A DNA stretch of 63,916 bases. It comes from Streptomyces violaceoruber (GTDB lineage: Bacteria; Actinomycetota; Actinomycetes; Streptomycetales; Streptomycetaceae). Position 1 is the stretch's first letter, and each line of letters begins with the position of its first letter. The translations under genes and the position numbers were made by a program. The stretch lies in contig JODI01000075.1 in NCBI GenBank assembly GCA_000720805.1, forward strand, positions 1-63,916, in the 5' to 3' direction. Positions 1-63,916 of the stretch are shown here, in pieces. Below the pieces are notes generated by a model. It searched no databases. It saw nothing but the letters and a program-made list of their open reading frames with translations, and was not told the origin of the DNA.

Positions 1-270
1 GCGGACGACCAGGCCCTTCTTCTCGAGCAGATCCACCTGGTAGGTCAGGCCGCTGCGGCTGTAGACGACGCCGTCGGCCAGGTCGGTCATGCGCTGACTT
101 CCCGTCGGCGAGTCCCCGAGGCGGGCCAGCAGCTGGAACTGCACATAGCTGAGATCGCCGGCCTCGCGCAGTTGCTGCTCGACGGCATGCCGGAGCAGGC
201 TGGTCACCTCGATGAGGTCGAAGTAGGCGCCGAGTTGCACGGGGTCGAGCGACGGCGGGGAATCAGGCAT
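1..270 (-). CDS. MarR-family transcriptional regulator (3' end outside window)
   Basis: The 90 codons read from ATG at 270 match the N-terminal half of MarR repressors: a dimerisation helix (FDLIEVTSLLRHAVEQQLRE), then the start of the winged helix (YVQFQLLARLG, MTDLADGVVYSRSGLTYQVD). The C-terminal part lies beyond base 1. A perfect 16-bp palindrome sits 14 bases upstream of the start, and two further copies lie in the promoter of the oxidoreductase gene at 1326. This makes the protein the likely autorepressor of a small redox regulon. MarR proteins of this kind usually release DNA on binding phenolic or oxidising ligands; the ligand here cannot be seen. Confidence 0.85.
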   Translation of the reverse strand, partial: MPDSPPSLDPVQLGAYFDLIEVTSLLRHAVEQQLREAGDLSYVQFQLLARLGDSPTGSQRMTDLADGVVYSRSGLTYQVDLLEKKGLVVR

Positions 271-284
271 GACCGAAGTCTACT

Positions 285-300
285 GCTTCGAATTCGAAGC
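285..300. promoter_or_regulatory. MarR operator copy 1
   Basis: GCTTCGAATTCGAAGC is a perfect 16-bp palindrome just upstream of the marR-type start codon. The same motif recurs at 1241-1256 (last base changed) and 1279-1294 (identical). The position fits autorepression; assignment to the adjacent MarR protein is inference. Confidence 0.75.
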
Positions 301-652
301 GTGTGGCATGGCGCCGTCCAGCCACCCCAGGCGGAACTGGAACTGAACTCCTCCGTGAGTTCCGGTGCCACCCGGACAGGTGGATCGGACGGGCGCGAGG
401 GTCGCCCGGCCCGATGCGGTGACCTCGTGCGCGCACGGTGTGGGCAGTGTTGGGCCCGACTGAGCACCGCGGAACATGGAGTTCGGACAGTGCCGCGGCG
501 CAGGGTTGCGAGCAGAAGGGCGGCGCCGCCGCCCACGTATCCCGAGGACCGGCCATGAGCATCCCCTGCCTCGCGCAACGTCGTCCTCGGCCCTCCCCGG
601 TGACGGCACGACAGCCCGGCCGCAGCATGGAAGTTATGAACACGATGCCGGG
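301..652. other. Intergenic region with a conserved 123-bp repeat
   Basis: No credible gene was found between operator copy 1 and the FMN reductase start. The stretch holds copy A of the diverged repeat described at 441-563. A six-codon reading frame (ATG at 635, ending at 655) runs into the start codon of the next gene, but nothing shows that it is translated. Confidence 0.5.
441..563. repeat. Diverged 123-bp repeat, copy A
   Basis: This block aligns end to end with 6438-6560. The first 52 positions match at 39 sites without a gap, a CCGCCGCCCACG block is shared in the middle, and both copies finish GCCATGANCATC. Both are 123 bp long and end about 90 bases upstream of a redox enzyme start codon (653 and 6654). 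No known family was recognised. A 5' leader, a promoter element or an old mobile fragment are all possible. Confidence 0.6.
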
Positions 653-1228
653 ATGAGCGCCGCCGCGTGGAGCCCGGTGTCTCTGGCCGTCCTGTGCGCC
701 GACGTCGGTTACGGGCGCTCGACTCGACTGCTCGCGGACTGGGTCGCGGAGGCTGTGTGCCGGTCACTGGCGGCCGGTGGCGCGCGCGCCGATGTGGAGG
801 TGCTGGAGCTGCGCCGGCTGGCGGCCGACCTCGCCCGGTACTCCGCCCACGACCGCGCCAGCCTCGACCTGCGGGAGGCGATCGCGGCGGTCGTGGCAGC
901 GGACGGGCTGGTGGTGGCGACCCCGGTGCTCGCCGCGTCCCCGAGCGAGGTGTTCGACTCGTTCCTCGCCGTCCTCGGGCACGGAGTCCTCTCTGGCATG
1001 CCGGTGCTGCTGGCGCTCAACAGCAGTTCCGACCGGCAGCCACCCGGCATCACACAGGTGATGCGCAGGCGCCTGACCGACGTGCACGCCGAACCCATGC
1101 CCACGATCGTCGTCGCCGGTCCCGCCGACTGGCAGACCACAGCGCTCAACGACGCGGCGCGGCTGCGCGCCTGCATCGACCGGGCCGCCGTCGAACTCGC
1201 CGTGGCGATGCGTTCGCACCGGCGGTGA
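653..1228 (+). CDS. NADPH-dependent FMN reductase family protein (flavodoxin fold)
   Basis: 191 residues, the usual size for NADPH:FMN reductases. The N-terminus (LAVLCADVGYGRSTRLLADWV) takes the place of the phosphate-binding loop of the flavodoxin fold. VVAADGLVVATPVLAASPS and GMPVLLALNSS match the later flavin-contacting strands. The typical GSxR loop is altered, so flavin binding is not certain. ATG 653 is preferred because the region upstream belongs to the repeat and has no family similarity. The gene lies between operator copies 1 and 2 of the MarR regulon, but its own promoter is not clear. Likely role: supply of reduced flavin to a partner oxygenase, or a quinone/azo reductase. Confidence 0.7.
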   Translation: MSAAAWSPVSLAVLCADVGYGRSTRLLADWVAEAVCRSLAAGGARADVEVLELRRLAADLARYSAHDRASLDLREAIAAVVAADGLVVATPVLAASPSEVFDSFLAVLGHGVLSGMPVLLALNSSSDRQPPGITQVMRRRLTDVHAEPMPTIVVAGPADWQTTALNDAARLRACIDRAAVELAVAMRSHRR

Positions 1229-1238
1229 CCGACACCAC

Positions 1239-1294
1239 TTGCTTCGAATTCGAAGTAGATGTATCGTCATCAACAGTTGCTTCGAATTCGAAGC
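1239..1294 (+). promoter_or_regulatory. Promoter with MarR operator copies 2 and 3
   Basis: TTGCTT (1239-1244) and TATCGT (1262-1267) are separated by 17 bases, a plausible sigma-70 type promoter. Operator copy 2 (1241-1256, GCTTCGAATTCGAAGT) overlaps the -35 element. Operator copy 3 (1279-1294, perfect) lies across the likely transcription start. The centres are 38 bp apart. This is a classic repressor layout for the gene at 1326. Confidence 0.7.
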
Positions 1295-1325
1295 AACACA
1301 CATCGCAGTGAAGGTGAGAACCGAA

Positions 1326-2270
1326 ATGAAGGCAGTGCGTTTCCACGAGTACGGCGACCCGAGCGTCCTGCGCTACGAGGACGTGGAGCAGCCCGTCCCC
1401 GGGCCCGGGCAGGTCCGCATCCGCGTCGCCGCGACATCGTTCAACTCCGTCGACGGCAACATCCGCGCCGGCTTCATGCAAGGCCCCATACCGGTGGTGC
1501 TGCCGCATACACCCGGCATCGACGTCGCCGGCACCATCGATGCGGTCAGCGACGACGTCGACGGTATCGCCGTCGGCGACGACGTCATCGGCTTCCTGCC
1601 GATGGACGGGACCGGCGCCGCCGCGCAGTACGTTCTCGCGCCGGCCGAGGTCCTGACCCCGGCGCCCAAGAGCGTCCCCCTGCCCGACGCCGCCGCACTG
1701 CCAATCGTGGGCCTGACCGCGTACCAGGCGCTGTTCGACCACGGCAAGCTGACCGCCGGGCAACGCGTGCTGATCAACGGCGCCGGCGGAGCGGTCGGCG
1801 GCTACGCCGTGCAGCTGGCCAAGAACGCCGGCGCCCACGTCATCGCCACAGCCAGCCCGCACAGCAGCGAGGCGGTCACATCCGCCGGCGCCGATGAGGT
1901 CGTCGACCACACCACCACCGGAGTGACCGCGGCGGTGACCGAGCCGGTCGATCTCGCACTCAACCTCGCACCGGTCGCCCCGGACGAACTGGCCTCGCTG
2001 GTCACGCTGGTCCGTCCCGGTGGGGTCGTGGTGAACACGACGGTGTGGATGCCCGCGCCCTCCGACGAGGAGCGCGGCGTGCGCGGCATCGACCTGTTCG
2101 TTCGCAGCGACGCCGACCAGCTGGCCCAACTCGTGGCGCTGACCGACCGTGGCGAGCTGCGCGTCGACGTCGCCGAGCGGGTGCCGCTGGCCGAGCTGCC
2201 GGCGCTCCACGCCCGGGCCGCCGAAGGCGCGGTGCACGGCAAGGTCATCGTCGTCCCGCCCGCCGCCTGA
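1326..2270 (+). CDS. NADP-dependent quinone oxidoreductase-like protein (zinc-free MDR family)
   Basis: 314 residues beginning MKAVRFHEYGDPSVLRYEDV, typical of zinc-independent medium-chain dehydrogenases such as QOR. The GroES-like domain contains HTPGIDVAGTI. The Rossmann domain carries the nucleotide loop INGAGGAVGGYAVQLAK. The cysteine/histidine zinc ligands of alcohol dehydrogenases are absent. ATG 1326 is preceded by GGTGAG and lies just after the operator-bearing promoter, so earlier in-frame starts are unlikely. The product probably reduces quinones or reactive enals and is repressed by the MarR protein. The esterase gene follows after 29 bases, probably in the same transcript. Confidence 0.88.
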   Translation: MKAVRFHEYGDPSVLRYEDVEQPVPGPGQVRIRVAATSFNSVDGNIRAGFMQGPIPVVLPHTPGIDVAGTIDAVSDDVDGIAVGDDVIGFLPMDGTGAAAQYVLAPAEVLTPAPKSVPLPDAAALPIVGLTAYQALFDHGKLTAGQRVLINGAGGAVGGYAVQLAKNAGAHVIATASPHSSEAVTSAGADEVVDHTTTGVTAAVTEPVDLALNLAPVAPDELASLVTLVRPGGVVVNTTVWMPAPSDEERGVRGIDLFVRSDADQLAQLVALTDRGELRVDVAERVPLAELPALHARAAEGAVHGKVIVVPPAA

Positions 2271-2299
2271 CGCCGATCCTCCAGGTAAAGGAAAAGACC

Positions 2300-3250
2300 A
2301 TGGCACTCAGTCTGGATCCCGAAATCGCCGAGGCGCTGGCCCCGATGGCCGGCGCGATGGCGGACGCGACACCACCGGCAGTGGGGGACATCGCGGCGCG
2401 GCGCGCCATGTGGGAGCCGATCATCGGTGCCGCGGGAACGGCCCAGCCGATCCCGGCCGACGTGCAGACCAGCGAGCACCACACGACTGCGGGCGACGGC
2501 GCGCGGATCACCATGCGCTGGTACACCAAGGACGGCGCGGCGCCGGGCCCGGCCGTGCTGTTCTTCCACGGCGGCGGATACATTTTCGGCCACATCGACC
2601 TGTTCGACGGCCCGGTCTCCCGCTACGTCTCCGCCAGCGGCGTGCCGATGCTGTCAGTCCAGTACCGACGCGCCCCCGAGCACCCCTTCCCGACCCCGCT
2701 CGAGGACGCCTACACCGCACTGCGCTGGCTGCGCGCACACGCCACCGAACTCGGCATCGACCCCGACCGGATCGGTGTGATGGGGGACAGCGCGGGCGGC
2801 GGCCTGGCCGCGGCACTGACAATCCTCGCCCGCGAGCGCGGCGGCCCCAAGATCGCCCGCCAGATCCTCATCATGCCGATGCTCGACGACCGCACCACCA
2901 CCCCCGATCCCCACATCGCGCCCTACCTGCTGTGGTCCTACGACGACAGCCTCACCGCATGGCCGGCCCTGCTCGGCGAGGCCGCCGGCGGGCCCGACGT
3001 CCCGGCCACGGCGGCCCCGGCCCGGCTCGAGGACGCGACCGGCCTGCCGCCGGCCTACATCGAGGTCGGCCAGCTCGACGTCTTCCGCGACGAGGACACC
3101 GCCTACGCCACCAAACTCAGCCGCGCCGGCGTGCCGGTCGAATTCCACCTGCACCCCGGCGCCCCGCACGAGTTCGACTCCATCGCCTTCACCTCCGACG
3201 TCGCCCGCCGCGCCATCGCCGACCGCATCCGCGTCCTCAAATCCATCTGA
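2300..3250 (+). CDS. Alpha/beta hydrolase, hormone-sensitive lipase (HSL) type esterase
   Basis: 316 residues. The HSL oxyanion motif HGGGY is at residues 90-94, the nucleophile elbow GDSAGG at 162-167 (Ser164), and the acid and base are probably Asp260 (GQLDVFRDE) and His290 (GAPHEFD). All catalytic elements are present, so the enzyme is probably active on short-chain esters. The start follows AAAGGAAAAG closely and is 29 bases after the MDR gene, which suggests cotranscription under the MarR operators. No signal peptide, so cytoplasmic. The substrate is not known. Confidence 0.9.
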   Translation: MALSLDPEIAEALAPMAGAMADATPPAVGDIAARRAMWEPIIGAAGTAQPIPADVQTSEHHTTAGDGARITMRWYTKDGAAPGPAVLFFHGGGYIFGHIDLFDGPVSRYVSASGVPMLSVQYRRAPEHPFPTPLEDAYTALRWLRAHATELGIDPDRIGVMGDSAGGGLAAALTILARERGGPKIARQILIMPMLDDRTTTPDPHIAPYLLWSYDDSLTAWPALLGEAAGGPDVPATAAPARLEDATGLPPAYIEVGQLDVFRDEDTAYATKLSRAGVPVEFHLHPGAPHEFDSIAFTSDVARRAIADRIRVLKSI

Positions 3251-3508
3251 GCCGGCGCCGAGCGCGCTCACCCCGCGCCTCAGCAGGGGTACGCAAGCCC
3301 GTCACACAGGCGGCCCCGGCCCCTCGCTCCGTGCCCGCCGCGATGGGACCCCTCGGACACCGGCAAGAACGCACTGAAGCACCGATCGGCCGAGCCGGAC
3401 TCCCACTTCGCGCCGCACGCGCATTGACGGCCGGGAGACTGCCGGACTCCATGAGACCCGTCCGGCACCTGATCCTCACCTGACTGACCTTTGAAGGAGA
3501 CGACTTCG

Positions 3509-4009
3509 ATGATTCCCGACGACGACCTGTCCCGCTCGCTGACCGTGGCGGACCCCGACGATCCCGGTACGACGTACATCTCCCTGGTGGGCAACACGTA
3601 CGCCATGCTGGTCACCGGCGAGCAGACCGACGGCCGGTACTGCCTGATCGACATGCGTGTCCCCGACGGTGGCGGCCCGCCGCCGCACCGGCACGACTTC
3701 GAGGAAATGTTCACGATCCTCGAAGGCGAGATCGAGTTCACCTTCCGCGGCGAGAAGCACACCGTACGGGCCGGGTCCACGATCAACGTCCCGGCCAACG
3801 CCCCGCACAACTTCCGCAACGTCTCTGGTGCGCCGGCCCGCATGCTCTGCATGTGCACCCCGGCCGGCCAGGACGAGTACTTCACGCGCATCGGCGATGT
3901 CGTCGCGGGCAAGGACGCGCCGCCGCCGCAGCTGTCGCAGGACGAGCTGACGGAGCGCCGGCGCCGCGCGGCCGAGCTGGCCTCGACCTACCGGAGCGAG
4001 TTCCTGTGA
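3509..4009 (+). CDS. Cupin domain protein
   Basis: 166 residues with one cupin_2 barrel. Motif 1 is PPPHRHDFEEMFTILEGEIE (His60, His62, Glu66), and motif 2 NVPANAPHNFRNVSG carries His100, so a complete metal site can form. A charged C-terminal tail (SQDELTERRRRAAELA) follows. ATG 3509 is chosen because GAAGGAGA sits just upstream; the in-frame TTG six codons earlier overlaps that site. A gap of about 260 bases from the esterase suggests its own promoter. Small cupins of this kind are often dioxygenases or isomerases of unknown substrate. Confidence 0.85.
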   Translation: MIPDDDLSRSLTVADPDDPGTTYISLVGNTYAMLVTGEQTDGRYCLIDMRVPDGGGPPPHRHDFEEMFTILEGEIEFTFRGEKHTVRAGSTINVPANAPHNFRNVSGAPARMLCMCTPAGQDEYFTRIGDVVAGKDAPPPQLSQDELTERRRRAAELASTYRSEFL

Positions 4010-4232
4010 GGGGCAGGGCCGGCAAGCCCGGTACCGGTCGGCAGGGTGAAGTTCCCCGCTGAGCCGGGCAGCCAGGACCAGATCGTTCGGGGCGATCGCT
4101 GAACAGCCGCCGCCTCTGGCTGCCGCCCGGTCTCGAAGGCGCTGCCTCCGCGGCGACGGCGGGCCACTTTCCTTTCCCGCTCCCGAGACCGCGGCCGACG
4201 TCGAGCCAGCGCCGGCCGTTCAGGAGACTTCC

Positions 4233-5111
4233 ATGCCGCTCCCTGTCCTGTTCGGCGCAAACGTAGACCCAAGTGCCCTCCCTGTCGGCCGCTCCGGTGA
4301 GCAGGCACTACTCATCGACAGTCTCGGCCTTGACCTGCTCACCATTCAGGACCACCCGTACCAAGCGGCGTTCGACGACACCTGGACACTGCTCACCTTC
4401 CTGGCTGCGCGGACGCGACATGTCACGCTCGTCCCAGCGGTCAGTTCCCTGCCGTTGCGTCCGCCGGCGGTGCTGGCGAAGGCTGTCGTGACCTTGGACA
4501 GACTGGCCGGCTCCCGGGTCCAGCTCGGCCTGGGTGCCGGCGCCTTCTGGGAAGCCATCGACGCCATGGGCGGCTCCCGTCGCACGCCCAGAGAGGCCGT
4601 CGACGCACTTGAAGAGGCGATCACCGTCATCCGGGCCATGTGGAGTGGCGAGCGCAGTGTGCGGACGCACGGCGCGTACTACTCGCTCGCCGGCGTCCAC
4701 CCTGGCCCGGCGCCGAGCCCCGGTCTGGGGCTGTGGCTGGGCTCGTACGGACCCCGCATGCTGGCTCTGACCGGTGCGAAGGCGGACGGTTGGCTTCCCT
4801 CGCACGCCCACCTCGGACTCGACGCACTGCCCACGGCTGTCCGCCGCATCGACGACGCAGCTCTGGCGGCGGGCCGCGATCCGGACACGATCCGCCGGGT
4901 CTACAACATCGCCGGTGTCATACAACCGGGGTCGGACGGCCCGTTCCAGGGGCCCGCCGCCCAGTGGGCCGAGCAGCTTGTCGCGCTCGTGCACACCGCC
5001 GGGATGAACGGTTTCGTCATCTGGCCCGAACGAGATCACACCCGACAGATCAGCGCGTTTGCCGCCGAAGTCGTACCCGCAGTCCGCGAAGCCCTCGCCC
5101 GGAAGACCTGA
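4233..5111 (+). CDS. LLM-class flavin-dependent oxidoreductase (luciferase-like)
   Basis: 292 residues matching the bacterial luciferase-like monooxygenase barrel. Conserved pieces are LGLDLLTIQDHPY near the N-terminus, the flavin-region motif RVQLGLGAGAFW, the helix REAVDALEEAITVIRAMWSG, and the late segment LTGAKADGWLPSHA. AGGAGA precedes ATG 4233. Such enzymes use reduced FMN or F420, and the FMN reductase at 653 is a possible supplier. The protein is slightly shorter than typical members (about 300-350) but looks complete. Substrate unknown. Confidence 0.88.
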   Translation: MPLPVLFGANVDPSALPVGRSGEQALLIDSLGLDLLTIQDHPYQAAFDDTWTLLTFLAARTRHVTLVPAVSSLPLRPPAVLAKAVVTLDRLAGSRVQLGLGAGAFWEAIDAMGGSRRTPREAVDALEEAITVIRAMWSGERSVRTHGAYYSLAGVHPGPAPSPGLGLWLGSYGPRMLALTGAKADGWLPSHAHLGLDALPTAVRRIDDAALAAGRDPDTIRRVYNIAGVIQPGSDGPFQGPAAQWAEQLVALVHTAGMNGFVIWPERDHTRQISAFAAEVVPAVREALARKT

Positions 5112-5411
5112 CCACTCCGTGCGCTCGGGCCGGGCACGCCCCTGGCACAGCGGTGCCGGCTGTACCCGTCACAGTCCTTCCCTCCCCAGCGCAGCGTCTT
5201 GGTTGTCACCGGCCACAAGCGCGGAACCGCCCCTGCCCCTGCCCCCCTTTCAACGACGACCACCCAACGATGCCCGCATCCAATGCGTCGTCGAGCGCAC
5301 CAGAGCCCGCGACACCTCCACCGACCAGGTACTGGCCGAGGTCCGCCGGCCCCGCCGGCACTCGTAACAGAAGTTCCTGGCCTTCTCTTCGCCCCGACCC
5401 CAGGTGATCTT
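5112..5411. other. Intergenic region without a recognised feature
   Basis: 300 bases between the LLM enzyme and the hydrolase. Short frames read through it, but none resembles a known protein and no clear promoter, terminator or operator was found. Confidence 0.4.
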
Positions 5412-6311
5412 ATGAGCGACGAAACGCCCCTCCCCGACGGATTCGAGAGCATCACCGTCACGGCGAACGGTACCCGGCTGCATGCCGTGGTCGGCGGGTC
5501 CGGTGCACCCGTGCTCCTTCTGCACGGCTGGCCCCAGACATGGCGGGCCTGGCGACACCTCATGCCGGCCCTCGCCGCGCACGGTTACCGCGTCGTCGCG
5601 CCCGACCTGCGCGGCATGGGTGCCTCCGACCGTCCCCCGAGCGGATACGACAAGGACACACAGGCACAGGACATGCGTGAACTCCTCGCACAGCTCGGCA
5701 TCCACGGCGGCGTACGCGTCGTCGGGCACGACATCGGTGGCATGGTGGCCTTCGCCTACGCCCGTCGCCACCCCGAGGAAGTCGAACACCTCGTCCTCGT
5801 CGAACTCGCCGTACCCGGCCTCGGCCTGGAGCAGGCCATGGACGTGGCCTCCGGCGGCCTGTTCCACTTCGGCCTCTTCATGACCGAAGAACTACCCGAA
5901 CTGCTCCTCGAAGGTCGGGAGAGCGACTTCCTCACCTGGTGGTTCGACTGGTTGTCCGCGGTACCCGGAACGTTCCCGCAGGAAGAGGTCGCCACCGTCG
6001 CCTCCTCCTACCGCGGGTACGAGGCACTGCGCGCCGGCTTCGCGCACTACCGCACCCTCCTCGAGGACGGCCGCGTCAATCGGACCTGGCACGAAGCCGG
6101 AGGAACCCTTCCGATGCCCGTACTCGCCGTCGGCGGCGAGCACAGCTCAGGCGCCCGGCTCGCCGAGAGCCTGGACACGACCGCGCCACACCTGACTGGT
6201 GCGGTGATTGCGGGCAGTGGCCACTTCGTTCCCGAGGAACGCCCCGATGTCTTTGTCCGCGAGCTGCTCCCCTTCCTGGCTGCCCCGCTCGGGCCCGCCG
6301 GGCGCATCTGA
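5412..6311 (+). CDS. Alpha/beta hydrolase, epoxide hydrolase-like
   Basis: 299 residues. HGWP (38-41) is the oxyanion motif of epoxide hydrolases and haloalkane dehalogenases. The nucleophile elbow GHDIGG (105-110) places Asp107 as nucleophile, separating it from serine esterases. The base histidine is in SGSGHFVPEERP near the C-terminus. The cap domain is short and tryptophan-rich (LTWWFDWLSAVPG). ATG 5412 was chosen because the family similarity starts there; an upstream extension in frame is unrelated. With the neighbouring monooxygenase and aldehyde oxidoreductase genes it suggests stepwise attack on an alkene or aromatic compound, which is inference. Confidence 0.88.
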   Translation: MSDETPLPDGFESITVTANGTRLHAVVGGSGAPVLLLHGWPQTWRAWRHLMPALAAHGYRVVAPDLRGMGASDRPPSGYDKDTQAQDMRELLAQLGIHGGVRVVGHDIGGMVAFAYARRHPEEVEHLVLVELAVPGLGLEQAMDVASGGLFHFGLFMTEELPELLLEGRESDFLTWWFDWLSAVPGTFPQEEVATVASSYRGYEALRAGFAHYRTLLEDGRVNRTWHEAGGTLPMPVLAVGGEHSSGARLAESLDTTAPHLTGAVIAGSGHFVPEERPDVFVRELLPFLAAPLGPAGRI

Positions 6312-6653
6312 AAGGTCTGGAAAACCGCGACCTGTTGACCTGCTGATCGGCTGCACGTCGCGGCACGATGAACCTGAAAGAGGAAAGCGGAGTCCGCGTG
6401 TGCCCAGTTGGTTGGAGAGCCTCGGCGTTATCGGAAATGGGCAGCGCTGGGCCCGAGTGAGCAATGCAGGACGCAAAGACCGGACAGTGGTGCAAGGCAG
6501 GGTGGAGGCAGGAGGACGACACCGCCGCCCACGGACCTCAATGGACGAGCCATGACCATCTTGCAATTCCCAAACTGAGGAACAGGGCACGCCGCCCCCC
6601 GAAACTGCACGGGAAACCCGCAGTTCTCACCCTGCATGCGAAGGAGAGTGAGC
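6312..6653. other. Intergenic leader of the aldehyde oxidoreductase operon
   Basis: 342 bases without a gene. Most of the second half is copy B of the 123-bp repeat (6438-6560). No convincing -10/-35 pair was identified by eye. The ribosome site AAGGAG at 6641-6646 belongs to the next gene. Confidence 0.5.
6438..6560. repeat. Diverged 123-bp repeat, copy B
   Basis: Homologous to 441-563, of equal length, ending 93 bases before the start codon of the Fe-S subunit. The two copies are about 6 kb apart in the same orientation. See copy A for the alignment details. Confidence 0.6.
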
Positions 6654-7295
6654 ATGTCCGTCGAAAATCCCGAGCCTGACAAATCTGTCACTGACGAGGC
6701 CATTCCGGCACCGTCCCGGCGCACGATCATCACTACGGCCATGGCCGTTTCAGGGGCCGTCGTCACAGGCGCACTGGTCGCGGCGCCAGGTGCCCTCGGC
6801 GGCCGGGAGGCCATGGCCGCCGAGGGGCCTCCTGGCGGCACCGTTCACCTGACGATCAACGGCGTCCGGCACACTGTCACCGTCGACAACCGCACCTCTC
6901 TGCTCGACCTGCTGCGCGAACACCTCGACCTGACCGGCTCAAAGAAGGGCTGCAACGCCGGAGCCTGCGGCGCCTGCACCGTCCTGGTCGATGGCCACCG
7001 CGTCAACTCATGTCTGATCCTGGCCGTCCGGCTGGGCGGCGTCGAGGTCACCACCATCGAGGGACTGGCTGACGGCGACCGACTGCATCCGTTGCAGAAA
7101 GCGTTCATAGACCAGGACGCCTATCAGTGCGGCTTCTGCACCTCGGGCCAGATCGTGTCCGGTGTCGGCTGTATCAAGGAAGGCCACACCCGAACGTCCG
7201 ACGAGATCCGGGAGTGGATGAGCGGGAACCTCTGCCGCTGTGGCTGTTACATCAAGATCGTTCGTGCGGTCGAGCAGGCCGCGGGCCAGAACTGA
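6654..7295 (+). CDS. Aldehyde oxidoreductase small subunit, two [2Fe-2S] clusters, Tat-exported (PaoA/YagT-like)
   Basis: 213 residues. A twin-arginine signal (SRRTII, Arg22-Arg23, then a hydrophobic Ala/Val segment) precedes a plant-type ferredoxin domain with Cys100, Cys105, Cys108 and Cys120. The alpha-helical [2Fe-2S] domain follows, with Cys159, Cys162, Cys194 and Cys196. This is the small subunit of xanthine oxidase-family enzymes; the signal peptide matches the periplasmic PaoABC type, so the folded complex is probably exported by Tat. ATG 6654 is seven bases after AAGGAG; an earlier in-frame ATG at 6636 overlaps that site. It is the first gene of a three-gene operon. Confidence 0.93.
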   Translation: MSVENPEPDKSVTDEAIPAPSRRTIITTAMAVSGAVVTGALVAAPGALGGREAMAAEGPPGGTVHLTINGVRHTVTVDNRTSLLDLLREHLDLTGSKKGCNAGACGACTVLVDGHRVNSCLILAVRLGGVEVTTIEGLADGDRLHPLQKAFIDQDAYQCGFCTSGQIVSGVGCIKEGHTRTSDEIREWMSGNLCRCGCYIKIVRAVEQAAGQN

Positions 7296-7302
7296 GGTGG
7301 CG

Positions 7303-8286
7303 ATGCACCCCTTCACCCTCACCAAGGCATCCGACACCACGGAAGCCCTCCGTGCCGGTGGGCGTGGCGGCCGGTACATAGCCGGCGGCACCACCCTGGT
7401 CGACTTGATGCGCGAAACCGTGGAGCGCCCCGAGGTCCTGGTCGACATCACCGCTCTGCCGCTGCACGATGTGGACCGCACCGAGGACGGCGGCTTACGC
7501 ATCGGCGCCTTGGTCCGCATGGCGGAAGCCGCAGCTCACCCCGCCATACGTGACAGCTACCCGGTCATCTCCCAGGCGCTGGAGCTGAGCGCCTCAGCCC
7601 AGCTGCGCAACATGGCCACCATCGGCGGGAACCTGATGCAGCGCACCCGCTGCACGTACTTCCGGGACGTGACCGCCGACTGCAACAAACGCGAGCCGGG
7701 TTCCGGCTGCGCCGCACTGAACGGCTTCAACCGCAGCCACGCGATCCTCGGCACCTCCGACCAATGCGTGGCCACACATCCGTCCGATCTGGCTGTCGCG
7801 CTCGCCGCATTGGAGGCGAGCGTCCACCTGATGGCTCCGGACAAGGGCAGGCGCACCATCCCCATCACGGACTTCCTGCTTCAGCCCGGCAGCACGCCAG
7901 AGCGCGAACAGGCGCTTCAGCCAGGGGAGTTGATCACGTCGGTGGAGATTCCCGCCCTGCCCCGCCCGCTGAAGTCCGGGTATCTGAAGGTCCGCGACCG
8001 CCAGTCCTACGAGTTCGCGCTGACCTCGGCCGCGGTGGCCCTCCACATCCGCGGCGGATTGATCCTCGATGCGAAGGTCGCCGCCGGCGGTGTGGGCACG
8101 GTGCCCTGGAAGCTGCCGGCCGTCGAACAAGCCCTCATCGGCGAGCGTCCTTCCGCCCGGCTGTGGCACAAGGCCGCCGGCCATGCGGCCGAAGGCGCGC
8201 ACCCCCTCAGGCACAACGGCTTCAAGGCCGAGCTGCTCAAACGTACTGTCGAGCAGCAACTGCGCACCGTCGGAGGCACCTCATGA
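7303..8286 (+). CDS. Aldehyde oxidoreductase FAD subunit with extra [4Fe-4S] cysteines (PaoB/YagS-like)
   Basis: 327 residues of the CO dehydrogenase medium-subunit family. FAD is contacted by YIAGGTTLVDL (25-35) and NMATIGGN (103-110). Between them and the C-terminal domain lie Cys117, Cys127, Cys136 and Cys155, in the arrangement QRTRC...CNKREPGSGC that marks the [4Fe-4S] insertion of PaoB and 4-hydroxybenzoyl-CoA reductase type subunits. The gene starts seven bases after the small-subunit stop. Leu65 is encoded by TTA (7495-7497), a codon that in Streptomyces needs the developmentally controlled bldA tRNA, so the operon product may be limited to late growth. Confidence 0.93.
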   Translation: MHPFTLTKASDTTEALRAGGRGGRYIAGGTTLVDLMRETVERPEVLVDITALPLHDVDRTEDGGLRIGALVRMAEAAAHPAIRDSYPVISQALELSASAQLRNMATIGGNLMQRTRCTYFRDVTADCNKREPGSGCAALNGFNRSHAILGTSDQCVATHPSDLAVALAALEASVHLMAPDKGRRTIPITDFLLQPGSTPEREQALQPGELITSVEIPALPRPLKSGYLKVRDRQSYEFALTSAAVALHIRGGLILDAKVAAGGVGTVPWKLPAVEQALIGERPSARLWHKAAGHAAEGAHPLRHNGFKAELLKRTVEQQLRTVGGTS

Positions 8287-10475
8287 GCCAGCCACAAGCC
8301 GCCGTCGGCGCGTCCGTGGCCCGGGTGGACGCACGGCTGCGGGTCACCGGGAAAGCGAAGTATGCCGGCGACAACAACCCTGACGGCGTCGTTCACGCGG
8401 TCATCGTCGACAGCAGCGTCGGCCGCGGCCGTATCACCGCCATCGACGCAGGTCCCGCCCTGGCCCAGCCCGGTGTCCTCACCGTCATCAGCCACCTCAA
8501 CGCGCCCAGGCTTCCGCCCGTCGAAAGCAACGGCTACCCACCAGGCAAGCCGCTGAGGGCCTTCCAGGACGACCAAGTGCGCTTCTTCGGACAGCCCGTC
8601 GCGGTCGTGGTGGCCACGACGCTCGAGGTCGCCCAGCACGCAGCGAGCCTGGTGCAGGTCACTTACCACGCCGAGCGCCCCTCGACGGACATGAGCGCGG
8701 CGCCTCCCGCCGACGACCCCGAGACCTATGCACGGGGCGACGCTGACCAGGCCCTGAGATCCGCCGACGTCCAGCTCGACCTGGCGTACCGGATGGCCCG
8801 CCAGCACCACAACGCGATGGAACCAGCCGGCATCGTCGCCCGCTGGGACGGCGACAAACTCACCATCTGGGAGAAGACCCAGGCGGTCCAGTACAGCGGG
8901 TTCAGCATGGCTGCCGAATTCGGGATATCGCCGGAGAACGTTCGCGTCATCTCGCCGGTCATCGGCGGGGCCTTCGGCAACGCCTTCCGCACCTGGGTCC
9001 ACTCCGTCATCGCGGCCATTGCCGCACGCCAGGTGCAACGCCCAGTCAAACTCGTACTCACCCGTAAGCAGTTGTACTTCGGGATCGGCTACCGGCCCGC
9101 GTACTCATACGGGCTGCGGATGGGCAGCGACCGGCGGGGCCACCTGACCGCTGCCGTGCATGATGTCAACTCCGAGACATCCACCTACGAAACACACCTG
9201 GAGGACACCCTCGTCCCCGGGCGGATGCTCTACAGCACGCCGAACGTCAAGCAGACCCACCGGTCCGTCCCTCTGGACGTCAACACACCGACGTGGATGC
9301 GTGGCCCGGGATACTCCACCGGCGCCTACCCCCTTGAGTCGGCGATGGACGAACTCGCCCACGAACTGGGCATCGACCCGATCGAACTGCGTCTGCGTAA
9401 CGAACCCGCCGACGATCAGTCCAACGGACTTCCGTTCTCCACTCGCCGCCTGCGTGAGTGCTACACCACCGGGGCCCACGAATTCGAATGGAATCGGCGG
9501 AACTCGAGACCCGGCGCCACCCGCGACGGCGACTGGTACGTCGGCATGGGTATGGCCGCCGGCGTGTATGACACCCAGCGCGCTGCCTCGCAGGCTTCCG
9601 TGCGACTGAACGTCGACGGCACGGCCCTGGTTCAGTCCGGGACCAGCGACATGGGGCCCGGCACCGCCACCTCCATGACACAGGTCGCCGCTGACGCTCT
9701 GGGCCTGACCATGCGCCGGGTGATCTTCCGGCTCGGCGACTCGACCATGCCTCCGGCCGCGGGACACTTCGGATCGCAGACCATGGCGAGCGTCGGATCC
9801 GCCGTACAGGATGGTTGTGACAAGCTGCGGAAGGAGGCCATCGCCCTTGCCGTCCAGGACGAGGGCTCTCCGCTGCACGGGGCCGACCCTGCAGATGTCG
9901 AGGTGCGCGGCGGCCGACTGTACGTAACCGATGACCTGGCGCGGGGGGAGACCTACCAGCGGCTGCTGTCCCGCAACAAGCGCTCCTGTCTCGAAGTGCT
10001 CGGCTCATGGGCTCCGCCGGAGGGAGCCGCCCGGTACTCCATGTACGCCTACGCGGCCACGTTCGCTGAAGTCGCCGTGCACTCCCAGCTCGGCTTGGTG
10101 CGGGTCCGGCGCATGCTGGGCGTCTACGACGTCGGCCGCATCATCAGTCCCGCGCTCGCCGACAGCCAGGCACTCGGCGCCATGATCGGGGGACTGGGCG
10201 CGGCCCTTCTCGAACACACGGTCACCGACCATCGCGACGGCCGGATCGTCAACGCCAACTTCGCCGACTACCTTGTCCCGTCGCATGCCGACATCCCCGA
10301 CATCAGGGCGGTCTACCTGGCGGATGGCGAGGACCTCGAAGCCGACCCGATCGGTGTGAAGGGACTCGGCGAGATCGTCTGCATCGGTGTCACCCCGGCC
10401 ATTTCCAACGCCGTCTTCAACGCCACCGGCCGGCGCATCCGGCAGTTGCCCATCACCCCCGAGCTCCTGCTCTGA
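8283..10475 (+). CDS. Aldehyde oxidoreductase molybdopterin-binding large subunit (PaoC/YagR-like)
   Basis: 730 residues of the xanthine dehydrogenase/aldehyde oxidase large-subunit family. The ald_Xan_dh_C hammerhead domain begins KYAGDNNPDG. Cofactor-binding segments include GGAFGNAFR, MRGPGYSTGAYPLESAMDEL and QSGTSDMGPGTATSM. The base that activates the molybdenum-bound hydroxyl is Glu697 in GVKGLGEI. The ATG overlaps the FAD-subunit stop (ATGA), so the two are translationally coupled. It needs molybdopterin cytosine or guanine dinucleotide and a maturation chaperone; no PaoD/XdhC-like gene is in this operon, so that must come from elsewhere. Confidence 0.93.
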   Translation: MSQPQAAVGASVARVDARLRVTGKAKYAGDNNPDGVVHAVIVDSSVGRGRITAIDAGPALAQPGVLTVISHLNAPRLPPVESNGYPPGKPLRAFQDDQVRFFGQPVAVVVATTLEVAQHAASLVQVTYHAERPSTDMSAAPPADDPETYARGDADQALRSADVQLDLAYRMARQHHNAMEPAGIVARWDGDKLTIWEKTQAVQYSGFSMAAEFGISPENVRVISPVIGGAFGNAFRTWVHSVIAAIAARQVQRPVKLVLTRKQLYFGIGYRPAYSYGLRMGSDRRGHLTAAVHDVNSETSTYETHLEDTLVPGRMLYSTPNVKQTHRSVPLDVNTPTWMRGPGYSTGAYPLESAMDELAHELGIDPIELRLRNEPADDQSNGLPFSTRRLRECYTTGAHEFEWNRRNSRPGATRDGDWYVGMGMAAGVYDTQRAASQASVRLNVDGTALVQSGTSDMGPGTATSMTQVAADALGLTMRRVIFRLGDSTMPPAAGHFGSQTMASVGSAVQDGCDKLRKEAIALAVQDEGSPLHGADPADVEVRGGRLYVTDDLARGETYQRLLSRNKRSCLEVLGSWAPPEGAARYSMYAYAATFAEVAVHSQLGLVRVRRMLGVYDVGRIISPALADSQALGAMIGGLGAALLEHTVTDHRDGRIVNANFADYLVPSHADIPDIRAVYLADGEDLEADPIGVKGLGEIVCIGVTPAISNAVFNATGRRIRQLPITPELLL

Positions 10476-10486
10476 CTCCTCTGGGG

Positions 10487-10840
10487 ATGCCTCTCCCGCT
10501 GGTCACCCCGATTTCCGGGGTCCATGGCCGCGACCTGATCCGTAGGCTCTCCCGGGACGGCAAGCCCACCGGGCTTGGCGATGCGTTCGCCCACTACGGG
10601 CGGATCTTCAAGACCCTGCATTCCGTAGTCCTGTGCAACAGCCTCTACATCGACGCCGCCGTCAAACAGCTGGCCGCCGACGGCTTCCCCGTTACCGACG
10701 AGCTGCTCGCCCGGCTCTGGCTGCTCCAGTACGAACACATCAACTTATTGGGCCGCTACGCCTTCACCCGGCCGCCGGCGCCGGGCATGCGGCAACTGCG
10801 CGACAGCGACGAGGAGGCGGACGACGGCGAGGACGAGTAG
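10487..10840 (+). pseudogene. Tn3-family transposase remnant (internal deletion)
   Basis: 117 codons that match two separated parts of the C-terminal region of Tn3-family TnpA. One is LIRRLSRDGKPTGLGDAFAH with YGRIFKTLH. The other, directly joined, is VVLCNSLYIDAAVKQLAADG with EHINLLGRYAF and an acidic tail. In full-length enzymes about 60-80 residues lie between these parts and roughly 800 residues precede them, so this is an internally deleted 3' fragment. It starts 11 bases after the aldehyde oxidoreductase operon. It marks the region as accessory and pairs with the resolvase remnant at 12581. Confidence 0.75.
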
Positions 10841-10861
10841 CCACGCCCCCTACAGTCGAAA

Positions 10862-10906
10862 GCGGTCCGGGCCGGATTCATCACCTATGACTCCGGCCCG
10901 GACCGC
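10862..10906. terminator. Strong inverted repeat, probable bidirectional terminator
   Basis: GCGGTCCGGGCCGGA (10862-10876) pairs perfectly with TCCGGCCCGGACCGC (10892-10906) around a 15-base loop. It lies between the transposase remnant on the plus strand and the convergent oxidoreductase gene, whose stop codon is at 10921. There is no U-run, as is common in actinobacteria. Confidence 0.75.
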
Positions 10907-10920
10907 CTTGTGCGCGAGGC

Positions 10921-11505
10921 TCAGGCGGTCCGTCGGGTGGAGCCGAGAAGCTCGCGGTAGCGCTTGGCGTGCGCGGCGAGGCTCTCGTCGGAGACGGTGC
11001 GGGCGCCGTGCAGAACCAGCGGCTCGGCGAGACGCATGCCGATCAGGCGGGCAGTGGCGTCGAGGGGTGCCAGCAGCTGGGTCATCGTGAATCGGGAAGT
11101 GGGATCGACGGAAGCGTACGACTCTTCCGGCCCGCCTGTGGAGGTGACCAACTGGAGGGTCTTGCCGTGCAGTGCGGAGCCGCTGCTGCCGTAGGCGAAG
11201 CCGTAGGTGAGGACCTGGTCGATCCATGCTTTGAGCACTGCGGGGACGGAGTACCAGTACCAGGGGAACTGCCACACGATCCGGTCGTGGTCGCGCAGCA
11301 GTTGCTGCTCACGGGCGATGTCGAAGCGGCCATCGCGGTAGGCAGGGCCGATCTCATGGACGGTGACGTGTGCGAGGTCGCTCACGGCCTCGGCCAGACG
11401 GGCGGTGATGCGGGAGGAGGCCAGGTCGGGGTGGGCAACGACAACCAGGGTGCGCGAGGAGGGCGGGCCGGCGGAGGTCGCGGAGAGAAGGTTGGGATGG
11501 CGCAT
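10921..11505 (-). CDS. NAD(P)H-dependent flavodoxin-fold oxidoreductase (Flavodoxin_2, KefF/MdaB-like)
   Basis: 194 residues. TLVVVAHPDLASSRI gives the FMN phosphate loop, and IVWQFPWYWYSVPAVLKAWI with the following FAYG is the signature of the NQO/KefF family. STGGPEESY matches the later flavin loop. ATG 11505 is chosen because AAGGA lies eight bases upstream; an upstream extension in frame has no similarity. The gene is divergent from a TetR gene and has a strong promoter whose spacer is filled by a TetR-type palindrome, so it is probably repressed by that TetR and induced by quinones or electrophiles. Confidence 0.9.
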   Translation of the reverse strand: MRHPNLLSATSAGPPSSRTLVVVAHPDLASSRITARLAEAVSDLAHVTVHEIGPAYRDGRFDIAREQQLLRDHDRIVWQFPWYWYSVPAVLKAWIDQVLTYGFAYGSSGSALHGKTLQLVTSTGGPEESYASVDPTSRFTMTQLLAPLDATARLIGMRLAEPLVLHGARTVSDESLAAHAKRYRELLGSTRRTA

Positions 11506-11643
11506 CGGGGTTGATCCTTGACTGGGGTCAGGTTGCTGGGAGGCGGAGCGGATGCTCGGTTTCGCCACCGTGGACGTCAATCACGTCTGCCGGTGACGTA
11601 GGTGTTACTTGGGGGACGACGTGTCCGTGCCTAGATTCCTTGT

Positions 11644-11692
11644 GACGGATCGTTCCGTCCCGGAGTTTGTGACGGATCGATCCGTCTGTCAA
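11644..11692 (-). promoter_or_regulatory. Divergent promoter with two TetR-type operators
   Basis: Two palindromes of the form GACGGATCGWTCCGTC lie at 11644-11659 (one mismatch) and 11671-11686 (perfect), 27 bp centre to centre. On the minus strand TTGACA (11687-11692) and CAAACT (11664-11669) are 17 bases apart, and the second palindrome occupies exactly that spacer. The first palindrome covers the likely transcript start. Repression by the TetR at 11773 is the simplest reading. Confidence 0.75.
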
Positions 11693-11772
11693 GCTGATGC
11701 TCGTCGCGCGGCTGAAGGGCCACCGCGCACCGCGTCGACTCGATGCGACGCATGGCAAGCAGAAGGAGCGTC

Positions 11773-12360
11773 ATGGCTCGCAAGACAGCTGAAGAGAACC
11801 GGCGCCACGTCCTGGCCGTGGCGAGCCGCCTGTACTACCAGCGCGGCATCCGCGCTGTCGGTATGGACCTGGTGGTCAAAGAGAGCGGGGTCGGCAACGC
11901 CACCGTCTATCGGCAGTTCCCCACCAAAGACGCTCTTGCCAGTGCCTACACCCAGGAGCGCGCCGACGCCTGGTTCGCGCGTATGCGCCAGGTCTCCGAC
12001 CAGGTCGACGACCCGCGCGAGAAACTCCTCGCGATCTTTACGGCCGTCATCGAGGAGACCAGACTGCCCACCTTCCGTGGCTGTCCCATGCTCAACACCC
12101 ATACCGAGTTCCCCGACCCGCAGCACTCCGCACACCGCGTGGCGGTCACCCACGAGCAGAGGGTCCGCCAGTGGATGCGTGACTTGGCAGCCGACGCCTG
12201 CGCTTCCGATCCCGAGGGGCTCGCCGACGATCTGGTCCTCATTCTCAACGGTGTCTACGTCACCGCCGCCGCCCTCGGCCCCCAGGGCCCCGCCCAGCGC
12301 ACCGGTGAACTCGTCCGTCGCCTCATCTGGACTGCCTGCAACGAGCCTGGCCGCTCCTGA
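11773..12360 (+). CDS. TetR/AcrR-family transcriptional regulator
   Basis: 195 residues. The N-terminal HTH (YYQRGIRAVGMDLVVKESG, then NATVYRQFPTKDALASAY) is standard TetR. The C-terminal ligand domain includes FRGCPMLNTHTEFPDP, the Cys-containing segment common in TetR proteins that control NAD(P)H oxidoreductases. GAAGGAG precedes ATG 11773. It is divergent from the flavodoxin-fold oxidoreductase, with the two palindromic operators between them. Confidence 0.92.
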   Translation: MARKTAEENRRHVLAVASRLYYQRGIRAVGMDLVVKESGVGNATVYRQFPTKDALASAYTQERADAWFARMRQVSDQVDDPREKLLAIFTAVIEETRLPTFRGCPMLNTHTEFPDPQHSAHRVAVTHEQRVRQWMRDLAADACASDPEGLADDLVLILNGVYVTAAALGPQGPAQRTGELVRRLIWTACNEPGRS

Positions 12361-12741
12361 ATCCGGCACCATGCCTGACCAGCCGGGCGTCAGGAGGGGG
12401 CGCTCGGTCCTCCGCGCAAGCCTGACGACGCCGCGGGACCGGCTCGCATCCGCGCCCGCGTCCGTCGGAATACGATCGTTCGCCGACAGGCAGCAGATGC
12501 GTCCAATGAACCCGTGCGATCCGGGGGTCCGCGGCGCCGCGAATCCCATCAGATCCGATGGTGATTGCTGACAGGGTTTGATGACAGGCAGGGTCCGATT
12601 CTCCGTACGGAAGGCGCCCTCGGTAGCGAACCTGGTCTACAAGCGGGTCTCGACCGACTAGCAGTCGACCGCCCCACAGGCCGACGGCGCGCTGGTCCCA
12701 TGCGGGTACGCGGGCCAGCCGGTCAGGGCTGGTCAGAGCCG
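12361..12741. other. Non-coding stretch with a resolvase remnant
   Basis: 381 bases after the TetR stop. The only recognisable content is the short resolvase-like remnant at 12581-12685. No terminator or promoter was convincing. Confidence 0.45.
12581..12685 (+). pseudogene. Serine recombinase (resolvase) N-terminal remnant
   Basis: Reading from ATG 12581, the segment ANLVYKRVSTD followed by an in-frame TAG (12659-12661) and then QSTAPQ resembles the active-site start of Tn3-type resolvases (YxRVSTDQQSTxxQ). The CAG codon after the Asp appears mutated to TAG. After about ten more codons the similarity stops. Only some 35 codons survive, so this is tentative, but a resolvase fragment fits the Tn3 transposase fragment 1.7 kb upstream. 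Confidence 0.45.
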
Positions 12742-12960
12742 TCAGGCGGGTGGCCGGCTTCGCAGGGCCATGTCGGCCACCTGCTGGAGGTCGTCGCGTG
12801 AGGCGCCGCCGGCGGCTTGGACGGCGATGCCGTTCGCCACGGTCATGAGGTAGCGGGCGAGTAGTTCAGGATCGGTGTCGGGAGGCAGGTCGCCTTCGTC
12901 GACGGCTTGCCGGAACCGGTCGCGGAGAAGGGAGGTGTGCTCGTTGCGCCGCGCGACCAC
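12742..12960 (-). pseudogene. TetR-family regulator, C-terminal fragment
   Basis: The 72 codons (ARRNEHTSLLRDRFRQAVDE, DLPPDTDPELLARYLMTVAN, then GIAVQAAGGASRDDLQQVAD) match the end of the ligand-binding domain of TetR proteins. There is no DNA-binding domain. The frame stays open upstream as far as the transposon end at 13026 but shows no HTH, and none is found beyond the other transposon end either. The N-terminal part is therefore lost. Confidence 0.7.
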
Positions 12961-13021
12961 CAGCGGTGCCGTCGCGAGCGGCGGCGACGCTCCTGCGGGC
13001 CGGCCGACGGCTCGACCCGAA

Positions 13022-13026
13022 GTCGG
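13022..13026. repeat. Target site duplication, left copy (GTCGG)
   Basis: GTCGG directly precedes the left terminal repeat at 13027 and recurs directly after the right terminal repeat at 23805-23809. A 5-bp duplication is the size made by Tn7-like and Mu-like DDE transposases. Confidence 0.7.
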
Positions 13027-13049
13027 TGTGACTGAGCGCCGTAGTTGGC
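13027..13049 (+). repeat. Left terminal inverted repeat of the Tn7-like element
   Basis: Begins TGTGACTGAGCG and ends TAGTTGGC. It matches the right end at 20 of 23 positions in inverted orientation and is one TnsB-type site with its outer end at 13027. Confidence 0.75.
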
Positions 13050-13058
13050 ACCGATAGA

Positions 13059-13081
13059 CAACTAGGGTGCTCAGTCCGACA
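13059..13081 (-). repeat. Second TnsB-like site at the left end, in opposite orientation
   Basis: Read on the minus strand from 13081 it is TGTCGGACTGAGCACCCTAG followed by TTGTC, clearly related to the terminal repeats. It faces the left terminal repeat head to head across about 10 bases. Tn7-type left ends normally carry their sites in one orientation, so this inverted copy is odd. It could be part of the end, a leftover end of another element, or an operator. Confidence 0.55.
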
Positions 13082-13145
13082 TGCTGCTTGTGTCAGGCGC
13101 AGCCCCGCTCCCTCAGCTCCTTGGCTGCGGCGCTGCGGGAGCCGC

Positions 13146-13620
13146 TCAGGGCCGGTGTGCGGCGCCTTGATCGTTGCTGGCCCTCTTGTCCGGTTGGTGG
13201 ATTCCGTCGAGTGTGGCGGCCCAGCTGGCGAGCAGTTTGAGGCCATCTTCCGATGGGCCGCAGGGCTCGGCGCTCATCGCAGTGAGAGTCAGACCGGGGT
13301 CGGTCGGCACGGGAAACGCTTCGAAGGCGAGGGTGAGGTCGCCGATCGCAGGGTGGTGGAAGCGCTTCAGGCCGGAGTGGTGCAGGCGCACGTCGTGCGC
13401 GGCCCACAGCGAGCGGAAGTCCTCGCTGCGGGTGGAGAGTTCGCCGATCAGGTCCGTGAGGTCGCGGTTGTACGGGTCCTGCCCGGCCTCGGTGCGGAGG
13501 AGGGCGGCAGCCGCGGCCCTCTGGTGGTCGAGTTCGGTCATGTACTGCGCGGCGCCGGGATTCAGGAACTGGTAGCGGGCCATGTTGACCGGCCGCGCGG
13601 GGTCCTGGAACAGCGGCCAG
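13146..13620 (-). pseudogene. XRE-family regulator fragment (MmyB-like ligand domain only)
   Basis: The open frame matches the C-terminal MmyB-like domain of streptomycete XRE regulators: YWPLFQDPARPVNMARYQFL, YNRDLTDLIGELSTRSEDFR, AAHDVRLHHSGLKRFHHPAI. It aligns well with the second half of the intact regulator at 20575 (YDRNLTDLIGELSTRSDIFR). The HTH domain and first half of the ligand domain are missing. At about 13620 the frame runs directly into the 5'-truncated SDR on the opposite strand. A single deletion that removed both 5' ends of a divergent pair explains this. Confidence 0.75.
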
Positions 13621-14103
13621 TATCCAGGTTCCGCCCTCGGACGCCGCCGACGAGACGGCCGAGAACTTCGACCGCGTCAACGCTGTCAACCTGCGCGTGT
13701 GTGGGCGGCCCAGAAGCACGAGCTGCGCCAGATGCGCACCCAGGGCTCCGGCGCCGTCGTCAACTGCTCCTCCCTCGGCGGGCTGGTCGGCCTGCCCGAG
13801 CGCGCCGCCTACCACGCCTCTAAGCACGGGGTGATCGGCCTGACCAAGAGCGCCGCGGTCGAGTACGCACCGAAGGGCATCCGCATCAACGCCGTGTGCC
13901 CAGGCGTGATCGAGACCCCTATGGTCGCCGACATGCTCGAGGGGCAGGCCGAAGCCATGGCCGCAATCATGAGCGAGCAACCCATCGGGCGCCTCGGCCA
14001 GGCCGAGGAGGTCGCTGCCGCTGCCCTGTGGCTGTGCAGCCCGGGCGCCAGCTTCGTGGTGGGCGTAGCCCTGCCCGTCGACGGCGGGTACACCACCCAC
14101 TGA
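13621..14103 (+). pseudogene. SDR-family dehydrogenase, 5'-truncated and frameshifted
   Basis: Starting near 13621 (ETAENFDRVNAVNLR), a short-chain dehydrogenase is recognisable without its cofactor-binding N-terminus of some 80 residues. One G seems missing near 13695, since NLR should continue GVWAAQK; after that the frame shifts and continues VWAAQKHELRQMRTQGSGAV, then the catalytic Ser (NCSSLGG) and YHASK, then INAVCPGVIETPM and the C-terminal DGGYTTH. Homologues next to XRE/MmyB regulators are common in Streptomyces. It cannot make an active enzyme. Confidence 0.8.
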
Positions 14104-14540
14104 ACGCTGCCCCGAAGCAGGGCGACCGGCCGCCGATGCACTGAGACCTCTGGCCAGCTGAGCCGCCACTCAGCAAGAGGCCCGGGTCGACTCCGACTGC
14201 TGGTCACCCCGGCCTGCGTGACCGCGTCCGCGTCACATCCGGCAGTCACGGGGTGCTTTTGGCGGGAGGGATGCCCTGTCAGGGCCCCCTTCGCAGGGCC
14301 TGCCTATCGGAGCGTGGAACGGGTTATCTGGAGGGTGTAGATCTCCTCTGCTTGCGCTGCTGGCGGGGGCGGGTGGAGGTCGCAGTCTTGAGTACGGGCC
14401 GCCTTGGGCGGGCGATTCGGGTGACAGCGGGGTCGGCCGGAAGCGCCTTGCGTCCCCGGGCGCGGCACTCGGTCTTGAATGGCCGGTGACCTCGGGGAGT
14501 GCCTCCAGCGGCCGATCAAAGCTTGTGAGGAGCAGTATCC
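14104..14540. other. Intergenic region with a terminator-like hairpin
   Basis: 437 bases without a supported gene. CACCCCG (14205-14211) can pair with CGGGGTG (14249-14255), an inner hairpin (GTGAC/GTCAC) lies between, and CTTTT follows, so this may terminate the truncated SDR transcript. The promoter for the next operon should be in the second half but was not identified. Confidence 0.4.
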
Positions 14541-15557
14541 ATGCGTGGTGTTGTGATGCACGCCCCCGGGGATGTCCGTGTGGAACAGCGCGAGGACCCC
14601 AAGATCCTTCATCCGACCGACGCGGTGATCCGGCTGTCGGCGAGTTGCGTGTGCGGGTCGGACCTGTGGCCTTATCGCGGGGCCGAGGCCGTGGAGGGCC
14701 CCACTGCGATGGGCCACGAGTATGTGGGTGTTGTCGAGGAGGTGGGTAGCGAGGTCAAGAACGTCCGGCCGGGTCAGTTCGTGATCGGTTCGTTCTTCGC
14801 CTCCGACAACACCTGCGAGATCTGCCAGGGCGGCTATCAGTCCTCCTGTGTCCACCGCGAGCTGGTGGGCGGTGCACAGGCGCAGTACATGCGCGTTCCG
14901 CTCGCCGACGGCACGCTGGTCGCCACCTCTGAGATGCCGTCCGAGGATCTGATTCCCAGCTTCCTGGCGGCCTCCGATGTGCTGGGGACCGGCTGGTTCG
15001 GCGCCGTCGCGGCCCAAGCCGGTCCGGGGAAGACGGTTGCGGTGGTCGGTGACGGCGCGGTCGGCCTGCTCGGCGTCCTGGCTGCCAGGCAGCTTGGTGC
15101 GGAGCGGATCATCGCGATGAGTCGACACGCATCCCGGCAGAGCCTGGCCCGTGAATTCGGTGCCACCGACATCGTCACCGAGCGCGGCGAGGCGGGCGTG
15201 GCCCAGATCAAGGACCTGACCGGTGGCCTGGGCGCGCACTCGGTCATCGAGGCGGTGGGCACCCAGCAGTCGATGCTGCAGGCGATCGGCTCCACCCGTG
15301 CCGGCGGGCACGTCGGCTTCGTCGGCATGGCCCACGACGTCGCCCTGGACGGACAGCACCTGTTCTTCTCCCACGTCCACCTGCACGGCGGCCCCGCCCC
15401 GGTGCGCCAGTACCTGCCCCAGCTGATCGACCTGATCCTCAAGCGGGAGATCGATCCCGGCAAGGTCTTCGACCTCGCCCTCCCCCTGGACGAGGCCGCC
15501 GAGGCGTACAAGGCCATGGACGAACGCCGGGCGATCAAGGCCCTGCTGCAGGTGTGA
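14541..15557 (+). CDS. Zinc-dependent alcohol dehydrogenase family protein
   Basis: 338 residues. The catalytic zinc ligands are Cys38 (VCGSD) and His59-Glu60 (GHE). Cys92, Cys95 and Cys103 resemble the structural-zinc loop, though one cysteine of the usual four is not obvious. The NAD(P) loop is VAVVGDGAVGLLG. The start follows GTGAGGAG. It heads a plus-strand operon with a cupin (63-base gap), a carboxymuconolactone decarboxylase-like protein and an SDR. Likely oxidises an alcohol or reduces an aldehyde; substrate unknown. Part of the transposon cargo. Confidence 0.9.
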   Translation: MRGVVMHAPGDVRVEQREDPKILHPTDAVIRLSASCVCGSDLWPYRGAEAVEGPTAMGHEYVGVVEEVGSEVKNVRPGQFVIGSFFASDNTCEICQGGYQSSCVHRELVGGAQAQYMRVPLADGTLVATSEMPSEDLIPSFLAASDVLGTGWFGAVAAQAGPGKTVAVVGDGAVGLLGVLAARQLGAERIIAMSRHASRQSLAREFGATDIVTERGEAGVAQIKDLTGGLGAHSVIEAVGTQQSMLQAIGSTRAGGHVGFVGMAHDVALDGQHLFFSHVHLHGGPAPVRQYLPQLIDLILKREIDPGKVFDLALPLDEAAEAYKAMDERRAIKALLQV

Positions 15558-15620
15558 CCCTCACGCCCGCTCGCTATGGCGTCCACTGACTGAACACCGC
15601 ATTCGCTGAAGAGAGACATC

Positions 15621-16028
15621 ATGGAATTCGTCACCCCGCAGGCCACCGTCAAGGCCCCTGCGGACTGGTTCACCGGCGACGTCTGGTTCGACGTGATCTA
15701 CGCCGGCCAGGAGCCGTCCCGGATGCGCGCCAACCTGGTCCGCTTCTCCCCCGGAGCCCGCACCCACTGGCACTCTCACGTGCTGGGCCAGACCCTGCAC
15801 GTGGTCTCGGGTATCGCCCTGATCGGCACGCGTGACGGCACGGTCTTCGAGGCCCACCCCGGCCAGACCGTTACCTGCCCACCGGGGGAGGAGCATTGGC
15901 ACGGCGCCACCTCCGACCGGTTCATGGAGCACATCGCCATGTGGGAGGGCAAGGGCGACGGCAGCAAGGAAACCACCTGGAACGAGCCCGTCACCGACGA
16001 CCAGTACAACCGCCCCCGCAGCCGCTGA
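15621..16028 (+). CDS. Cupin domain protein
   Basis: 135 residues of the small cupin family commonly encoded next to carboxymuconolactone decarboxylase genes. Motif 1 is THWHSHVLGQTLHVVSGIAL (three histidines in THWHSH), and motif 2 CPPGEEHWHGATSDRFMEHI completes the metal site. AAGAGAG precedes ATG 15621. It lies between the alcohol dehydrogenase and the decarboxylase-like gene, with short gaps on both sides, so these are probably cotranscribed and act on the same compound. Confidence 0.9.
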   Translation: MEFVTPQATVKAPADWFTGDVWFDVIYAGQEPSRMRANLVRFSPGARTHWHSHVLGQTLHVVSGIALIGTRDGTVFEAHPGQTVTCPPGEEHWHGATSDRFMEHIAMWEGKGDGSKETTWNEPVTDDQYNRPRSR

Positions 16029-16056
16029 CCCGACCCCCTGCCCAGAAGGAATGTGC

Positions 16057-16383
16057 ATGACTGACCAGCCGAAGCAGGTCGGCGGCGGACGCCGCACGAT
16101 CGGCGACATCGCCCCCAAGCTCGCCGAGCTCACCGACGACGTCCTGTTCGAGGACGTGTGGAACCGTCCCGGCCTGACCGCCCGCGACCGTAGCCTGATC
16201 ACCGTCGCCGTCCTCATCGCCGGCGGCGACGCCGACCAGCTCGCCTTCCACCTCGGACGAGCCAAGGACAACGGCGTCACCGAGACCGAGCTCATCGAAG
16301 CGATCACCCACCTCGCCTTCTACGCCGGCTGGCCCAAGGCCATGACCGCGATCACGGTCGCGAAGCAGGTCTTCGCCGCCTGA
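16057..16383 (+). CDS. Carboxymuconolactone decarboxylase (CMD) family protein
   Basis: 108 residues with the CMD signature: DRSLITVAVLIAGGDADQLA, FHLGRAKDNGVTETELIEAI and HLAFYAGWPKAM. The peroxidatic CxxC of AhpD-type members is absent, so this is the decarboxylase-like branch. ATG 16057 is chosen over ATG 16051 because AGAAGGA ends right at 16050. Cupin plus CMD pairs are frequent but few have a proven substrate. Confidence 0.9.
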   Translation: MTDQPKQVGGGRRTIGDIAPKLAELTDDVLFEDVWNRPGLTARDRSLITVAVLIAGGDADQLAFHLGRAKDNGVTETELIEAITHLAFYAGWPKAMTAITVAKQVFAA

Positions 16384-16544
16384 GCCCCCCTACAGCTCCC
16401 GCCAACTCCTCCTCGTGCCGCCGTGCGACTTCACGCCCGGCGGCACGACGGCACTCCAACGCAGCCCGACCGGACCCGGCCGGCTGCGACGAAGGGAAGG
16501 AACACCCAGATGCGAGAAGCAGACTTGGACAGGGTGGTGCGTTC

Positions 16545-17270
16545 GTGAGCCGGATCCTGGTGACCGGTTCCGCGGACGGTCTCGGACGCGCCGCGGCCGA
16601 ATCCCTGCTGTCCGCAGGACACGACGTCATCGTCCACGCCCGCAACTTTGAGCGTGCAGCAGTTCTCGACACGCTGGTCGGCCGCGGGGCTCACTTGATG
16701 CTCGGCGACTTCACCGACCGTGACGCGGTTCGGCGTATCGCCGCCGAGCTGAACGACGCCGAACCGCTCGATGCGGTCATCCACAATGCCGGCGTGTGGA
16801 GCGGACGCCCCGTCATGCCGGTCAACATCATCGCCCCTTACCTGCTCACGGCCCTGCTGCACTCACCGCGCCGGCTGGTGTATCTCAGCAGCGGCTCGCA
16901 CTTCGGCGGGCATCCCTCGCTGAACGGGGTCGACTGGCAGGGCTCGAGCGCGGGCTCGTACTCCGACAGCAAGCTGTTCGTCACCACCCTCGCAGCCGCC
17001 GTGGCCCGCCTGCGCCCCGGCGTGCTGAGCAACGCCGTGGACCCGGGCTGGGTGCCGACCAAGATGGGCGGACCAGGTGCGCCGGACGATCTGGAACTCG
17101 GCCACCGCACGCAAGAGTGGCTCGCGACGAGCAACGATCCCGAGGCGCTGACCACAGGCGGGTACTGGTACCACCGCCAGCGGCAGCAGCCGCACCGCGC
17201 CGTGCACGACGAGGCGTTCCAGGACCGCCTCCTCCAGGTGCTGGCTGAGGAGACGGACATCGCGTTGTGA
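16545..17270 (+). CDS. SDR-family NAD(P)-dependent oxidoreductase (atypical)
   Basis: 241 residues. ILVTGSADGLGRAAAESLL is the TGxxxGxG cofactor loop, HNAGVWSG replaces NNAG, and the active site is YLSSGSHF with YSDSK. GYWYHRQRQQPH near the C-terminus is typical of a subgroup that lacks the usual C-terminal signature. GTG 16545 is the first codon with family similarity. It ends the plus-strand operon and is followed by a strong terminator. Confidence 0.85.
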   Translation: MSRILVTGSADGLGRAAAESLLSAGHDVIVHARNFERAAVLDTLVGRGAHLMLGDFTDRDAVRRIAAELNDAEPLDAVIHNAGVWSGRPVMPVNIIAPYLLTALLHSPRRLVYLSSGSHFGGHPSLNGVDWQGSSAGSYSDSKLFVTTLAAAVARLRPGVLSNAVDPGWVPTKMGGPGAPDDLELGHRTQEWLATSNDPEALTTGGYWYHRQRQQPHRAVHDEAFQDRLLQVLAEETDIAL

Positions 17271-17329
17271 GCGGTGAAGGGCCGCCCTCCGGCCGTGCCG
17301 ACCGCCGCATGGGCGAGTGACGGCACGTG

Positions 17330-17369
17330 CGTGAGGGGCCTCCCGGCAGGTGCCGGGAGGCCCCTCACG
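17330..17369. terminator. Strong terminator hairpin
   Basis: CGTGAGGGGCCTCCCGGCA (17330-17348) pairs perfectly with TGCCGGGAGGCCCCTCACG (17351-17369) across two bases. A TCTTT follows. It separates the plus-strand operon from the convergent minus-strand SDR and may serve both. Confidence 0.85.
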
Positions 17370-17420
17370 TCTTTGCTGGGCCGGACTTGCCGGACGTGTG
17401 GACGTCAGTGCCGGGCCTCG

Positions 17421-18200
17421 TCATCCGATGAGGTTGCCTCCGTCGACGGCGACGATGCTGCCGGTCATGTAGCTCGCGGCGTCGCTCGCCAGGAAGAGCG
17501 CGACCTTCGCGACGTCGTCGGGCTCCCCGAGCCGCCGCAGCGGGACGCGTTCGATGATCTGGTTGACGTTCTCACTCGAGGAGTCGTCCATCGCGTCCAC
17601 ACCGGGAGTGCGGATCAGTCCGGGCGCGATCCCGTTCACCCGGATGCCGAACTTGGCGAGGTTCAGCGCGAGCGACCTGGTGAGCATGACGACTCCGCCC
17701 TTGGAGGCGTCGTAGGTCTCGAAGTCGATGTTCGGCTTGAATCCGCCGGTGGAGGCGAGGTTGATGATCGTCCCGGGGCGCTCTCGTGCGCGCAGAGCGC
17801 GCACGAATGCCTGGCTCTGGAACATCAGCCCCTTCATATTGACGTCGATCATGCGGTCCCACTGCGCCTCGGAGAGGTCGAGCAGCGGCACGTAGCTGTA
17901 GACGCCGGCGTTGTTGACCAGCGTGTCCAGGCGCCCGAACCGGGACTCGGCGAAGCGCACGAGGGCCTCGCTGTCGGGGATCGAGGTCGCGTCAGCCCTG
18001 AAGGAGGCAGCCGTGCCGCCTTCTGCCTGGATCGCGTCGGCGGTCCTTCTCGCGGCTTCCTCGCTGATGTCGGCCACGACGACATGTGCGCCGGCGTCGG
18101 CGAGACGCGAGGCGATGGCCGCGCCGATGCCGTTTCCTGCGCCCGTGACGATCGCGACCTGTTCCGATAGGTCGAAGATCTGCGCAGTCGTCTGATTCAT
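17421..18200 (-). CDS. SDR-family oxidoreductase
   Basis: 259 residues, classical short-chain dehydrogenase. GAGNGIG is at 20-26, NNAG follows TLV, the active site is NLASTGG with YDASK, and the C-terminus is SIVAVDGGNLIG. ATG 18200 is where family similarity begins; the ribosome site is weak and an upstream extension is unrelated. The adjacent SDR and the MFS gene are on the same strand, so cotranscription from the MFS side is possible. Substrate unknown. Confidence 0.9.
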   Translation of the reverse strand: MNQTTAQIFDLSEQVAIVTGAGNGIGAAIASRLADAGAHVVVADISEEAARRTADAIQAEGGTAASFRADATSIPDSEALVRFAESRFGRLDTLVNNAGVYSYVPLLDLSEAQWDRMIDVNMKGLMFQSQAFVRALRARERPGTIINLASTGGFKPNIDFETYDASKGGVVMLTRSLALNLAKFGIRVNGIAPGLIRTPGVDAMDDSSSENVNQIIERVPLRRLGEPDDVAKVALFLASDAASYMTGSIVAVDGGNLIG

Positions 18201-18433
18201 GAGATGTCCCAAGGGATTGCTTATCGGTGCTATTGCCGTTGGGGCGCCCGACGAGCTCGCTCGGCAGGGCACCGTATGTGTCCAGGACGTCGGCGGGAGG
18301 GGCACGCGTCCGTAGTGGTGGGCCTCTTTGCTCGTGTGGCTCTTCCTGGTCGCTTAAGGGGTGCAGGGGCCGGGCTCGGCCTCGTCGGCTCGCGCCGCGG
18401 CCCGATGGGCGGCCCTTACGTCGTTGACGTGCA

Positions 18434-18452
18434 ACCCGGCACAGTGCCGGGT
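18434..18452 (-). terminator. Hairpin at the 3' end of the second SDR
   Basis: ACCCGGCAC (18434-18442) and GTGCCGGGT (18444-18452) form a perfect 9-bp stem around a single base. It overlaps the last base of the stop codon of the gene at 18452-19111. Confidence 0.5.
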
Positions 18453-19111
18453 CAGTCGCGCAGCAGTTCGTGCCGCCACTCGGCCTCGGGCTGGTGGTGC
18501 AGGTCGAGGTATGCCTGGGCGAGGACGGCCGGGTCGAAGCGTTCCTCGCCGCCGCCGATGGCTCCGGCGATCGTGATGCTGGTGGCGTGCACGCCCGTTC
18601 CTGCCACATGGGTGTGCAGGGCCTGGACGTACGCGCGCAATGCGGCCTTGCCGATGGACAGCGACGTGTACTGCGGGGAGGGGAACAGCGCGAGACCGCC
18701 GCCGGTGAACAGCAGGCTTCCGCGGCCTTCACGCAGATGGGGCAGGACGGCGTCGGCCGCGACCCGGGCTCCCAGGACGTTGACGGCGGTGACGTCGGCC
18801 CAGTCCTTATCGTCGCCGCCTACAGGCTGGTCCTCGCGGACCACGCCGGCGTTGTAGACGAGCACGTCCGGTGCGCCCAGCTCGGAGATCGCGGTGTGCA
18901 GCGCGGCGCGCAGGCTGTCGGGGTCGGCTGCGTCTGCGGCGTAGCCGCGCACGTCCCGGCTGGTGGTGGTGAGTTCGGTGGCGTAGGTGTCCAGCTTCGC
19001 CTTGTCACGGGCGAGCATCGCGACCGGGTGTCCGGCATCGGCAAACGTGCGGGTGAGCGCCAGGCCGAAGTCGGGTCCGACGCCGACGATGATTGCAGTT
19101 CCGAGGGCCAT
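18452..19111 (-). CDS. SDR-family protein with non-canonical active site
   Basis: 219 residues. The cofactor loop is IIVGVGPDFGLAL, with TGxxxGxG replaced by VGxGPxFG. YNAGVV stands for NNAG. The catalytic segment FTGGGLALFPSPQYTSLSIG is followed by KAAL, so the usual YxxxK is not kept. Such short SDRs are widespread in actinobacteria and their activity is uncertain. AAAGGACC lies just upstream of ATG 19111. It is 125 bases downstream of the MFS exporter on the same strand. Confidence 0.82.
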   Translation of the reverse strand: MALGTAIIVGVGPDFGLALTRTFADAGHPVAMLARDKAKLDTYATELTTTSRDVRGYAADAADPDSLRAALHTAISELGAPDVLVYNAGVVREDQPVGGDDKDWADVTAVNVLGARVAADAVLPHLREGRGSLLFTGGGLALFPSPQYTSLSIGKAALRAYVQALHTHVAGTGVHATSITIAGAIGGGEERFDPAVLAQAYLDLHHQPEAEWRHELLRD

Positions 19112-19236
19112 GGTGGTCCTTTCTCAGGGGAACGCCAGCAGAGAGGTGCCCTGTTCGTGGTGGGCGTTCTGCAGGGCTGGGCTGATCTGCGGCAGGCGTC
19201 CGGGTCGTGGGTCGTGGGTCGTGGGGGAAGCGTCAG

Positions 19237-20472
19237 TCAGGTGAGCGACAGGGTCCGTCGCGTCACCGCCCAGACGATCAGAGCGAGGACGAACAGGACG
19301 GCGGCGCCGCCCATCACCAGGGCCCATCCGCCGGTCTGCCACAGGGCGGCCGCCAGCGCGGAGCCGATGGTGCCGCCGATGAAGTTGCAGGTGACGAAGG
19401 CAGTGTTCAGCCGGCTGCGGCTCTGGGGCTCGATGCTCATCAGCCGGGTCTGGTTGAGAACGTTGACCGCCTGTATCGCCGTGTTCAGCAGCAGGACCAC
19501 GATCAGCACGATGACGATCGAGTGAGCGCCGGTGGCGCTGAGCAGGACCGAGGCCAGGGCCAGCAGCAATCCCGCGCCGGTGGCCGGCACCGACCAGCCG
19601 CGGTCGTGCAGACGGCCGGCCCGCTGGGCGACCAGGGCGCCGGCCAGGCCGACGAGACTGAGCAGACCGATCTGGGTGGCCGACCAGTCGAAGGGGGCGG
19701 CGCTGAGCAGGAAGGTCAGGGCGGTCCAGAACAGGGTGAACACCATCATCGTGACGGCTCCCAGGACCAGCGTGACCTGCACCGACCGGTGACGGCGCAC
19801 GGCGGTGATCACCGATGCCAGCAGGGCCGGGTAGCTGGTGGAGGTCCGCGACGGCATCGTCGGCAGCACACGGGCCAGGACCGCGGCGAGAACCACCATG
19901 AGAGCGGCGGCCGCCCAGTAGATGGTGCGCCAGCCGAAGGCGTCGGCGACCACGCCGCTGATCGCCCTGGAGACGAGAATGCCGATCAGGATGCCGGATG
20001 CGACAGTGCCGACGACCCGGCCGCGCTGGTCGTCACGCGCCAGATCGCCCGCCAGCGGGATCAGCAGCTGCCCGGCCACCGTCGTCACCCCTACCAGTGC
20101 GAAGGTCACCAGCAGCGCCGTGAAGCCCGGAGCGACGGCACTGGCCGCCAGGGCGAGAGCCGACGCCAGCATGATCACCGGGATGAGCCGGCTCCGGTTG
20201 AGCCGGTCACCCAGCGGTACCACCAAGAACGCTCCGATCGCGTAGCCGATCTGCGTCACGGTAACCAGCAGCCCGGCCGAGCCGGGGCTGATGTGCAGCG
20301 AGCCGGCGATCGTGTTCAGCAGCGGCTGGGCCCAGTACAGGTTGCCGACCGCGGCACCGCCGGCCAGCGCGAACAGCAGCGTCAACGGTCCGTTCATGCC
20401 GCGCGCGCCAGGAGCGGACGCGGGAGGCGCAGCTACCCGTGCCGGGGCTGCAGCCGTGGTCTTGTTCGTCAT
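19237..20472 (-). CDS. MFS transporter (drug efflux type)
   Basis: 411 residues with about twelve hydrophobic segments. The N-terminal half has GNLYWAQPLLNTIAGSL and the motif-A-like GDRLNRSRLIPVIML; both are typical of the YnfM/Bcr-like branch common in Streptomyces. The start follows GGATGCC weakly. The gene is divergent from the XRE/MmyB regulator with about 100 bases between, so it is probably the regulator's target. It may export the substrate or product of the dehydrogenases carried in the same element. Confidence 0.9.
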   Translation of the reverse strand: MTNKTTAAAPARVAAPPASAPGARGMNGPLTLLFALAGGAAVGNLYWAQPLLNTIAGSLHISPGSAGLLVTVTQIGYAIGAFLVVPLGDRLNRSRLIPVIMLASALALAASAVAPGFTALLVTFALVGVTTVAGQLLIPLAGDLARDDQRGRVVGTVASGILIGILVSRAISGVVADAFGWRTIYWAAAALMVVLAAVLARVLPTMPSRTSTSYPALLASVITAVRRHRSVQVTLVLGAVTMMVFTLFWTALTFLLSAAPFDWSATQIGLLSLVGLAGALVAQRAGRLHDRGWSVPATGAGLLLALASVLLSATGAHSIVIVLIVVLLLNTAIQAVNVLNQTRLMSIEPQSRSRLNTAFVTCNFIGGTIGSALAAALWQTGGWALVMGGAAVLFVLALIVWAVTRRTLSLT

Positions 20473-20574
20473 GGCATCCAGGCAACCAACATCGCGCGCA
20501 GTGCGGCAGGACGTGTTGAAGGGGGTACTGGCAAGTCCTCCTTAACCACGAACGGGGTGCCTACCGTGGAAGAC

Positions 20575-21468
20575 ATGGACCATCGCCGCCAGATCCAGGA
20601 ATTCCTCGCCTCCCGCAGGGCTCGGATCAGCCCCCAGTCAGTCGGGCTGCCTGTGGCCGGACGCAAGCGGCGCGTGCCCGGCCTGCGCCGCGAAGAGGTC
20701 GCCGCCCTGGCCGGGCTCAGCGTCGACTACTACATCCGCCTGGAACGCGGCGCACTCACCAACGCCTCCGACAGCGTCGTGCACGCCATCGCCCGCGCAC
20801 TGCAGCTCGACGAGACCGAACAGGCCCACCTGATCGACCTCGCCCGCGCCGGACATGCGGCTGCCACTCCCTCCCGGCCCAGGCGTACCCCGCCCGCGGC
20901 GATCGCCCCGCAGCTGCAGACCGTCCTGGACGCCCTCGTCGGCGTCCCCGCCCTGGTGCGCAGCCCCACCCTCGACGTGGTCGCCGCCAACCCCCTGGCC
21001 CGGGCCCTGTACAGCGTCATCTACACCGACGTGCGCACAGCGCCGAATCTGGCCCGGTTCACCTTCCTCGACCCCCAGGCCGAGCGGTTCTGGCGTGACT
21101 GGGACCGCGTCGCCGACGACCTCACCGCCCACCTGCGCGCCGCCGCCGGCGCCACCCCCTACGACCGCAACCTCACCGACCTCATCGGGGAGCTGTCCAC
21201 CCGCAGCGACATCTTCCGCCGACTGTGGGCCCGCCACGACGTACGCGCCTACGGCCGCGGCACCAAACACTTCCACCACCCCGTCGTCGGCGACCTCGAC
21301 CTGCGCTACGACCTCCTTGAACCGGCCGCCGAACCCGGCCTGACCATGATCACCTACACCGCCGAACCGGGCACCACCTCCCACGACAACCTCACCCTGC
21401 TCGCTTCCTGGGCAGCCAGCCAGGACAACAACGCCAAGCACCTCCAGGCCCCCTCGCCTCACGAGTAG
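20575..21468 (+). CDS. XRE-family regulator with MmyB-like ligand-binding domain
   Basis: 297 residues. The N-terminal HTH includes RRVPGLRREEVAALAGLSVD and YYIRLERGALTNASDSVVHA. The C-terminal MmyB-like PAS-type domain contains YDRNLTDLIGELSTRSDIFR and RHDVRAYGRGTKHFHHPVVG. This class usually represses a divergent SDR or MFS gene. ATG 20575 matches the usual family start; GTG 20566, with GGGGTG upstream, is possible. It is paralogous to the fragment at 13146-13620, so the element carried two such regulators. Confidence 0.9.
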   Translation: MDHRRQIQEFLASRRARISPQSVGLPVAGRKRRVPGLRREEVAALAGLSVDYYIRLERGALTNASDSVVHAIARALQLDETEQAHLIDLARAGHAAATPSRPRRTPPAAIAPQLQTVLDALVGVPALVRSPTLDVVAANPLARALYSVIYTDVRTAPNLARFTFLDPQAERFWRDWDRVADDLTAHLRAAAGATPYDRNLTDLIGELSTRSDIFRRLWARHDVRAYGRGTKHFHHPVVGDLDLRYDLLEPAAEPGLTMITYTAEPGTTSHDNLTLLASWAASQDNNAKHLQAPSPHE

Positions 21469-21577
21469 GGCAACGGCAGGTCACACCGCCTGCACACCGG
21501 GACAGCTCTCCATCGACCACGGCGCTCACATTCTCCAATCAACAACCCGAACGCCGGACCCGGATCCAGAGTGACTT

Positions 21578-22258
21578 TCAGCGATGGCGATTTCGGCGAC
21601 CTGGGTGCAGGGCGCCGAGAGGGACGCCGAGGTAGCGGGCGGCGGCGAGGCGGGTGTGGCCGGTGGCCATCTGGACGAGGCGAATCGTCGCGTCCCTGCG
21701 CAGGAGCCGTTTCGGGGCGTCGAGGTCATCGAGCGGGGCGGCCCAGTGTTCGGGCAGGACAGCGGGGATGGCGCGAGGGTCGAGCCGGCCGCGGTGGGTT
21801 GCGGGTTGCGGGAAGAAAGCGGGCTTTCCGACGTTCTTGTGGCGGACTCGTACGCCGGTGCGGATTACGGCGCTCATGGCCGGTGAGCAGTGCTGGGAGA
21901 GTGCGCGCAGGCGGATGTGGGTGGTACTGGTGGAGGACAGGCCGGACATCAGCTCCAGGAGGGTGTTCGGCCCTTGCGGATCGTCGAGGATGGCAACCGA
22001 CAGGGCCAGCATGGCCGCGGCGTGGAGTGGGTCGGCGGGCAGCTGTCCGAAGGCGCGGGCTACTCGGCCGTTGCCCATGGAGGCGGTGCGCTGGGCACCC
22101 AGGGGGCTGATGGCTTCGCTGTGTGCTGCGAGGGCCTCGGTCTCTGTGCCGTGTGGGAGGGCCTCGCGGGCGGTGGACCAGCCGCCGCGCAGGGCGAGGA
22201 CGGTGGCCCGGACGTCGTTGAAGAAGCGCTGGGTGGATACCTGCTGCCCCAGACTCGC
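21578..22258 (-). pseudogene. tniQ: TniQ-like transposition protein, C-terminal fragment
   Basis: The frame is open from about 22258: ASLGQQVSTQRFFNDVRATV, then HAAAMLALSVAILDDP, LDPRAIPAVLPEHWAAPLDD and TRLAAARYLGVPLGAL. The layout (SLGxxV..RFFxDxR, then IPxxLxxxxW, then an AAxxLGxP helix) fits the C-terminal half of actinobacterial TniQ proteins, which pick target sites in Tn7-like elements. The zinc-binding N-terminal half is missing and the sequence joins directly to the tnsB fragment. Assigned from remembered family features, so moderately sure. Confidence 0.6.
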
Positions 22259-22261
22259 GAC

Positions 22262-22847
22262 CTCGGTCTGCGGAGCGGCGCTGGCGGGCCCCGCCTGGCC
22301 CGAACCACTCCCGCCACACCCGCGCCAGCGTCGTGCGGTGCGGCACCCGCACCTCCCGGTCGGGGAAGACCTCCCGCACGTACTGGTGGATCAACCGCTC
22401 CCGCGAGGCCATGCTGATCCGCGACCGGCGCAGACACTGCTCGTGCACCGCACGGATCGCCTCCTCCACCTCGGCTGTCACCGAAGGATGTCCGCCGGCC
22501 TGCCGGGTCCACCGTCCGTCGGCCAGCCCGGCCAGGCCGGACTCCCGATAGCGGGCGGCCATCCGCTTCAGGGTGCGCTCGCTGACCGACTCCAGTCCGA
22601 GCTGGGCGGCCTCGATCTCCGACAGCATGCCGAGCTCGGCGACCTTGGCCCGCCGGCGCTCGCCCAAGCTGGTCCTCGCCGGGTCAAAGGCAGGACGGGG
22701 CTCTCCCGGGCGGGCCCAGTGGCGGCTGCCGCTGCGAAACCCGGTCTCGACCTCCAGCACGTGCTCCAGCCGGACTCGCGCCCGGGCCAGATCATGCTCG
22801 GACAGCTCCTCGACCAGCGGTGTGCGGCCACCCGCGTCAGTGGTCAT
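22262..22847 (-). pseudogene. tnsB: TnsB/Mu-like transposase, N-terminal fragment
   Basis: From ATG 22847 about 190 codons match the DNA-binding N-terminus of actinobacterial TnsB-type transposases: ARVRLEHVLEVETGFRSGS, ERTLKRMAARYRESGLAGLA, ISMASRERLIHQYVREVFPD and TTLARVWREWFGPGGARQR. The DDE catalytic core and C-terminus are absent; near 22260 the frame passes into the tniQ fragment. The ATG would overlap the stop of tnsA (ATGA) once the adjacent micro-inversion is undone. Confidence 0.75.
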
Positions 22848-23655
22848 GACGCAACCGGGGGATCCGCTGGGTCTGGAGGAGCAGCTGCTCGCGGCGGCAG
22901 TCGGCCCCCGTCGCTTCCGGGAGCTGATCGCTGCGACCTTGTGGCCGGTGCCAGCGAGGAACCATCTGCTGCGCCTGCTCTGGCGGCGGCGCTTGGCCTT
23001 CGACCTGGTCGGACCGCTGGAGGACGGCACGTGGATCTATTCGCGGACGACGCCCCCGCGTTAAGGCCTCCACCGCGTCCACGACGCCGCCCCGCCAGCC
23101 CGTCACCACCTGATACCGCCAGCCGGCACAAGCCGCGACACGGGCGGTGGCGGCGAACACGGTGACGTCCGACTCCTTCACCAAATGGGCCGGGCGAACG
23201 TCGATCAGCAGCGCCAACTTTGCGGTGGCGACCAGGAAGTCGGGGATGTGCTCCCGTCGGCGGCCCGAGTCGAAGAACCGCAGGCTGAAGGGCTGCGACA
23301 ACACATCCCGGACTCCGCCACAGAAGTCCAAAACCGTCAGCGTTCTGCGCTCGGCCAGGCTCTCGAAGCCATGCCCACGCCCCGTCGCCTGCATGAACGC
23401 CAGCCCGGGCCGATGGCGCTGCCCCGGACGCCACGAGAACGCACGAACAGGCTGGGCCTGCCCCCAGGGGAACATGGCCAGGTCACGTACAGCACACACG
23501 ATCTCGTCCCCGCCGACCCGCCAGGTCGCCGTCCACCTGCTCGCCCAATCAGGACGCGGGTCGAGGGCCTCCCCGCAGGCCGCCGCGTACGGCGCGACCA
23601 ACTCTTCGAACCCACAGCAGTGGGACCACACGCACCCCTTATCGGCACCCGGCAT
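22837..23655 (-). pseudogene. tnsA: TnsA-like heteromeric transposase endonuclease, C-terminus scrambled by inversion
   Basis: The first 200 codons from ATG 23655 match TnsA-like endonucleases: PWGQAQPVRAFSWRPGQRHR, GRGHGFESLAERRTLTVLDF, VLSQPFSLRFF, REHIPDF and LLIDVRPAHL. The acidic residues of the nuclease site are kept, but the usual Lys after the last Asp is Arg. After EALTRG the family's winged-helix C-terminus is missing from this strand and appears instead on the plus strand (GLEEQLLAAAVGPRRFRELI and HLLRLLWRRRLAFDL), inside 22856-23058. The present open frame ends in unrelated residues. Confidence 0.72.
22856..23058 (+). other. Inverted segment carrying the tnsA C-terminus
   Basis: The plus strand here encodes DPLGLEEQLLAAAVGPRRFR through GTWIYSRTTPP, the expected C-terminal domain of the minus-strand tnsA. 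The segment is bounded by CGGGGG (22856-22861) and CCCCCG (23053-23058), an inverted pair. Flipping the interval restores an in-frame join EALTRG-DPLGLEEQ. It also gives a stop that overlaps the tnsB start as ATGA. Confidence 0.72.
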
Positions 23656-23740
23656 GCCTCAAGGGCACCGCGCAGAACCTCCTCGATACGGCGGAACCAG
23701 CAAACCACCCTGATCGGAACGGACCAGGCGCTACCCTGCG

Positions 23741-23800
23741 GGCCAACTTCCGCGCACAGAGGCCAACTAGCGTGCTCAAGGGCCAACTATCGCGCTCAGT
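23741..23800 (-). repeat. Three abutting 20-bp TnsB-type binding repeats, right end
   Basis: Units start at 23741, 23761 and 23781 with exact 20-bp period and consensus GGCCAACTNNCGYGCNCAR. The outermost one runs into the right terminal repeat. They lie 86-145 bases upstream of the tnsA start. Closely packed TnsB sites at the tnsA-proximal end are a hallmark of Tn7-type elements. Confidence 0.75.
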
Positions 23801-23804
23801 CTCA
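23782..23804 (-). repeat. Right terminal inverted repeat of the Tn7-like element
   Basis: Read on the minus strand from 23804 it begins TGAGACTGAGCGCGATAG and ends TTGGC. It matches the left end at 20 of 23 positions. Confidence 0.75.
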
Positions 23805-23809
23805 GTCGG
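23805..23809. repeat. Target site duplication, right copy (GTCGG)
   Basis: Identical to 13022-13026 and directly adjacent to the right terminal repeat. Confidence 0.7.
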
Positions 23810-24025
23810 TCGGCGTTCCACCGCGCCTGCCGAGTCGCGGTGTTCGAATTAAGTTCGATACGGTGGTCGCAGGGCGGGGGAACTGGCCCTGTGGTTGGAG
23901 GTGGGCGGCATGTCGCGAAGTTCGTGCGTCCGATTCCTCTGTGTCGGCGAGCCCGGCGCCCCCCGCATCGACCAGGCGCCACGGACCGCCCCGGCCCCCG
24001 CCGTGGCGCCGGGGCGGGGGCCGGG

Positions 24026-24811
24026 GTGAGCGCGCGTCAGCGGCACATCGCCCACCTCCACCTGCACGCCGCTCTGAGCGAGGCCCAGTACGGCGACATG
24101 ATCGAACTGATGTCCGGCATCACGCCTCATGTCCAGGCCGTCCCGCCGGACGCCGTCCAGCTCGACCTGACCTCGGCGCTCAGATACTTCGACCTGTCTC
24201 CGTACGACATGGTCCAGACGGCGATGATGAGGCTGAAGCTCTTCTACGACATCGACAGCAGCGCCGGGCTCGCCAACAACCGCATGCTTGCTTCCATGGC
24301 GGCCGACGCGTCCGCCCCGGGCGACACCACCTGGGTTCCCGACGGGCAGGCCGCCGACCACCTGGTTGCCGACCTCGTATTCGAGCGGGACTGCCTTGAT
24401 CCGGCACGGCATCACCGAGCCGTCCTGGGGCTCGCCGAGCAGATCGGCAGGCGCCTGCGCGGCGAAGGCCGGATCGCGACCCGGCTCGCCCTCACCGTGC
24501 GGTACGCCGACCGCAGCTCCACCACGCGTACTCGCGGGCTGCCGGAACCCACCAACCACTCACCCGCACTCGCCACCACCGCCCTGGGGTTGTTGACCGC
24601 CCTCGGGTTGCAGCGAGCACGGGTGCGTGCTTTCGCGATCCGCGCCGACGGTCTGCTGCCGGCCGGCAGCGCCTACCGCCAGCTCTCCCTGGACCCCGGT
24701 GACGCCCGCGCCCGCGCAGCCGAAGCCGCCGCGGACCGCGCCCGTCGGCGCTTCGGGCAGGAGGCCGTGGGTCCAGCGGCTCTGCGGACTGACCGATACG
24801 GTCCGGGCTGA
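24026..24811 (+). CDS. DNA polymerase Y-family-like protein with internal deletion
   Basis: 261 residues from GTG 24026. The N-terminal part (HLHLHAALSEAQYGDMIELM, PPDAVQLDLTSALRYFDLSP) and C-terminal part (LALTVRYADRSSTTRTRGLP, ALGLQRARVRAFAIRADGLL) match a streptomycete Y-family polymerase-like family of about 330-370 residues. The middle, including the GIGP-type helix-hairpin-helix region, is missing: VPDG joins directly to QAADHLVADLVFERD in frame. The palm also lacks the usual catalytic acids at the start. It may therefore be a non-functional remnant or a shortened accessory factor. It lies just outside the right end of the Tn7-like element, and the stop codon falls in a 28-bp direct repeat. 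Confidence 0.65.
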   Translation: MSARQRHIAHLHLHAALSEAQYGDMIELMSGITPHVQAVPPDAVQLDLTSALRYFDLSPYDMVQTAMMRLKLFYDIDSSAGLANNRMLASMAADASAPGDTTWVPDGQAADHLVADLVFERDCLDPARHHRAVLGLAEQIGRRLRGEGRIATRLALTVRYADRSSTTRTRGLPEPTNHSPALATTALGLLTALGLQRARVRAFAIRADGLLPAGSAYRQLSLDPGDARARAAEAAADRARRRFGQEAVGPAALRTDRYGPG

Positions 24812-24839
24812 CCGGACTGGCCGATACGGTCCGGGCTGA
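24784..24839. repeat. 28-bp direct repeat, two copies
   Basis: Units 24784-24811 and 24812-24839 differ at one base; each contains CCGATACGGTCCGGGCTGAC. The first unit encodes the end and stop codon of the polymerase-like gene, so the duplication is probably recent. Confidence 0.8.
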
Positions 24840-24849
24840 CCTCGGTCTC

Positions 24850-24930
24850 GTAGAGGTCCCAGGTCCCGCAGGGGTCCCAGGTCCCGTAGAGGTCCCAGGT
24901 CCCGCAGAAGTCCCAGGTCCCGCAGGGGTC
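24850..24930. repeat. 18-bp tandem repeat, 4.5 copies
   Basis: Units at 24850, 24868, 24886, 24904 and a partial one at 24922. The constant core is GTCCCAGGTCCC and the variable start is GTAGAG, GCAGGG or GCAGAA. It lies between two convergent genes; the last unit touches the stop codon of the cupin gene at 24929. Confidence 0.9.
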
Positions 24931-25303
24931 AGTTGGCCCATGGGGGCGTGATCCGGGTGCCGTCGGCCAGTTCGGCCTCCAGGCCGATGGAGGTGGTGAC
25001 CCAGGAGATCGCGGTCGCGGACGTCGGGTTCTCCACGCTCAGGGTCGCTCCTGGGTTGATGATCACCGTGTCGCCCGCCGTGATCCGGTCGGTGCGGCCG
25101 TCGAGCGTGATCAGGAGCTCGCCGATGAGCAGATGGAAGATCTCCTCACGGTTGACCGTGTGGGCGGGGGCTTTGGTTCCTGCGGGAATCTCGCCCCGCC
25201 AGGCGCACAACTCCTTGCTGCCGGTGAGGGGAGTGGCGTACGAGATGAAACGGGCACCGTGGATCTCGTGGGTCGTGGCTTCGGATAGGCGGACGACGGG
25301 CAT
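24929..25303 (-). CDS. Cupin domain protein
   Basis: 124 residues. Cupin motif 1 is KAPAHTVNREEIFHLLIGEL (His, Glu, later His) and motif 2 AGDTVIINPGATLSVENP, where the usual second-motif histidine is absent, so the metal site may be incomplete. ATG 25303 follows CAGGAGACA closely; an upstream in-frame extension crosses the operators and is discarded. It is divergent from a MarR gene, with two MarR-type palindromes between, and is probably that regulator's target. Confidence 0.85.
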   Translation of the reverse strand: MPVVRLSEATTHEIHGARFISYATPLTGSKELCAWRGEIPAGTKAPAHTVNREEIFHLLIGELLITLDGRTDRITAGDTVIINPGATLSVENPTSATAISWVTTSIGLEAELADGTRITPPWAN

Positions 25304-25325
25304 GGCTGTCTCCTGAGGTGAGATG

Positions 25326-25373
25326 GTCAAGTTGCTTGACTGTGCGATCGCTCCTATAGTCAAGCTGCTTGAC
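25326..25373 (+). promoter_or_regulatory. Divergent promoter with two MarR-type operators
   Basis: GTCAAGTTGCTTGAC (25326-25340) and GTCAAGCTGCTTGAC (25359-25373) are near-identical palindromes with centres 33 bp apart; a half-site GGTCAAG follows at 25378. On the plus strand TTGCTT (25332-25337) and TATAGT (25355-25360) are 17 bases apart, so the operators overlap the -35 and the -10/start region. Autorepression by the MarR gene at 25403 and control of the cupin are likely. Confidence 0.75.
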
Positions 25374-25402
25374 CAACCGGTCAAGAGTGTTTCAATGCCT
25401 CC

Positions 25403-25849
25403 GTGCAGAATTCCGAAGCCATGGCCCTGTCAGCCGCCCTGCTCGCCGTTGCCGGTGAGCTCACGCACCGCATCAACGAGGGTGTGGTCGCCCGTGGCTT
25501 CGAGGGCCTCAGGCCCGCGCACGGATTCGCCTTCGCCCGGCTCGCCCCGGGCGGTGCGACCGTCACCGACCTCGCGGCCCACCTCGGTGTGACCAAGCAG
25601 GCCGCGAGCCAGCTGGTCGACGAGATCGTGCGCAAGGGATACGCGGAGCGGCGGCCGCATCCCCAGGACGCGCGGGCCCGGCTGGTCGTGTTGACCGAGC
25701 AGGGGTGGGCCTGCACGCGGGCGGCGGAGGAGGCGGCGGCGGAAGCCGTGGAGGTGTGGGTCGAGCTGCTGGGCGAGGGGGAGATGGGCGTGTTGCGTGA
25801 TCAGTTGGCGCGTATCGCTCCCCGTGGTCCGCTGCGGCCCGCATGGTGA
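25403..25849 (+). CDS. MarR-family transcriptional regulator
   Basis: 148 residues. The winged helix contains VTDLAAHLGVTKQAASQLVD with EIVRKGYAERRPHPQDARAR, a textbook MarR recognition helix and wing (DxR). The N-terminal helix LSAALLAVAGELTHRINEGV is the dimer interface. GTG 25403 lies 30 bases after the second operator; ATG 25421 is an alternative six codons in. It probably controls itself and the divergent cupin. Confidence 0.9.
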   Translation: MQNSEAMALSAALLAVAGELTHRINEGVVARGFEGLRPAHGFAFARLAPGGATVTDLAAHLGVTKQAASQLVDEIVRKGYAERRPHPQDARARLVVLTEQGWACTRAAEEAAAEAVEVWVELLGEGEMGVLRDQLARIAPRGPLRPAW

Positions 25850-26055
25850 GGTGAAGTGTGCCGGACCCCAGGAACCGCGAAACCGCCCGGTGGGGCGGTC
25901 CGAGGTGATCTTCATGTCTGTCTTGGGGGAGGGTTCGGACTGGGATCAGGAAGTGCCGTGCGCGCTTGGACGACCGAACGGATCCCGCTGTGGATTCACT
26001 GTCGACTCATCGGAGTGAAGCGGCTGGACTGGCTGGACTGAGGGGACTTCGGCCC

Positions 26056-26187
26056 TCACCCGTCCGGCCACCAGGTGCGTGCGATGTCCTTGCGGACCTC
26101 CGGCCGTCCCGCGGGGCGGTCGTCGGCCTCCTCGCGGACCCTTGAGTCCGTCTTCTTCAGGGGCTTCTGCACGGTCATACGGCGCAT
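26056..26187 (-). CDS. Small conserved-looking basic protein, 43 residues
   Basis: A 43-codon gene with an excellent ribosome site (GAAGGAGG five bases before ATG 26187). The protein begins MRRMTVQKPLKKTD and continues REEADDRPAGRPEVRKDIAR, ending TWWPDG. It is hydrophilic, rich in Arg, Lys, Asp and Glu, with no membrane segment. I recall similar short proteins in other Streptomyces but cannot name a function. An internal ATG (26178, MTVQKP) is an alternative start. Confidence 0.7.
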   Translation of the reverse strand: MRRMTVQKPLKKTDSRVREEADDRPAGRPEVRKDIARTWWPDG

Positions 26188-26326
26188 GGCTGCCTCCTTC
26201 GGGGACTACGAGTTCCGCGTTCTCGCGGAGGTAGACCCGTGCAGGGAGAGTTCCTCATCGATTGCCGGTCTGTCAGTGGCCGCTGTCACGATTCGACTGT
26301 CAGTGGCGGGTGTCACTCTTGGGCAC

Positions 26327-26970
26327 ATGACGAACCAGAGTGACTCCACGACCTCGACGGACATCGACTGGGACGCCCGGGCGGCCTCCTTCGACGACGA
26401 GCCGGACCACGGCCTGCGCGCCCCCGACGTGCGCCGCGCCTGGGCCGAGCGGCTGCGCGGCTGGCTGCCCGGGCGCGCCGCCGACGTCCTCGACCTCGGC
26501 TGCGGCACCGGCAGCCTCTCACTCCTCGCGGCCGAGCAAGGACACCGCGTCACCGGTGTGGACCGGTCCTCGAACATGGTGGCTCTCGCCCGCGCCAAAC
26601 TCGCCGGACGTGACGCGGTGTTCCTCGTCGGTGACGCGGCGGAACCGCCGGTGGGGGAGGAGCGGTTCGACGTGGTGCTCGTCCGGCATGTGCTGTGGGC
26701 GCTGCCCGACCCCGGCCGGGCCCTGCGGCACTGGCGGAGTTGCTGCGCCCTGGGGGCACCTCCCACGCTTTCGGCAGTGGGGGAGGGCGGCTGGTCCTGA
26801 TCGAGGGTGTGTGGGGCACGGTCACCCCGGTCGGCATACCCGCCGACCGGCTCACCGCCCTCCTCGCCCCGCTGGCCGGGCAGGTGCGCGTGGACCGGCT
26901 GTCGGACGACGCGCTGCTGTGGGGAAGGGCCGTGGACGACGAGCGGTACGCGGTGGTGGCGACGGTGTGA
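26327..26970 (+). pseudogene. SAM-dependent methyltransferase (class I), frameshifted and carrying a repeat insertion
   Basis: From ATG 26327 the class I fold is clear: DVLDLGCGTGSLSLLAAEQG (motif I DLGCGTG at 56-62), then VTGVDRSSNMVALARAKLAG and FDVVLVRHVLWALPDP. Near 26738 one G seems to be missing: RALRHW should continue AELLRPGG, but the frame runs into a stop at 26798-26800. In the next frame the protein continues through LVLIEGVWGTVTPVGIPADR to the stop at 26970. A short interspersed palindrome (26751-26787) is inserted right after RPGG. Either the gene is inactive or the frameshift is a sequence error. Substrate unknown. Confidence 0.75.
26751..26787. repeat. Short interspersed palindromic repeat inside the methyltransferase gene
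   Basis: GGGGGCACCTCCCACGCTTT followed by CGGCAGTGGGGGAGG resembles a short palindromic repeat widespread in Streptomyces genomes (constant parts GGGGGCACCTCCCA and TGGGGGAG). It adds about ten residues between RPGG and RLVLIEG without changing the frame at that point. Confidence 0.65.
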
Positions 26971-26989
26971 GCCGTGCGCGGTTCCGCCA

Positions 26990-27125
26990 TCACTCGGCCA
27001 CGCGGTCAGGCGGTCATGCGGGTCAGGCGGTCACGCGGTCACCTGGTCACGCGGTCACCTGGTCATGCGGTCATGCGGTCATGCGGTCAGTCGGTCCGTG
27101 GTCATGCGGTCACGCGGGTCACGCG
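26990..27125. repeat. 8-bp tandem array, about 16 imperfect units
   Basis: Units of the form TCANGCGG (for example TCACGCGG, TCATGCGG, TCACCTGG) are repeated with occasional extra G. The array fills the gap between the methyltransferase and the convergent DUF402 gene and slightly overlaps the latter's stop codon at 27119. Confidence 0.9.
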
Positions 27126-27619
27126 AGCAGCGTCTCCAGGCCGTCCCCTCGGGCCAGGGCCTCCAGCTCGTCCAGGGCTGTCGCGGCGGCGGCCGCTGCT
27201 CGCGGATCCCGGTCCGCGAGACCGCTCTCGGCGAACTCGTCCTCGTCCAGACGGCGTACGTCCGTGCCGTCGCCCGAGACCCACAGGTCCAGGTCGAGGT
27301 CCTCGACCACGAGTTCCGTACCGGAGAGCGTGGCCGGGCGGGTGATGTCGCAGTACCAGCCCTTCAGCGCGCCGGCCGCGTCCCGGACCTCCTTCACCGC
27401 GTACCAGCGGTCACGCCAGTAGTACTCGGTGAAGACGTCGCCCGGCTCGAAGCGGACGAAGCCGAAGTCGCGGGTGCCGGTGCCGGCCCAGGGGGCGCGT
27501 ACGGCGATCCGGGTGCCGTCGTCGGCCAGCAGCACGCTCTGATAACGGATCTTCGTGCGGCCCGCCTTGACGAGGACGACCTCCACGTGGCGCGTCGGCT
27601 CAGCCGAGTTCACGGACAT
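27119..27619 (-). CDS. DUF402 domain protein
   Basis: 166 residues. The DUF402 core is FGFVRFEPGDVFTEYYWRDR, WYAVKEVRD, KGWYCDITRPATL and ELVVEDLDLDLWVSGDG, with the conserved Asp residues that bind metal in the nucleotide phosphatase members of this family. A helical, acidic C-terminus follows (FAESGLADRD, LDELEALARG). It overlaps the end of the upstream GNAT gene by 20 bases, so the two are translationally linked. Probable cytoplasmic nucleotide or RNA-related hydrolase; not proven for this branch. Confidence 0.85.
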   Translation of the reverse strand: MSVNSAEPTRHVEVVLVKAGRTKIRYQSVLLADDGTRIAVRAPWAGTGTRDFGFVRFEPGDVFTEYYWRDRWYAVKEVRDAAGALKGWYCDITRPATLSGTELVVEDLDLDLWVSGDGTDVRRLDEDEFAESGLADRDPRAAAAAATALDELEALARGDGLETLLA

Positions 27620-28529
27620 AGCGCACCTCCGTCGCGCAGATCTCGTAACCGAACCACTTGTTGACCGCGATCATCGGGCCGTTGCCGGCGTCGTTGCCGG
27701 TGAACGCCTCGGTGAGACCCGCCTCGCGGGCGCGGTGCAGGGAGTCGGCCTTGGCGAGCTTGGCGAGGCCGCGGCCGCGGAAGGCGCGGGCGGTGCCGGT
27801 CATGACGGTGCCGTAGCGGGTGCCGCCGTCGGTGCGGGCCGCGCTGAAGGCGACCGGGCGGCCGTCGGCCACGGCGATCGAGGTCAGTTCGGGGCTGAAG
27901 AGCGGGTGGTGCCAGGTCCCCTCCAACCAGGCCTCGTAGTCCGTGAACTCGTAGTCGATGTCGCTCGGTTCGTCCGACATCGTCTCCGAGTCCAGCTCGA
28001 ACACCGGGCGCGGGTCGTCCGCGAAGTCGGCACCGGTACGCAGCTCGACCCCGGCCGGCAGGGGCGGGCGCGGGGGCAGGGCGCCGATCGTCAGATCCAG
28101 GCGCAGGAAGTGGGCGGAGCGGCTGCCGCGGTAGCCGTGCCGTTCGGCGAAGGCGCGGTTGCCGGGCTCGTCCAGGACCCAGGCGAAGAGCTTGGTCGCC
28201 CCGACACCGGCCAGGTACTCCTCGGCGGCGCGGACCAGACCTGTGCCGGCGCCGCGCCCCGTGCGCTCCGGGTGCACGTACACGTTGACGTAGCCCTGCC
28301 CCGGTTCCGGGCTGTCGTGGACGATCCCGACCTGGGCGGTGCCCACGATCTCGCCGTCCTCCTCCGCGACCAGGGGGCGGAAGTGGGAGGCGGGGTGGGC
28401 GTGGGTGAGGTCGTAGACGAGGGAGTCCGGGGTGACGAGGTAGAACGGGAGAGCGAGGTGGCGGACCAGGGCGAAGCCCTCGAAGTCGGCCCGCACCCCG
28501 GGGCGGAGGTCGCGCACAGTCATGGTCAT
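27600..28529 (-). CDS. Double-domain GNAT-family N-acetyltransferase
   Basis: 309 residues with two GNAT folds. The first carries VNVYVHPERTGRGAGTGLVR with the RxxGxG/A acetyl-CoA loop; the second has VMTGTARAFRGRGLAKLAKA. Tandem GNAT proteins of this size are common in Streptomyces; many acetylate small molecules or antibiotics, but no substrate can be read here. The start ATG 28529 has a second ATG two codons in. It overlaps the DUF402 gene and is divergent from the GntR gene at 28602. Confidence 0.88.
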   Translation of the reverse strand: MTMTVRDLRPGVRADFEGFALVRHLALPFYLVTPDSLVYDLTHAHPASHFRPLVAEEDGEIVGTAQVGIVHDSPEPGQGYVNVYVHPERTGRGAGTGLVRAAEEYLAGVGATKLFAWVLDEPGNRAFAERHGYRGSRSAHFLRLDLTIGALPPRPPLPAGVELRTGADFADDPRPVFELDSETMSDEPSDIDYEFTDYEAWLEGTWHHPLFSPELTSIAVADGRPVAFSAARTDGGTRYGTVMTGTARAFRGRGLAKLAKADSLHRAREAGLTEAFTGNDAGNGPMIAVNKWFGYEICATEVRYVRELG

Positions 28530-28601
28530 ATGAGCGGAGGCTATGCGGGAGATGCTTCCCGGTGCCTCTCATTTTCGCTCGGGTACGGGACAATCGCCCA
28601 C

Positions 28602-28973
28602 GTGACCTTGAAGATCCACATCGATGACAGCGCCCCGCCGTACGAGCAGGTGCGGGCGCAGATCTCCGAGCAGGCGCGCTCGGGTGTGCTGCCGGTCGGA
28701 TACCGGCTGCCGACCGTGCGGGGGCTCGCCGAATCGCTCGGCCTGGCCGCGAACACGGTCGCCAAGGCGTACCGGGCGCTGGAAGGGGACGGGGTGATCG
28801 AGACGCGGGGCCGCAACGGGACGTACATCGCCGCGGCGGGCTCGGCGGCGGAACGCGAGGCTGCGGCGGCTGCTCAGGCGTACGTCGAGCGGGTACGGAG
28901 GCTCGGGCTGGACGAGACCGCGGCCCTGGTCGCTGTGCGGGACGCCCTGAGGGCGGCTTACGGGGACGGATGA
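28602..28973 (+). CDS. GntR-family regulator, YtrA type (short)
   Basis: 123 residues from GTG 28602. The GntR winged helix is complete: YEQVRAQISEQARSGVLPVG, LPTVRGLAESLGLAANTVAK and AYRALEGDGVIETRGRNGTY. The C-terminus is only a 45-residue helix, as in the YtrA subfamily, so it cannot hold a ligand domain. YtrA regulators usually control ABC transporters; here the neighbour is the divergent GNAT gene, 72 bases away. Confidence 0.88.
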   Translation: MTLKIHIDDSAPPYEQVRAQISEQARSGVLPVGYRLPTVRGLAESLGLAANTVAKAYRALEGDGVIETRGRNGTYIAAAGSAAEREAAAAAQAYVERVRRLGLDETAALVAVRDALRAAYGDG

Positions 28974-28992
28974 GACGGGGACGGATGGGGCG

Positions 28993-29034
28993 GGGAGGGC
29001 TGAGACGGGAGGGCTGAGACGGGAGGGCTGAGAC
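28993..29034. repeat. 14-bp tandem repeat, three copies
   Basis: GGGAGGGCTGAGAC at 28993, 29007 and 29021, downstream of the GntR gene. No function is apparent. Confidence 0.8.
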
Positions 29035-29124
29035 GGGGACGGCTCAGAGGAGGGGCCCGGTTCGGCAGCCGGCAGGCGCAGCCCGTCGGAGGGCCGGCGA
29101 GCCGGAGGCCGCGGCAGCAGTCGG

Positions 29125-29877
29125 CTAAGGCGTCCGTGTAGGCGCCAGCCCCGCCGTTCTCGCCGCCCTGGCGAACACCACCGCATCCTGTACCGCCGCC
29201 GCGTTCGGGTCGTTGTTGAAGTACGCGTACACGTCCTCCCCGTCGGACCACGTGTCAGCGATCCGTTCCGCCCACGTCTTCAGGGACCGTCGGCCGTAGC
29301 GGGGCCAGGCTCGGGCGCGGCCCTGGTGGAAGCGGACGTAGCCCCACTCCGTGGTGCGCCACAAGGGTGTCGCCGGGCGGGAGAGGACGTCGGCCCAGCA
29401 CAGGGCGGCTGACCGGGTCTCAAGGACCTTGCGGATTTCGGGGGTCCACCAGGAGTCGTGGCGGGGTTCGACGGCGACCCTGGTGGCGGGCGGGAAGCAG
29501 GCCAGGCAGGCGTCCAACAGGTCCGGGTCGGCGCGCAGGGTCGGCGGGAGCTGGAGCAGGACGGGGCCCAGGCGGTCGCCCAGGCCCGCCGCGTGGCTCA
29601 TCAGGCGGTGGACCGGCTCCTCGGGGTCCTTCAGCCGTTTGATGTGGGTGAGGTAGCGGCTGGCCTTGACCGCGACCACGAAGCCCGGCGGGGTGCGCTC
29701 CCGCCAGGCCTCGAAGGTCTCGCGGGAGGGCAGCCGGTAGAAGGCGTTGTTGATCTCGACGGTCGCGAACCGTGCCGCGTATTCCTCCAGCCACAGCCGC
29801 GTGGGACACCCGGCCGGGTAGAAGGCGCCCCGCCAGTCCTTGTACTGCCACCCCGAGGTGCCGACGAACAAGGTCAT
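29125..29877 (-). CDS. DUF72 domain protein
   Basis: 250 residues, the normal size. FVGTSGWQYKDWRGAFYPAG begins the TIM-barrel DUF72 fold; EINNAFYRLPSRETFEAWRE, VAVKASRYLTHIKRLKD and YAYFNNDPNAAAVQDAV are family hallmarks. The protein is cytoplasmic and its function is unknown in any organism. It is a separate unit between a non-coding GC-rich stretch and the tandem repeat at 29931. Confidence 0.92.
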   Translation of the reverse strand: MTLFVGTSGWQYKDWRGAFYPAGCPTRLWLEEYAARFATVEINNAFYRLPSRETFEAWRERTPPGFVVAVKASRYLTHIKRLKDPEEPVHRLMSHAAGLGDRLGPVLLQLPPTLRADPDLLDACLACFPPATRVAVEPRHDSWWTPEIRKVLETRSAALCWADVLSRPATPLWRTTEWGYVRFHQGRARAWPRYGRRSLKTWAERIADTWSDGEDVYAYFNNDPNAAAVQDAVVFARAARTAGLAPTRTP

Positions 29878-29930
29878 ACACCCATCAAACCACTACGGGC
29901 GGACCACGACGGGCAAGCCGCTACAGGGAA

Positions 29931-29990
29931 ACCACCACCGGCAGAACCACCACCGGCAGACCCACCACCGGCAGACCCACCACCGGCAGA
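29931..29990. repeat. 15-bp tandem repeat, four copies
   Basis: ACCACCACCGGCAGA twice, then CCCACCACCGGCAGA twice, exact 15-bp period. It lies between the DUF72 start and the stop codon of the AAA ATPase gene, ending three bases before that stop codon. Confidence 0.9.
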
Positions 29991-29993
29991 CCC

Positions 29994-31088
<1,095 letters not shown>

Positions 31089-31254
31089 GCCGCCATGATC
31101 CGGCACACCCGCGCCTCACGCACCCGCTTTCCGCAGTGCGCCGGCCGTGTCGCCGCTGCCGGGTGCATCCGGTGTGTCCCCTCCGTCCTGTTACAGAGCT
31201 GTGCGGCTACGACCTCTGCCGCCGCGCGTGTCCGGCCGGTTACCGTTGCCCTCG

Positions 31255-32682
31255 ATGGGACGTCATGGGTGGAATTCGGGGGCTCGGCGGTGGCGGCTCA
31301 CCGCACTGTTCGGTGTGGGCGCGGCCGTACTCGCCCTGCTGGTGACCTTGCTCAACACACTTCCCGGGAACGGCGCGAGCACCGCGGGCACCTCACGCGA
31401 CGGTGACAAGGTGCACGGCACACCGGCCACGCCCGCCGCCCCGAAGCCCGAGGTCGGCTGGGGTTTCACACACACGCAGTTCAGCGCCGACGAGGGCGGC
31501 GCAACCGCCACCGAACGGGTGGAGGGGCGGCTGAAGAACGCCGGGGGGCTGCCGCAGAACCAGCACATCATGGGCTGGGGCGCCGACAACCCCGAGCCGG
31601 TCAAGGGGCGTTACGACTTCGCGGCGCTGGACCGCCGCGTCGACTTCATGCGCGCGTCGGGCGCCACCCCGGTGATCACCCTGTGCTGCTCCCCGGACTG
31701 GATGAAGGGCGGCAGGTCCGGCGTCGACAACACCGACTGGAGCCAGGCCGCCCTGGAGACCGCGCCGACGCCCGAGCACTACCAGGACTTCGCCGACCTG
31801 GCCGCGACCGTCGCCAAGCGCTATCCGGACGTCCGCCACTTCGTCGTCTGGAACGAGTTCAAGGGCTTCTGGAACGACGCGCGGGCCCGCTGGGACTACG
31901 AGGGCTACACCAAGCTCTACAACCTGGTGTACAAGGCCCTGAAGAAGGTCGACGAGGAGATCATGGTCGGCGGGCCGTACCTCGTCATGGACAGTCTCGA
32001 CCCGCGTTCCGAGGACGCCTCGACCACCTTCAAGGGCCCCTGGGGCGCCATGGACCAGCGGGTCCTCGACGCCTTCTCGTACTGGAACAGGAACAAGGCG
32101 GGCGCCGACTTCGTGGTCGTCGACGGCTCCAGTTACACCAACGACGACGAACTGCTGCCCGACGAGTTCGCGGCCACCGACAAGTTCACGGCGGTGGGGA
32201 AGTGGGTGCGGGCGCGGACCGGCAACCTGCCGCTGTGGTGGTCCGAGTACTACGTCGAGCCCGCCGACGCCAACGACGAACGCAAGGGCTGGTCCGAGAC
32301 CCGCCGGATCGCCGTCCAGGCCTCCGGAATGATCGCCATGGTCAAGGGCGGCGCCTCCTCCGGCTTCTACTGGAACCCGGAGCGGGAGAAGGGCACCGAG
32401 TGCGCGGGCTGCCTGTGGACCCCGACCGACCGGGGCAACGGGGGCGCGAAGCTGCCCATGTACGACCTCGTCTCCCGCTTCAGCGACCGGTTCCCGCCCG
32501 GCACCGCCTACCGGACGGTGTCCGTCGCCGCCGACGACGTGCCCAACGTGCGTGTCCTGGCCACCGACGAGGTCGTCCTCGTCGTCAACACCCAGGACCG
32601 GCCGATCAGCGCGCTGGTCGACGGCCGCCGGTTCCAGATGCAGGCCTACGAGGTGAAGTGGCTCGACCGGCGGACCGGCTGA
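31255..32682 (+). CDS. Glycoside hydrolase family 39-like secreted or membrane-anchored xylosidase
   Basis: 475 residues. An N-terminal hydrophobic segment (LTALFGVGAAVLALLVTLLN, about 15-34) serves as signal anchor. The (beta/alpha)8 domain has the acid/base in FVVWNEF (Glu201) and the nucleophile in LWWSEYY (Glu331), the clan GH-A pattern of GH39. A beta-rich C-terminus follows (PNVRVLATDEVVLVVNTQDR). It lies next to the polysaccharide operon read on the other strand, so it may trim the same surface glycan; that link is inference. Confidence 0.85.
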   Translation: MGRHGWNSGARRWRLTALFGVGAAVLALLVTLLNTLPGNGASTAGTSRDGDKVHGTPATPAAPKPEVGWGFTHTQFSADEGGATATERVEGRLKNAGGLPQNQHIMGWGADNPEPVKGRYDFAALDRRVDFMRASGATPVITLCCSPDWMKGGRSGVDNTDWSQAALETAPTPEHYQDFADLAATVAKRYPDVRHFVVWNEFKGFWNDARARWDYEGYTKLYNLVYKALKKVDEEIMVGGPYLVMDSLDPRSEDASTTFKGPWGAMDQRVLDAFSYWNRNKAGADFVVVDGSSYTNDDELLPDEFAATDKFTAVGKWVRARTGNLPLWWSEYYVEPADANDERKGWSETRRIAVQASGMIAMVKGGASSGFYWNPEREKGTECAGCLWTPTDRGNGGAKLPMYDLVSRFSDRFPPGTAYRTVSVAADDVPNVRVLATDEVVLVVNTQDRPISALVDGRRFQMQAYEVKWLDRRTG

Positions 32683-32703
32683 GCCGTTTCACTTCGTGCA
32701 AGG

Positions 32704-32740
32704 CCCACTTCGCCCGATCCGAACCCCACTTCGCCCGATC
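32704..32740. repeat. 16-bp direct repeat, two copies
   Basis: CCCACTTCGCCCGATC occurs at 32704-32719 and 32725-32740, in the 74-base gap between two convergent genes. Confidence 0.8.
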
Positions 32741-32756
32741 GAACCCCTCGTCACCG

Positions 32757-35700
32757 TCACTTCATCGTCAGGAACCGCTGCACCAGCGACGCGAACAGCA
32801 CCGCCAGCAGCGGCAGCGAGAACCAGAAGCTGCTCTGCAGCCAGCGCAGTTGCCGCACGCTCGGCCGCACCGCGACCCGCACGACCTCCCGTGCCGTCAG
32901 CAGCACGATCAGCGCGAGCGCCGAGAGGGCCCCGACGACCGACCAGGACGTCCACGTCACCTGCGGCCCGATCGGGCCCGGGTCCGCGGCCGGCACCTTG
33001 CCCTCGGGCTGCTTGGCCAGCGTGTACATCGTCACGTCCTCGTTGACGAGGACCTTCTTCACCTCCGGCCGGTCGTCCAGGTGCTCGACCAGGCGGGGCT
33101 CCCAGGTCTTCGAGTAGCCCACGTCGAGCTGGAGATAGGTGACCTGGCTGCGGTTGATCATCAGATACGAGTTCGGGCCCGCGTCCTTGAGCGCCTTGAC
33201 CAGGCCGGACACCAGCACCGGGTCACTGGGCGCCAGGGTGGGCACGTACTCGACCTTCTCCATGTCCTTCGCGCCCCACGGCATCGCCGGCGTCACGTTG
33301 GTGACCGTGTCGTTGCTCAGCCACAGCAGCCGCACCGTCGGATCGTCGTGGGCGTACACGTAGTCCATGGCCGCGACCTCGCCGGGCCGGATCCGCTCGA
33401 ACGGCTCGTTGCCCCACCGGGCCACCAGGAAGCCGCCCATGAGGATGAGGCCGGCCATCAGCGCGGCCAGGGGGGCGAGGCTCACCCGGTCCTTGTCGCG
33501 TTCCTCGGCGGTGACGCCGGTGCGCGGGAACAGGGCGAGCGCGGCGAGCAGGGCCGAGCCCGGCAGGGCGAACATGAAGACCCTGAGCGCCATCTCGCCG
33601 CCGTACGACTGCATGCCGAAGCCCAGGAACGGCACGAAGGTGAGGACCAGCAGCGAGCGTTCGCGGTAGCGGTGCCAGCGGCGCCGCCACCAGCCCCAGC
33701 AGGCGAAGGTCATGACGCCGCCGGCCAGCAGGACGCGCACGTACAGCACCAGCTTGTGGGTGGAACTGCCGCCCTCGATCCGGCCGGAGACGGACGACGA
33801 CACGTTGCTGCCGACGCCGCCGACGCCGCCGAACAGGTCGTCGAAGTGCCCGGACCAGTACGGCTCGGCCATGAAGCCGACCCAGACGGCCACCAGTACG
33901 CCGAACAGGATGGGCAGGCCGCGCAGTTCGCTGCGGCCGACCAGGACGAGCACCGCGAGCACGCCCAGCATCACGAACGGGGTGAGCTGGTGGGCCGGGA
34001 CGCTCGCCGCGAACAGGCCGATCAGGATCATGAGCAGCACGGCCCGCTGCCGCCGGTCGGTCGGCTCCACCTCGATCTCGCCGGGCCGCCGTTTCGTCCA
34101 GATCACGCCCGGTGCCCTGAACCAGACCAGCAGGATCGCCACGAACACCAGGTAGAGGAGATAGGTGAAGCCCTGCGGGGAGAAGTAGTCCTGGCCGACC
34201 CAGCCGCTGAGCACGAAGATCCAGATTCCGGTCCACTTGGCCCGCCAGCTCGCCCGCATCGAACGCACCAGCAGGAACATGGGGGCCAGATAGAGGAGTT
34301 GGATGGCGGTCGGCCACCAGCGGATCACCTCGGTGAGGTCACTGACCCCGCAGGCCTTGGCGACGAACGCGGCCGCCGCGAAGAAGCCCGGCCAGCTCCA
34401 GCGCGCGTCCAGGTCGGGCACGGCCGATCCGGTCCGGTCGATGTAGTCGAGGAACCCGAGGTGCTGCCAGGCCGTGGCGAACCGCGGTTCGGTCTCGATC
34501 ACGGCGGGCAGCGCGTGCAGCGAGACCACGGTCGCCAGCAGGGTCACCATCAGCAGCGTGCGGTGCTCGCGGCCGAGCCACAGCAGCGAGGCGAACACCA
34601 CGACCAGCAGGGCGGCGCCGACGAGGGTGGGCAGCGGCAGCACGGAGATCAGCCCGAGCCCGCCCATCCGGTCCAGGTCGGCCTCGCCGAGCCGCAGCGC
34701 GGGCACCCAGTACAGGAGCAGCGCGGCGGTCAGCAGACAGCCGAGGATCACCCCGACCCGGGTCGGCAGCCGACGGGCGGCCACCGGTTCCTCTTCGATC
34801 TCCGGGGCGCGCGTGGGTACGGGAGACTCTTCCCGTACGACCTCCTCCACCTCTTCTCCATGAGGTTCGAACGGGGCGTCCACCTCCGGCTCGGCGGGCC
34901 CCAGGGACGCCTCGAACCCCGGCTCCCGCCCCCACTCTCGAATCCGCTCGAGCGGGGGGATCCCCGCATCCACGGGCAACCCCACCTCGGCACTCCGAGC
35001 CCAGGTGGGCCGGCGGTCCTGCGGGGTCACGGGTGTACCGGTGGGCGGGGTACCGGGTCCGGGGCGGACGTCCGGCCGGCGTTCCAGGTGGTCGAAGTCT
35101 ACGTGGACGCCGAGGGCGAGGGTGTCCTTGTCGAGCGCCCAGGCCGGCCCCCGTCCGGGCGGCGCGGCCGGTGCGGCGACCTCGCGTGTCCCGAGGTCCG
35201 CGAGGTCCCCGTCGGGCGCCGCGCTCTCGGGAAGCTCGTCCGGCCTGCCGCGGACGACCTTGTACAGCTTGGGTGCGGCGATCGCGACGATCACCCCGAG
35301 CGAGGAGATCTCGGCGACGCCCGCGCCGGTCAGACCCATCCGGGGGAGCAGCAGCAACGTCAGACCGAGCACCAGGACGCACAACAGGCCCTGCATCCAG
35401 GCGAGCGGGGAAGTACGGCTCTGGGCGCGCAGCACCGCGAAGTACGTCTCCATGACGACCCTGAGGACCGCGCCGACCGCGAACCAGCGCAGCAGCGGGG
35501 TGGCCGCGTCCGCGTAGCCCGCGCCGAACACGCCGAGGATCCAGGGTGCGCCGACGAACAGGATCCCGGCCACCGGCAGCATGATCCGGGCCATCCGCTT
35601 CAGCGCGGCCCGCGTGTTGGCGGCCAGCCGCCGCGGGTCGTGCGAACCCTCGACGGTCAGGGAGGCGCCCATGTTGATGGCGAGCAGGTTGATCGTGCCG

Positions 35701-36578
35701 CCGATGGTGGTGGTGATGTAGAAGTACGCGTTGTCCTGGGAACTGACCTGCGAGGCGATGATGACGGGGACCAGGTAGACCACGGCCAGGGAGAACAGCG
35801 AGCCGGTGTAGTCGCCCGCGAGGAACCGCCCGACCTCCTTCAGCGTCGGCGGCTGCGCGCGCTCCTCGGTCGCCTTCTCGTGCCGGGGCACCAGCCGCCG
35901 GAACACCAGCCAGCCCAGCGGCAGTACGGAGAAGGCGATCGCCGCGACCCACGAGACGAACACACCGCTCGTGGGGACGGCCACCGCGAGCGCGACCAGC
36001 AGCGCGAGCTTCACCGCCGAGAAGACGGTGTTGCCGACCGGCACCCACAGCGCGCTGCGCAGCCCGGTCAGCACCCCGTCCTGCAGCGTCAGCAGCGACC
36101 AGGCGATCACGGCCACGACGAAGCCGAGCCCGTTGAGGGGCCCGTGCAGGAAGCGGTACGACGGTCCCCACAGGTCGAGCGTGAGCAGAAAGACGAGCGC
36201 GGCCAACGCCACGACCACCGAACTGCCCGCGTACGTACGGAAGATGAGCCGCCCGGTCGCCCGCCCGGCGACCGGGATGAACCGGGCCAGCGCGCCGGTC
36301 AGGGTGACCGCGGTCAGGCCCGCGAGGAGTTTCATCGCGGCGATCGCGGCGGAGCCCTGGCCGACCGCCGACTCGGAGTAGTAGCGGGCGGCCGCCAGCC
36401 AGAAGCCGAGGCCGAGCACCGCGGAGATGCCGGTGTTGAGCATCAGGGCGTAGGCGTTGCGGAACAGCGGGCTGCCCCCGGGGGACCGGCCGAGGCCCGG
36501 CAGGCGGAGTCGGCGCCCCGACTGCTCGGGCGCCTCGGGCGCGGACGAGGTGGGCTCGGTCGTGGTCGTGTCAGACAC
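32757..36578 (-). CDS. Fusion protein: polysaccharide flippase domain plus polytopic membrane glycosyltransferase-like domain
   Basis: 1273 residues from GTG 36578. Residues about 40-470 form a Wzx/MATE-like polysaccharide exporter with some 12-14 membrane segments (FRNAYALMLNTGISAVLGLG; YITTTIGGTINLLAINMGAS). A disordered acidic linker of about 150 residues follows (PAEPEVDAPF; EEVEEVVREESPVPTRAPEI). The C-terminal 650 residues hold another 10-12 membrane segments with an extracytoplasmic loop motif SWPGFFAAAAFVAKACGV and a soluble tail, like GT-C type transferases. The start overlaps the deacetylase stop. It is the last gene of a four-gene coupled operon and probably exports and extends a lipid-linked glycan. 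Confidence 0.85.
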   Translation of the reverse strand: MSDTTTTEPTSSAPEAPEQSGRRLRLPGLGRSPGGSPLFRNAYALMLNTGISAVLGLGFWLAAARYYSESAVGQGSAAIAAMKLLAGLTAVTLTGALARFIPVAGRATGRLIFRTYAGSSVVVALAALVFLLTLDLWGPSYRFLHGPLNGLGFVVAVIAWSLLTLQDGVLTGLRSALWVPVGNTVFSAVKLALLVALAVAVPTSGVFVSWVAAIAFSVLPLGWLVFRRLVPRHEKATEERAQPPTLKEVGRFLAGDYTGSLFSLAVVYLVPVIIASQVSSQDNAYFYITTTIGGTINLLAINMGASLTVEGSHDPRRLAANTRAALKRMARIMLPVAGILFVGAPWILGVFGAGYADAATPLLRWFAVGAVLRVVMETYFAVLRAQSRTSPLAWMQGLLCVLVLGLTLLLLPRMGLTGAGVAEISSLGVIVAIAAPKLYKVVRGRPDELPESAAPDGDLADLGTREVAAPAAPPGRGPAWALDKDTLALGVHVDFDHLERRPDVRPGPGTPPTGTPVTPQDRRPTWARSAEVGLPVDAGIPPLERIREWGREPGFEASLGPAEPEVDAPFEPHGEEVEEVVREESPVPTRAPEIEEEPVAARRLPTRVGVILGCLLTAALLLYWVPALRLGEADLDRMGGLGLISVLPLPTLVGAALLVVVFASLLWLGREHRTLLMVTLLATVVSLHALPAVIETEPRFATAWQHLGFLDYIDRTGSAVPDLDARWSWPGFFAAAAFVAKACGVSDLTEVIRWWPTAIQLLYLAPMFLLVRSMRASWRAKWTGIWIFVLSGWVGQDYFSPQGFTYLLYLVFVAILLVWFRAPGVIWTKRRPGEIEVEPTDRRQRAVLLMILIGLFAASVPAHQLTPFVMLGVLAVLVLVGRSELRGLPILFGVLVAVWVGFMAEPYWSGHFDDLFGGVGGVGSNVSSSVSGRIEGGSSTHKLVLYVRVLLAGGVMTFACWGWWRRRWHRYRERSLLVLTFVPFLGFGMQSYGGEMALRVFMFALPGSALLAALALFPRTGVTAEERDKDRVSLAPLAALMAGLILMGGFLVARWGNEPFERIRPGEVAAMDYVYAHDDPTVRLLWLSNDTVTNVTPAMPWGAKDMEKVEYVPTLAPSDPVLVSGLVKALKDAGPNSYLMINRSQVTYLQLDVGYSKTWEPRLVEHLDDRPEVKKVLVNEDVTMYTLAKQPEGKVPAADPGPIGPQVTWTSWSVVGALSALALIVLLTAREVVRVAVRPSVRQLRWLQSSFWFSLPLLAVLFASLVQRFLTMK

Positions 36579-37371
36579 GGGAACGGATGGCCTTCCGGCG
36601 GACCTGGCGTGCTCTGCGGACCAGGGCGTACCCCTTGGTGAGGGCACGGTCCCCGGCGAAGTTCCGGGCGATGGCACGGCCCTCGACGAGCCGCTCGAAC
36701 TCCTCGGTGCCCGTGCTGCGGCGTACGGTGACGCGGTGCAGGGCGTACGGCCCCTGCCGGCGGCGGGCGAGCCCGTTGCCGACGGCGAGTGCCTGGCCGT
36801 ACCCCGTCTCCCGTACCGCCTCTCGCACCCGGCGGCTGGAGTAGCCGTACGGGTAGGCGAACGAGGCCGGGACGGTGCCGAGTTCGTCGCTCACGATCTC
36901 CTTGCAGTGGATCAGCTCGTGGCGCAGCGTGCCGTCGTCGAGCTGGTCGAGTTGCGGGTGGGTGTGACTGTGGCCGCCGATCTCCACGCCCGCCGCGGCG
37001 AGTTCGCGGACCTGGTCCCAGTCGAGCATGGTGTCCAGGCCGCCGCCGGTGTCGTACGCACCCCGGATCCAGCCGGTGGAGACGAACAGGGTGGCCGCGA
37101 AGCCGTGCTTGGCGAGCACGGGCAGGGCGTGCCGGTGGACGCCTTCGTAGCCGTCGTCGAACGTGATCAGGACGGGCCGCTCGGGCAGCGGGCGGCCGGA
37201 GCGCCAACAGGCCGCCAGGTCGGCGGTGCCGAGAGGCGTCAGGCCCCGGTCGGCGACCGCGGCCATCTGCTCCGCGAACGCCTCCGGGGACACCGACAGG
37301 GCGCGGGTCGCCTCGTTCGGGGCGCCCGCGACCGCGTGATACATGAGGATCGGCACCGGCTTCTCACTCAT
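36571..37371 (-). CDS. Polysaccharide deacetylase (NodB/CE4 family)
   Basis: 266 residues. The NodB motifs are complete: motif 1 ITFDDGYEG, the metal-binding GGHSHTHPQL, motif 3 SFAYPYGYSS. PILMYHAVAG at the N-terminus is typical of the cytoplasmic or membrane-associated glycan deacetylase branch; no signal peptide is visible. The C-terminus is strongly basic. ATG 37371 overlaps the stop of the upstream transferase (ATGA), and its own end overlaps the flippase start by eight bases, so translation is coupled. Confidence 0.9.
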   Translation of the reverse strand: MSEKPVPILMYHAVAGAPNEATRALSVSPEAFAEQMAAVADRGLTPLGTADLAACWRSGRPLPERPVLITFDDGYEGVHRHALPVLAKHGFAATLFVSTGWIRGAYDTGGGLDTMLDWDQVRELAAAGVEIGGHSHTHPQLDQLDDGTLRHELIHCKEIVSDELGTVPASFAYPYGYSSRRVREAVRETGYGQALAVGNGLARRRQGPYALHRVTVRRSTGTEEFERLVEGRAIARNFAGDRALTKGYALVRRARQVRRKAIRSRV

Positions 37372-38354
37372 GCGCCGCCCTCCTCGATCTCGGCCACCGA
37401 GAAGGCCGGGGCGCCGCGGCGCGTCCGGAGGGTGCCCACCACGTATCCGCCCGCCGCCGTCAGCACGCCGGCGACGATGGCGCCGGCGCGTCCCGCGCCG
37501 CCCGGCCGGGCCAGGGCGGCGTCCCGCAGGCCGCGCGCCACTCCGGCGGGCAGCACCCGGGTCGCGTACCGGCGTTCGGACTCAAGTCCTTTGTCCGTAC
37601 CCACACTTCGCGCCACCAGCGCCTTCGACAGGCCCTCGGCGTAGGCGCGGGTGCGGAAGTACCCGAAGTGCTCGCGCGTCTCGGGCACCCGGTGGTGGAT
37701 CACCGCGCGGTCGTCGATGAGCAGGATCGCCTCGGGTCTGGCCCGGGTGAGCCGGATACACAGCTCCGTCTCCTCGCAGCCCAGCGGCCGCTTGTCGCCG
37801 TCGCGTCCGATGCCGGTGGCGAAACCGCCCGCCACGTCGAAGGCGCTGCGGCGGAAGGAGGCGTTGCCGCCCAGGACGTTGCGCACCTGGACCCGCCCCG
37901 GCGGCAGCCCCTTGTACGTGCAGCCCACCACCCAGTCGAACTCCTCGGGGAACCAGTCCGGCCGGCGGCCCGACGCCCAGATCGGCACCGTACGGCCGCC
38001 GACGGCCATCACCCGCGGATCGGTGTAGCCCTCGGCGAAGTGCCGCAGCCAGTCCCGTTCGGCGACGGCGTCGTCGTCCAGGAACGCCAGGACGTCGCCG
38101 CGGGCCGCGGCGATCCCGGTGTTGCGTCCGGCGGACAGGCCGCGGGGGCCCGCGTTGGCGAGCACCCGTACCTGTGCGGACTCCTTGTACTCCTTGGCCA
38201 GCCGGTCCAGGAGCGGCGCGTTGTGGTCGACGACCAGCAGTGTCTCCAGCGCCGGCCGGGACTGCGCCCGCACCGAGGAGACCGCCGCGAGGATGTCCTC
38301 CCAGCGGTCCTCGGTGTAGACGCAGATCACGACGGAGATGTCGGGATCGCTCAA
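37368..38354 (-). CDS. Glycosyltransferase family 2
   Basis: 328 residues. GT-A fold: ISVVICVYTEDRWEDILAAV, nucleotide-sugar loop VVDHNAPLLDRL, GLSAGRNTGIAAARGDVLAF with DxD-like LDDDA, and the acceptor region LGCEETELCIRLTRARPEA. The C-terminus has one hydrophobic stretch (AGAIVAGVLTAAGGYVVGTL) that could anchor it. TTG 38354 is used because the upstream gene ends in the overlapping TTGA and no ATG or GTG in frame fits. Second gene of the operon. Confidence 0.88.
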   Translation of the reverse strand: MSDPDISVVICVYTEDRWEDILAAVSSVRAQSRPALETLLVVDHNAPLLDRLAKEYKESAQVRVLANAGPRGLSAGRNTGIAAARGDVLAFLDDDAVAERDWLRHFAEGYTDPRVMAVGGRTVPIWASGRRPDWFPEEFDWVVGCTYKGLPPGRVQVRNVLGGNASFRRSAFDVAGGFATGIGRDGDKRPLGCEETELCIRLTRARPEAILLIDDRAVIHHRVPETREHFGYFRTRAYAEGLSKALVARSVGTDKGLESERRYATRVLPAGVARGLRDAALARPGGAGRAGAIVAGVLTAAGGYVVGTLRTRRGAPAFSVAEIEEGGA

Positions 38355-39172
38355 GACACCTCTCCCCGGACCGAGTCGAGCAGCGGGGAGTGCTGCGGCC
38401 GGCGACGCAGGGCACGCCGGTTGGAGCGCTCCCGCAGGATCACCTTGAGCACCCTGAGCCCGTCCCGCACGGCCCGCAGATTGCTCGTGCCGTGGATGCG
38501 GAGGTACTCGTGGCTCGGGATCTCCTGAACCTTCAGCCCCGCCTTCACCACCCGGATGTTCATCACGGTCTCGATCTCGAAGCCGGTGCAGTCCAGCTCG
38601 ATCTTGTCGAGGCAGTGCCGCCAGAACGCGTTGTAGCCGTAGCACAGGTCCGTGTAGCGGGCGCCGAACTTGCGGTTGACGGCCGTGCACAGCGCCCAGT
38701 TGCCGAGTTTGCGGATGAAGGTCATGTCGTCGGTGCCGCCGCCGTTGGCGAAGCGGGACCCCTTGGCGAAGTCCGCCCCCGAGACGAGGGCGGAGACATA
38801 ACTGACGATCTCGTTGCCGTCGGCCGAGCCGTCCGCGTCGACCATCACGATGATGTCGCCGGTGGCGGCCTGGAAACCGGTGGTCAGCGCGTCGCCCTTG
38901 CCCTTGCCGCGCTGTTTGACGACCTTGACGTCCGGCCACAGCGAGCGGGCCACCTCGACGGTCTCGTCGGTGGAGTTGCCGTCCACGAGAACCACTTCGT
39001 GGATCCAGCTCGGAAGCGTCTTGAACACGTAGGGGAGATTCTCCGCCTCATTCATGGCGGGAATCACCACGCTCACCGGCGGTGTGATCGCCAGGTGAGA
39101 GGAGATCGGCCGGTAGTTGCCGGCTATTAAAGGATCCTGGCCCGTGCTGGCCGGGCGCAGAACTGAGCTCAT
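38351..39172 (-). CDS. Glycosyltransferase family 2 (dolichol-phosphate mannosyltransferase-like)
   Basis: 273 residues. VSVVIPAMNEAENLPYVFKT, EVVLVDGNSTDETVEVARSL, KGKGDALTTGFQAATGDIIV with DADGS, and the later CYGYNAFWR match the DPM1-like GT2 branch that loads a polyprenyl-phosphate carrier. ATG 39172 follows GAGAGGGA at eight bases; the ORF extends further upstream without similarity. It is the first gene of the operon 39172-32757 and its stop overlaps the next start (TTGA). Confidence 0.9.
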   Translation of the reverse strand: MSSVLRPASTGQDPLIAGNYRPISSHLAITPPVSVVIPAMNEAENLPYVFKTLPSWIHEVVLVDGNSTDETVEVARSLWPDVKVVKQRGKGKGDALTTGFQAATGDIIVMVDADGSADGNEIVSYVSALVSGADFAKGSRFANGGGTDDMTFIRKLGNWALCTAVNRKFGARYTDLCYGYNAFWRHCLDKIELDCTGFEIETVMNIRVVKAGLKVQEIPSHEYLRIHGTSNLRAVRDGLRVLKVILRERSNRRALRRRPQHSPLLDSVRGEVS

Positions 39173-39515
39173 GAGTCTGGTCCCTCTCGTCCGGTGGACC
39201 GCCCGCCCCTGGGCAGCCCGGTTCTTGGTCCGGTTCGAAAGGGGGGTACTCACCCATGGCATGCCGGAATGAATCTCCGTACGTGTCGGGTGAGCTGGCA
39301 AAGCTGGCCGGCTCCGGGAAACGGCAGCCGGTCGCGCGGCACGACTCGGTCACAAGTGCGGTCACCGAGCACGGCACCCCCCTACCGCGCCCCGCGCCGG
39401 AATCCATCGCGGTCCTTGAGCCCTCCCCTGGAGCCGCTTGATGACGGACCGATGCGGGTGAGATGTACGACGGTATTGACGATTGATGCTGTATGGCAAG
39501 ACCTGGAACGAGCCC
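39173..39515. other. Intergenic region upstream of the polysaccharide operon
   Basis: 343 bases that should hold the promoter of the minus-strand operon starting at 39172. No clear -10/-35 pair, repeat or hairpin was recognised. Confidence 0.4.
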
Positions 39516-39995
39516 TCACGTTTTTGTTGGTTTGACCGTTACCGATCGCTTGCCGTCGGTGCCTTGGGACGCGTGTCGCCGCACGGTGCCGCGCAGCCGT
39601 CGCGCCACGACCGGCAGCAGCATCAGCGCGCTGAGCGCGGTGACGGCCACCAGTCCGCCCCGCACCGACCAGCGGTGCACGGCCAGCATGCCCTGGGCCA
39701 CCAGCATGTTGACGACGATCGAGCCCGCGAGCGCCGTGAGCAGCCGGCCGAACGGTTCCAGCCCGCGCAGCGCGGCGCCGAGAGCGGCCGCGGGTGTGAC
39801 GAGCAGGAAGAACAGGGTGAGCGGCCCGCGCAGCGGCGAGTGGGAGTCGGCGAACGCGAACAGCGCGCCGCATCCCGCGACGGCCGTCGCGGCGCCCGCG
39901 AGCAGCGGCGCCAGGTCCCTCCCCGGTCCTGGCCGTGCCCGTTCGGCGTCGTCCGCCCGCCCTGTCGCCGGTGTCTTGTTACGGATGGTCTGCAT
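39516..39995 (-). CDS. Small integral membrane protein of unknown function
   Basis: 159 residues with four predicted membrane segments (DLAPLLAGAATAVAGCGALF; LTLFFLLVTPAAALGAALRG; LLTALAGSIVVNMLVAQGML; GLVAVTALSALMLLPVVARR) and basic ends. ATG 39995 is preferred as the first Met before the hydrophobic part; an earlier in-frame GTG at 40052 would add 19 residues. Its position upstream of the polysaccharide operon, on the same strand, hints at a link with surface glycan synthesis, but nothing in the sequence shows it. Confidence 0.65.
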   Translation of the reverse strand: MQTIRNKTPATGRADDAERARPGPGRDLAPLLAGAATAVAGCGALFAFADSHSPLRGPLTLFFLLVTPAAALGAALRGLEPFGRLLTALAGSIVVNMLVAQGMLAVHRWSVRGGLVAVTALSALMLLPVVARRLRGTVRRHASQGTDGKRSVTVKPTKT

Positions 39996-40237
39996 GGCCG
40001 ACTTTGCCCCCCGAAGCGTCGGATGCCGGGCTTCAATGTCGCTCAGTCCCACGGGGCAGTCAAGATGCGCGCACGCCCCTCAGGCGGGTGAGACCTCGGG
40101 GGGACGGTGGGTCACATCGAGCTCCCCGTGCGCCGTTTCGCCCCCCGATGCCCCCGAAAGTCTTGGCATGGACACTTCCGGTCTGTACGTCTCGTTGCTA
40201 CGACGGTGATGGCAGAGATCCTGCTAAAGGAGGTTCC

Positions 40238-41044
40238 ATGAGACGTTCCCGACTTGCCGTATACGTCAGCTCGCTCCTCCTCGCCCTCGGCACCGCCCTC
40301 ACCGGGGCGGCCACGGCCCAGGCATCGCAACTCGCCGCGAACGGCGGCTATGTGGCCCTCGGCGACTCCTACTCCTCCGGGGTCGGCGCGGGCGGCTACC
40401 TCTCCGCGAGCGGTGACTGCAAGCGCAGCACCAAGGCGTACCCCTACCTCTGGGCCGCCGCCCACTCACCCTCGACCTTCGACTTCACCGCTTGCTCGGG
40501 CGCCCGAACGGGTGATGTTCTGGCGAGTCAGCTCACCCCGCTCAACTCCGCCACCGCCCTCGTCTCGATCAGCGTCGGCGGCAACGACGCCGGGTTCGCC
40601 GACGTCATGACGACCTGTGTGCTCCAGTCCGACAGCTCCTGCCTCTCCCGGATCGACACCGCGAGGGCGTACGTCGACTCGACGCTGCCCGGCAAGCTCG
40701 ACAGCGTCTACTCGGCGATCCGTTCCAAGGCCCCCACCGCCCGTGTGGTCGTGCTGGGTTACCCCCGCTTCTACAAGCTCGGCACCACCTGCGTCGGCCT
40801 CTCCGAGACCAAGCGCAAGGCCATCAACGACGCGGCCGACTACCTCGACACCGCGATCGCCAAGAAGGCCGCGGACTTCGGCTTCGTCTTCGGTGACGTG
40901 CGCACCGCCTTCACCGGCCACGAGCTCTGCTCCGGCAGCGCCTGGCTGCACAGCCTGAACCTGCTCGACATCGGCGAGTCGTACCACCCGACGGCCGCGG
41001 GCCAGTCCGGCGGCTACCTGCCGGTGTTCAACGGCCTGGCCTGA
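40238..41044 (+). CDS. Secreted SGNH/GDSL-family lipase or esterase
   Basis: 268 residues with a signal peptide (about 1-29, ending AATAQA). The SGNH blocks are present: GDSYSSG (Ser44), the oxyanion Gly in ARTGDVLASQL, GGNDAGF, and the base in ESYHPTAAG (His250). Paired cysteines (for example in CKRSTK, TACSGA, TTCVLQ and SSCLSR) fit disulfides. This matches the extracellular Streptomyces lipases of about 260 residues. AAAGGAGG precedes ATG 40238 closely, decisive for the start. Confidence 0.93.
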   Translation: MRRSRLAVYVSSLLLALGTALTGAATAQASQLAANGGYVALGDSYSSGVGAGGYLSASGDCKRSTKAYPYLWAAAHSPSTFDFTACSGARTGDVLASQLTPLNSATALVSISVGGNDAGFADVMTTCVLQSDSSCLSRIDTARAYVDSTLPGKLDSVYSAIRSKAPTARVVVLGYPRFYKLGTTCVGLSETKRKAINDAADYLDTAIAKKAADFGFVFGDVRTAFTGHELCSGSAWLHSLNLLDIGESYHPTAAGQSGGYLPVFNGLA

Positions 41045-41075
41045 CCGTCCTGGCCCGACCGTCCTGGCCCGACCG

Positions 41076-42692
41076 TCACGGGCTTTCCGACGTGGAGGGG
41101 GAGGCCTCGTCACCCGACGGGGTCTCCTTCTCACAGGTCACCGAGAACGGCACCGAGTTGGACGTCGTGCGCACCGGATCGCGGACCTCGACACTGATCT
41201 CGTTCTCGAAGCTCCCGCTGTCGTCGTCGGTCGTCACGAACGCGGTGTCCTGCTTGGTCCTGCCCTCGCCCTGCGGGAACGAGAGGGTCTTCCACCCCGC
41301 GTCCATGACCTCGCCGTCCCGCGACACCCAGCGATAACTCACCTGTGCCGGCAGGCGGCCCACGGTGAACGTCGCCGTGAAGGCGGGCGCCTCGCCCTGC
41401 GCCGGCGGACAGGTGCCGGTGTACTCCGCGTGTGCGCCCGCCAGAGAGACCTTCACCGACTGCGGCGGTGCGACGGACGCGGACTCGCTGGTCCGGCTGG
41501 GCGTGGGCTCGGGCCCTTCGGTGTTCTTGGACGCGCTGTCACTCACCGAGGGCGAACTCACCCCCGACGTCTTGTTCTTGGTGCCGCCGCTGCCCGCCTC
41601 GTTCCCGTTGTCACGGTTCAGCAGCGCGTACGTCAGTCCCGCGATCGCCAGTGCCAGGGCGACGAGGCCCGCGACCAGCACGACGGCGGTCCGGCGGCTG
41701 CCGGCCCGCCCCGCCGGGGCGCCCGTGGCGGTCGCCGGCCCCGCCGCCGGGGCGGACTGCGTCCACTGGGCCGGACCCGGCGCGGTCGGCGGCTGCTGCT
41801 GACGGGCCGCGACAGTCGGCGGATACGCGTACGGCGCCGGCTGGGCGCTGTCCGCGCGGGGCGTGCCGCCCGCGGCGACGACCCGCAGATCCTGCTCGGC
41901 CCGTTCCGCCGACAGCCGCTCGGCCGGATCCTTGCGCAGCAGCCCCTCGATCACCGGGGCCAGCGGACCGGCCCGGTACGGCGGCGGCAGCTCCTCGTCC
42001 ACGATCGCCCGCAGGGTGCTGAGCGGGGTGTTCTGGCGGAACGGGGAGTGGCCCTCGACCGCCGCGTACAGCAGGACGCCCAGCGACCACAGGTCGGACT
42101 CGGGACCCGGCGTGCGGCCCAGCGCCCGCTCCGGCGCCAGGAACTCGGGGGAGCCGATGACCTCGCCGGTCATGGTCAGCGCGGAGCTGCCCTCGACCAT
42201 CGCGATGCCGAAGTCGGTGAGCACGACCCGGCCGTCGTTCGACATCAGCACGTTGGCCGGTTTCACGTCCCGGTGCAGCACCCCGGCCTCGTGCGCGGCT
42301 CGCAGCGCGGCCAGCACCTCGGCCCCGATGTGCGCGGCGCGCTGCGGGGGCAGCGGGCCCTCGGCGTCCAGCAGCTCGGCGAGCGAGATGCCGCGGACGA
42401 TCTCCATGACGATCCACGGCCGGCCGTCCTCGGTGGCCACGTCGTACACCGTCACCACATTGCGGTTGGCGACCCGGGCCGCCGCCCACGCCTCACGCTC
42501 CAGCCGGGCGTACATCCGCTCGACCTCGGCCCCCTGCAGTCCGGCGGGAGCCCGCACCTCCTTGACGGCGACCTCGCGGTGCAGCACCTCGTCGCGGGCC
42601 CGCCACACGGTTCCCATGCCGCCCTCGCCGAGCGGGGACAGGAGTCGGTAGCGGCCCGCGATCAGACGTTCACTGCCCGGTTCTTCGGACAC
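41076..42692 (-). CDS. Membrane-anchored Ser/Thr protein kinase (PknB-like)
   Basis: 538 residues. The Hanks kinase domain has LGEGGMGTVW (P-loop), VAVKEV (Lys44), HRDVKPANVL and DFGIAM, with the activation loop TMTGEVIGSPEFLAPER. A proline-rich linker leads to one membrane helix (VVLVAGLVALALAIAGLTYA), a Ser/Thr-rich stretch and an extracytoplasmic domain of about 120 residues with two cysteines. It is not a PASTA repeat. GTG 42692 is chosen because the similarity starts at SERLIAGRYRLL and GGGGGA precedes it; ATG 42728 is possible. Convergent with the lipase gene. Confidence 0.9.
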   Translation of the reverse strand: MSEEPGSERLIAGRYRLLSPLGEGGMGTVWRARDEVLHREVAVKEVRAPAGLQGAEVERMYARLEREAWAAARVANRNVVTVYDVATEDGRPWIVMEIVRGISLAELLDAEGPLPPQRAAHIGAEVLAALRAAHEAGVLHRDVKPANVLMSNDGRVVLTDFGIAMVEGSSALTMTGEVIGSPEFLAPERALGRTPGPESDLWSLGVLLYAAVEGHSPFRQNTPLSTLRAIVDEELPPPYRAGPLAPVIEGLLRKDPAERLSAERAEQDLRVVAAGGTPRADSAQPAPYAYPPTVAARQQQPPTAPGPAQWTQSAPAAGPATATGAPAGRAGSRRTAVVLVAGLVALALAIAGLTYALLNRDNGNEAGSGGTKNKTSGVSSPSVSDSASKNTEGPEPTPSRTSESASVAPPQSVKVSLAGAHAEYTGTCPPAQGEAPAFTATFTVGRLPAQVSYRWVSRDGEVMDAGWKTLSFPQGEGRTKQDTAFVTTDDDSGSFENEISVEVRDPVRTTSNSVPFSVTCEKETPSGDEASPSTSESP

Positions 42693-42803
42693 GGGCGTCC
42701 CCCATTCGCATCCGTGCGCATCGTCCACACCGCGTGACGTTCCGCGTGCTGGTCCACGTCGTGTTCCGCGTCGTGTTCCGCGTGTTTTCTCCCCAAAAGT
42801 AGC

Positions 42804-44492
42804 TCAGCCGAGTACGGATGCCGCCCCCTTGAGCACCAATCCGGCCCCAAGGGCCACGACGACGAGCGCTGACACCAGGGGCAGGGTCCTGCGGACCAGG
42901 GCTGTCAGCGGACTGGCCGTCCAGCGCGGACGTCTGTCGAGCACCCGGGTGACACCGGTACCCAGCTTGACGACGGCGAAGCCGGCCCCGGTCAGCGTGA
43001 GGGCGAGCCCGACGCCGTACGCCACGACGAGCAGCAGCCCGAACCAGGCCTGCCCGAGCGCGGCGGCACCGACGAGCACGACCACGGCGGACGGACTGGG
43101 CACGAGGCCACCGGCGAAGCCGAGCAGGATCGTGCCGCGGACGGTGGGGGCGGTGGCGTGGGAGTGGGTGTGGCCGCCGTGGGTGTGGGTCAAAGGGGTG
43201 CCGCTGTGGTTGTGCTCGTGGTCGTGGTCGTGCTCGTGGGGGTGCGGGTGATCGTGCGTGTGGGTGGGGGCTGCGGGAGCGGTGGTCGAGACGGCGGTCG
43301 CGGTGGTGTGGCCGTGCGCGGCCGCCAGGGCCAGCGGACGGTCGGGGGCTGCGGCGGACTCGTGCAGATGGCTGTGGTCGTGGCCGTGCCCGTGCTCGTG
43401 ACCGGCGTCATGTCCGTGTCCGTGCCCGTCGGCGTGCCCGTGCCCGTGCCCGTGGTTCCGGTGGGGCCAGGCCCGTCGTAGCAGGGTCAGTCCGGCCCCC
43501 GTCACGAGGACGCCGCTCGCGATGCCCAGCCAGGTGATCACCGAGGGCGCCGCCGCCGAGCCGGCCGTCACCAGGAGGCCGAGGGCGACCACGCCCAGGG
43601 TGTGGGTGACCGTGACCGAGGCGGCCAGGGGCAGGACGTCCTTCATCCGGGCCTTGCCGCCGCGGGCGGCGGCCACCGCGGCCATCAGGGTCTTGCCGTG
43701 GCCCGGGGCGAGCGCGTGCATCGCGCCCAGTGCGACGGCGATGAGGATCGCCAGCGCGGCGAAGCCGACGGTGAGATCGTGCCGGGCGACGAGGGAGTCC
43801 AGGGCCCGCGTCCAGCGGTCGGCGCCGCGCGGAAGGACGGAGGCGGCCGGGGCGTCCGTGCCGGCGTCGGACAGGGCCGGACCGCCGGGGCGCACCCGGA
43901 GCGACGCGGTCGCGGTGTCGGCGGGGGAGGAGAGCAGCTCTTTGGGGTACGTGGTCAGTTCGCGCGACAACGAGTCCTTCGGCACGTCCGACGCGGCGAG
44001 CGTCATCCGGTCGCCGCGCGCGGTGATCTCCCGCCAGCCGGGGCCGGTGGAGGTACCCGCGCTGCGGAAGCCGAGGGAGACGGTGTCGTTCTCGGGGAGG
44101 GGCGCGGTGAGCCGGCACTCCACGCGGAGGGTGTCGAGCCCTGCCTGGCCGGGGCGCAGGCGCGCGTGGCTGCTCCGCGCGGTGAGGGCGACGGTACGGC
44201 CGTCGACGGTGACCTCGCTGTCCCGCGCCGCTGTCGCACACCGCTGCCGGGCCCACTCGGTCGTGCCGAGCTTTTCCAGGTCCGGCTTGGCCTGGGTCGC
44301 GGGGATCTCGGCGAGATCCTCGACGTGGTCGACGCGCAGTTCGCCGGGGGCGGCCACGAGACCGTCGTACCGGTTGACGGTGAAGTTGCCGAGCGGGTGG
44401 GCGCTCGCGGCCCCGGAGGGGACCAGTACGAGCGCGCAGGCAGCCGTGAGAACGGCCGCGCCAGAGGCGAACAGGCGGCGGGGGCAGGTCAC
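42804..44492 (-). CDS. NicO-family nickel/cobalt transporter with long His-rich insert
   Basis: 562 residues: signal peptide, an extracytoplasmic domain of about 200 residues (LGNFTVNRYDGLVAAPGELR), then the NicO membrane part with LGAMHALAPGHGKTLMAAVA and FAGGLVPSPSAVVVLVGAAA. Between the membrane halves lie two histidine-rich stretches (NHGHGHGHADGHGHGHD; THDHPHPHEHDHDHEHNHSG) that should bind several metal ions. GTG 44492 overlaps the TPR gene's stop as GTGA, so it is translated from the same message. Efflux of nickel or cobalt is the best guess; sulfite-exporter relatives exist. Confidence 0.85.
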   Translation of the reverse strand: MTCPRRLFASGAAVLTAACALVLVPSGAASAHPLGNFTVNRYDGLVAAPGELRVDHVEDLAEIPATQAKPDLEKLGTTEWARQRCATAARDSEVTVDGRTVALTARSSHARLRPGQAGLDTLRVECRLTAPLPENDTVSLGFRSAGTSTGPGWREITARGDRMTLAASDVPKDSLSRELTTYPKELLSSPADTATASLRVRPGGPALSDAGTDAPAASVLPRGADRWTRALDSLVARHDLTVGFAALAILIAVALGAMHALAPGHGKTLMAAVAAARGGKARMKDVLPLAASVTVTHTLGVVALGLLVTAGSAAAPSVITWLGIASGVLVTGAGLTLLRRAWPHRNHGHGHGHADGHGHGHDAGHEHGHGHDHSHLHESAAAPDRPLALAAAHGHTTATAVSTTAPAAPTHTHDHPHPHEHDHDHEHNHSGTPLTHTHGGHTHSHATAPTVRGTILLGFAGGLVPSPSAVVVLVGAAALGQAWFGLLLVVAYGVGLALTLTGAGFAVVKLGTGVTRVLDRRPRWTASPLTALVRRTLPLVSALVVVALGAGLVLKGAASVLG

Positions 44493-46117
44493 TTGACGGC
44501 CTCCAGTGCCTTACGGGCCGCACGGGCGCCCAGGGGGGAGAAGCCGGGGTTCAGCTTCAGCGCCGCCGCCAGATGCGTGCGGGCGTCCTCCTTGTGGCCG
44601 GTGGCACGCTCGATGATCCCCCGGTGGTAGAGGAAGGCGGCGCTGCGGTAGCCGGTGGCGGTGGCCCGGCGGGCGTACGGCAGGGCCTCCTCGTCACGGC
44701 CGTTGACGTGCAGGGCCCAGGCCAAGGCGTCCGCCGTGTGCACGGTGTGGCGGCGAGCCCACTCGGCGCGGGCCGCGCGCAGCGCCTCGGCCTTGTCGCC
44801 GTGGTCGGCGGCGGCGAGCGCGGTGTCCAGGTCGGCGTTGACCTTGTTGGCGCGCGCGAGAGCCGTCCAGGCGTCGACGAGGGCGTACTGGTCGCGGGCC
44901 TTCGCCGCGTCGCCCTCGGCCCCGCGGTCCTCGTACAGTTCGCCGAGTTCGACGAGCGGGCCGGGCAGCGGGTAGCGGGCGACGACGGCCTCCATGCCCT
45001 TGATCGCGGCGGCTCGGTCACCGCTCGCGGCCTGGGCACGGGCCCGGCCCTCCAGCGCCGGGAGGTAGTTCTCGTCGGCGGCCAGGGCGCGCGCGTAGTC
45101 GTTCAGGGCCGCCTCGTAGTCGCCCTGGTTCCAGGCGAGTTGGCCGAGCGCGGCGGAGACGTACGCGATGTCCCCGGGCGCGGTGGAGGTGGCGAGCGCC
45201 TGTTCCAGCACGCGTCGGGCGGTGGCCACGTCGCCGCGCAGCTCGCGCACGTACGCGTAACGCGTGAAGACGGGGACGCCCGGTCGCCGGGTGTCCGCGA
45301 GGTCGGCCGCCTTCGACGCCTCGTCGTAGCGGCCGAGTTCGACGAGGGCGTCGATACGGGAGGACAGCGCGCGTTCGCTGTACGGGTTCTGCTTCAGGGT
45401 CCGGTCGGCGTAGGCGAGCGCGTTCCCGAAGTCGTGCCGGGCGGCGGCGAGGGCCGCGCGGCCGGCGAGGGCCTGGTCGTTGTCCGGCTTCAGCGCGAGC
45501 GAGCGCTTCAGGGCCTGCTCGGCCTGCGGGTAGCGCGAGGGATCACCCTTGGTCCGTGCCTGCTCGACGTAGGCGAGCCCGAGGGTGGCCCAGCCGCCGA
45601 AGTCCTTGGGCTGGGCGCGCAGATGGGTCTGCAGGGCGGTGATGCTCGCGTCCAGGTCACCCTTGCCGAGCAACTCCGGCGACAGGGCGGCCGACGAGGA
45701 CACCACCGCCGTACCCCGGCCGTCCCGCACGGCCCCCACCACGACGGCCCCGGCGGTCATCGCGACCGCCAACAGCGCGGCACACCCCACCAGTTGCACC
45801 CCCCGCCAGCGCCGCCCGGCTGCGGCGACCCGCCGCACAGCGGCAACCCGCGCGTCCACGCCGGAGCCGGCCTGTCCGGCTGCGTCCGCTGCCGACGTCT
45901 CAGGGGCTGCGGCCACTGGCGTGTCAGCATCTGCGGCCACTGGCGTGCCCACGGATGCGGCGCCCGGAGCGTCGGCCTCCACGGCGGGCGGCTTGACGGA
46001 CGCCGTCGTGGAGGGCCCGGCTTCCGGATCCGTCGGCTTCGTGGTGTCCGACGGGTCGGCCTGCGGGGCGTCCGCCGCGCGGTCGGCGGGGTCGCTGTCG
46101 TGCGTGGGCGGGGCCAT
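44489..46117 (-). CDS. Membrane-anchored TPR-repeat protein
   Basis: 542 residues. A Pro/Ala/Asp-rich cytoplasmic N-terminus of about 100 residues precedes one membrane helix (LVGCAALLAVAMTAGAVVVG). Ten or more tetratricopeptide-like repeats follow outside (GWATLGLAYVEQARTKGDPS; PDNDQALAGRAALAAARHDF; SAALGQLAWNQGDYEAALND). Such proteins organise complexes. It lies between DUF4331 and NicO in a conserved-looking operon and its stop overlaps the NicO start. Confidence 0.88.
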   Translation of the reverse strand: MAPPTHDSDPADRAADAPQADPSDTTKPTDPEAGPSTTASVKPPAVEADAPGAASVGTPVAADADTPVAAAPETSAADAAGQAGSGVDARVAAVRRVAAAGRRWRGVQLVGCAALLAVAMTAGAVVVGAVRDGRGTAVVSSSAALSPELLGKGDLDASITALQTHLRAQPKDFGGWATLGLAYVEQARTKGDPSRYPQAEQALKRSLALKPDNDQALAGRAALAAARHDFGNALAYADRTLKQNPYSERALSSRIDALVELGRYDEASKAADLADTRRPGVPVFTRYAYVRELRGDVATARRVLEQALATSTAPGDIAYVSAALGQLAWNQGDYEAALNDYARALAADENYLPALEGRARAQAASGDRAAAIKGMEAVVARYPLPGPLVELGELYEDRGAEGDAAKARDQYALVDAWTALARANKVNADLDTALAAADHGDKAEALRAARAEWARRHTVHTADALAWALHVNGRDEEALPYARRATATGYRSAAFLYHRGIIERATGHKEDARTHLAAALKLNPGFSPLGARAARKALEAVK

Positions 46118-46259
46118 GCCCTCTCCTCGGTCGGCTTGCTGTGCGCGGAACGTGTCGTACGGCGGCGCGGCCCGCGCCGTGGGGGATGGATACGAGCGGG
46201 CCGCGCCAGTCGAGGGGACGGGCTCTCGGCCGTGGGGCCGGGAGGGGCCGTCCGCGTTT

Positions 46260-47792
46260 CTAGTAAGCCCGGTCCCGCATCCGGCGCCACCACATCAGGG
46301 CCCCGCCGATCAGCAGGATGCCGAGGGCGCCCGCGCCCGCCGAGCCGGCGATCAGGGTCATGTTGTCCTTGCCGCCCGCGCCCGCCGGCTGCAGGGCGTC
46401 ACCGAGCTGGCTGCGGACGTCGGCACCGTCGGTCGTGCCCTTGGCGAGCGGACCCCGCGAGCCCTCCGTCGGCAGTGCGACGTACGGGAAGGCGTGCTCG
46501 AAGTTCTTGTCGTTCTTGTCGACCGCGTCGCCCAGGTCGTTCTTCGCGCCGAGCAGTTCACCCTCGACGACCTGCAGCGAGGCGTCGATGACGTCGTCGG
46601 TCAGCCGGCGGCCGTTCGGGAAGCCCGCGTTGTCGCCGTCGAGGACGCCCAGCCGCTTCGGGCTGGCGGCGGGCTTGATCGAGGTGTTGAGGCGCAGTTC
46701 CTCCGACGGGCGCACGTACGGGGGCTGGTTGAGGCCCTTGACGCCCTTGAGGAATACGTCGACGAGGTCGTTGCGCGGCTCGGCCGGCGCCTTGATCTTG
46801 TAGATGGCCTCGATGAGCTTCGGCAGCTCGGGGTTGGTGACGTTCTTCAGGAACTGCCCGTCGTCCCACGGCGCGGACGCGTTGAACTTGTCCTTGTCCT
46901 TCAGCGGGTTGACGACCTCGTTGACGAGCGGGTTGCCCAGGCGCGAGACCTGCGCGTAGTAGCCCTGCGCGTTCCGGCGCTGCGTGGTCGACCAGACGCC
47001 CACGATCGGTTGCTCGTGCGACTCGGTGATCATGTCGTTCGGCACCTGGAGGGCGATCGAGTTGACGTTGTAGCCCTTGAGGGTGTCGTTGCCGACCTCG
47101 GTGAGGTTCCCGCCGTACAGCAGGTCGAAGACCCGCAGGTCCAGGAAGAACGGGTCGTCGGCCTGCCCGGCGAAGGTCTGCGCGCCGTTGGTGAGCTTGT
47201 GCACCGCCTGCTTGCGCAGCGTGTTGTAGTCCGGCATCGACGCCTTGCCGACGTTCGACGGCGCGACCGGCACGTCGTCGGCGACCTTCGTCTTGTAGAC
47301 GACCTTCTGGTGGCGCAGCTTGACCAGCTCGATGTCGTACGTCTGCGTGACGTTGAGGTCCGGGTCGTCCAGGCTGGTGACCGGACCCGTGTTGTAGAGG
47401 AAGGTCTTCTTGTTCTTCGTGTGCGTCTTGAACGTGTACCGGAACAGCAGGTCGCCCTGCGCGTCACCGTCGTTGTCGATGTGCAGGTCGTACTGGGCGT
47501 CCTCGGCGAACGGGAAGAAGTTCGGTCCGCCCGCGGGCTCCTCGAACGGGATCCAGTTGGCCACGATCGTCGTCGTGTCCGGCTTGTCCGGGCTGACGAA
47601 CGCGTACACGTCCGTGTTGTCGTACTGCGGCTGCCCCGAGATCAGCGGGGCCTCCCGGTGGCTGGAGGCGGAGGCCGCCCCCGGTTCCAGCGTGGCCACA
47701 CCGGCGGCTGCGAGCCCCCCGGCGGCCAGTGCACCACATATGAGGGTCACGAGGCTCCGGTGTCCCGTGCCGCGCGTGGAGTTAGGTGTCAT
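46260..47792 (-). CDS. DUF4331 domain protein, secreted and C-terminally membrane-anchored
   Basis: 510 residues. A signal peptide (to about residue 40, ASASS) is followed by SSHREAPLISGQPQYDNTDV, the start of the DUF4331 domain, and ends with a membrane anchor (LIAGSAGAGALGILLIGGAL) and WWRRMRDR. DUF4331 proteins are extracytoplasmic with unknown function. ATG 47792 is about 30 bases after a SigK-like promoter. First gene of the operon DUF4331-TPR-NicO, divergent from the sigma factor. Confidence 0.9.
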   Translation of the reverse strand: MTPNSTRGTGHRSLVTLICGALAAGGLAAAGVATLEPGAASASSHREAPLISGQPQYDNTDVYAFVSPDKPDTTTIVANWIPFEEPAGGPNFFPFAEDAQYDLHIDNDGDAQGDLLFRYTFKTHTKNKKTFLYNTGPVTSLDDPDLNVTQTYDIELVKLRHQKVVYKTKVADDVPVAPSNVGKASMPDYNTLRKQAVHKLTNGAQTFAGQADDPFFLDLRVFDLLYGGNLTEVGNDTLKGYNVNSIALQVPNDMITESHEQPIVGVWSTTQRRNAQGYYAQVSRLGNPLVNEVVNPLKDKDKFNASAPWDDGQFLKNVTNPELPKLIEAIYKIKAPAEPRNDLVDVFLKGVKGLNQPPYVRPSEELRLNTSIKPAASPKRLGVLDGDNAGFPNGRRLTDDVIDASLQVVEGELLGAKNDLGDAVDKNDKNFEHAFPYVALPTEGSRGPLAKGTTDGADVRSQLGDALQPAGAGGKDNMTLIAGSAGAGALGILLIGGALMWWRRMRDRAY

Positions 47793-47830
47793 GCCGTCCG
47801 TCCTCAGTGCCAACTTGCCTGACGAACGCC

Positions 47831-47858
47831 ATTCGGAGCGATCGGCAGAGTGGATTGG
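47831..47858 (-). promoter_or_regulatory. SigK-like ECF promoter for the DUF4331 operon
   Basis: On the minus strand CCAATCC (47852-47858) and CCGAAT (47831-47836) are separated by 15-16 bases. This resembles the mycobacterial SigK consensus CCATCC-N16/17-CCGAAT as I remember it. The start codon is about 39 bases downstream of the -10 motif. Confidence 0.55.
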
Positions 47859-47942
47859 TCGAATCCCAAACGTTCTTACGGAGGTCCCCCAAACTTGTTT
47901 CATCGGCGGCGACCCGCGTTTTCGGCCCGCTGATCCGTAACC

Positions 47943-47969
47943 CCATCCGGAGGTGGGTTGGTTGCGAAT
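47943..47969 (+). promoter_or_regulatory. SigK-like ECF promoter for the sigma factor gene
   Basis: CCATCC (47943-47948), 15 bases, GCGAAT (47964-47969). Same pattern and spacing as the divergent promoter, so the sigma factor may drive both sides. If used, transcription would start near 47976, which rules out the ATG at 47968 and favours TTG 48025. Confidence 0.5.
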
Positions 47970-48024
47970 GCCTCGAGGGACGGGACGGCGGCCCAGATGC
48001 GGTCTGGCTGGAGGGGGAGACGAG

Positions 48025-48567
48025 TTGGAGGCGGACGAACTGCTGGTCATGGTGGCCGGTGGTGACCAGAGGGCGTTCGAGGAGTTGTACGGCCTGGTGT
48101 CCGGACCGGTGTTCGGGCTCGTGAAGCGGGTCCTGCGGGATCCGGCGCAGTCGGAGGAGGTGGCGCAGGAGGTGCTGCTCGAACTGTGGCGCTCCGCCGC
48201 CCGCTTCGACCCGGGCCGCGGCAGCGCCCTGTCGTGGGTCCTCACCCTCGCCCACCGCCGGGCCGTCGACCGGGTGCGCAGCGCCCGCGCGGCCGGCGAA
48301 CGCGAACAGCGTGAGGCCCAGCGCGCCCACCACCCCGCCTTCGACCAGGTCACCGAGGAGGTCGAGGCCGGTCTGGAACGCGAGTGGGTGCGCCACTGCC
48401 TGGACCGCCTCACCGCGCTGCAGCGCCAGTCGGTGACGCTCGCCTACTACGACGGCTATACGTACCGTGAAGTGGCCGAGCGGCTCTCCCTGCCGCTGGG
48501 TACGGTCAAGACGAGGATGCGCGACGGACTCACCCGGCTGCGCGAGTGCCTGGGAGGTGTCGCATGA
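48025..48567 (+). CDS. sigK: ECF RNA polymerase sigma factor, SigK type
   Basis: 180 residues from TTG 48025. Region 2 is FEELYGLVSGPVFGLVKRVL with VAQEVLLELWRSAARF and LSWVLTLAHRRAVDRVRSAR. Region 4 is LQRQSVTLAYYDGYTYREVA with LPLGTVKTRMRDGLTRLREC. The TTG start has GGAGGGGGAGA before it and lies downstream of the SigK-like promoter; ATG 47968 would add 19 unrelated residues. The RskA-like anti-sigma gene overlaps its stop (ATGA), the standard sigK-rskA pairing. Confidence 0.88.
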   Translation: MEADELLVMVAGGDQRAFEELYGLVSGPVFGLVKRVLRDPAQSEEVAQEVLLELWRSAARFDPGRGSALSWVLTLAHRRAVDRVRSARAAGEREQREAQRAHHPAFDQVTEEVEAGLEREWVRHCLDRLTALQRQSVTLAYYDGYTYREVAERLSLPLGTVKTRMRDGLTRLRECLGGVA

Positions 48568-49382
48568 GCCTGTTCCGCCGTGAGGACCTCCACTCCCTCG
48601 CCGCCCCCTACGCCCTCGACGCCTTGGAGCCCGCCGAGCGGGTCCGTTTCGAGAAGCACCTCAAGGACTGCGCGAGTTGTGCCGCCGAGGTCCGCGCTCT
48701 GGCCGAGGACGCCGTCCGCCTGGCCTGGTCCACGGCCGCCCCGCCGCCGGCTGCGCTGCGCGACCGGGTGCTGGCCGCCGTACGCACGACTCCGCAGGAA
48801 CCCGTCAGGCAGGACGCGGCACGCACAGCCCGCACGCGGGCCCCACAACTGCCGCCGCATGTGTGGGGCGTGCAGCCGCCGCCGGCGCGCTCCCACGCGC
48901 CCCGCCGGCGCTCCCTGTTCGTGCCGTTCGCGACCGCTACGGCCGCCGCGGCCCTCGTGGTCGCGTCCCTGTTCGCCGTCCAGGCCAACCAGACGCGGGA
49001 CCAGCTGAACGCCGAGCGGGCGCAGTCACGTGAGATCGCCCACGTTCTCGCCGCTCCAGACGCTCGGGCGACGGCCGGGAAGGACACCCGGGGCGGAAGT
49101 ATCGGAGTGGTCGCTTCCGCATCTGAGGGGCGCGCGGTCGTCACCCTCAGCGGATACGCCGACCTGCCGGGCGACCGCGTGCACCAACTGTGGCTCATGC
49201 GCCCCGACGCGCAACCGCGCTCCCTCGGGCTCTTCGACGGCGACACGCCCTTGGTCACCTCCGGCCTGAACAAGGCGGCGACGTCACTGGCTGTGACCGT
49301 CGAGCCGAACGGGGGCTCACCGCAGCCCACCACCCAGCCGGTTGTCCAACTCGCCCTGAAATCAGTCGGATTCGGAGAGTGA
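48564..49382 (+). CDS. RskA-type anti-sigma factor
   Basis: 272 residues. The cytoplasmic anti-sigma part (LHSLAAPYALDALEPAERVR) includes a zinc motif His32-x3-Cys36-x2-Cys39 (HLKDCASC). One membrane helix follows (FATATAAAALVVASLFAVQA), then an extracytoplasmic RskA domain (VVTLSGYADLPGDRVHQLWL). It should hold the sigma factor until regulated proteolysis releases it. ATG 48564 overlaps the sigma stop. Confidence 0.92.
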   Translation: MSLFRREDLHSLAAPYALDALEPAERVRFEKHLKDCASCAAEVRALAEDAVRLAWSTAAPPPAALRDRVLAAVRTTPQEPVRQDAARTARTRAPQLPPHVWGVQPPPARSHAPRRRSLFVPFATATAAAALVVASLFAVQANQTRDQLNAERAQSREIAHVLAAPDARATAGKDTRGGSIGVVASASEGRAVVTLSGYADLPGDRVHQLWLMRPDAQPRSLGLFDGDTPLVTSGLNKAATSLAVTVEPNGGSPQPTTQPVVQLALKSVGFGE

Positions 49383-49507
49383 CCGGGGGGAGTCGTCAAC
49401 CGCCTTACGGGGAAGGTGAATCCTGTGACCGCGATACACGAGTGCCCCGAGGGAGCGATAGGGTTACTCTGCCCGGGCCGGGTGGACTCGTACGGGTGGG
49501 GAGTGAC

Positions 49508-49777
49508 ATGGAGCAGATAACAGTGCGCAGCAGGGCGAGGGTCCCTGCGATCACGTGTGGGAGCAGCGCGACCAGTTCGCGTCTCGACCGCCATCTCTCG
49601 GTGCTGGGCGGTCCTGCCGTCCCACAGGTCGAGACGGCCGAGGCGACCTCGCTGATGCGTGAGCTGACCGCACGTGAGCCGGCGAAGGGCCGCAGCGCCA
49701 GGGGAGCACGCGTACGCCGCGTCTCGCTCTTCGCGCCCCTGCGGCGGCTGCGTCGTTCACTGTTCGGCGGACGCTGA
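49508..49777 (+). CDS. Small basic protein of unknown function, 89 residues
   Basis: Starts MEQITVRSRARVP at ATG 49508 with GGGGAGTG upstream. It is rich in Arg and Ser, has no membrane segment, and ends VSLFAPLRRLRRSLFGGR, a short amphipathic basic tail that could touch membrane or nucleic acid. It follows the anti-sigma gene after 125 bases and is closed by a hairpin at 49791. No family recognised. Confidence 0.6.
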   Translation: MEQITVRSRARVPAITCGSSATSSRLDRHLSVLGGPAVPQVETAEATSLMRELTAREPAKGRSARGARVRRVSLFAPLRRLRRSLFGGR

Positions 49778-49790
49778 GCGACACCGGCGT

Positions 49791-49810
49791 TCCTCGGGCC
49801 GTCCCGAGGA
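49791..49810 (+). terminator. Terminator-like hairpin after the small basic protein gene
   Basis: TCCTCGGG (49791-49798) pairs with CCCGAGGA (49803-49810) around CCGT, 14 bases after the stop codon. Confidence 0.6.
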
Positions 49811-50026
49811 GCCCTCGCTCGGGTTGCCACGCCGTTCCGGCGCGACGCCGTGCCTCCGTCATCCGTCATCCCCACGGCACACGGCGGCGCACCGGATGTG
49901 GCTCCCGAGCGCGGGGCAAGACCCCCGTCCATGCCCCGCGCCCGAGCCCGTGCTGCCCGCACGCCTCCACCCCGCGTGCCCGACAGCCCGTTCCGTACGG
50001 GCGTTGACCGGCTCACCGGCGCCGGC

Positions 50027-50809
50027 TCACCGCTCGCCGTGCGCGTACCGGTGCACCGCCGCCGGTACGAACACCCCCAGCAGTACCGCGCACCACATCA
50101 GTGACCCGGCGACCGGATGTGCCACCGGCCAGGCCGCGCCCTCCGGCACCGGCGCGTTCCCGAACAGGTCCCGCAGGGCCGTCGTCACCGCGCTGATCGG
50201 ATTCCACTCGGCGATCGTGCGCAGCCACCCCGGCAGGCCCTCGGTCGGGATGTACGCGTTCGACAGCAGCGGCAGCAGGAAGGTCGCGCCGCCCAGCTGA
50301 CCGGACGCCTCCTCGTTCCGGGTCAGCAGCCCCAGGAAGATCCCGATCCAGGTGGTTGCGAACCGGAAGAGCAACAACAGCCCGAAGGCGCCCACCGCCG
50401 CGGGCGCACCCCCCTCGACCCGCCAGCCCACCGCGAGCCCGACCAGCAGGAAGGGCACCGCCCCGGCCGCCGTGACCACCAGGTCCGCGCACGCCTGCCC
50501 GAGCGGCACCGCGGCCCGGCTCATCGGCAGGGTCCGGAAGCGGTCCGTCACGCCCCGGTGGGTGTCCGCGGCCGCCTGGAACATCCCGGTCATGATCCCG
50601 TTCGCGGCGGTCGCCACCAGCAGGCCCGGCACCAGGAAGGCGCGGTACTCCCCGCCCGGCATCGCCAGTGCGCTGCCGAAGACGTAGCCGAAGAACAGCA
50701 GCATGCTGACCGGCATGGTCTGGGTCAGGACGAGCAGGCCCGGGTTGTTCCGCATCCGCCGCAGCTGGCGGCCCAGCATCGCGTGTGAGTCGTACGCCAG
50801 CGTGCTCAT
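50027..50809 (-). CDS. ABC-2 type transporter permease (daunorubicin-resistance DrrB-like)
   Basis: 260 residues with six membrane segments and the ABC-2 signature region (GVTDRFRTLPMSRAAVPLGQ; NAYIPTEGLPGWLRTIAEWN with PISAVTTALRDLFG) typical of the DrrB family. ATG 50809 overlaps the ATPase stop (ATGA). The pair forms an efflux pump under control of the TetR at 51823. Confidence 0.93.
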   Translation of the reverse strand: MSTLAYDSHAMLGRQLRRMRNNPGLLVLTQTMPVSMLLFFGYVFGSALAMPGGEYRAFLVPGLLVATAANGIMTGMFQAAADTHRGVTDRFRTLPMSRAAVPLGQACADLVVTAAGAVPFLLVGLAVGWRVEGGAPAAVGAFGLLLLFRFATTWIGIFLGLLTRNEEASGQLGGATFLLPLLSNAYIPTEGLPGWLRTIAEWNPISAVTTALRDLFGNAPVPEGAAWPVAHPVAGSLMWCAVLLGVFVPAAVHRYAHGER

Positions 50810-51759
50810 GCCGCGGCCTCCTCGAGGTCCTGGTCGTCGGTGAGCCGGAGGAACACGTCGTCGAGGGTCGGCGGGCGCAGGCTGGCGTCCAGCAGCGGCA
50901 CCCCCGCCGCCTCCAGTTCGCGCACCAGCCGGGGGAGGGCGAGCGTCGAGTCCCGGGTGACCGCGCCGACGGCGTTGCGCTCCTCGTCGAACGTCGGCCG
51001 GGCGCCGGTGAGCTGGTCCAGAACGCCCGCGGCCCTCGCCATGACCTCCGGGCCCGCGACGACGACCTCGACGTGCGTCCCGATGAGCCCCTTCAGTTCG
51101 GCCGGCGAACCCGTGTGCGCCACCCGGCCCCGGTCCACCAGGGCGATGTCGTCGGCGAGCTGGTCGGCCTCCTCCAGGTACTGCGTGGTCAGCAGGACGG
51201 TCGTACCGTCCGCGGTGAGATCGCGTACGGCGGCCCAGATCAGGTTCCGGCTGGCCGGGTCGAGCCCGGTCGTCGGTTCGTCGAGGAACAGCACCTCGGG
51301 GCGGCGGATCAGGCTGGCCGCCAGGTCGAGCCGGCGGCGCATCCCGCCCGAGTAGGTGGACGCCGGCCGGTCGGCCGCCTCGGCCAGCCCGAAGCGGTCG
51401 AGGAGGTCCCCGGCCCGCTCGGCGGGCCCGCGCACCCGGTGCAGCCGGGCGAACAGCCTGAGGTTCTGGCGGCCGGTGAGGTCTCCGTCGACCGAGGCGT
51501 ACTGCCCGGTGACGCCGATCACGCGGCGCACGGCGGCGGCCTCCCGCACGAGGTCGTGCCCGGCGACGCGCGCCGAGCCGGCGTCCGGCCGCAGGAGGGT
51601 GGTGAGCAGTCGTACGGCCGTCGTCTTGCCCGCCCCATTGGGTCCGAGGATTCCGCAGACCGTGCCACTCGCCACCGCGAGATCCAGCCCGCGCAGGGCC
51701 TGGACAGCACCGAACCGCTTCTCCAGACCCTCACTAAGTACAGCGTACGTAGTAGTCAT
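50806..51759 (-). CDS. ABC transporter ATP-binding protein (DrrA-like)
   Basis: 317 residues. Walker A GPNGAGKTTAV, the signature STYSGGMRRRLDLAASL, Walker B EVLFLDEPTTGLD, and the DrrA-type C-terminal region (LDASLRPPTLDDVFLRLT). ATG 51759 (MTTTYAV) is preferred; the six-codon extension to 51777 runs into the operator region. A TetR palindrome overlaps codons 3-8, so a bound repressor would block transcription at the very start of the gene. Confidence 0.94.
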   Translation of the reverse strand: MTTTYAVLSEGLEKRFGAVQALRGLDLAVASGTVCGILGPNGAGKTTAVRLLTTLLRPDAGSARVAGHDLVREAAAVRRVIGVTGQYASVDGDLTGRQNLRLFARLHRVRGPAERAGDLLDRFGLAEAADRPASTYSGGMRRRLDLAASLIRRPEVLFLDEPTTGLDPASRNLIWAAVRDLTADGTTVLLTTQYLEEADQLADDIALVDRGRVAHTGSPAELKGLIGTHVEVVVAGPEVMARAAGVLDQLTGARPTFDEERNAVGAVTRDSTLALPRLVRELEAAGVPLLDASLRPPTLDDVFLRLTDDQDLEEAAA

Positions 51760-51794
51760 GGATCGACCATAGCGCACTACGTACGCTGTACGTA
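51736..51794. promoter_or_regulatory. Two TetR-type operators between the ABC exporter and its repressor
   Basis: Site 1 (51736-51751) is AAGTAC-AGC-GTACGTA and site 2 (51778-51794) is TACGTAC-GCT-GTACGTA, the second a perfect 7-bp inverted repeat. Read in opposite directions the two sites are nearly the same sequence. Centres are about 43 bp apart. One covers the start of the ATPase gene and the other lies ahead of the TetR start at 51823. Confidence 0.78.
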
Positions 51795-51822
51795 ACTAGG
51801 ATGGGGGCCGAGGTGATGATCG

Positions 51823-52554
51823 ATGGCGGGCCGAGCGGCCGTACCCGAAGTGATCTGGACCCGGCCCGAGCGGACGGGCCGGGGGCCGAAGCCCGCGTTC
51901 ACGCGCGCGGACATCGCGGCGGCGGCGGTGCGGCTCGCCGACGCGCAGGGCCTGGACGGCGTCTCCATGCGGCATGTCGCGGCCGAGCTGGGCTGCGGGA
52001 CCATGTCGCTCTACAACTACGTCCCCCGCAAGGAGGACCTGTACGAGCTGATGGTGGACGCGGTCGGCGGCGAACACGAGCTGTGGGAGCCGAGCGGTGA
52101 CTGGCGGGCCGACATGCGCCGGGTGGCGTACCAGACGCGGGCCGCCATGCACCGGCATCCGTGGCTGCCCCGGCTGATGTCACCGGTGTACGGCTTCAGC
52201 CCCAACGCCCTGCGCTATCTCGAGCACTGCATGGCCTGCATGGATCCCTTCGACGCGCCGTACGGCACGAAGTTGGAACTGCTCGGGATGCTCAACGGGT
52301 GCGTGACGACGTACGTGTCGACGGAGCTGTCCACCACCGAGCGGGCGCGGTCGCTGCCCTGGTCGGAGGAGCAGGAGAACGCCGTACGGATCGCCTACCT
52401 GGGGAGTCAGGTGGCGTCCGGAGCGTATCCGCGGCTGGCGGCGGCGTTCATGGAGGACGCCGGGCCCATCGACATGGAGGCCGTGTTCGACCGGATGCTG
52501 GACCGCGTACTGGACGGCTTCGAGCCCAGGAGCGAGGGGTCCGGGAACCGGTAG
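51823..52554 (+). CDS. TetR-family regulator of the ABC exporter (TetR_C type)
   Basis: 243 residues. The HTH (FTRADIAAAAVRLADAQGLD, then LGCGTMSLYNYVPRKEDLYE) and C-terminal domain (YGTKLELLGMLNGCVTTYVS) match the TetR_C_1-type repressors that sit beside DrrAB-like exporters. GAGGTG lies seven bases before ATG 51823. Divergent arrangement with two palindromes implies autoregulation and derepression of the pump by its substrate. Confidence 0.92.
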   Translation: MAGRAAVPEVIWTRPERTGRGPKPAFTRADIAAAAVRLADAQGLDGVSMRHVAAELGCGTMSLYNYVPRKEDLYELMVDAVGGEHELWEPSGDWRADMRRVAYQTRAAMHRHPWLPRLMSPVYGFSPNALRYLEHCMACMDPFDAPYGTKLELLGMLNGCVTTYVSTELSTTERARSLPWSEEQENAVRIAYLGSQVASGAYPRLAAAFMEDAGPIDMEAVFDRMLDRVLDGFEPRSEGSGNR

Positions 52555-52570
52555 CCCGGGGTGGTGGGCC

Positions 52571-53728
52571 CTAGATCAGTGCGAACTGGCCTTCCGGGCC
52601 CTCCTCGTGGTGGTCGAGGACCGACGCCGGGCGGCGGGCCGCGTCCGGCACGGGCAGGACGCCCGCCGTACGCAGCTCCTGCGCGGTGACGGTCGCCGTC
52701 ACCGTCAACTCCTCCCGCTGGGGCTCCAGTTCCGCCAGCAGGGCGAGCACGGTGATCAGCTCCAGCAGCTCCGAGGTCCACGCCTGCGGCCATGTCGTCG
52801 GGCGGATCGCGGACAGCGTGCCCGGTTCGGCCCGCGCGGTGCGGGTCGCGAACCACTGCTCCAGGACGCGGACGCCGGCCACCTCGAAGTCCCAGGCCGT
52901 CGGCGGGACCGGGGAGACGCGGCCCTCGTCGACGTGCAGGCTCTCCTCGTCGCGGTCGTAGCGCACGGTCAGCGGGAAGGGGGGCAGGGGGGCGCGGACG
53001 TACGGGCGGCGGCCGCCGGGGAGCTTGGGCCGGTCGCCGTCGCGGCGCATCAGCCAGAGCGCGCGGTGGCCCAGTTCGACGCCGTGGGCCCACAGCTCCG
53101 GGTCCTCGGTGAGGGGGACGGCGAGGCCCGGGCCTACCGCCGTCACGGTCCAGGCCAGCAGGTCCAGGGGCGTCGGGGTGAGGCCGAGGCGGCCGGCCAG
53201 GTGGTCCAGCAGGCCCGGCGCCAGGTTGGGTTCCGCGCCGCCGGGGCGGCGGTACAGGGGGCGGACGCGGCCGGGACGCAGCAGGGGGAGCAGGGAGGTC
53301 GCCAGCAGGCGGGGGCCGGTGGCGTCGGGGATCTCTGCGACGAAGATCTGCCGCTCGTCCGCCACCCGCCACAACTCGGGCCGGGCCGCGTCGATCAGCC
53401 GGTGGTCCGGGATCAGCCACTGCTCGTCGAAAGGGGCGTGCAGCACCCGCACCGGCTCCGGGCACGCGCCCGAGGCGCGGACCAGCTTCTCCGTGCCCCC
53501 GGACCGCCCCGGCAACTGCCCCACGGCCGACTGGAGCGTACGGGAACGCGTCGGCTCGAACAGGACCTCCCGGTCCGGGCCCTCCGCCTTCAGCAGGGCG
53601 TCCCAACGGGCCTTCAGGGAAGCCGGATCGGGACCCGTCGGCCACCCCCGGCCCAGCCGCGGCGGTGCGACGGACCACGGCATGAGGTCCGCCAGCAGCG
53701 GAGCGTCGTCGTGCGTCACGCTGGGCAT
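52571..53728 (-). CDS. Type ISP restriction/modification enzyme-like protein (no methylase motifs)
   Basis: 385 residues beginning MPSVTHDDAPLLADLMPWSV. It matches, from memory, a family in Streptomyces usually labelled type ISP restriction/modification enzyme, related to the C-terminal target-recognition part: WLIPDHRLIDAARPELWRVA, PLYRRPGGAEPNLAPGL, HRALWLMRRDGDRPKLPGGR, AWDFEVAGVRVLEQWFA. No SAM motif, DPPY motif, helicase or nuclease motif is present, so restriction activity on its own is unlikely. The true role is unknown. It stands alone between two regulators. Confidence 0.6.
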   Translation of the reverse strand: MPSVTHDDAPLLADLMPWSVAPPRLGRGWPTGPDPASLKARWDALLKAEGPDREVLFEPTRSRTLQSAVGQLPGRSGGTEKLVRASGACPEPVRVLHAPFDEQWLIPDHRLIDAARPELWRVADERQIFVAEIPDATGPRLLATSLLPLLRPGRVRPLYRRPGGAEPNLAPGLLDHLAGRLGLTPTPLDLLAWTVTAVGPGLAVPLTEDPELWAHGVELGHRALWLMRRDGDRPKLPGGRRPYVRAPLPPFPLTVRYDRDEESLHVDEGRVSPVPPTAWDFEVAGVRVLEQWFATRTARAEPGTLSAIRPTTWPQAWTSELLELITVLALLAELEPQREELTVTATVTAQELRTAGVLPVPDAARRPASVLDHHEEGPEGQFALI

Positions 53729-53821
53729 CGTACGACTTGCCGTCGCCGGTGGGGGCAGGGCCTGTGCGGCCCCAAGGTCCGCTCCTCTCGTCCGGGTCCG
53801 CCGGACGCGCCCATGACGCGC

Positions 53822-54571
53822 CTAGGTCGCGTCGAGGGTGACCGTGAACGAGAAGCGGTCGCCCCGGTAGTGGATGACGGCCACGTCCAGGGGCTGCCCG
53901 GCGGTGTCGTAGGTGACGCCCGTGTAGTGCAGGATCGGGCTGAGCAGCGGGACTTGGAGGAGCCGGGCCGTCTCCGGGTCGGCAAGGCGGGCCTGAACCG
54001 TGTCCGTGATGCGGCCGATGTCCGCGCCGACGGCATCCCGCAGCACCTTGGTCATCGGCCAGCGGATCAGGTCGTCGAGGTCGATGCGGTCCGCGAGTTC
54101 GGGGCGCACGTAGTTGCGGGCGTGGTTGGTCGGCTCGCCGGTCTTCTCGTCGGAGCGCAGTCGGTGGTACGCCGACACCTCGGCCAGGTCCGGGAAGTAC
54201 TCGGCCACCTCGGCCGGCACATGTGTCCTGCCGTGGTCCAGCAGCCGCGTCGCCATGCCGGACTGCTGGGCCACGATCGCGTCCACCGAGCCCAGCAGCC
54301 GCACCGGAGAGCCCCTGCGGACATCCGGCTCGATGAAGGTGCCACGGCGACGGTGGCGGCTGATCAGGCCCTCGTCCTCCAGCTCCTTCAGCGCCTGCCG
54401 CATGGTCAGCACACTCACCCCGTAGTGCCCCGCGAGCTGCTCCTCGGTCGGCAGGCGCAGCGGGTCCTGGGGCGAGCGGCCGAGTATCGAGGCGCGCAGC
54501 GACTGCGAGACCTGATACCAGAGCGGCAGCTTGCGGTTCAGGACGATCGAGTCCGGGGCGAAGGAGGTCAC
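53822..54571 (-). CDS. GntR-family regulator with UTRA domain (HutC type)
   Basis: 249 residues. The N-terminal winged helix is LPTEEQLAGHYGVSVLTMRQ with ALKELEDEGLISRHRRRGTF. The UTRA ligand domain follows (HRLRSDEKTGEPTNHARNYV; LRDAVGADIGRITDTVQARL) and ends in YRGDRFSFTVTL. It lies 27 bases downstream of hmgA on the same strand, suggesting cotranscription and control of homogentisate catabolism. That target is inference from position. Confidence 0.9.
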   Translation of the reverse strand: MTSFAPDSIVLNRKLPLWYQVSQSLRASILGRSPQDPLRLPTEEQLAGHYGVSVLTMRQALKELEDEGLISRHRRRGTFIEPDVRRGSPVRLLGSVDAIVAQQSGMATRLLDHGRTHVPAEVAEYFPDLAEVSAYHRLRSDEKTGEPTNHARNYVRPELADRIDLDDLIRWPMTKVLRDAVGADIGRITDTVQARLADPETARLLQVPLLSPILHYTGVTYDTAGQPLDVAVIHYRGDRFSFTVTLDAT

Positions 54572-54598
54572 GGGGCTATCCGTACCGGTCGTGGGTGA

Positions 54599-55969
54599 TC
54601 AGCGCAACGGGCGGAAGTGGCGCTGAAGGCCCTGCCAGACGTCGTCGTAGCGCGGTTGCAGGTGTTCCGCGCGGGCCGCCTGCGGTGTCAGCGTCACCGG
54701 CCACCGCGTCTCGAACATGAAGGCCAGCCCGTCGTCGACCTTCTGCGGCCGCAGCTCGGCGGCGCTCGCCCGGTCGAACGTCTCCCGGTCCGGCCCGTGC
54801 GCCGACATCATGTTGTGCAGCGAGCCGCCCCCGGGCACGAACCCCCCTTCCCCGGCCGTCTTCGCGTCGTACGCGCCCTCGATCAGGCCCATGTACTCGC
54901 TCATCACGTTCCGGTGGAAGTACGGCGGCCGGAAGGTGTCCTCGCCCACCAGCCACCGCGGCGCGAAGACGACGAAGTCGACGCCGGCCAGTCCCGGGGT
55001 GTCGGACGGGGACGTCAGCACCGTGAAGATCGACGGGTCCGGGTGGTCATAGGAGATGGTGCCGAGCACATTGAAACGGCGCAGGTCATAGACGTACGGC
55101 ACATGATTGCCGTGCCAGGCGACCACGTCGAGCGGTGAGTGGCCGTAGGTCGCCGTCCAGAGATTGCCGCAGAACTTGTTGACCACCTCCACCGGACCCG
55201 CCGCGTTCTCGTCGTCCTCGTACGCGGCGACCGGCGCCCGGAAGTCGCGGGCGTTGGCCAGTCCGTTGGCGCCGATGGGGCCGAGGTCGGGGAGGCGGAA
55301 GGAGGCGCCGTAGTTCTCGCACACATAGCCGCGGGCCGAGGCGTCGAGCAGCTCCACACGGAAGCGCACCCCACGGGGGATCAGCGCGACATGTGCCGGC
55401 TCCACATGCAGCTGCCCGAACTCGGTGTGCAGCAGCAGCCCGCCGCGCTCCGGCACGATCAGCAGCTCCCCGTCGGCGTCGCTGAAGACCCGGTCCATCG
55501 AGGCGTTGGCGTGGTAGAGGTGCACGGCCATACCGGTGCGCTGGGTGGCGTCGCCGTTGCCGCCGAGAGTCCACAGTCCGGCGAGGAAGTCGGTTCCCGG
55601 CGCGGGCTCCGGCAGCGGGTTCCAGCGCAGCCGGTTCGGGTCGGGCACCGACTCGGTGAAGGGGGCGGTACGGATCGAGCCGTTCTCCGTGCGGGTGAAC
55701 GCCGGGTGTGCGGCCGAGGGGCGGATCCGGTACAGCCACGAGCGCCGGTTGTGCGCCCGGGGTTCGGTGAAGGCCGTACCGCTGAGTTGCTCCGCGTACA
55801 GCCCGAGGGGGGCGCGCTGGGGCGAGTTCCGGCCTTCCGGCAGCGCCCCCGGAACGGCCTCGGAGCTGTGCTCGTTGCCGAAACCAGTGAGGTAGGTCAG
55901 CCCTTCCGCGGTCTTCCGCGCTCCCCCGCGTTCGAACACGCTCGCGCGGGAGGTGGCCCCATCGCTCAT
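54599..55969 (-). CDS. hmgA: Homogentisate 1,2-dioxygenase
   Basis: 456 residues, close to family length. It opens the ring of homogentisate to maleylacetoacetate in tyrosine and phenylalanine catabolism. The N-terminus carries [20 protein letters not shown] and [17 protein letters not shown]. The Fe(II) site is [15 protein letters not shown] (His and Glu) plus [12 protein letters not shown] (His). [20 protein letters not shown] is another invariant block. GGAGGGAG precedes ATG 55969, which fixes the start; similarity also begins there. The GntR/UTRA gene follows directly. Confidence 0.96.
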
Positions 55970-56129
55970 GATCGCTCCCTCCGCTCTGATTCCTATGCTC
56001 CACCGTAGGATTGGGGTTTCCCGGGCGCAAGTGGTCCGTCCGGCCTCCTCACGAAGGACGACCGCCGACGGCCGGAACCAGCCTCCAGGGGGATTCGAGG
56101 TGTCGGACTCGTGTTCTACGCTCCCCGGC

Positions 56130-56732
56130 ATGTCGTGGACGCGGAGACTTCTCACCGCGCTCGCGGTCTGTGTCCTGCTGCTGACCGGATCCGCGGGCTG
56201 TGGCTCGGGCAATGCGCAGGGGAACGGAAAGAACGGGGACTCGCCCTCACCGGTGGGCAAGCTCCTCGACGACACGGACAAGCAGGGACGCCGCTATCGC
56301 GAGGTGGACAAGAAGGGCGCACCCGACGTCGGCGTCGAGGTGCAGCCCGCCGAGGGCGACAACGGCTGGAACGTGCGGCTGACCCTCCGCCGCTTCCGCC
56401 TCTCGCCCGCCGGCGCCGAGAAGGACGCGGTGGCCGGCCGCGGTGTCGCCCGGCTCTTCGTGAACGGGCACCCCGTCGCGACCCTGCGCACCCCCGAGTA
56501 CCGCCTCTCGGCCCGTTACGTCCCGCACGGCACCCGCCACCTCACCGCGCGCCTGTACGCCGACGACGGCACGGTCTGGGCCGTCGACGGCGAACCCGTC
56601 GAGAGCACCGCGGACATCACGGCCTCCGGCTCCGCGTCCGCCGGGACCTCGGGCGCCGCGCTGAGCGTGGACGGCTCTCCCGTTCGTACCGAGGGCCGAG
56701 CTTCCCCGGACCGCGGCGGAAAGGCATCATGA
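56130..56732 (+). CDS. Putative lipoprotein of unknown function
   Basis: 200 residues. The signal sequence [20 protein letters not shown] ends in a lipobox-like SAGC with Cys24 as the candidate lipidation site. A polar spacer ([11 protein letters not shown]) and one domain with beta-strand character follow ([60 protein letters not shown]). ATG 56130 is chosen over GTG 56100 because the signal peptide then begins properly. The stop overlaps the TetR start (ATGA), so the two are coexpressed. Confidence 0.72.
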
Positions 56733-57346
56733 AGCCCGTGCCCCAAGCGACATCGCTGCGCCGTGCGCCCGTGCAACGGCGCAGCGCCGAACGGCTGACC
56801 AGGATCCTCGACGCCTGCGCCGACCTGCTCGACGAAGTCGGCTACGACGACCTGAGCACCCGGGCCGTCGCCCTGCGCGCCGGGGTCCCCATCGGCTCGG
56901 TCTACCGCTTCTTCGGCAACAAGCGCGCGATGGCCGACGCGCTCGCCCAGCGCAACCTGGAGCGCTGGACCGAGCGGGTCACCGAGCGCCTCAAGGAGAC
57001 CGGCGAGGGGGGCTGGCGGGCTGCGATGGACGCCGTCCTCGACGAGTACCTCGCCATGAAGCGCACCGCGCCCGGCTTCTCGCTCGTCGACTTCGGCAAC
57101 CAGATCCCGGTCGGCGCCCGCTACGCCGAGCCCAACCACCGCGTCGCCGACCGCCTCACCGACCTGCTCTCCGGTTACCTCGACCGCGAGCCGGACGAGG
57201 ACCTGCGGCGCGTCTTCCTCGTCGCCGTGGAAACCGCCGACACCCTCGTGCACCTGGCCTTCCGGGTCGCGCCGGAGGGCGACGGGCGGATCATCGCGGA
57301 GACCCGGGAGATCCTGCGGGCGTACCTGGGGCGGGTGCTGGACTGA
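56729..57346 (+). CDS. TetR-family transcriptional regulator
   Basis: 205 residues. The HTH is ILDACADLLDEVGYDDLSTR with VALRAGVPIGSVYRFFGNKR. The C-terminal domain (MDAVLDEYLAMKRTAPGFSL; FLVAVETADTLVHLAFRVAP) is the TetR_C_17-like type common in actinobacteria. It is coupled to the lipoprotein gene by ATGA overlap. A perfect palindrome lies 55 bases after its stop, ahead of the molybdopterin oxidoreductase, its probable target. Confidence 0.9.
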   Translation: MKPVPQATSLRRAPVQRRSAERLTRILDACADLLDEVGYDDLSTRAVALRAGVPIGSVYRFFGNKRAMADALAQRNLERWTERVTERLKETGEGGWRAAMDAVLDEYLAMKRTAPGFSLVDFGNQIPVGARYAEPNHRVADRLTDLLSGYLDREPDEDLRRVFLVAVETADTLVHLAFRVAPEGDGRIIAETREILRAYLGRVLD

Positions 57347-57400
57347 GGGTCGCCCGTCCGCGGAGCCGAGGTTTCGCGCGGAGGGAGGCCTCGCCAGCGT

Positions 57401-57418
57401 GCATACCGGTCGGTATGC
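57401..57418. promoter_or_regulatory. Palindrome, probable TetR operator
   Basis: GCATACCG-GT-CGGTATGC has perfect 8-bp arms, 51 bases before GTG 57469. Palindromes of this ATACCGGTCGGTAT type are typical TetR sites, and the nearest TetR gene ends just upstream. Confidence 0.7.
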
Positions 57419-57468
57419 TCGGCCCCGAGTTCGTGCGTCACCGCTGCCGCCGCCCACCGGGAGGACCC

Positions 57469-59700
57469 GTGTCCCGCACCGCCCTGCGTATCTGCCCCCT
57501 GTGCGAGGCCACCTGCGGCCTCACCCTCACCGTCGAGGGGACCCGGGTGACCGGCGCCCGCGGTGACCGGGACGACGTGTTCAGCCAGGGGTTCATCTGC
57601 CCCAAGGGCGCCTCCTTCGGGGCCGTCGACGCCGACCCCGACCGGCTGCGCACCCCGCTCGTGCGCAGGGACGGCGAACTGCGGGAGGCCACGTGGGAGG
57701 AGGCGTTCGACGCGGTCGCCGCCGGGATCCGGCCGGTCGTCGAGCGGCACGGCCCGAACTCGGTCGGCGTCGTCCTCGGCAACCCGAACGTGCACACCAT
57801 GGCCGGCGGCCTCTACCCGCCGGTGCTCCTCGCCGGGCTCGGCACCCGCAGCATCTTCACCGCCTCCACGCTCGACCAGATGCCCAAGCATGTGTCGAGC
57901 GGCCTGCTGTACGGCGACGCCAACGCGATCCCCGTACCCGATCTCGACCACACCGACCATCTCCTCCTCATCGGCGCCAACCCCCTGGAGTCCAACGGGA
58001 GTCTGTGCACCGCCCCCGACTTCCCCGGCAAGCTCAAGGCGCTCAAGGCCCGCGGCGGCACCCTCACGGTCATCGATCCGCGCCGCACCCGCACCGCCGG
58101 GCTCGCCGACCGGCACATCCCGATCCGGCCCGGCACCGACGCCCTGCTGCTCGCCGCGATGGCGTACGTCCTGTTCGAGGAAGACCTCGTGGAACTCGGC
58201 GAGTTGACACCGCACGTGCAGGGTGTCGACGAACTCCGGGACGCCGTTCGGGACTTCACGCCCGAGGCCGTGACCGGCGCCTGTGACGTCGACGCGGCGA
58301 CCATCCGCGCCCTGGCCCGTGAACTCGCCGCCGCCCCCACCGCCGCCGTCTACGGCCGCATCGGCAGCTGCACGGTCCCGCACGGCACCCTGGCCAGCTG
58401 GCTGGTGGACGTCCTCGCCATCCTCACCGGCAACCTCGACCGGCCCGGCGGCGCCCTCTTCCCGCAGGCCGCCACCGACAGGACACCCCGGCCCGCCGGA
58501 CCCGGCCGCGGCTTCGCGCTCGGGCGCTGGCACTCACGGGTCGGCCGACACCCCGAGGCCAAGGGGGAGTTGCCGCTCTCCGTCCTCGCCGAGGAGATCG
58601 ACACCGCGACCGACGAGGGCGAGCCGGTCCGGGCGCTCGTCGCCGTCGCCGCCAACCCCGTCCTGTCCGCACCCGACGGCGACCGGCTCGACAAGGCGCT
58701 CGGCTCGCTCGACTTCATGGTCAGCGTCGACCCGTACCTCAACGAGACCTCGCGCCACGCCCACGTCGTGCTGCCGCCGCCCCCGCCCTCCCAGAGCCCG
58801 CACCACGACTTCGCCTTCAACACCCTCGCGGTCCGCAACCAGGTCCGCTACACCCGTCCCGCCGTCCCGCTGGAGCCGGGCCGGATGGCGGAGACCGAGA
58901 TCCTGGCCCGCCTCACCCTGGCCGTGACCGGCATGCACGGCGCCGACCCGTCCGCCGTCGACGACCTGGTCGTCGGCCAGACCCTCGGCAAGGCGGTCGA
59001 GGAAGCGCACTCCCCGGTCCACGGCCGCGACCCCAAGGAGCTCGCCGCACAGCTCACCGGCGACAACGGCCCCGAGCGCCGGCTCGACATGATGCTGCGC
59101 CTGGGTCCGTACGGCGACGGCTTCGGCGTACGACCGGACGGACTGAGCCTGAAGAAGCTGCTGGCGCATCCGCACGGCATCGACCTCGGGCCGCTGCGGT
59201 CCCGTCTGCCGCAGCCCCTGAAGACCCGCAGCGGGAAGGTCGAGCTGCTGCCGCAGCCGATCGCCGACGACCTGCCCCGGCTCCGGCTGGCCATGGCGGA
59301 ACGCCCCGACGGCCTCGTCCTGGTCGGCCGCCGCCATCTGCGCTCCAACAACAGCTGGATGCACAACGTGCCCGCGCTCACCGGCGGTTCCAACCGCTGC
59401 ACCCTGCACATCCACCCCGAGGACGCCGACCGGCTCGGCGTACGGGACGGGGCGGCCGTACGCGTCAAGGGCGCCGGGGGAGAGGTGACCGCCCCCGCCG
59501 AGGTCACCGACGGGGTGCGCCCGGGTGTGGTGAGCCTGCCGCACGGCTGGGGCCACGACCGTCCCGGCATCCGGCTCAGCCACGCCTCCGCCGACCCCGG
59601 CGTCAACGTCAACCAGCTCCTCGACGGCAGCCTGCTCGACCCCCTGTCGGGCAACGCGGTCCTCAACGGCGTACCCGTCGAAGTGGCCCCTGCCGGCTGA
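57469..59700 (+). CDS. Molybdopterin-dependent oxidoreductase (formate dehydrogenase/nitrate reductase-like, [4Fe-4S])
   Basis: 743 residues of the DMSO reductase superfamily. The N-terminal [4Fe-4S] site is CPLCEATCGL...CPKG (Cys9, Cys12, Cys16, Cys44). Molybdopterin segments follow (LGNPNVHTMAGGLYPPV; LLLIGANPLESNGSLC; IDPRRTRTAGLADRHIPIRP), and the C-terminal molydop_binding domain contains LVGRRHLRSNNSWMHNVPAL. No Tat signal, so cytoplasmic. GTG 57469 is preceded by GGGAGG. The TetR palindrome upstream suggests induction by a small molecule. Substrate unknown. Confidence 0.9.
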   Translation: MSRTALRICPLCEATCGLTLTVEGTRVTGARGDRDDVFSQGFICPKGASFGAVDADPDRLRTPLVRRDGELREATWEEAFDAVAAGIRPVVERHGPNSVGVVLGNPNVHTMAGGLYPPVLLAGLGTRSIFTASTLDQMPKHVSSGLLYGDANAIPVPDLDHTDHLLLIGANPLESNGSLCTAPDFPGKLKALKARGGTLTVIDPRRTRTAGLADRHIPIRPGTDALLLAAMAYVLFEEDLVELGELTPHVQGVDELRDAVRDFTPEAVTGACDVDAATIRALARELAAAPTAAVYGRIGSCTVPHGTLASWLVDVLAILTGNLDRPGGALFPQAATDRTPRPAGPGRGFALGRWHSRVGRHPEAKGELPLSVLAEEIDTATDEGEPVRALVAVAANPVLSAPDGDRLDKALGSLDFMVSVDPYLNETSRHAHVVLPPPPPSQSPHHDFAFNTLAVRNQVRYTRPAVPLEPGRMAETEILARLTLAVTGMHGADPSAVDDLVVGQTLGKAVEEAHSPVHGRDPKELAAQLTGDNGPERRLDMMLRLGPYGDGFGVRPDGLSLKKLLAHPHGIDLGPLRSRLPQPLKTRSGKVELLPQPIADDLPRLRLAMAERPDGLVLVGRRHLRSNNSWMHNVPALTGGSNRCTLHIHPEDADRLGVRDGAAVRVKGAGGEVTAPAEVTDGVRPGVVSLPHGWGHDRPGIRLSHASADPGVNVNQLLDGSLLDPLSGNAVLNGVPVEVAPAG

Positions 59701-59814
59701 ACGCGGGCGGCAGGAGGGCTGAAAACGCACCCCCTGTGAGCAGCACAAAGCCGTGACCAGCAGTTTTGCGCTTATTGCTCGCATGTCAACGTCTTGTTAA
59801 CGCCGCTTGACGGG

Positions 59815-59870
59815 ACCTAACGTCAACGCACCGCCGTCCCTGGTGGGATGTTCAAGGGCGAACGTTAGGT
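59815..59870. promoter_or_regulatory. Inverted repeat in the leader of the CitMHS gene
   Basis: ACCTAACG (59815-59822) and CGTTAGGT (59863-59870) are perfect inverted arms 40 bases apart; the second ends eight bases before the ATG and includes its AGGT. Pairing in RNA would hide the ribosome site. It could also be a pair of protein-binding half-sites. Confidence 0.4.
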
Positions 59871-59878
59871 ATCCACTC

Positions 59879-61291
59879 ATGCTGACCATCCTCGGCTTCG
59901 CCATGATCGCGACCTTCCTGGTCCTGATCATGCTGAAGAAGATGTCGCCGATCGCGGCGCTCGTACTGATCCCCGCACTGTTCTGCGTGTTCGTCGGGAA
60001 GGGCGCCAAGCTCGGTGACTACGTCATCGACGGCGTCACCAGCCTCGCCCCCACCGCGGCGATGCTCATGTTCGCGATCGTCTACTTCGGCGTGATGATC
60101 GACGTCGGACTCTTCGACCCGATCGTCCGGGGGATCCTGAAGTTCTGCAAGGCCGACCCGATGCGGATCGTCGTCGGCACCGCCGTCCTCGCCGCCATCG
60201 TCTCGCTCGACGGCGACGGTTCGACCACCTTCATGATCACGGTCTCGGCGATGTACCCGCTGTACAAGCGCCTGAAGATGAGCCTGGTCGTGATGACCGG
60301 GGTGGCCGCGATGGCCAACGGCGTGATGAACACGCTGCCGTGGGGCGGCCCGACCGCCCGCGCCGCCACCGCGCTGAAGCTGGACGCCAGCGACATCTTC
60401 GTGCCGATGATCCCGGCCCTCGGCGTCGGTCTGCTGGGTGTCTTCGCCCTCTCGTACGTTCTCGGTGTGCGTGAGCGCCGGCGGCTCGGCGTGCTGACGC
60501 TGGACGAGGTGCTGGTGGAGGAGAAGGAGTCCGAGACGGTCCTCGTGGGCGCCGGTTCCGGCACCGGTGCCGACAAGGGCAAGGGCGCTGTCCCCACCGG
60601 CGGTTCCGGTACGGACGCGGCTGCCGAGGACGACGAGCCCGACAAGGCCATGCAGGTCCTGGACCCGAACCGGCCCACCCTGCGCCCCAAGCTGTACTGG
60701 TTCAACGCCCTGCTCACGGTGGTCCTGCTCACCGCCATGATCATGGAGTACCTGCCGATCCCGGTGCTGTTCCTGCTCGGCGCCGCGCTCGCCCTCACCG
60801 TGAACTTCCCGCACATGCCCGACCAGAAGGCCCGTCTCGGCGCCCATGCCGAGAACGTGCTCAACGTCGCCGGCATGGTCTTCGCCGCCGCCGTCTTCAC
60901 CGGAGTCCTGCAGGGCACCGGCATGGTGGACCACATGGCCAAGTGGGTCGTCGGCAACATCCCCGAGGGGATGGGCCCGCACATGGCACTCGTGACCGGC
61001 GTGCTGAGCATCCCGTTCACGTACTTCATGTCCAACGACGGCTTCTACTTCGGCATCCTGCCGGTCCTCGCCGAGGCGGGCCAGGCGCACGGCGTCTCGT
61101 CGCTGGAGATCGCCCGCGCCTCGCTGGTCGGCCAGCCGCTGCACATGTCGAGCCCGCTCGTCCCGGCCGTCTACGTCCTCGTCGGCATGGCCAAGGTCGA
61201 GTTCGGCGACCACACCCGGTTCGTGGTCAAGTGGGCCGCCCTGACCTCCCTCGTGGTACTCGGCGCGGGCATCCTGTTCGGCATCATCTGA
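59879..61291 (+). CDS. CitMHS-family citrate-Mg2+:H+ symporter
   Basis: 470 residues with about twelve membrane segments in two halves. Conserved stretches are IAALVLIPALFCVFVGKG, IVSLDGDGSTTFMITVSAMY, NTLPWGGPTARAATAL and LSIPFTYFMSNDGFYFGILP. A polar, Gly/Ala-rich cytoplasmic loop lies in the middle (residues about 210-270). ATG 59879 gives a normal N-terminal helix. It imports metal-citrate complexes. The MFS gene follows after 31 bases, probably cotranscribed. Confidence 0.9.
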   Translation: MLTILGFAMIATFLVLIMLKKMSPIAALVLIPALFCVFVGKGAKLGDYVIDGVTSLAPTAAMLMFAIVYFGVMIDVGLFDPIVRGILKFCKADPMRIVVGTAVLAAIVSLDGDGSTTFMITVSAMYPLYKRLKMSLVVMTGVAAMANGVMNTLPWGGPTARAATALKLDASDIFVPMIPALGVGLLGVFALSYVLGVRERRRLGVLTLDEVLVEEKESETVLVGAGSGTGADKGKGAVPTGGSGTDAAAEDDEPDKAMQVLDPNRPTLRPKLYWFNALLTVVLLTAMIMEYLPIPVLFLLGAALALTVNFPHMPDQKARLGAHAENVLNVAGMVFAAAVFTGVLQGTGMVDHMAKWVVGNIPEGMGPHMALVTGVLSIPFTYFMSNDGFYFGILPVLAEAGQAHGVSSLEIARASLVGQPLHMSSPLVPAVYVLVGMAKVEFGDHTRFVVKWAALTSLVVLGAGILFGII

Positions 61292-61322
61292 CCCGCCCCG
61301 ACCTGCCCCGGAGGACAACAAC

Positions 61323-62561
61323 ATGGCGCCCGGTGGGAACCGCGGCTGGCTGCTCCGCCTCGTCATCGCCTTCAGCTTCGCGCAGGGGGCGGTGTCGATG
61401 GCCCGGCCCGCCGTCTCCTACCGGGCTCTCGCGCTGGGCGCCGACGAGCGGGCGATCGGGGTCATCGCCGGTGTGTACGCGCTGCTCCCCCTCTTCGCCG
61501 CGGTACCGCTGGGCCGCCGCACCGACCACGGCCGCTGCGCGCCCCTGCTGCCGGCCGGCGTGGTCCTGATATCCGGCGGCTGTGCGCTGAGCGGTGTCGC
61601 GAACTCCCTGTGGGCGATGGCGATCTGGAGCGGGGTGATGGGCCTCGGCCACCTCTGCTTCGTGATCGGCGCCCAGTCGCTGGTCGCGCGCCAGTCCGCG
61701 CCGCACGAACAGGACCGCAACTTCGGCCACTTCACCATCGGCGCCTCGCTCGGCCAACTGGTCGGCCCGATCGCGGCGGGTGCGCTGATCGGCGGCCGGG
61801 ACATGGCGGGTACCAGCGCGCTCGCCCTCGTCGTGGCGGGCGCGGGGGCCGCGGTCGCCTTCACGTCGCTGTGGCGCATCGAGGACCGTACGGCCCTCAC
61901 GTCCCGTACCGCCCCGGGCGACCGAGTCCCCGTCCGGCGCATCCTCCGCGCCCGGGGCGTGCCCGCGGGCATCCTCATCAGCCTCTCGGTGCTGTCCGCC
62001 ACCGACATCCTCACCGCCTACCTGCCGGTGGTCGGCGAGCACCGGGGGATCACCCCGTCCGTGATCGGCGTACTGCTCAGTCTGCGCGCCGCGGCCACCA
62101 TCGCCTGCCGTCTGGTGCTGACGCCGCTGCTGCGGCTGCTGGGCCGGGCCCTGCTGCTCACCGTGACCTGCCTGTCGGCGGCCGTGCTGTGCGCCGGCAT
62201 CGCGCTGCCGGTGCCCGTGTGGGCGCTGGTGCTCATGCTGGTCGCCCTCGGCTTCTGCCTGGGCGTCGGACAGCCGCTGTCCATGACGACGGTCGTCCAG
62301 GCGGCCCCCGACGACGCCCGCTCCACCGCCCTCGCCCTCCGCCTCACCGGCAACCGCCTCGGCCAGGTCGCCGCACCGGCCACGGCGGGCCTGGTGGCCG
62401 GGGTCGCGGGCGTGGCGGCACCGTTCGTGATGCTCGGCGGCTTGCTGCTGCTGTCCTCGGGGGTCGCGCTGCGCTCGCCGGGCAGCACGGCCGGGGGACC
62501 GGCGCCGGAGACCGCGCCCCGCCAAGCGGGGTTCGCACTGGGCCGGAAGAGGGATGTCTGA
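61323..62561 (+). CDS. MFS transporter
   Basis: 412 residues with about twelve membrane segments. GVIAGVYALLPLFAAVPLGR with RTDHGR is motif A of the major facilitator family. The second half contains ALGFCLGVGQPLSMTTVVQA and STALALRLTGNRLGQVAAPA. CCCGGAGGAC precedes ATG 61323. It is cotranscribed with the CitMHS gene, so an organic acid or metal-chelate substrate is possible but unproven. Confidence 0.9.
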   Translation: MAPGGNRGWLLRLVIAFSFAQGAVSMARPAVSYRALALGADERAIGVIAGVYALLPLFAAVPLGRRTDHGRCAPLLPAGVVLISGGCALSGVANSLWAMAIWSGVMGLGHLCFVIGAQSLVARQSAPHEQDRNFGHFTIGASLGQLVGPIAAGALIGGRDMAGTSALALVVAGAGAAVAFTSLWRIEDRTALTSRTAPGDRVPVRRILRARGVPAGILISLSVLSATDILTAYLPVVGEHRGITPSVIGVLLSLRAAATIACRLVLTPLLRLLGRALLLTVTCLSAAVLCAGIALPVPVWALVLMLVALGFCLGVGQPLSMTTVVQAAPDDARSTALALRLTGNRLGQVAAPATAGLVAGVAGVAAPFVMLGGLLLLSSGVALRSPGSTAGGPAPETAPRQAGFALGRKRDV

Positions 62562-62662
62562 CGGGGCGTAGGGCGCTGCTCCCACCATCACGGGCGCGGA
62601 TGTGACAAAGAGTCAGAGCAACTGCGATTTGTATGAAAATCGTCTGACTCGGAGGAACCTGC

Positions 62663-63250
62663 ATGTCCACCATGCCTCTTCAGCGCCGCGCCGGACTGCG
62701 CACCGCCGCCCTCGCGGCGCTCACCGTCACCGTGGGCTCCCTGGCGGGGACGACGGCCGCCGTCGCCGCGCCGGCGGCGCCCGGGGACAACGGCACCGTC
62801 AAGATCCACAGCGTGGAGCCGACCCGCACGACGCCGCCCGGCGATCCGAGGGACGAAACGAAGGTCTGCAAGTTCTACATCGACGCCACCGGGTTCGATC
62901 CCAACCAGAGCATCAAGTGGTCCATCGTGACGCAGCCCCCCGTCCAGGGGGGCGCGACCCGTGACGGCGTCCTCAGCCTGCCGGACGGCAGTGGCAGCAC
63001 CGAGATCCTGTCCCTGCCCAACGGGATGTACAAGCTCACGTGGAACATCGTCGGCGGCGCCGGCGCGGGCAAGCACAAGGTGTTCACGGTCAGCTGCCCG
63101 ACCGATCCTCACGCGGGCCCGCCCGCCGGCGGTGGCGGACTCGCCCGGGGCGAGGCCTTCACCCCGGTCGCCGGTGCCGCCGCGGTGGGGCTGGCCGCGG
63201 TCAGCGGGACGGTCTGGTTCCGGCGTCGTCGTCAGCATGGCGCCGCGTAG
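62663..63250 (+). CDS. Secreted cell-surface protein with C-terminal membrane anchor
   Basis: 195 residues. A signal peptide (to about AVAAPA, residue 38) is followed by one beta-rich domain with two cysteines (VCKFYIDATGFDP; FTVSCPTDP), a Gly/Pro spacer, and a C-terminal hydrophobic segment plus RRRR tail (AGAAAVGLAAVSGTVWFRRR). No LPXTG motif is seen. CGGAGGAACC precedes ATG 62663. The downstream gene overlaps its end by 14 bases. From memory, a pair of this type often encodes a surface protein and a class F sortase. Confidence 0.8.
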   Translation: MSTMPLQRRAGLRTAALAALTVTVGSLAGTTAAVAAPAAPGDNGTVKIHSVEPTRTTPPGDPRDETKVCKFYIDATGFDPNQSIKWSIVTQPPVQGGATRDGVLSLPDGSGSTEILSLPNGMYKLTWNIVGGAGAGKHKVFTVSCPTDPHAGPPAGGGGLARGEAFTPVAGAAAVGLAAVSGTVWFRRRRQHGAA

Positions 63251-63916
63251 GCGCATCCGCAGGCCCTGGTACCGGACGCGTGCCTACCGCCTCGCTAGAA
63301 CGGTCGTGCTGACCGTCTGTCTGGTGGCGGGCTGCGCCTGGTGTGCCCAGGACGAGGAGCACGGAGGGGCGGCCGCCATCGCCCCTCCGGGCGCCCCCGG
63401 GGCTCCCGGGGCCCGCATCGACGCCCGAGCGGTCCAACAGGAACGGCTCCCGACCGGCACCGGGCTGCACGGCACCCCGCTGCGGAACGGGCCGCCCCGG
63501 CAGCCGGGGCCACCCGAGCGGACCGGTGCCGACACCCCCGGCCCCGCCCGCGCCCGCGAGGCGAAGCCGACGCGGGCGGGGGCCGGAGCAGAGGCCGCGG
63601 GGACCTGCGCCGGAGCGGAGAAACCGAAGCACGCCGGTGCCCGCGCCGACGGGGCGGGCACGAAGCGGGCCGGCGTGCCTGAGCAAGGCGCTGCGACCCG
63701 CGCGCACGCGGCCGGTCCGAAGCGGCCCGCTGCCCGAGCCGCAGCGGGTGGCGGCGCGCGCCGGGGCGGGCACCGAACCGCAGCGGACGGCGGCGCGCGG
63801 CGGCAGGGTGCCGGCTCCCACGAGGCCGCCCCGCAGCGGCCCGGTACCCGCCCCGGCGCGGGCAGACCGAAGTCCCCCGGCGCCCACCCCGGCGCTCCCC
63901 CCGCCGCCCGCTCCGC
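63237..63916 (+). CDS. Possible class F sortase, N-terminal part (runs off the window)
   Basis: The frame from ATG 63237 stays open to the last base (226 codons). It starts with a basic stretch (MAPRRRIRRPWYRTRAYRLA) and a signal-anchor helix (RTVVLTVCLVAGCAWCAQ), as in streptomycete class F sortases. Then comes a long low-complexity region rich in Ala, Arg, Pro and Gly. The catalytic domain with TLTTC-like motif would lie outside, so the assignment rests on the N-terminus and the overlap with the surface-protein gene. The low-complexity part (about 190 residues) is much longer than usual, so the frame could also be wrong. Confidence 0.45.
   Translation, partial: MAPRRRIRRPWYRTRAYRLARTVVLTVCLVAGCAWCAQDEEHGGAAAIAPPGAPGAPGARIDARAVQQERLPTGTGLHGTPLRNGPPRQPGPPERTGADTPGPARAREAKPTRAGAGAEAAGTCAGAEKPKHAGARADGAGTKRAGVPEQGAATRAHAAGPKRPAARAAAGGGARRGGHRTAADGGARRQGAGSHEAAPQRPGTRPGAGRPKSPGAHPGAPPAARS

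Follow-up and report, generated by a model that had tools for sequence, protein, structure and literature searches.

The locus and its borders

The window, that is, the whole stretch of DNA analysed, is the 63,916-nt contig JODI01000075.1 of Streptomyces violaceoruber. It carries an element of 10,778 bp (13,027-23,804) in which oxidoreductase, transporter and regulator genes lie between inverted-repeat ends, together with remnants of tnsA, tnsB and tniQ; an imuB-like gene copy follows outside the right end (Table 1).

Table 1. Features of the element and its immediate flanks (positions in the window)
Feature	Position	Strand	Remark
TetR remnant	12731..12950	-	left flank
Left target-site duplication GTCGG	13022..13026	.	
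L-end terminal transposase-type site	13027..13048	-	
L-end inner site	13058..13076	+	inverted
MmyB-like regulator remnant (MLTR_LBD)	13149..13676	-	cargo
Zinc alcohol dehydrogenase	14541..15557	+	cargo
Cupin	15594..16025	+	cargo; open frame
CMD family	15823..16380	+	cargo; open frame
SDR-type open frame	16194..17267	+	cargo
SDR	17421..18305	-	cargo
SDR	18452..19111	-	cargo
MFS transporter	19237..20472	-	cargo
XRE/MmyB-like regulator	20575..21468	+	cargo; start codon picked by eye
tniQ C-terminal remnant	21605..22252	-	
tnsB N-terminal remnant	22278..22832	-	catalytic part not found
tnsA C-terminal segment	22846..23064	+	inverted relative to tnsA
tnsA body (NF033179)	23032..23658	-	
R-end site 3	23743..23758	+	
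R-end site 2	23763..23778	+	
R-end terminal site	23783..23804	+	
Right target-site duplication GTCGG	23805..23809	.	
SOS-box-like sequence	23844..23858	.	39 bases outside R end; spacer one base short
imuB-like Y-family polymerase copy	24026..24811	+	internal deletion relative to G177

The initial annotation had described matching inverted ends, a GTCGG directly outside each and three 20-bp repeats at the right, and all three are confirmed: the left (L) and right (R) ends, 13,027-13,049 and 23,782-23,804, are identical at 20 of 23 positions, the GTCGG is present on both sides as a 5-bp target duplication, and the R-end sites begin at 20-bp intervals. Each end thus has multiple transposase-type sites, two on the left and three on the right, all predicted from the sequence. 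The outer edges of the left pair are 41 bp apart, a spacing that six other elements share as judged by score. The left terminus reads TGTGAC and the right TGAGAC, the latter one change away from the TGT...ACA of Tn7-like elements. Within the window the site motif occurs six times at up to two mismatches, against 0.53 expected, and six were reached in 0 of 100 shuffles; five of the occurrences lie in the two ends and one is a stray at 30,607. A brute-force scan for inverted 23-mers (8,001-29,000, pairs 3-20 kb apart, at least 20 of 23 matching) returned 14 pairs, one of them with identical 5-bp flanks, and the same scan on two shuffles returned 5 pairs in one and 1 pair in the other, in no case with identical flanks.

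TnsA scores 117.2 bits with NCBIfam NF033179 (cut-off 110) and 23.8 bits with Pfam PF08722, under the cut-off of 26.5. The tnsB and tniQ frames have no Pfam match, and NCBIfam gives the tnsB frame only two IS-transposase matches, both below cut-off; the two genes are seen by tblastn to relatives, tnsB as about 185 N-terminal residues only. The earlier description of tnsA-, tnsB- and tniQ-like sequences reading inward from the right end stands, as does the word "decayed": neither the catalytic part of tnsB, nor a tnsC (TnsC/TniB ATPase), nor the N-terminal part of tniQ was found in the window element. Because TnsB is truncated and TnsC was not found in the window copy, we reject its classification as a complete Tn7-like element. 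The cargo list (alcohol dehydrogenase, cupin, CMD, SDRs, MFS, XRE) is upheld by Pfam. The inverted second left site, the inverted tnsA segment, the SOS-box-like sequence and the imuB copy go beyond the initial account.

Relatives with the same ends

A search for other elements with these ends, as the initial annotation had suggested, recovered a family in genus genomes and plasmids. The end motif is present in 67 of 392 genus genomes, with 0 among the matches listed for the reversed control. The window and 80 further loci fetched for comparison yield 41 pairs of opposed ends, of which 17 carry a 5-bp duplication (shuffle mean 0.72); the duplication that the initial annotation takes as established for Tn7-like elements occurs in these relatives far above chance. 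Duplication-flanked pairs number 20 at the loosest threshold, and in 12 of them (two doubtful) no transposition gene is detectable.

Autonomous-looking members exist as well. L220 is a TnsA-TnsB-TniB-TniQ element with the family ends on a named plasmid (16,859 bp, duplication AAGAT) that carries arsenic genes, with no cas genes in its partial gene table, and L106 and L140 are likewise TnsA-TnsB-TniB-TniQ elements. TnsB is long in these three, and TnsC/TniB was found in L105 (broken), L106, L140, L143 and L220. At the other extreme stands a cargo-only unit of 1.3 kb, for which two plasmids have empty sites with a single GCCTT; the NBC_00826 copy of this mini-element (L214) has no matching 5-mers at its flanks. 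Two further copies, G000:C77 and G177:C70, were dropped as evidence of mobility, since to the eye they resemble a single inherited insertion.

SOS-box-like sequences beside the right ends

Before any scoring, an SOS-box-like motif had caught the eye in the genome set and at four plasmid loci (L217, L218, L220 and L221). We scored it over 12 positions, accepting C or T at position 6 and a spacer of 4 (or 3, minus one point), with a threshold of 10, at 25-60 bp outside an end. Of the R ends, 10 of 54 in genomes and 10 of 23 on plasmids (where one record is counted twice) have such a box, against 0 of 33 dyad-type L ends and 0.38% of random positions; when only C is accepted at position 6, the counts are 9/54 genome R ends, 0/33 L ends and 4/46 untyped ends, with a background of 0.27%. 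A later-fetched test set of 14 plasmid hits, chosen from the 40 listed of 92 records, has four positives, of which L225 duplicates L214, and its negatives contain near-duplicates (L229/L230). Binomial p-values for the enrichment assume independence and are not relied on. A test for a general enrichment of dyads near R ends was negative (mean score 4.18 against 4.13 after shuffling).

In 19 of the 20 positives the box lies 36-50 bp from the R end; in the genome positive L173 it lies at 28 bp and may be there by chance. In four positives the distance from the R end to the annotated start is about 65 to 128 bp, and the genes behind the boxes include dnaE2 and imuB. The window R end, with its box (3-base spacer) followed by the imuB copy, fits this pattern. 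Among ends not typed as L or R, 4 of 46 pass the box test, and two of these are ends distal to tnsA, one in L140 and one in its derivative L141, contrary to a strict R-end rule. Loosely called ends at 29 TnsA loci have a box in 0 of 17 cases; the 29 include the L106, L140 and L143 loci, at which no end was called.

L106 and L220 each have an R end at an SOS-like box, and their TniQ proteins are 58% alike. By tblastn the window TniQ remnant matches that of L106 at 51.7%, that of L220 at 43.9% and that of L140 at 37.3%, closer to the first two; L140 is a poor non-SOS comparator, because its tnsA-distal end passes the box test. There was no match between the window remnant and L223.

The majority of R ends (44 of 54 in genomes, 13 of 23 on plasmids) lack an SOS box, and other sites recur: an XRE gene promoter, the argC promoter and the surroundings of tpg-like genes. 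Targeting might read the starts of certain genes, dnaE2 and imuB among them, in the way that TnsD reads glmS, the SOS box being a promoter bystander. A passage of PMC11406308 gives conserved genes as the usual targets of Tn7-like elements, and the XRE-gene and argC promoters are re-used too; yet at least four different-looking kinds of gene, the last two judged by eye, have a box-like sequence, and its distance stays similar where that to the gene does not; we consider gene-start reading unlikely. We propose that SOS operators may serve Tn7-like elements as one landing pad. In our judgement there is an even chance that this Streptomyces family reads LexA operators, as sequence or as LexA-bound DNA, in this way, and that, on chromosomes and linear plasmids, autonomous elements and transposase-less cassettes accumulate upstream of SOS promoters, those of the mutasome (dnaE2/imuB) included; this could tie transposition to DNA damage. 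In the papers listed on Tn7-like elements combined with Streptomyces, actinobacteria, imuB/dnaE2 or LexA, titles and the opening parts of abstracts mention no SOS-operator targeting.

Origin of the window element and relation to known systems

The initial annotation further inferred that the full 10.8 kb transposed as a single unit, which is likely. Neither the matches listed from 392 genus genomes, in each of which two candidates were scored, nor those listed from 81 relatives, a set that overlaps the 392, contain an empty site for it: among the matches listed, the joined flanks match G177 (same species), the genus genomes and the relatives on one side only, in G177 by the imuB part alone. 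In the best matches, left-flank homology ends about 67-76 bp short of the element. A paralogous TetR-SDR-imuB locus in G000 (contig C112) was rejected as an empty site, the sequence upstream of its box being unalignable and no end detectable there.

In this family insertion recurs at the same spot, and a duplication can therefore be common to stacked elements; the matching GTCGG argues less strongly for a single unit than it would in a randomly inserting element. The L and R ends might then come from two elements stacked at one landing site whose inner ends were deleted, leaving a fused array. Stacks do exist: in L217, TCCAG occurs three times around two units, in L220 a mini-element adjoins the autonomous one, and ends abut with 4-7 bp spacers in L217, L220, L105, L111, L116, L132 and L140; the duplication-flanked stretch of L106 also has an extra R-type site near tnsA, with 2.5 kb more before the outer R end. 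However, the highest-scoring internal candidates for an end site in the window element (17,026 and 18,085) reach 10.0, below the 11.0-12.0 of the real sites, and L106 and L220 likewise have their cargo placed between tniQ and the L end; we consider a fused array rather improbable. Cargo-type genes do occur elsewhere in Streptomyces plasmids, but chance inverted repeats around native genes, with no transposon, are scarcely credible given the motif, duplication and TnsA jointly and the family statistics.

The window element is probably a non-autonomous remnant of a Tn7-like transposon, belonging to a Streptomycetaceae family with ends TGTGACTGAGC. On this view a TnsABC-TniQ machine like that of the relatives would have bound the direct sites of the R end and, at the L end, the terminal site and its inverted partner, excised the unit and inserted it with its R end facing the operator, creating a 5-bp duplication; TniQ is the putative target reader. 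A later internal deletion and an inversion would have removed its own machinery, and, like its cargo-only relatives, it may now depend on a transposase in trans.

With Tn7-like transposons as treated in part of PMC8649781, the family shares TnsA, TnsB, TnsC/TniB and TniQ (in relatives), end arrays of sites of about 20 bp and metabolic cargo; it differs in landing at SOS-box-like operators and in the inverted site pair of its left end. The survey of 6,549 Tn7-like elements outlined there scans around tnsB, whereas the present family includes duplication-flanked units without a detectable transposition gene, which such a scan would not reach. The Tn5053/Tn402 "res site hunters" of PMC11406308, as far as that excerpt goes, are alike in having one TniQ and in inserting into plasmids beside a protein-bound site, but Tn5053 lacks TnsA and uses a resolvase, while TnsA is present in the window element and the site is LexA-operator-like. 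Tn6022 (comM) and the TnsD-glmS elements, in the portion of PMC10293859 that covers them, are likewise site-specific Tn7-like insertions, in or beside coding sequence, whereas the present family inserts upstream of an operator-like sequence.

If operator reading is correct, an operator-type target would be added to the known Tn7-like attachment sites, and target reading by TniQ could be tested in a concrete case. End-flanked metabolic genes without a transposase, single or in pairs, would offer a cassette-like route for the exchange of oxidoreductases, regulators and metal resistance among Streptomyces plasmids, one overlooked by any search that begins at tnsB. Tn4811 of S. lividans is a Streptomyces transposon with oxidoreductase genes. 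At the dnaE2-ligD stretch, L241 is without an insert, L242 carries an alpha/beta-hydrolase cassette (no matching 5-mers at its flanks) and L220 carries the autonomous element.

The window element and its flanks

The Tn7-like remnant in the window is bounded by one GTCGG on each side; its inverted-repeat ends are identical at 20 of 23 positions and carry five copies of the site motif. Nearest the right end lies tnsA, matching NF033179 above cut-off, followed inward by an N-terminal stretch of tnsB (~185 residues) and a C-terminal piece of tniQ. A tblastn search with relatives did not find the tnsB catalytic part, tnsC or the tniQ N-terminal part in the element. Part of tnsA is inverted, with no 8-bp inverted repeat between the junction regions of the inversion. 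The cargo listed in the initial annotation (alcohol dehydrogenase, cupin, CMD, SDR frames, MFS and XRE/MmyB regulators) was confirmed, and the element is an ordinary decayed Tn7-like transposon.

On its left side the element is flanked by a TetR remnant. Because homology in the best matches stops ~67–76 bp short of the element, TetR does not seem to have been cut directly by it. On its right side lies an imuB-like copy that lacks an internal segment present in G177, a genome of the same species. The window's genome also holds a paralogous TetR-SDR-imuB locus on contig C112, where the internal deletions in imuB differ, by eye, from those in the window.

Coordinates of features in the window and related loci, and gene content of cargo-only units
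Feature	Locus	Position	Content
Window element	window	13,027-23,804	10,778 bp
Inverted stretch encoding the TnsA C-terminus	window	22,846-23,064	219 bp
Paralogous TetR-SDR-imuB locus	L053 (contig C112)	1,400-3,860
Stretch upstream of dnaE2	L054 (G177, C38)	~4,540-4,900	TnsA-like peptide (by eye), TGTTCGAA
Tandem small elements	L217	8,001-10,596
Cargo-only unit	L123, L142		TetR+SDR
Cargo-only unit	L108		PhyH+AraC/GyrI
Cargo-only unit	L121		MIP+glyoxalase

A family of complete and cargo-only elements

The terminal motif TGTGACTGAGCGNNRTAGTTG (at most one mismatch) is present in 67 of 392 genomes of the genus, with 0 for its reversed control among the matches listed. We fetched 80 loci, mostly around these matches and a few around TnsA matches. 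Across these and the window, identical 5-mers lie outside 17 of 41 opposed end pairs at up to two mismatches (shuffle control: mean 0.72, maximum 4), 19 of 58 at up to three and 20 of 146 at up to four; the reversed-pattern control gave 0 of 18. Of the 20 pairs flanked by such target-site duplications (TSDs), two are doubtful: one spans 245 bp in L108, and the other, of 787 bp, is nested within L140.

In right (R, tnsA-proximal) ends there are two or three direct sites, spaced ~20–22 bp. Left (L) ends in the window's subfamily combine a terminal site with a second, inverted one, their outer edges 41 bp apart; by score this layout occurs in the window, L105 (second element), L106, L108, L113, L121 and L143, and by eye in decayed versions elsewhere, the L140–L142 clade being the exception. 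L106, L140 and L143 each hold relatives of TnsA, TnsB, TnsC and TniQ, the tniQ of L143 being divided between frames. A named S. californicus plasmid (L220) carries a 16,859-bp element (TSD AAGAT) with annotated TnsA-like, DDE transposase, TniB and TniQ proteins and arsenic genes.

Twelve of the 20 TSD-flanked pairs (10 minus the doubtful two) enclose no tblastn match to tnsA, tnsB, tnsC or tniQ at E up to 1e-4; besides those tabulated, these units, where scanned, hold genes without a Pfam match. The 1.3-kb unit of L107 has further copies in an NBC_00826 plasmid (96%) and S. anulatus plasmids (~92%), the alignment beginning at one element end and extending 3–7 bp beyond the other. The S. anulatus copy reads GCCTT-element-GCCTT, whereas related sequence in pSLE2 and the S8 plasmid is uninterrupted with a single GCCTT; the 5-mers flanking the NBC_00826 copy do not match. 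In genome G275 a 1.9-kb derivative occurs twice, at separate loci, with >99% identity over most of its length.

An SOS-box-like sequence beside R ends

Family ends recur beside dnaE2, imuB, an XRE gene (MASLNVGNL...), argC and tpg-like genes. The dnaE2 and imuB sites differ in their coding starts and have in common the promoter sequence TCGAAY-N3/4-GTTCG, 39–45 bp away. By sequence, it resembles the S. venezuelae LexA motif tCGAAC-N4-GNNCGa, described in a study that includes dnaE2 and neighbouring dinP among the LexA targets (PMC9380542).

Such a sequence lies near 10 of 54 R ends, 0 of 33 L ends and 4 of 46 ends assigned to neither type, the background being 0.38% of 20,000 random positions. 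For R against L ends Fisher p = 0.011, on counts that are interdependent because homologous promoters occur repeatedly among them. Among plasmid R ends the count is 10/23 (one record counted twice). Two further kinds of gene follow weaker matches: a small FPEDL-type ORF in L106, L120 and L214 (the L120 score of 9 is below threshold) and another ORF in L115 and L224. In two plasmids, L232 and L238, R ends lie ~30–33 bp past the stop codon of an XRE regulator, with a TCGAAC-N7-GTTCGA-like sequence at 37–40 bp, whose spacing is too wide for it to score as an SOS box.

At the dnaE2-ligD stretch, L220 holds its 16.9-kb element plus a mini-element. In plasmid L241 the stretch has no insert; with ~68 bp of difference at the junction, it does not count as an exact empty site. 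Plasmid L242 has a 1.1-kb alpha/beta-hydrolase cassette, with the box at 42 bp and no matching flanking 5-mers. The TnsA-like peptide and TGTTCGAA upstream of dnaE2 in G177 suggest a possible hot spot at the mutasome promoter in the window's species as well.

Targeting, stacking and other landing sites

In Tn7-like transposition TnsB binds the end sites, TnsA cuts the other strand and TnsC connects to the target-reading TniQ/TnsD. In the window element's family, TniQ may read an operator region, with the R end as a rule joined nearest to it (exceptions L140 and L141); the same spot would then be reused, and elements would stack and have duplications in common. Because elements stack, a matching duplication is weaker proof that the 10.8 kb moved as one unit, as initially proposed. 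The main alternative is that the interval comprises stacked elements having one duplication in common. In the open-licence literature, judged mostly from listings, we found no description of operator-proximal targeting by Tn7-like elements or of their transposase-less cassettes. In L217 two small elements lie one after the other, with TCCAG at each of the three junctions, and a truncated third right end follows.

Upstream of the conserved XRE-family gene, ends lie 24–26 bp from a dyad in L117, L123, L142, L194, L198 and L203. A further 20 genomes with this site include L194, L198 and L203 (family-like ends by eye, 25–26 bp from the same dyad) and L201, whose end is doubtful; 16 have no end within the stretch read. 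In eight other genomes the gene lies 2–14 kb from a match to L123's other flank. Ends in L128, L143 and L035 lie 26–31 bp from an ARG-box-like sequence before argC; that of L035 differs from the others and is loosely called. R ends in L111, L121 and L147 adjoin genes resembling that for the terminal protein Tpg.
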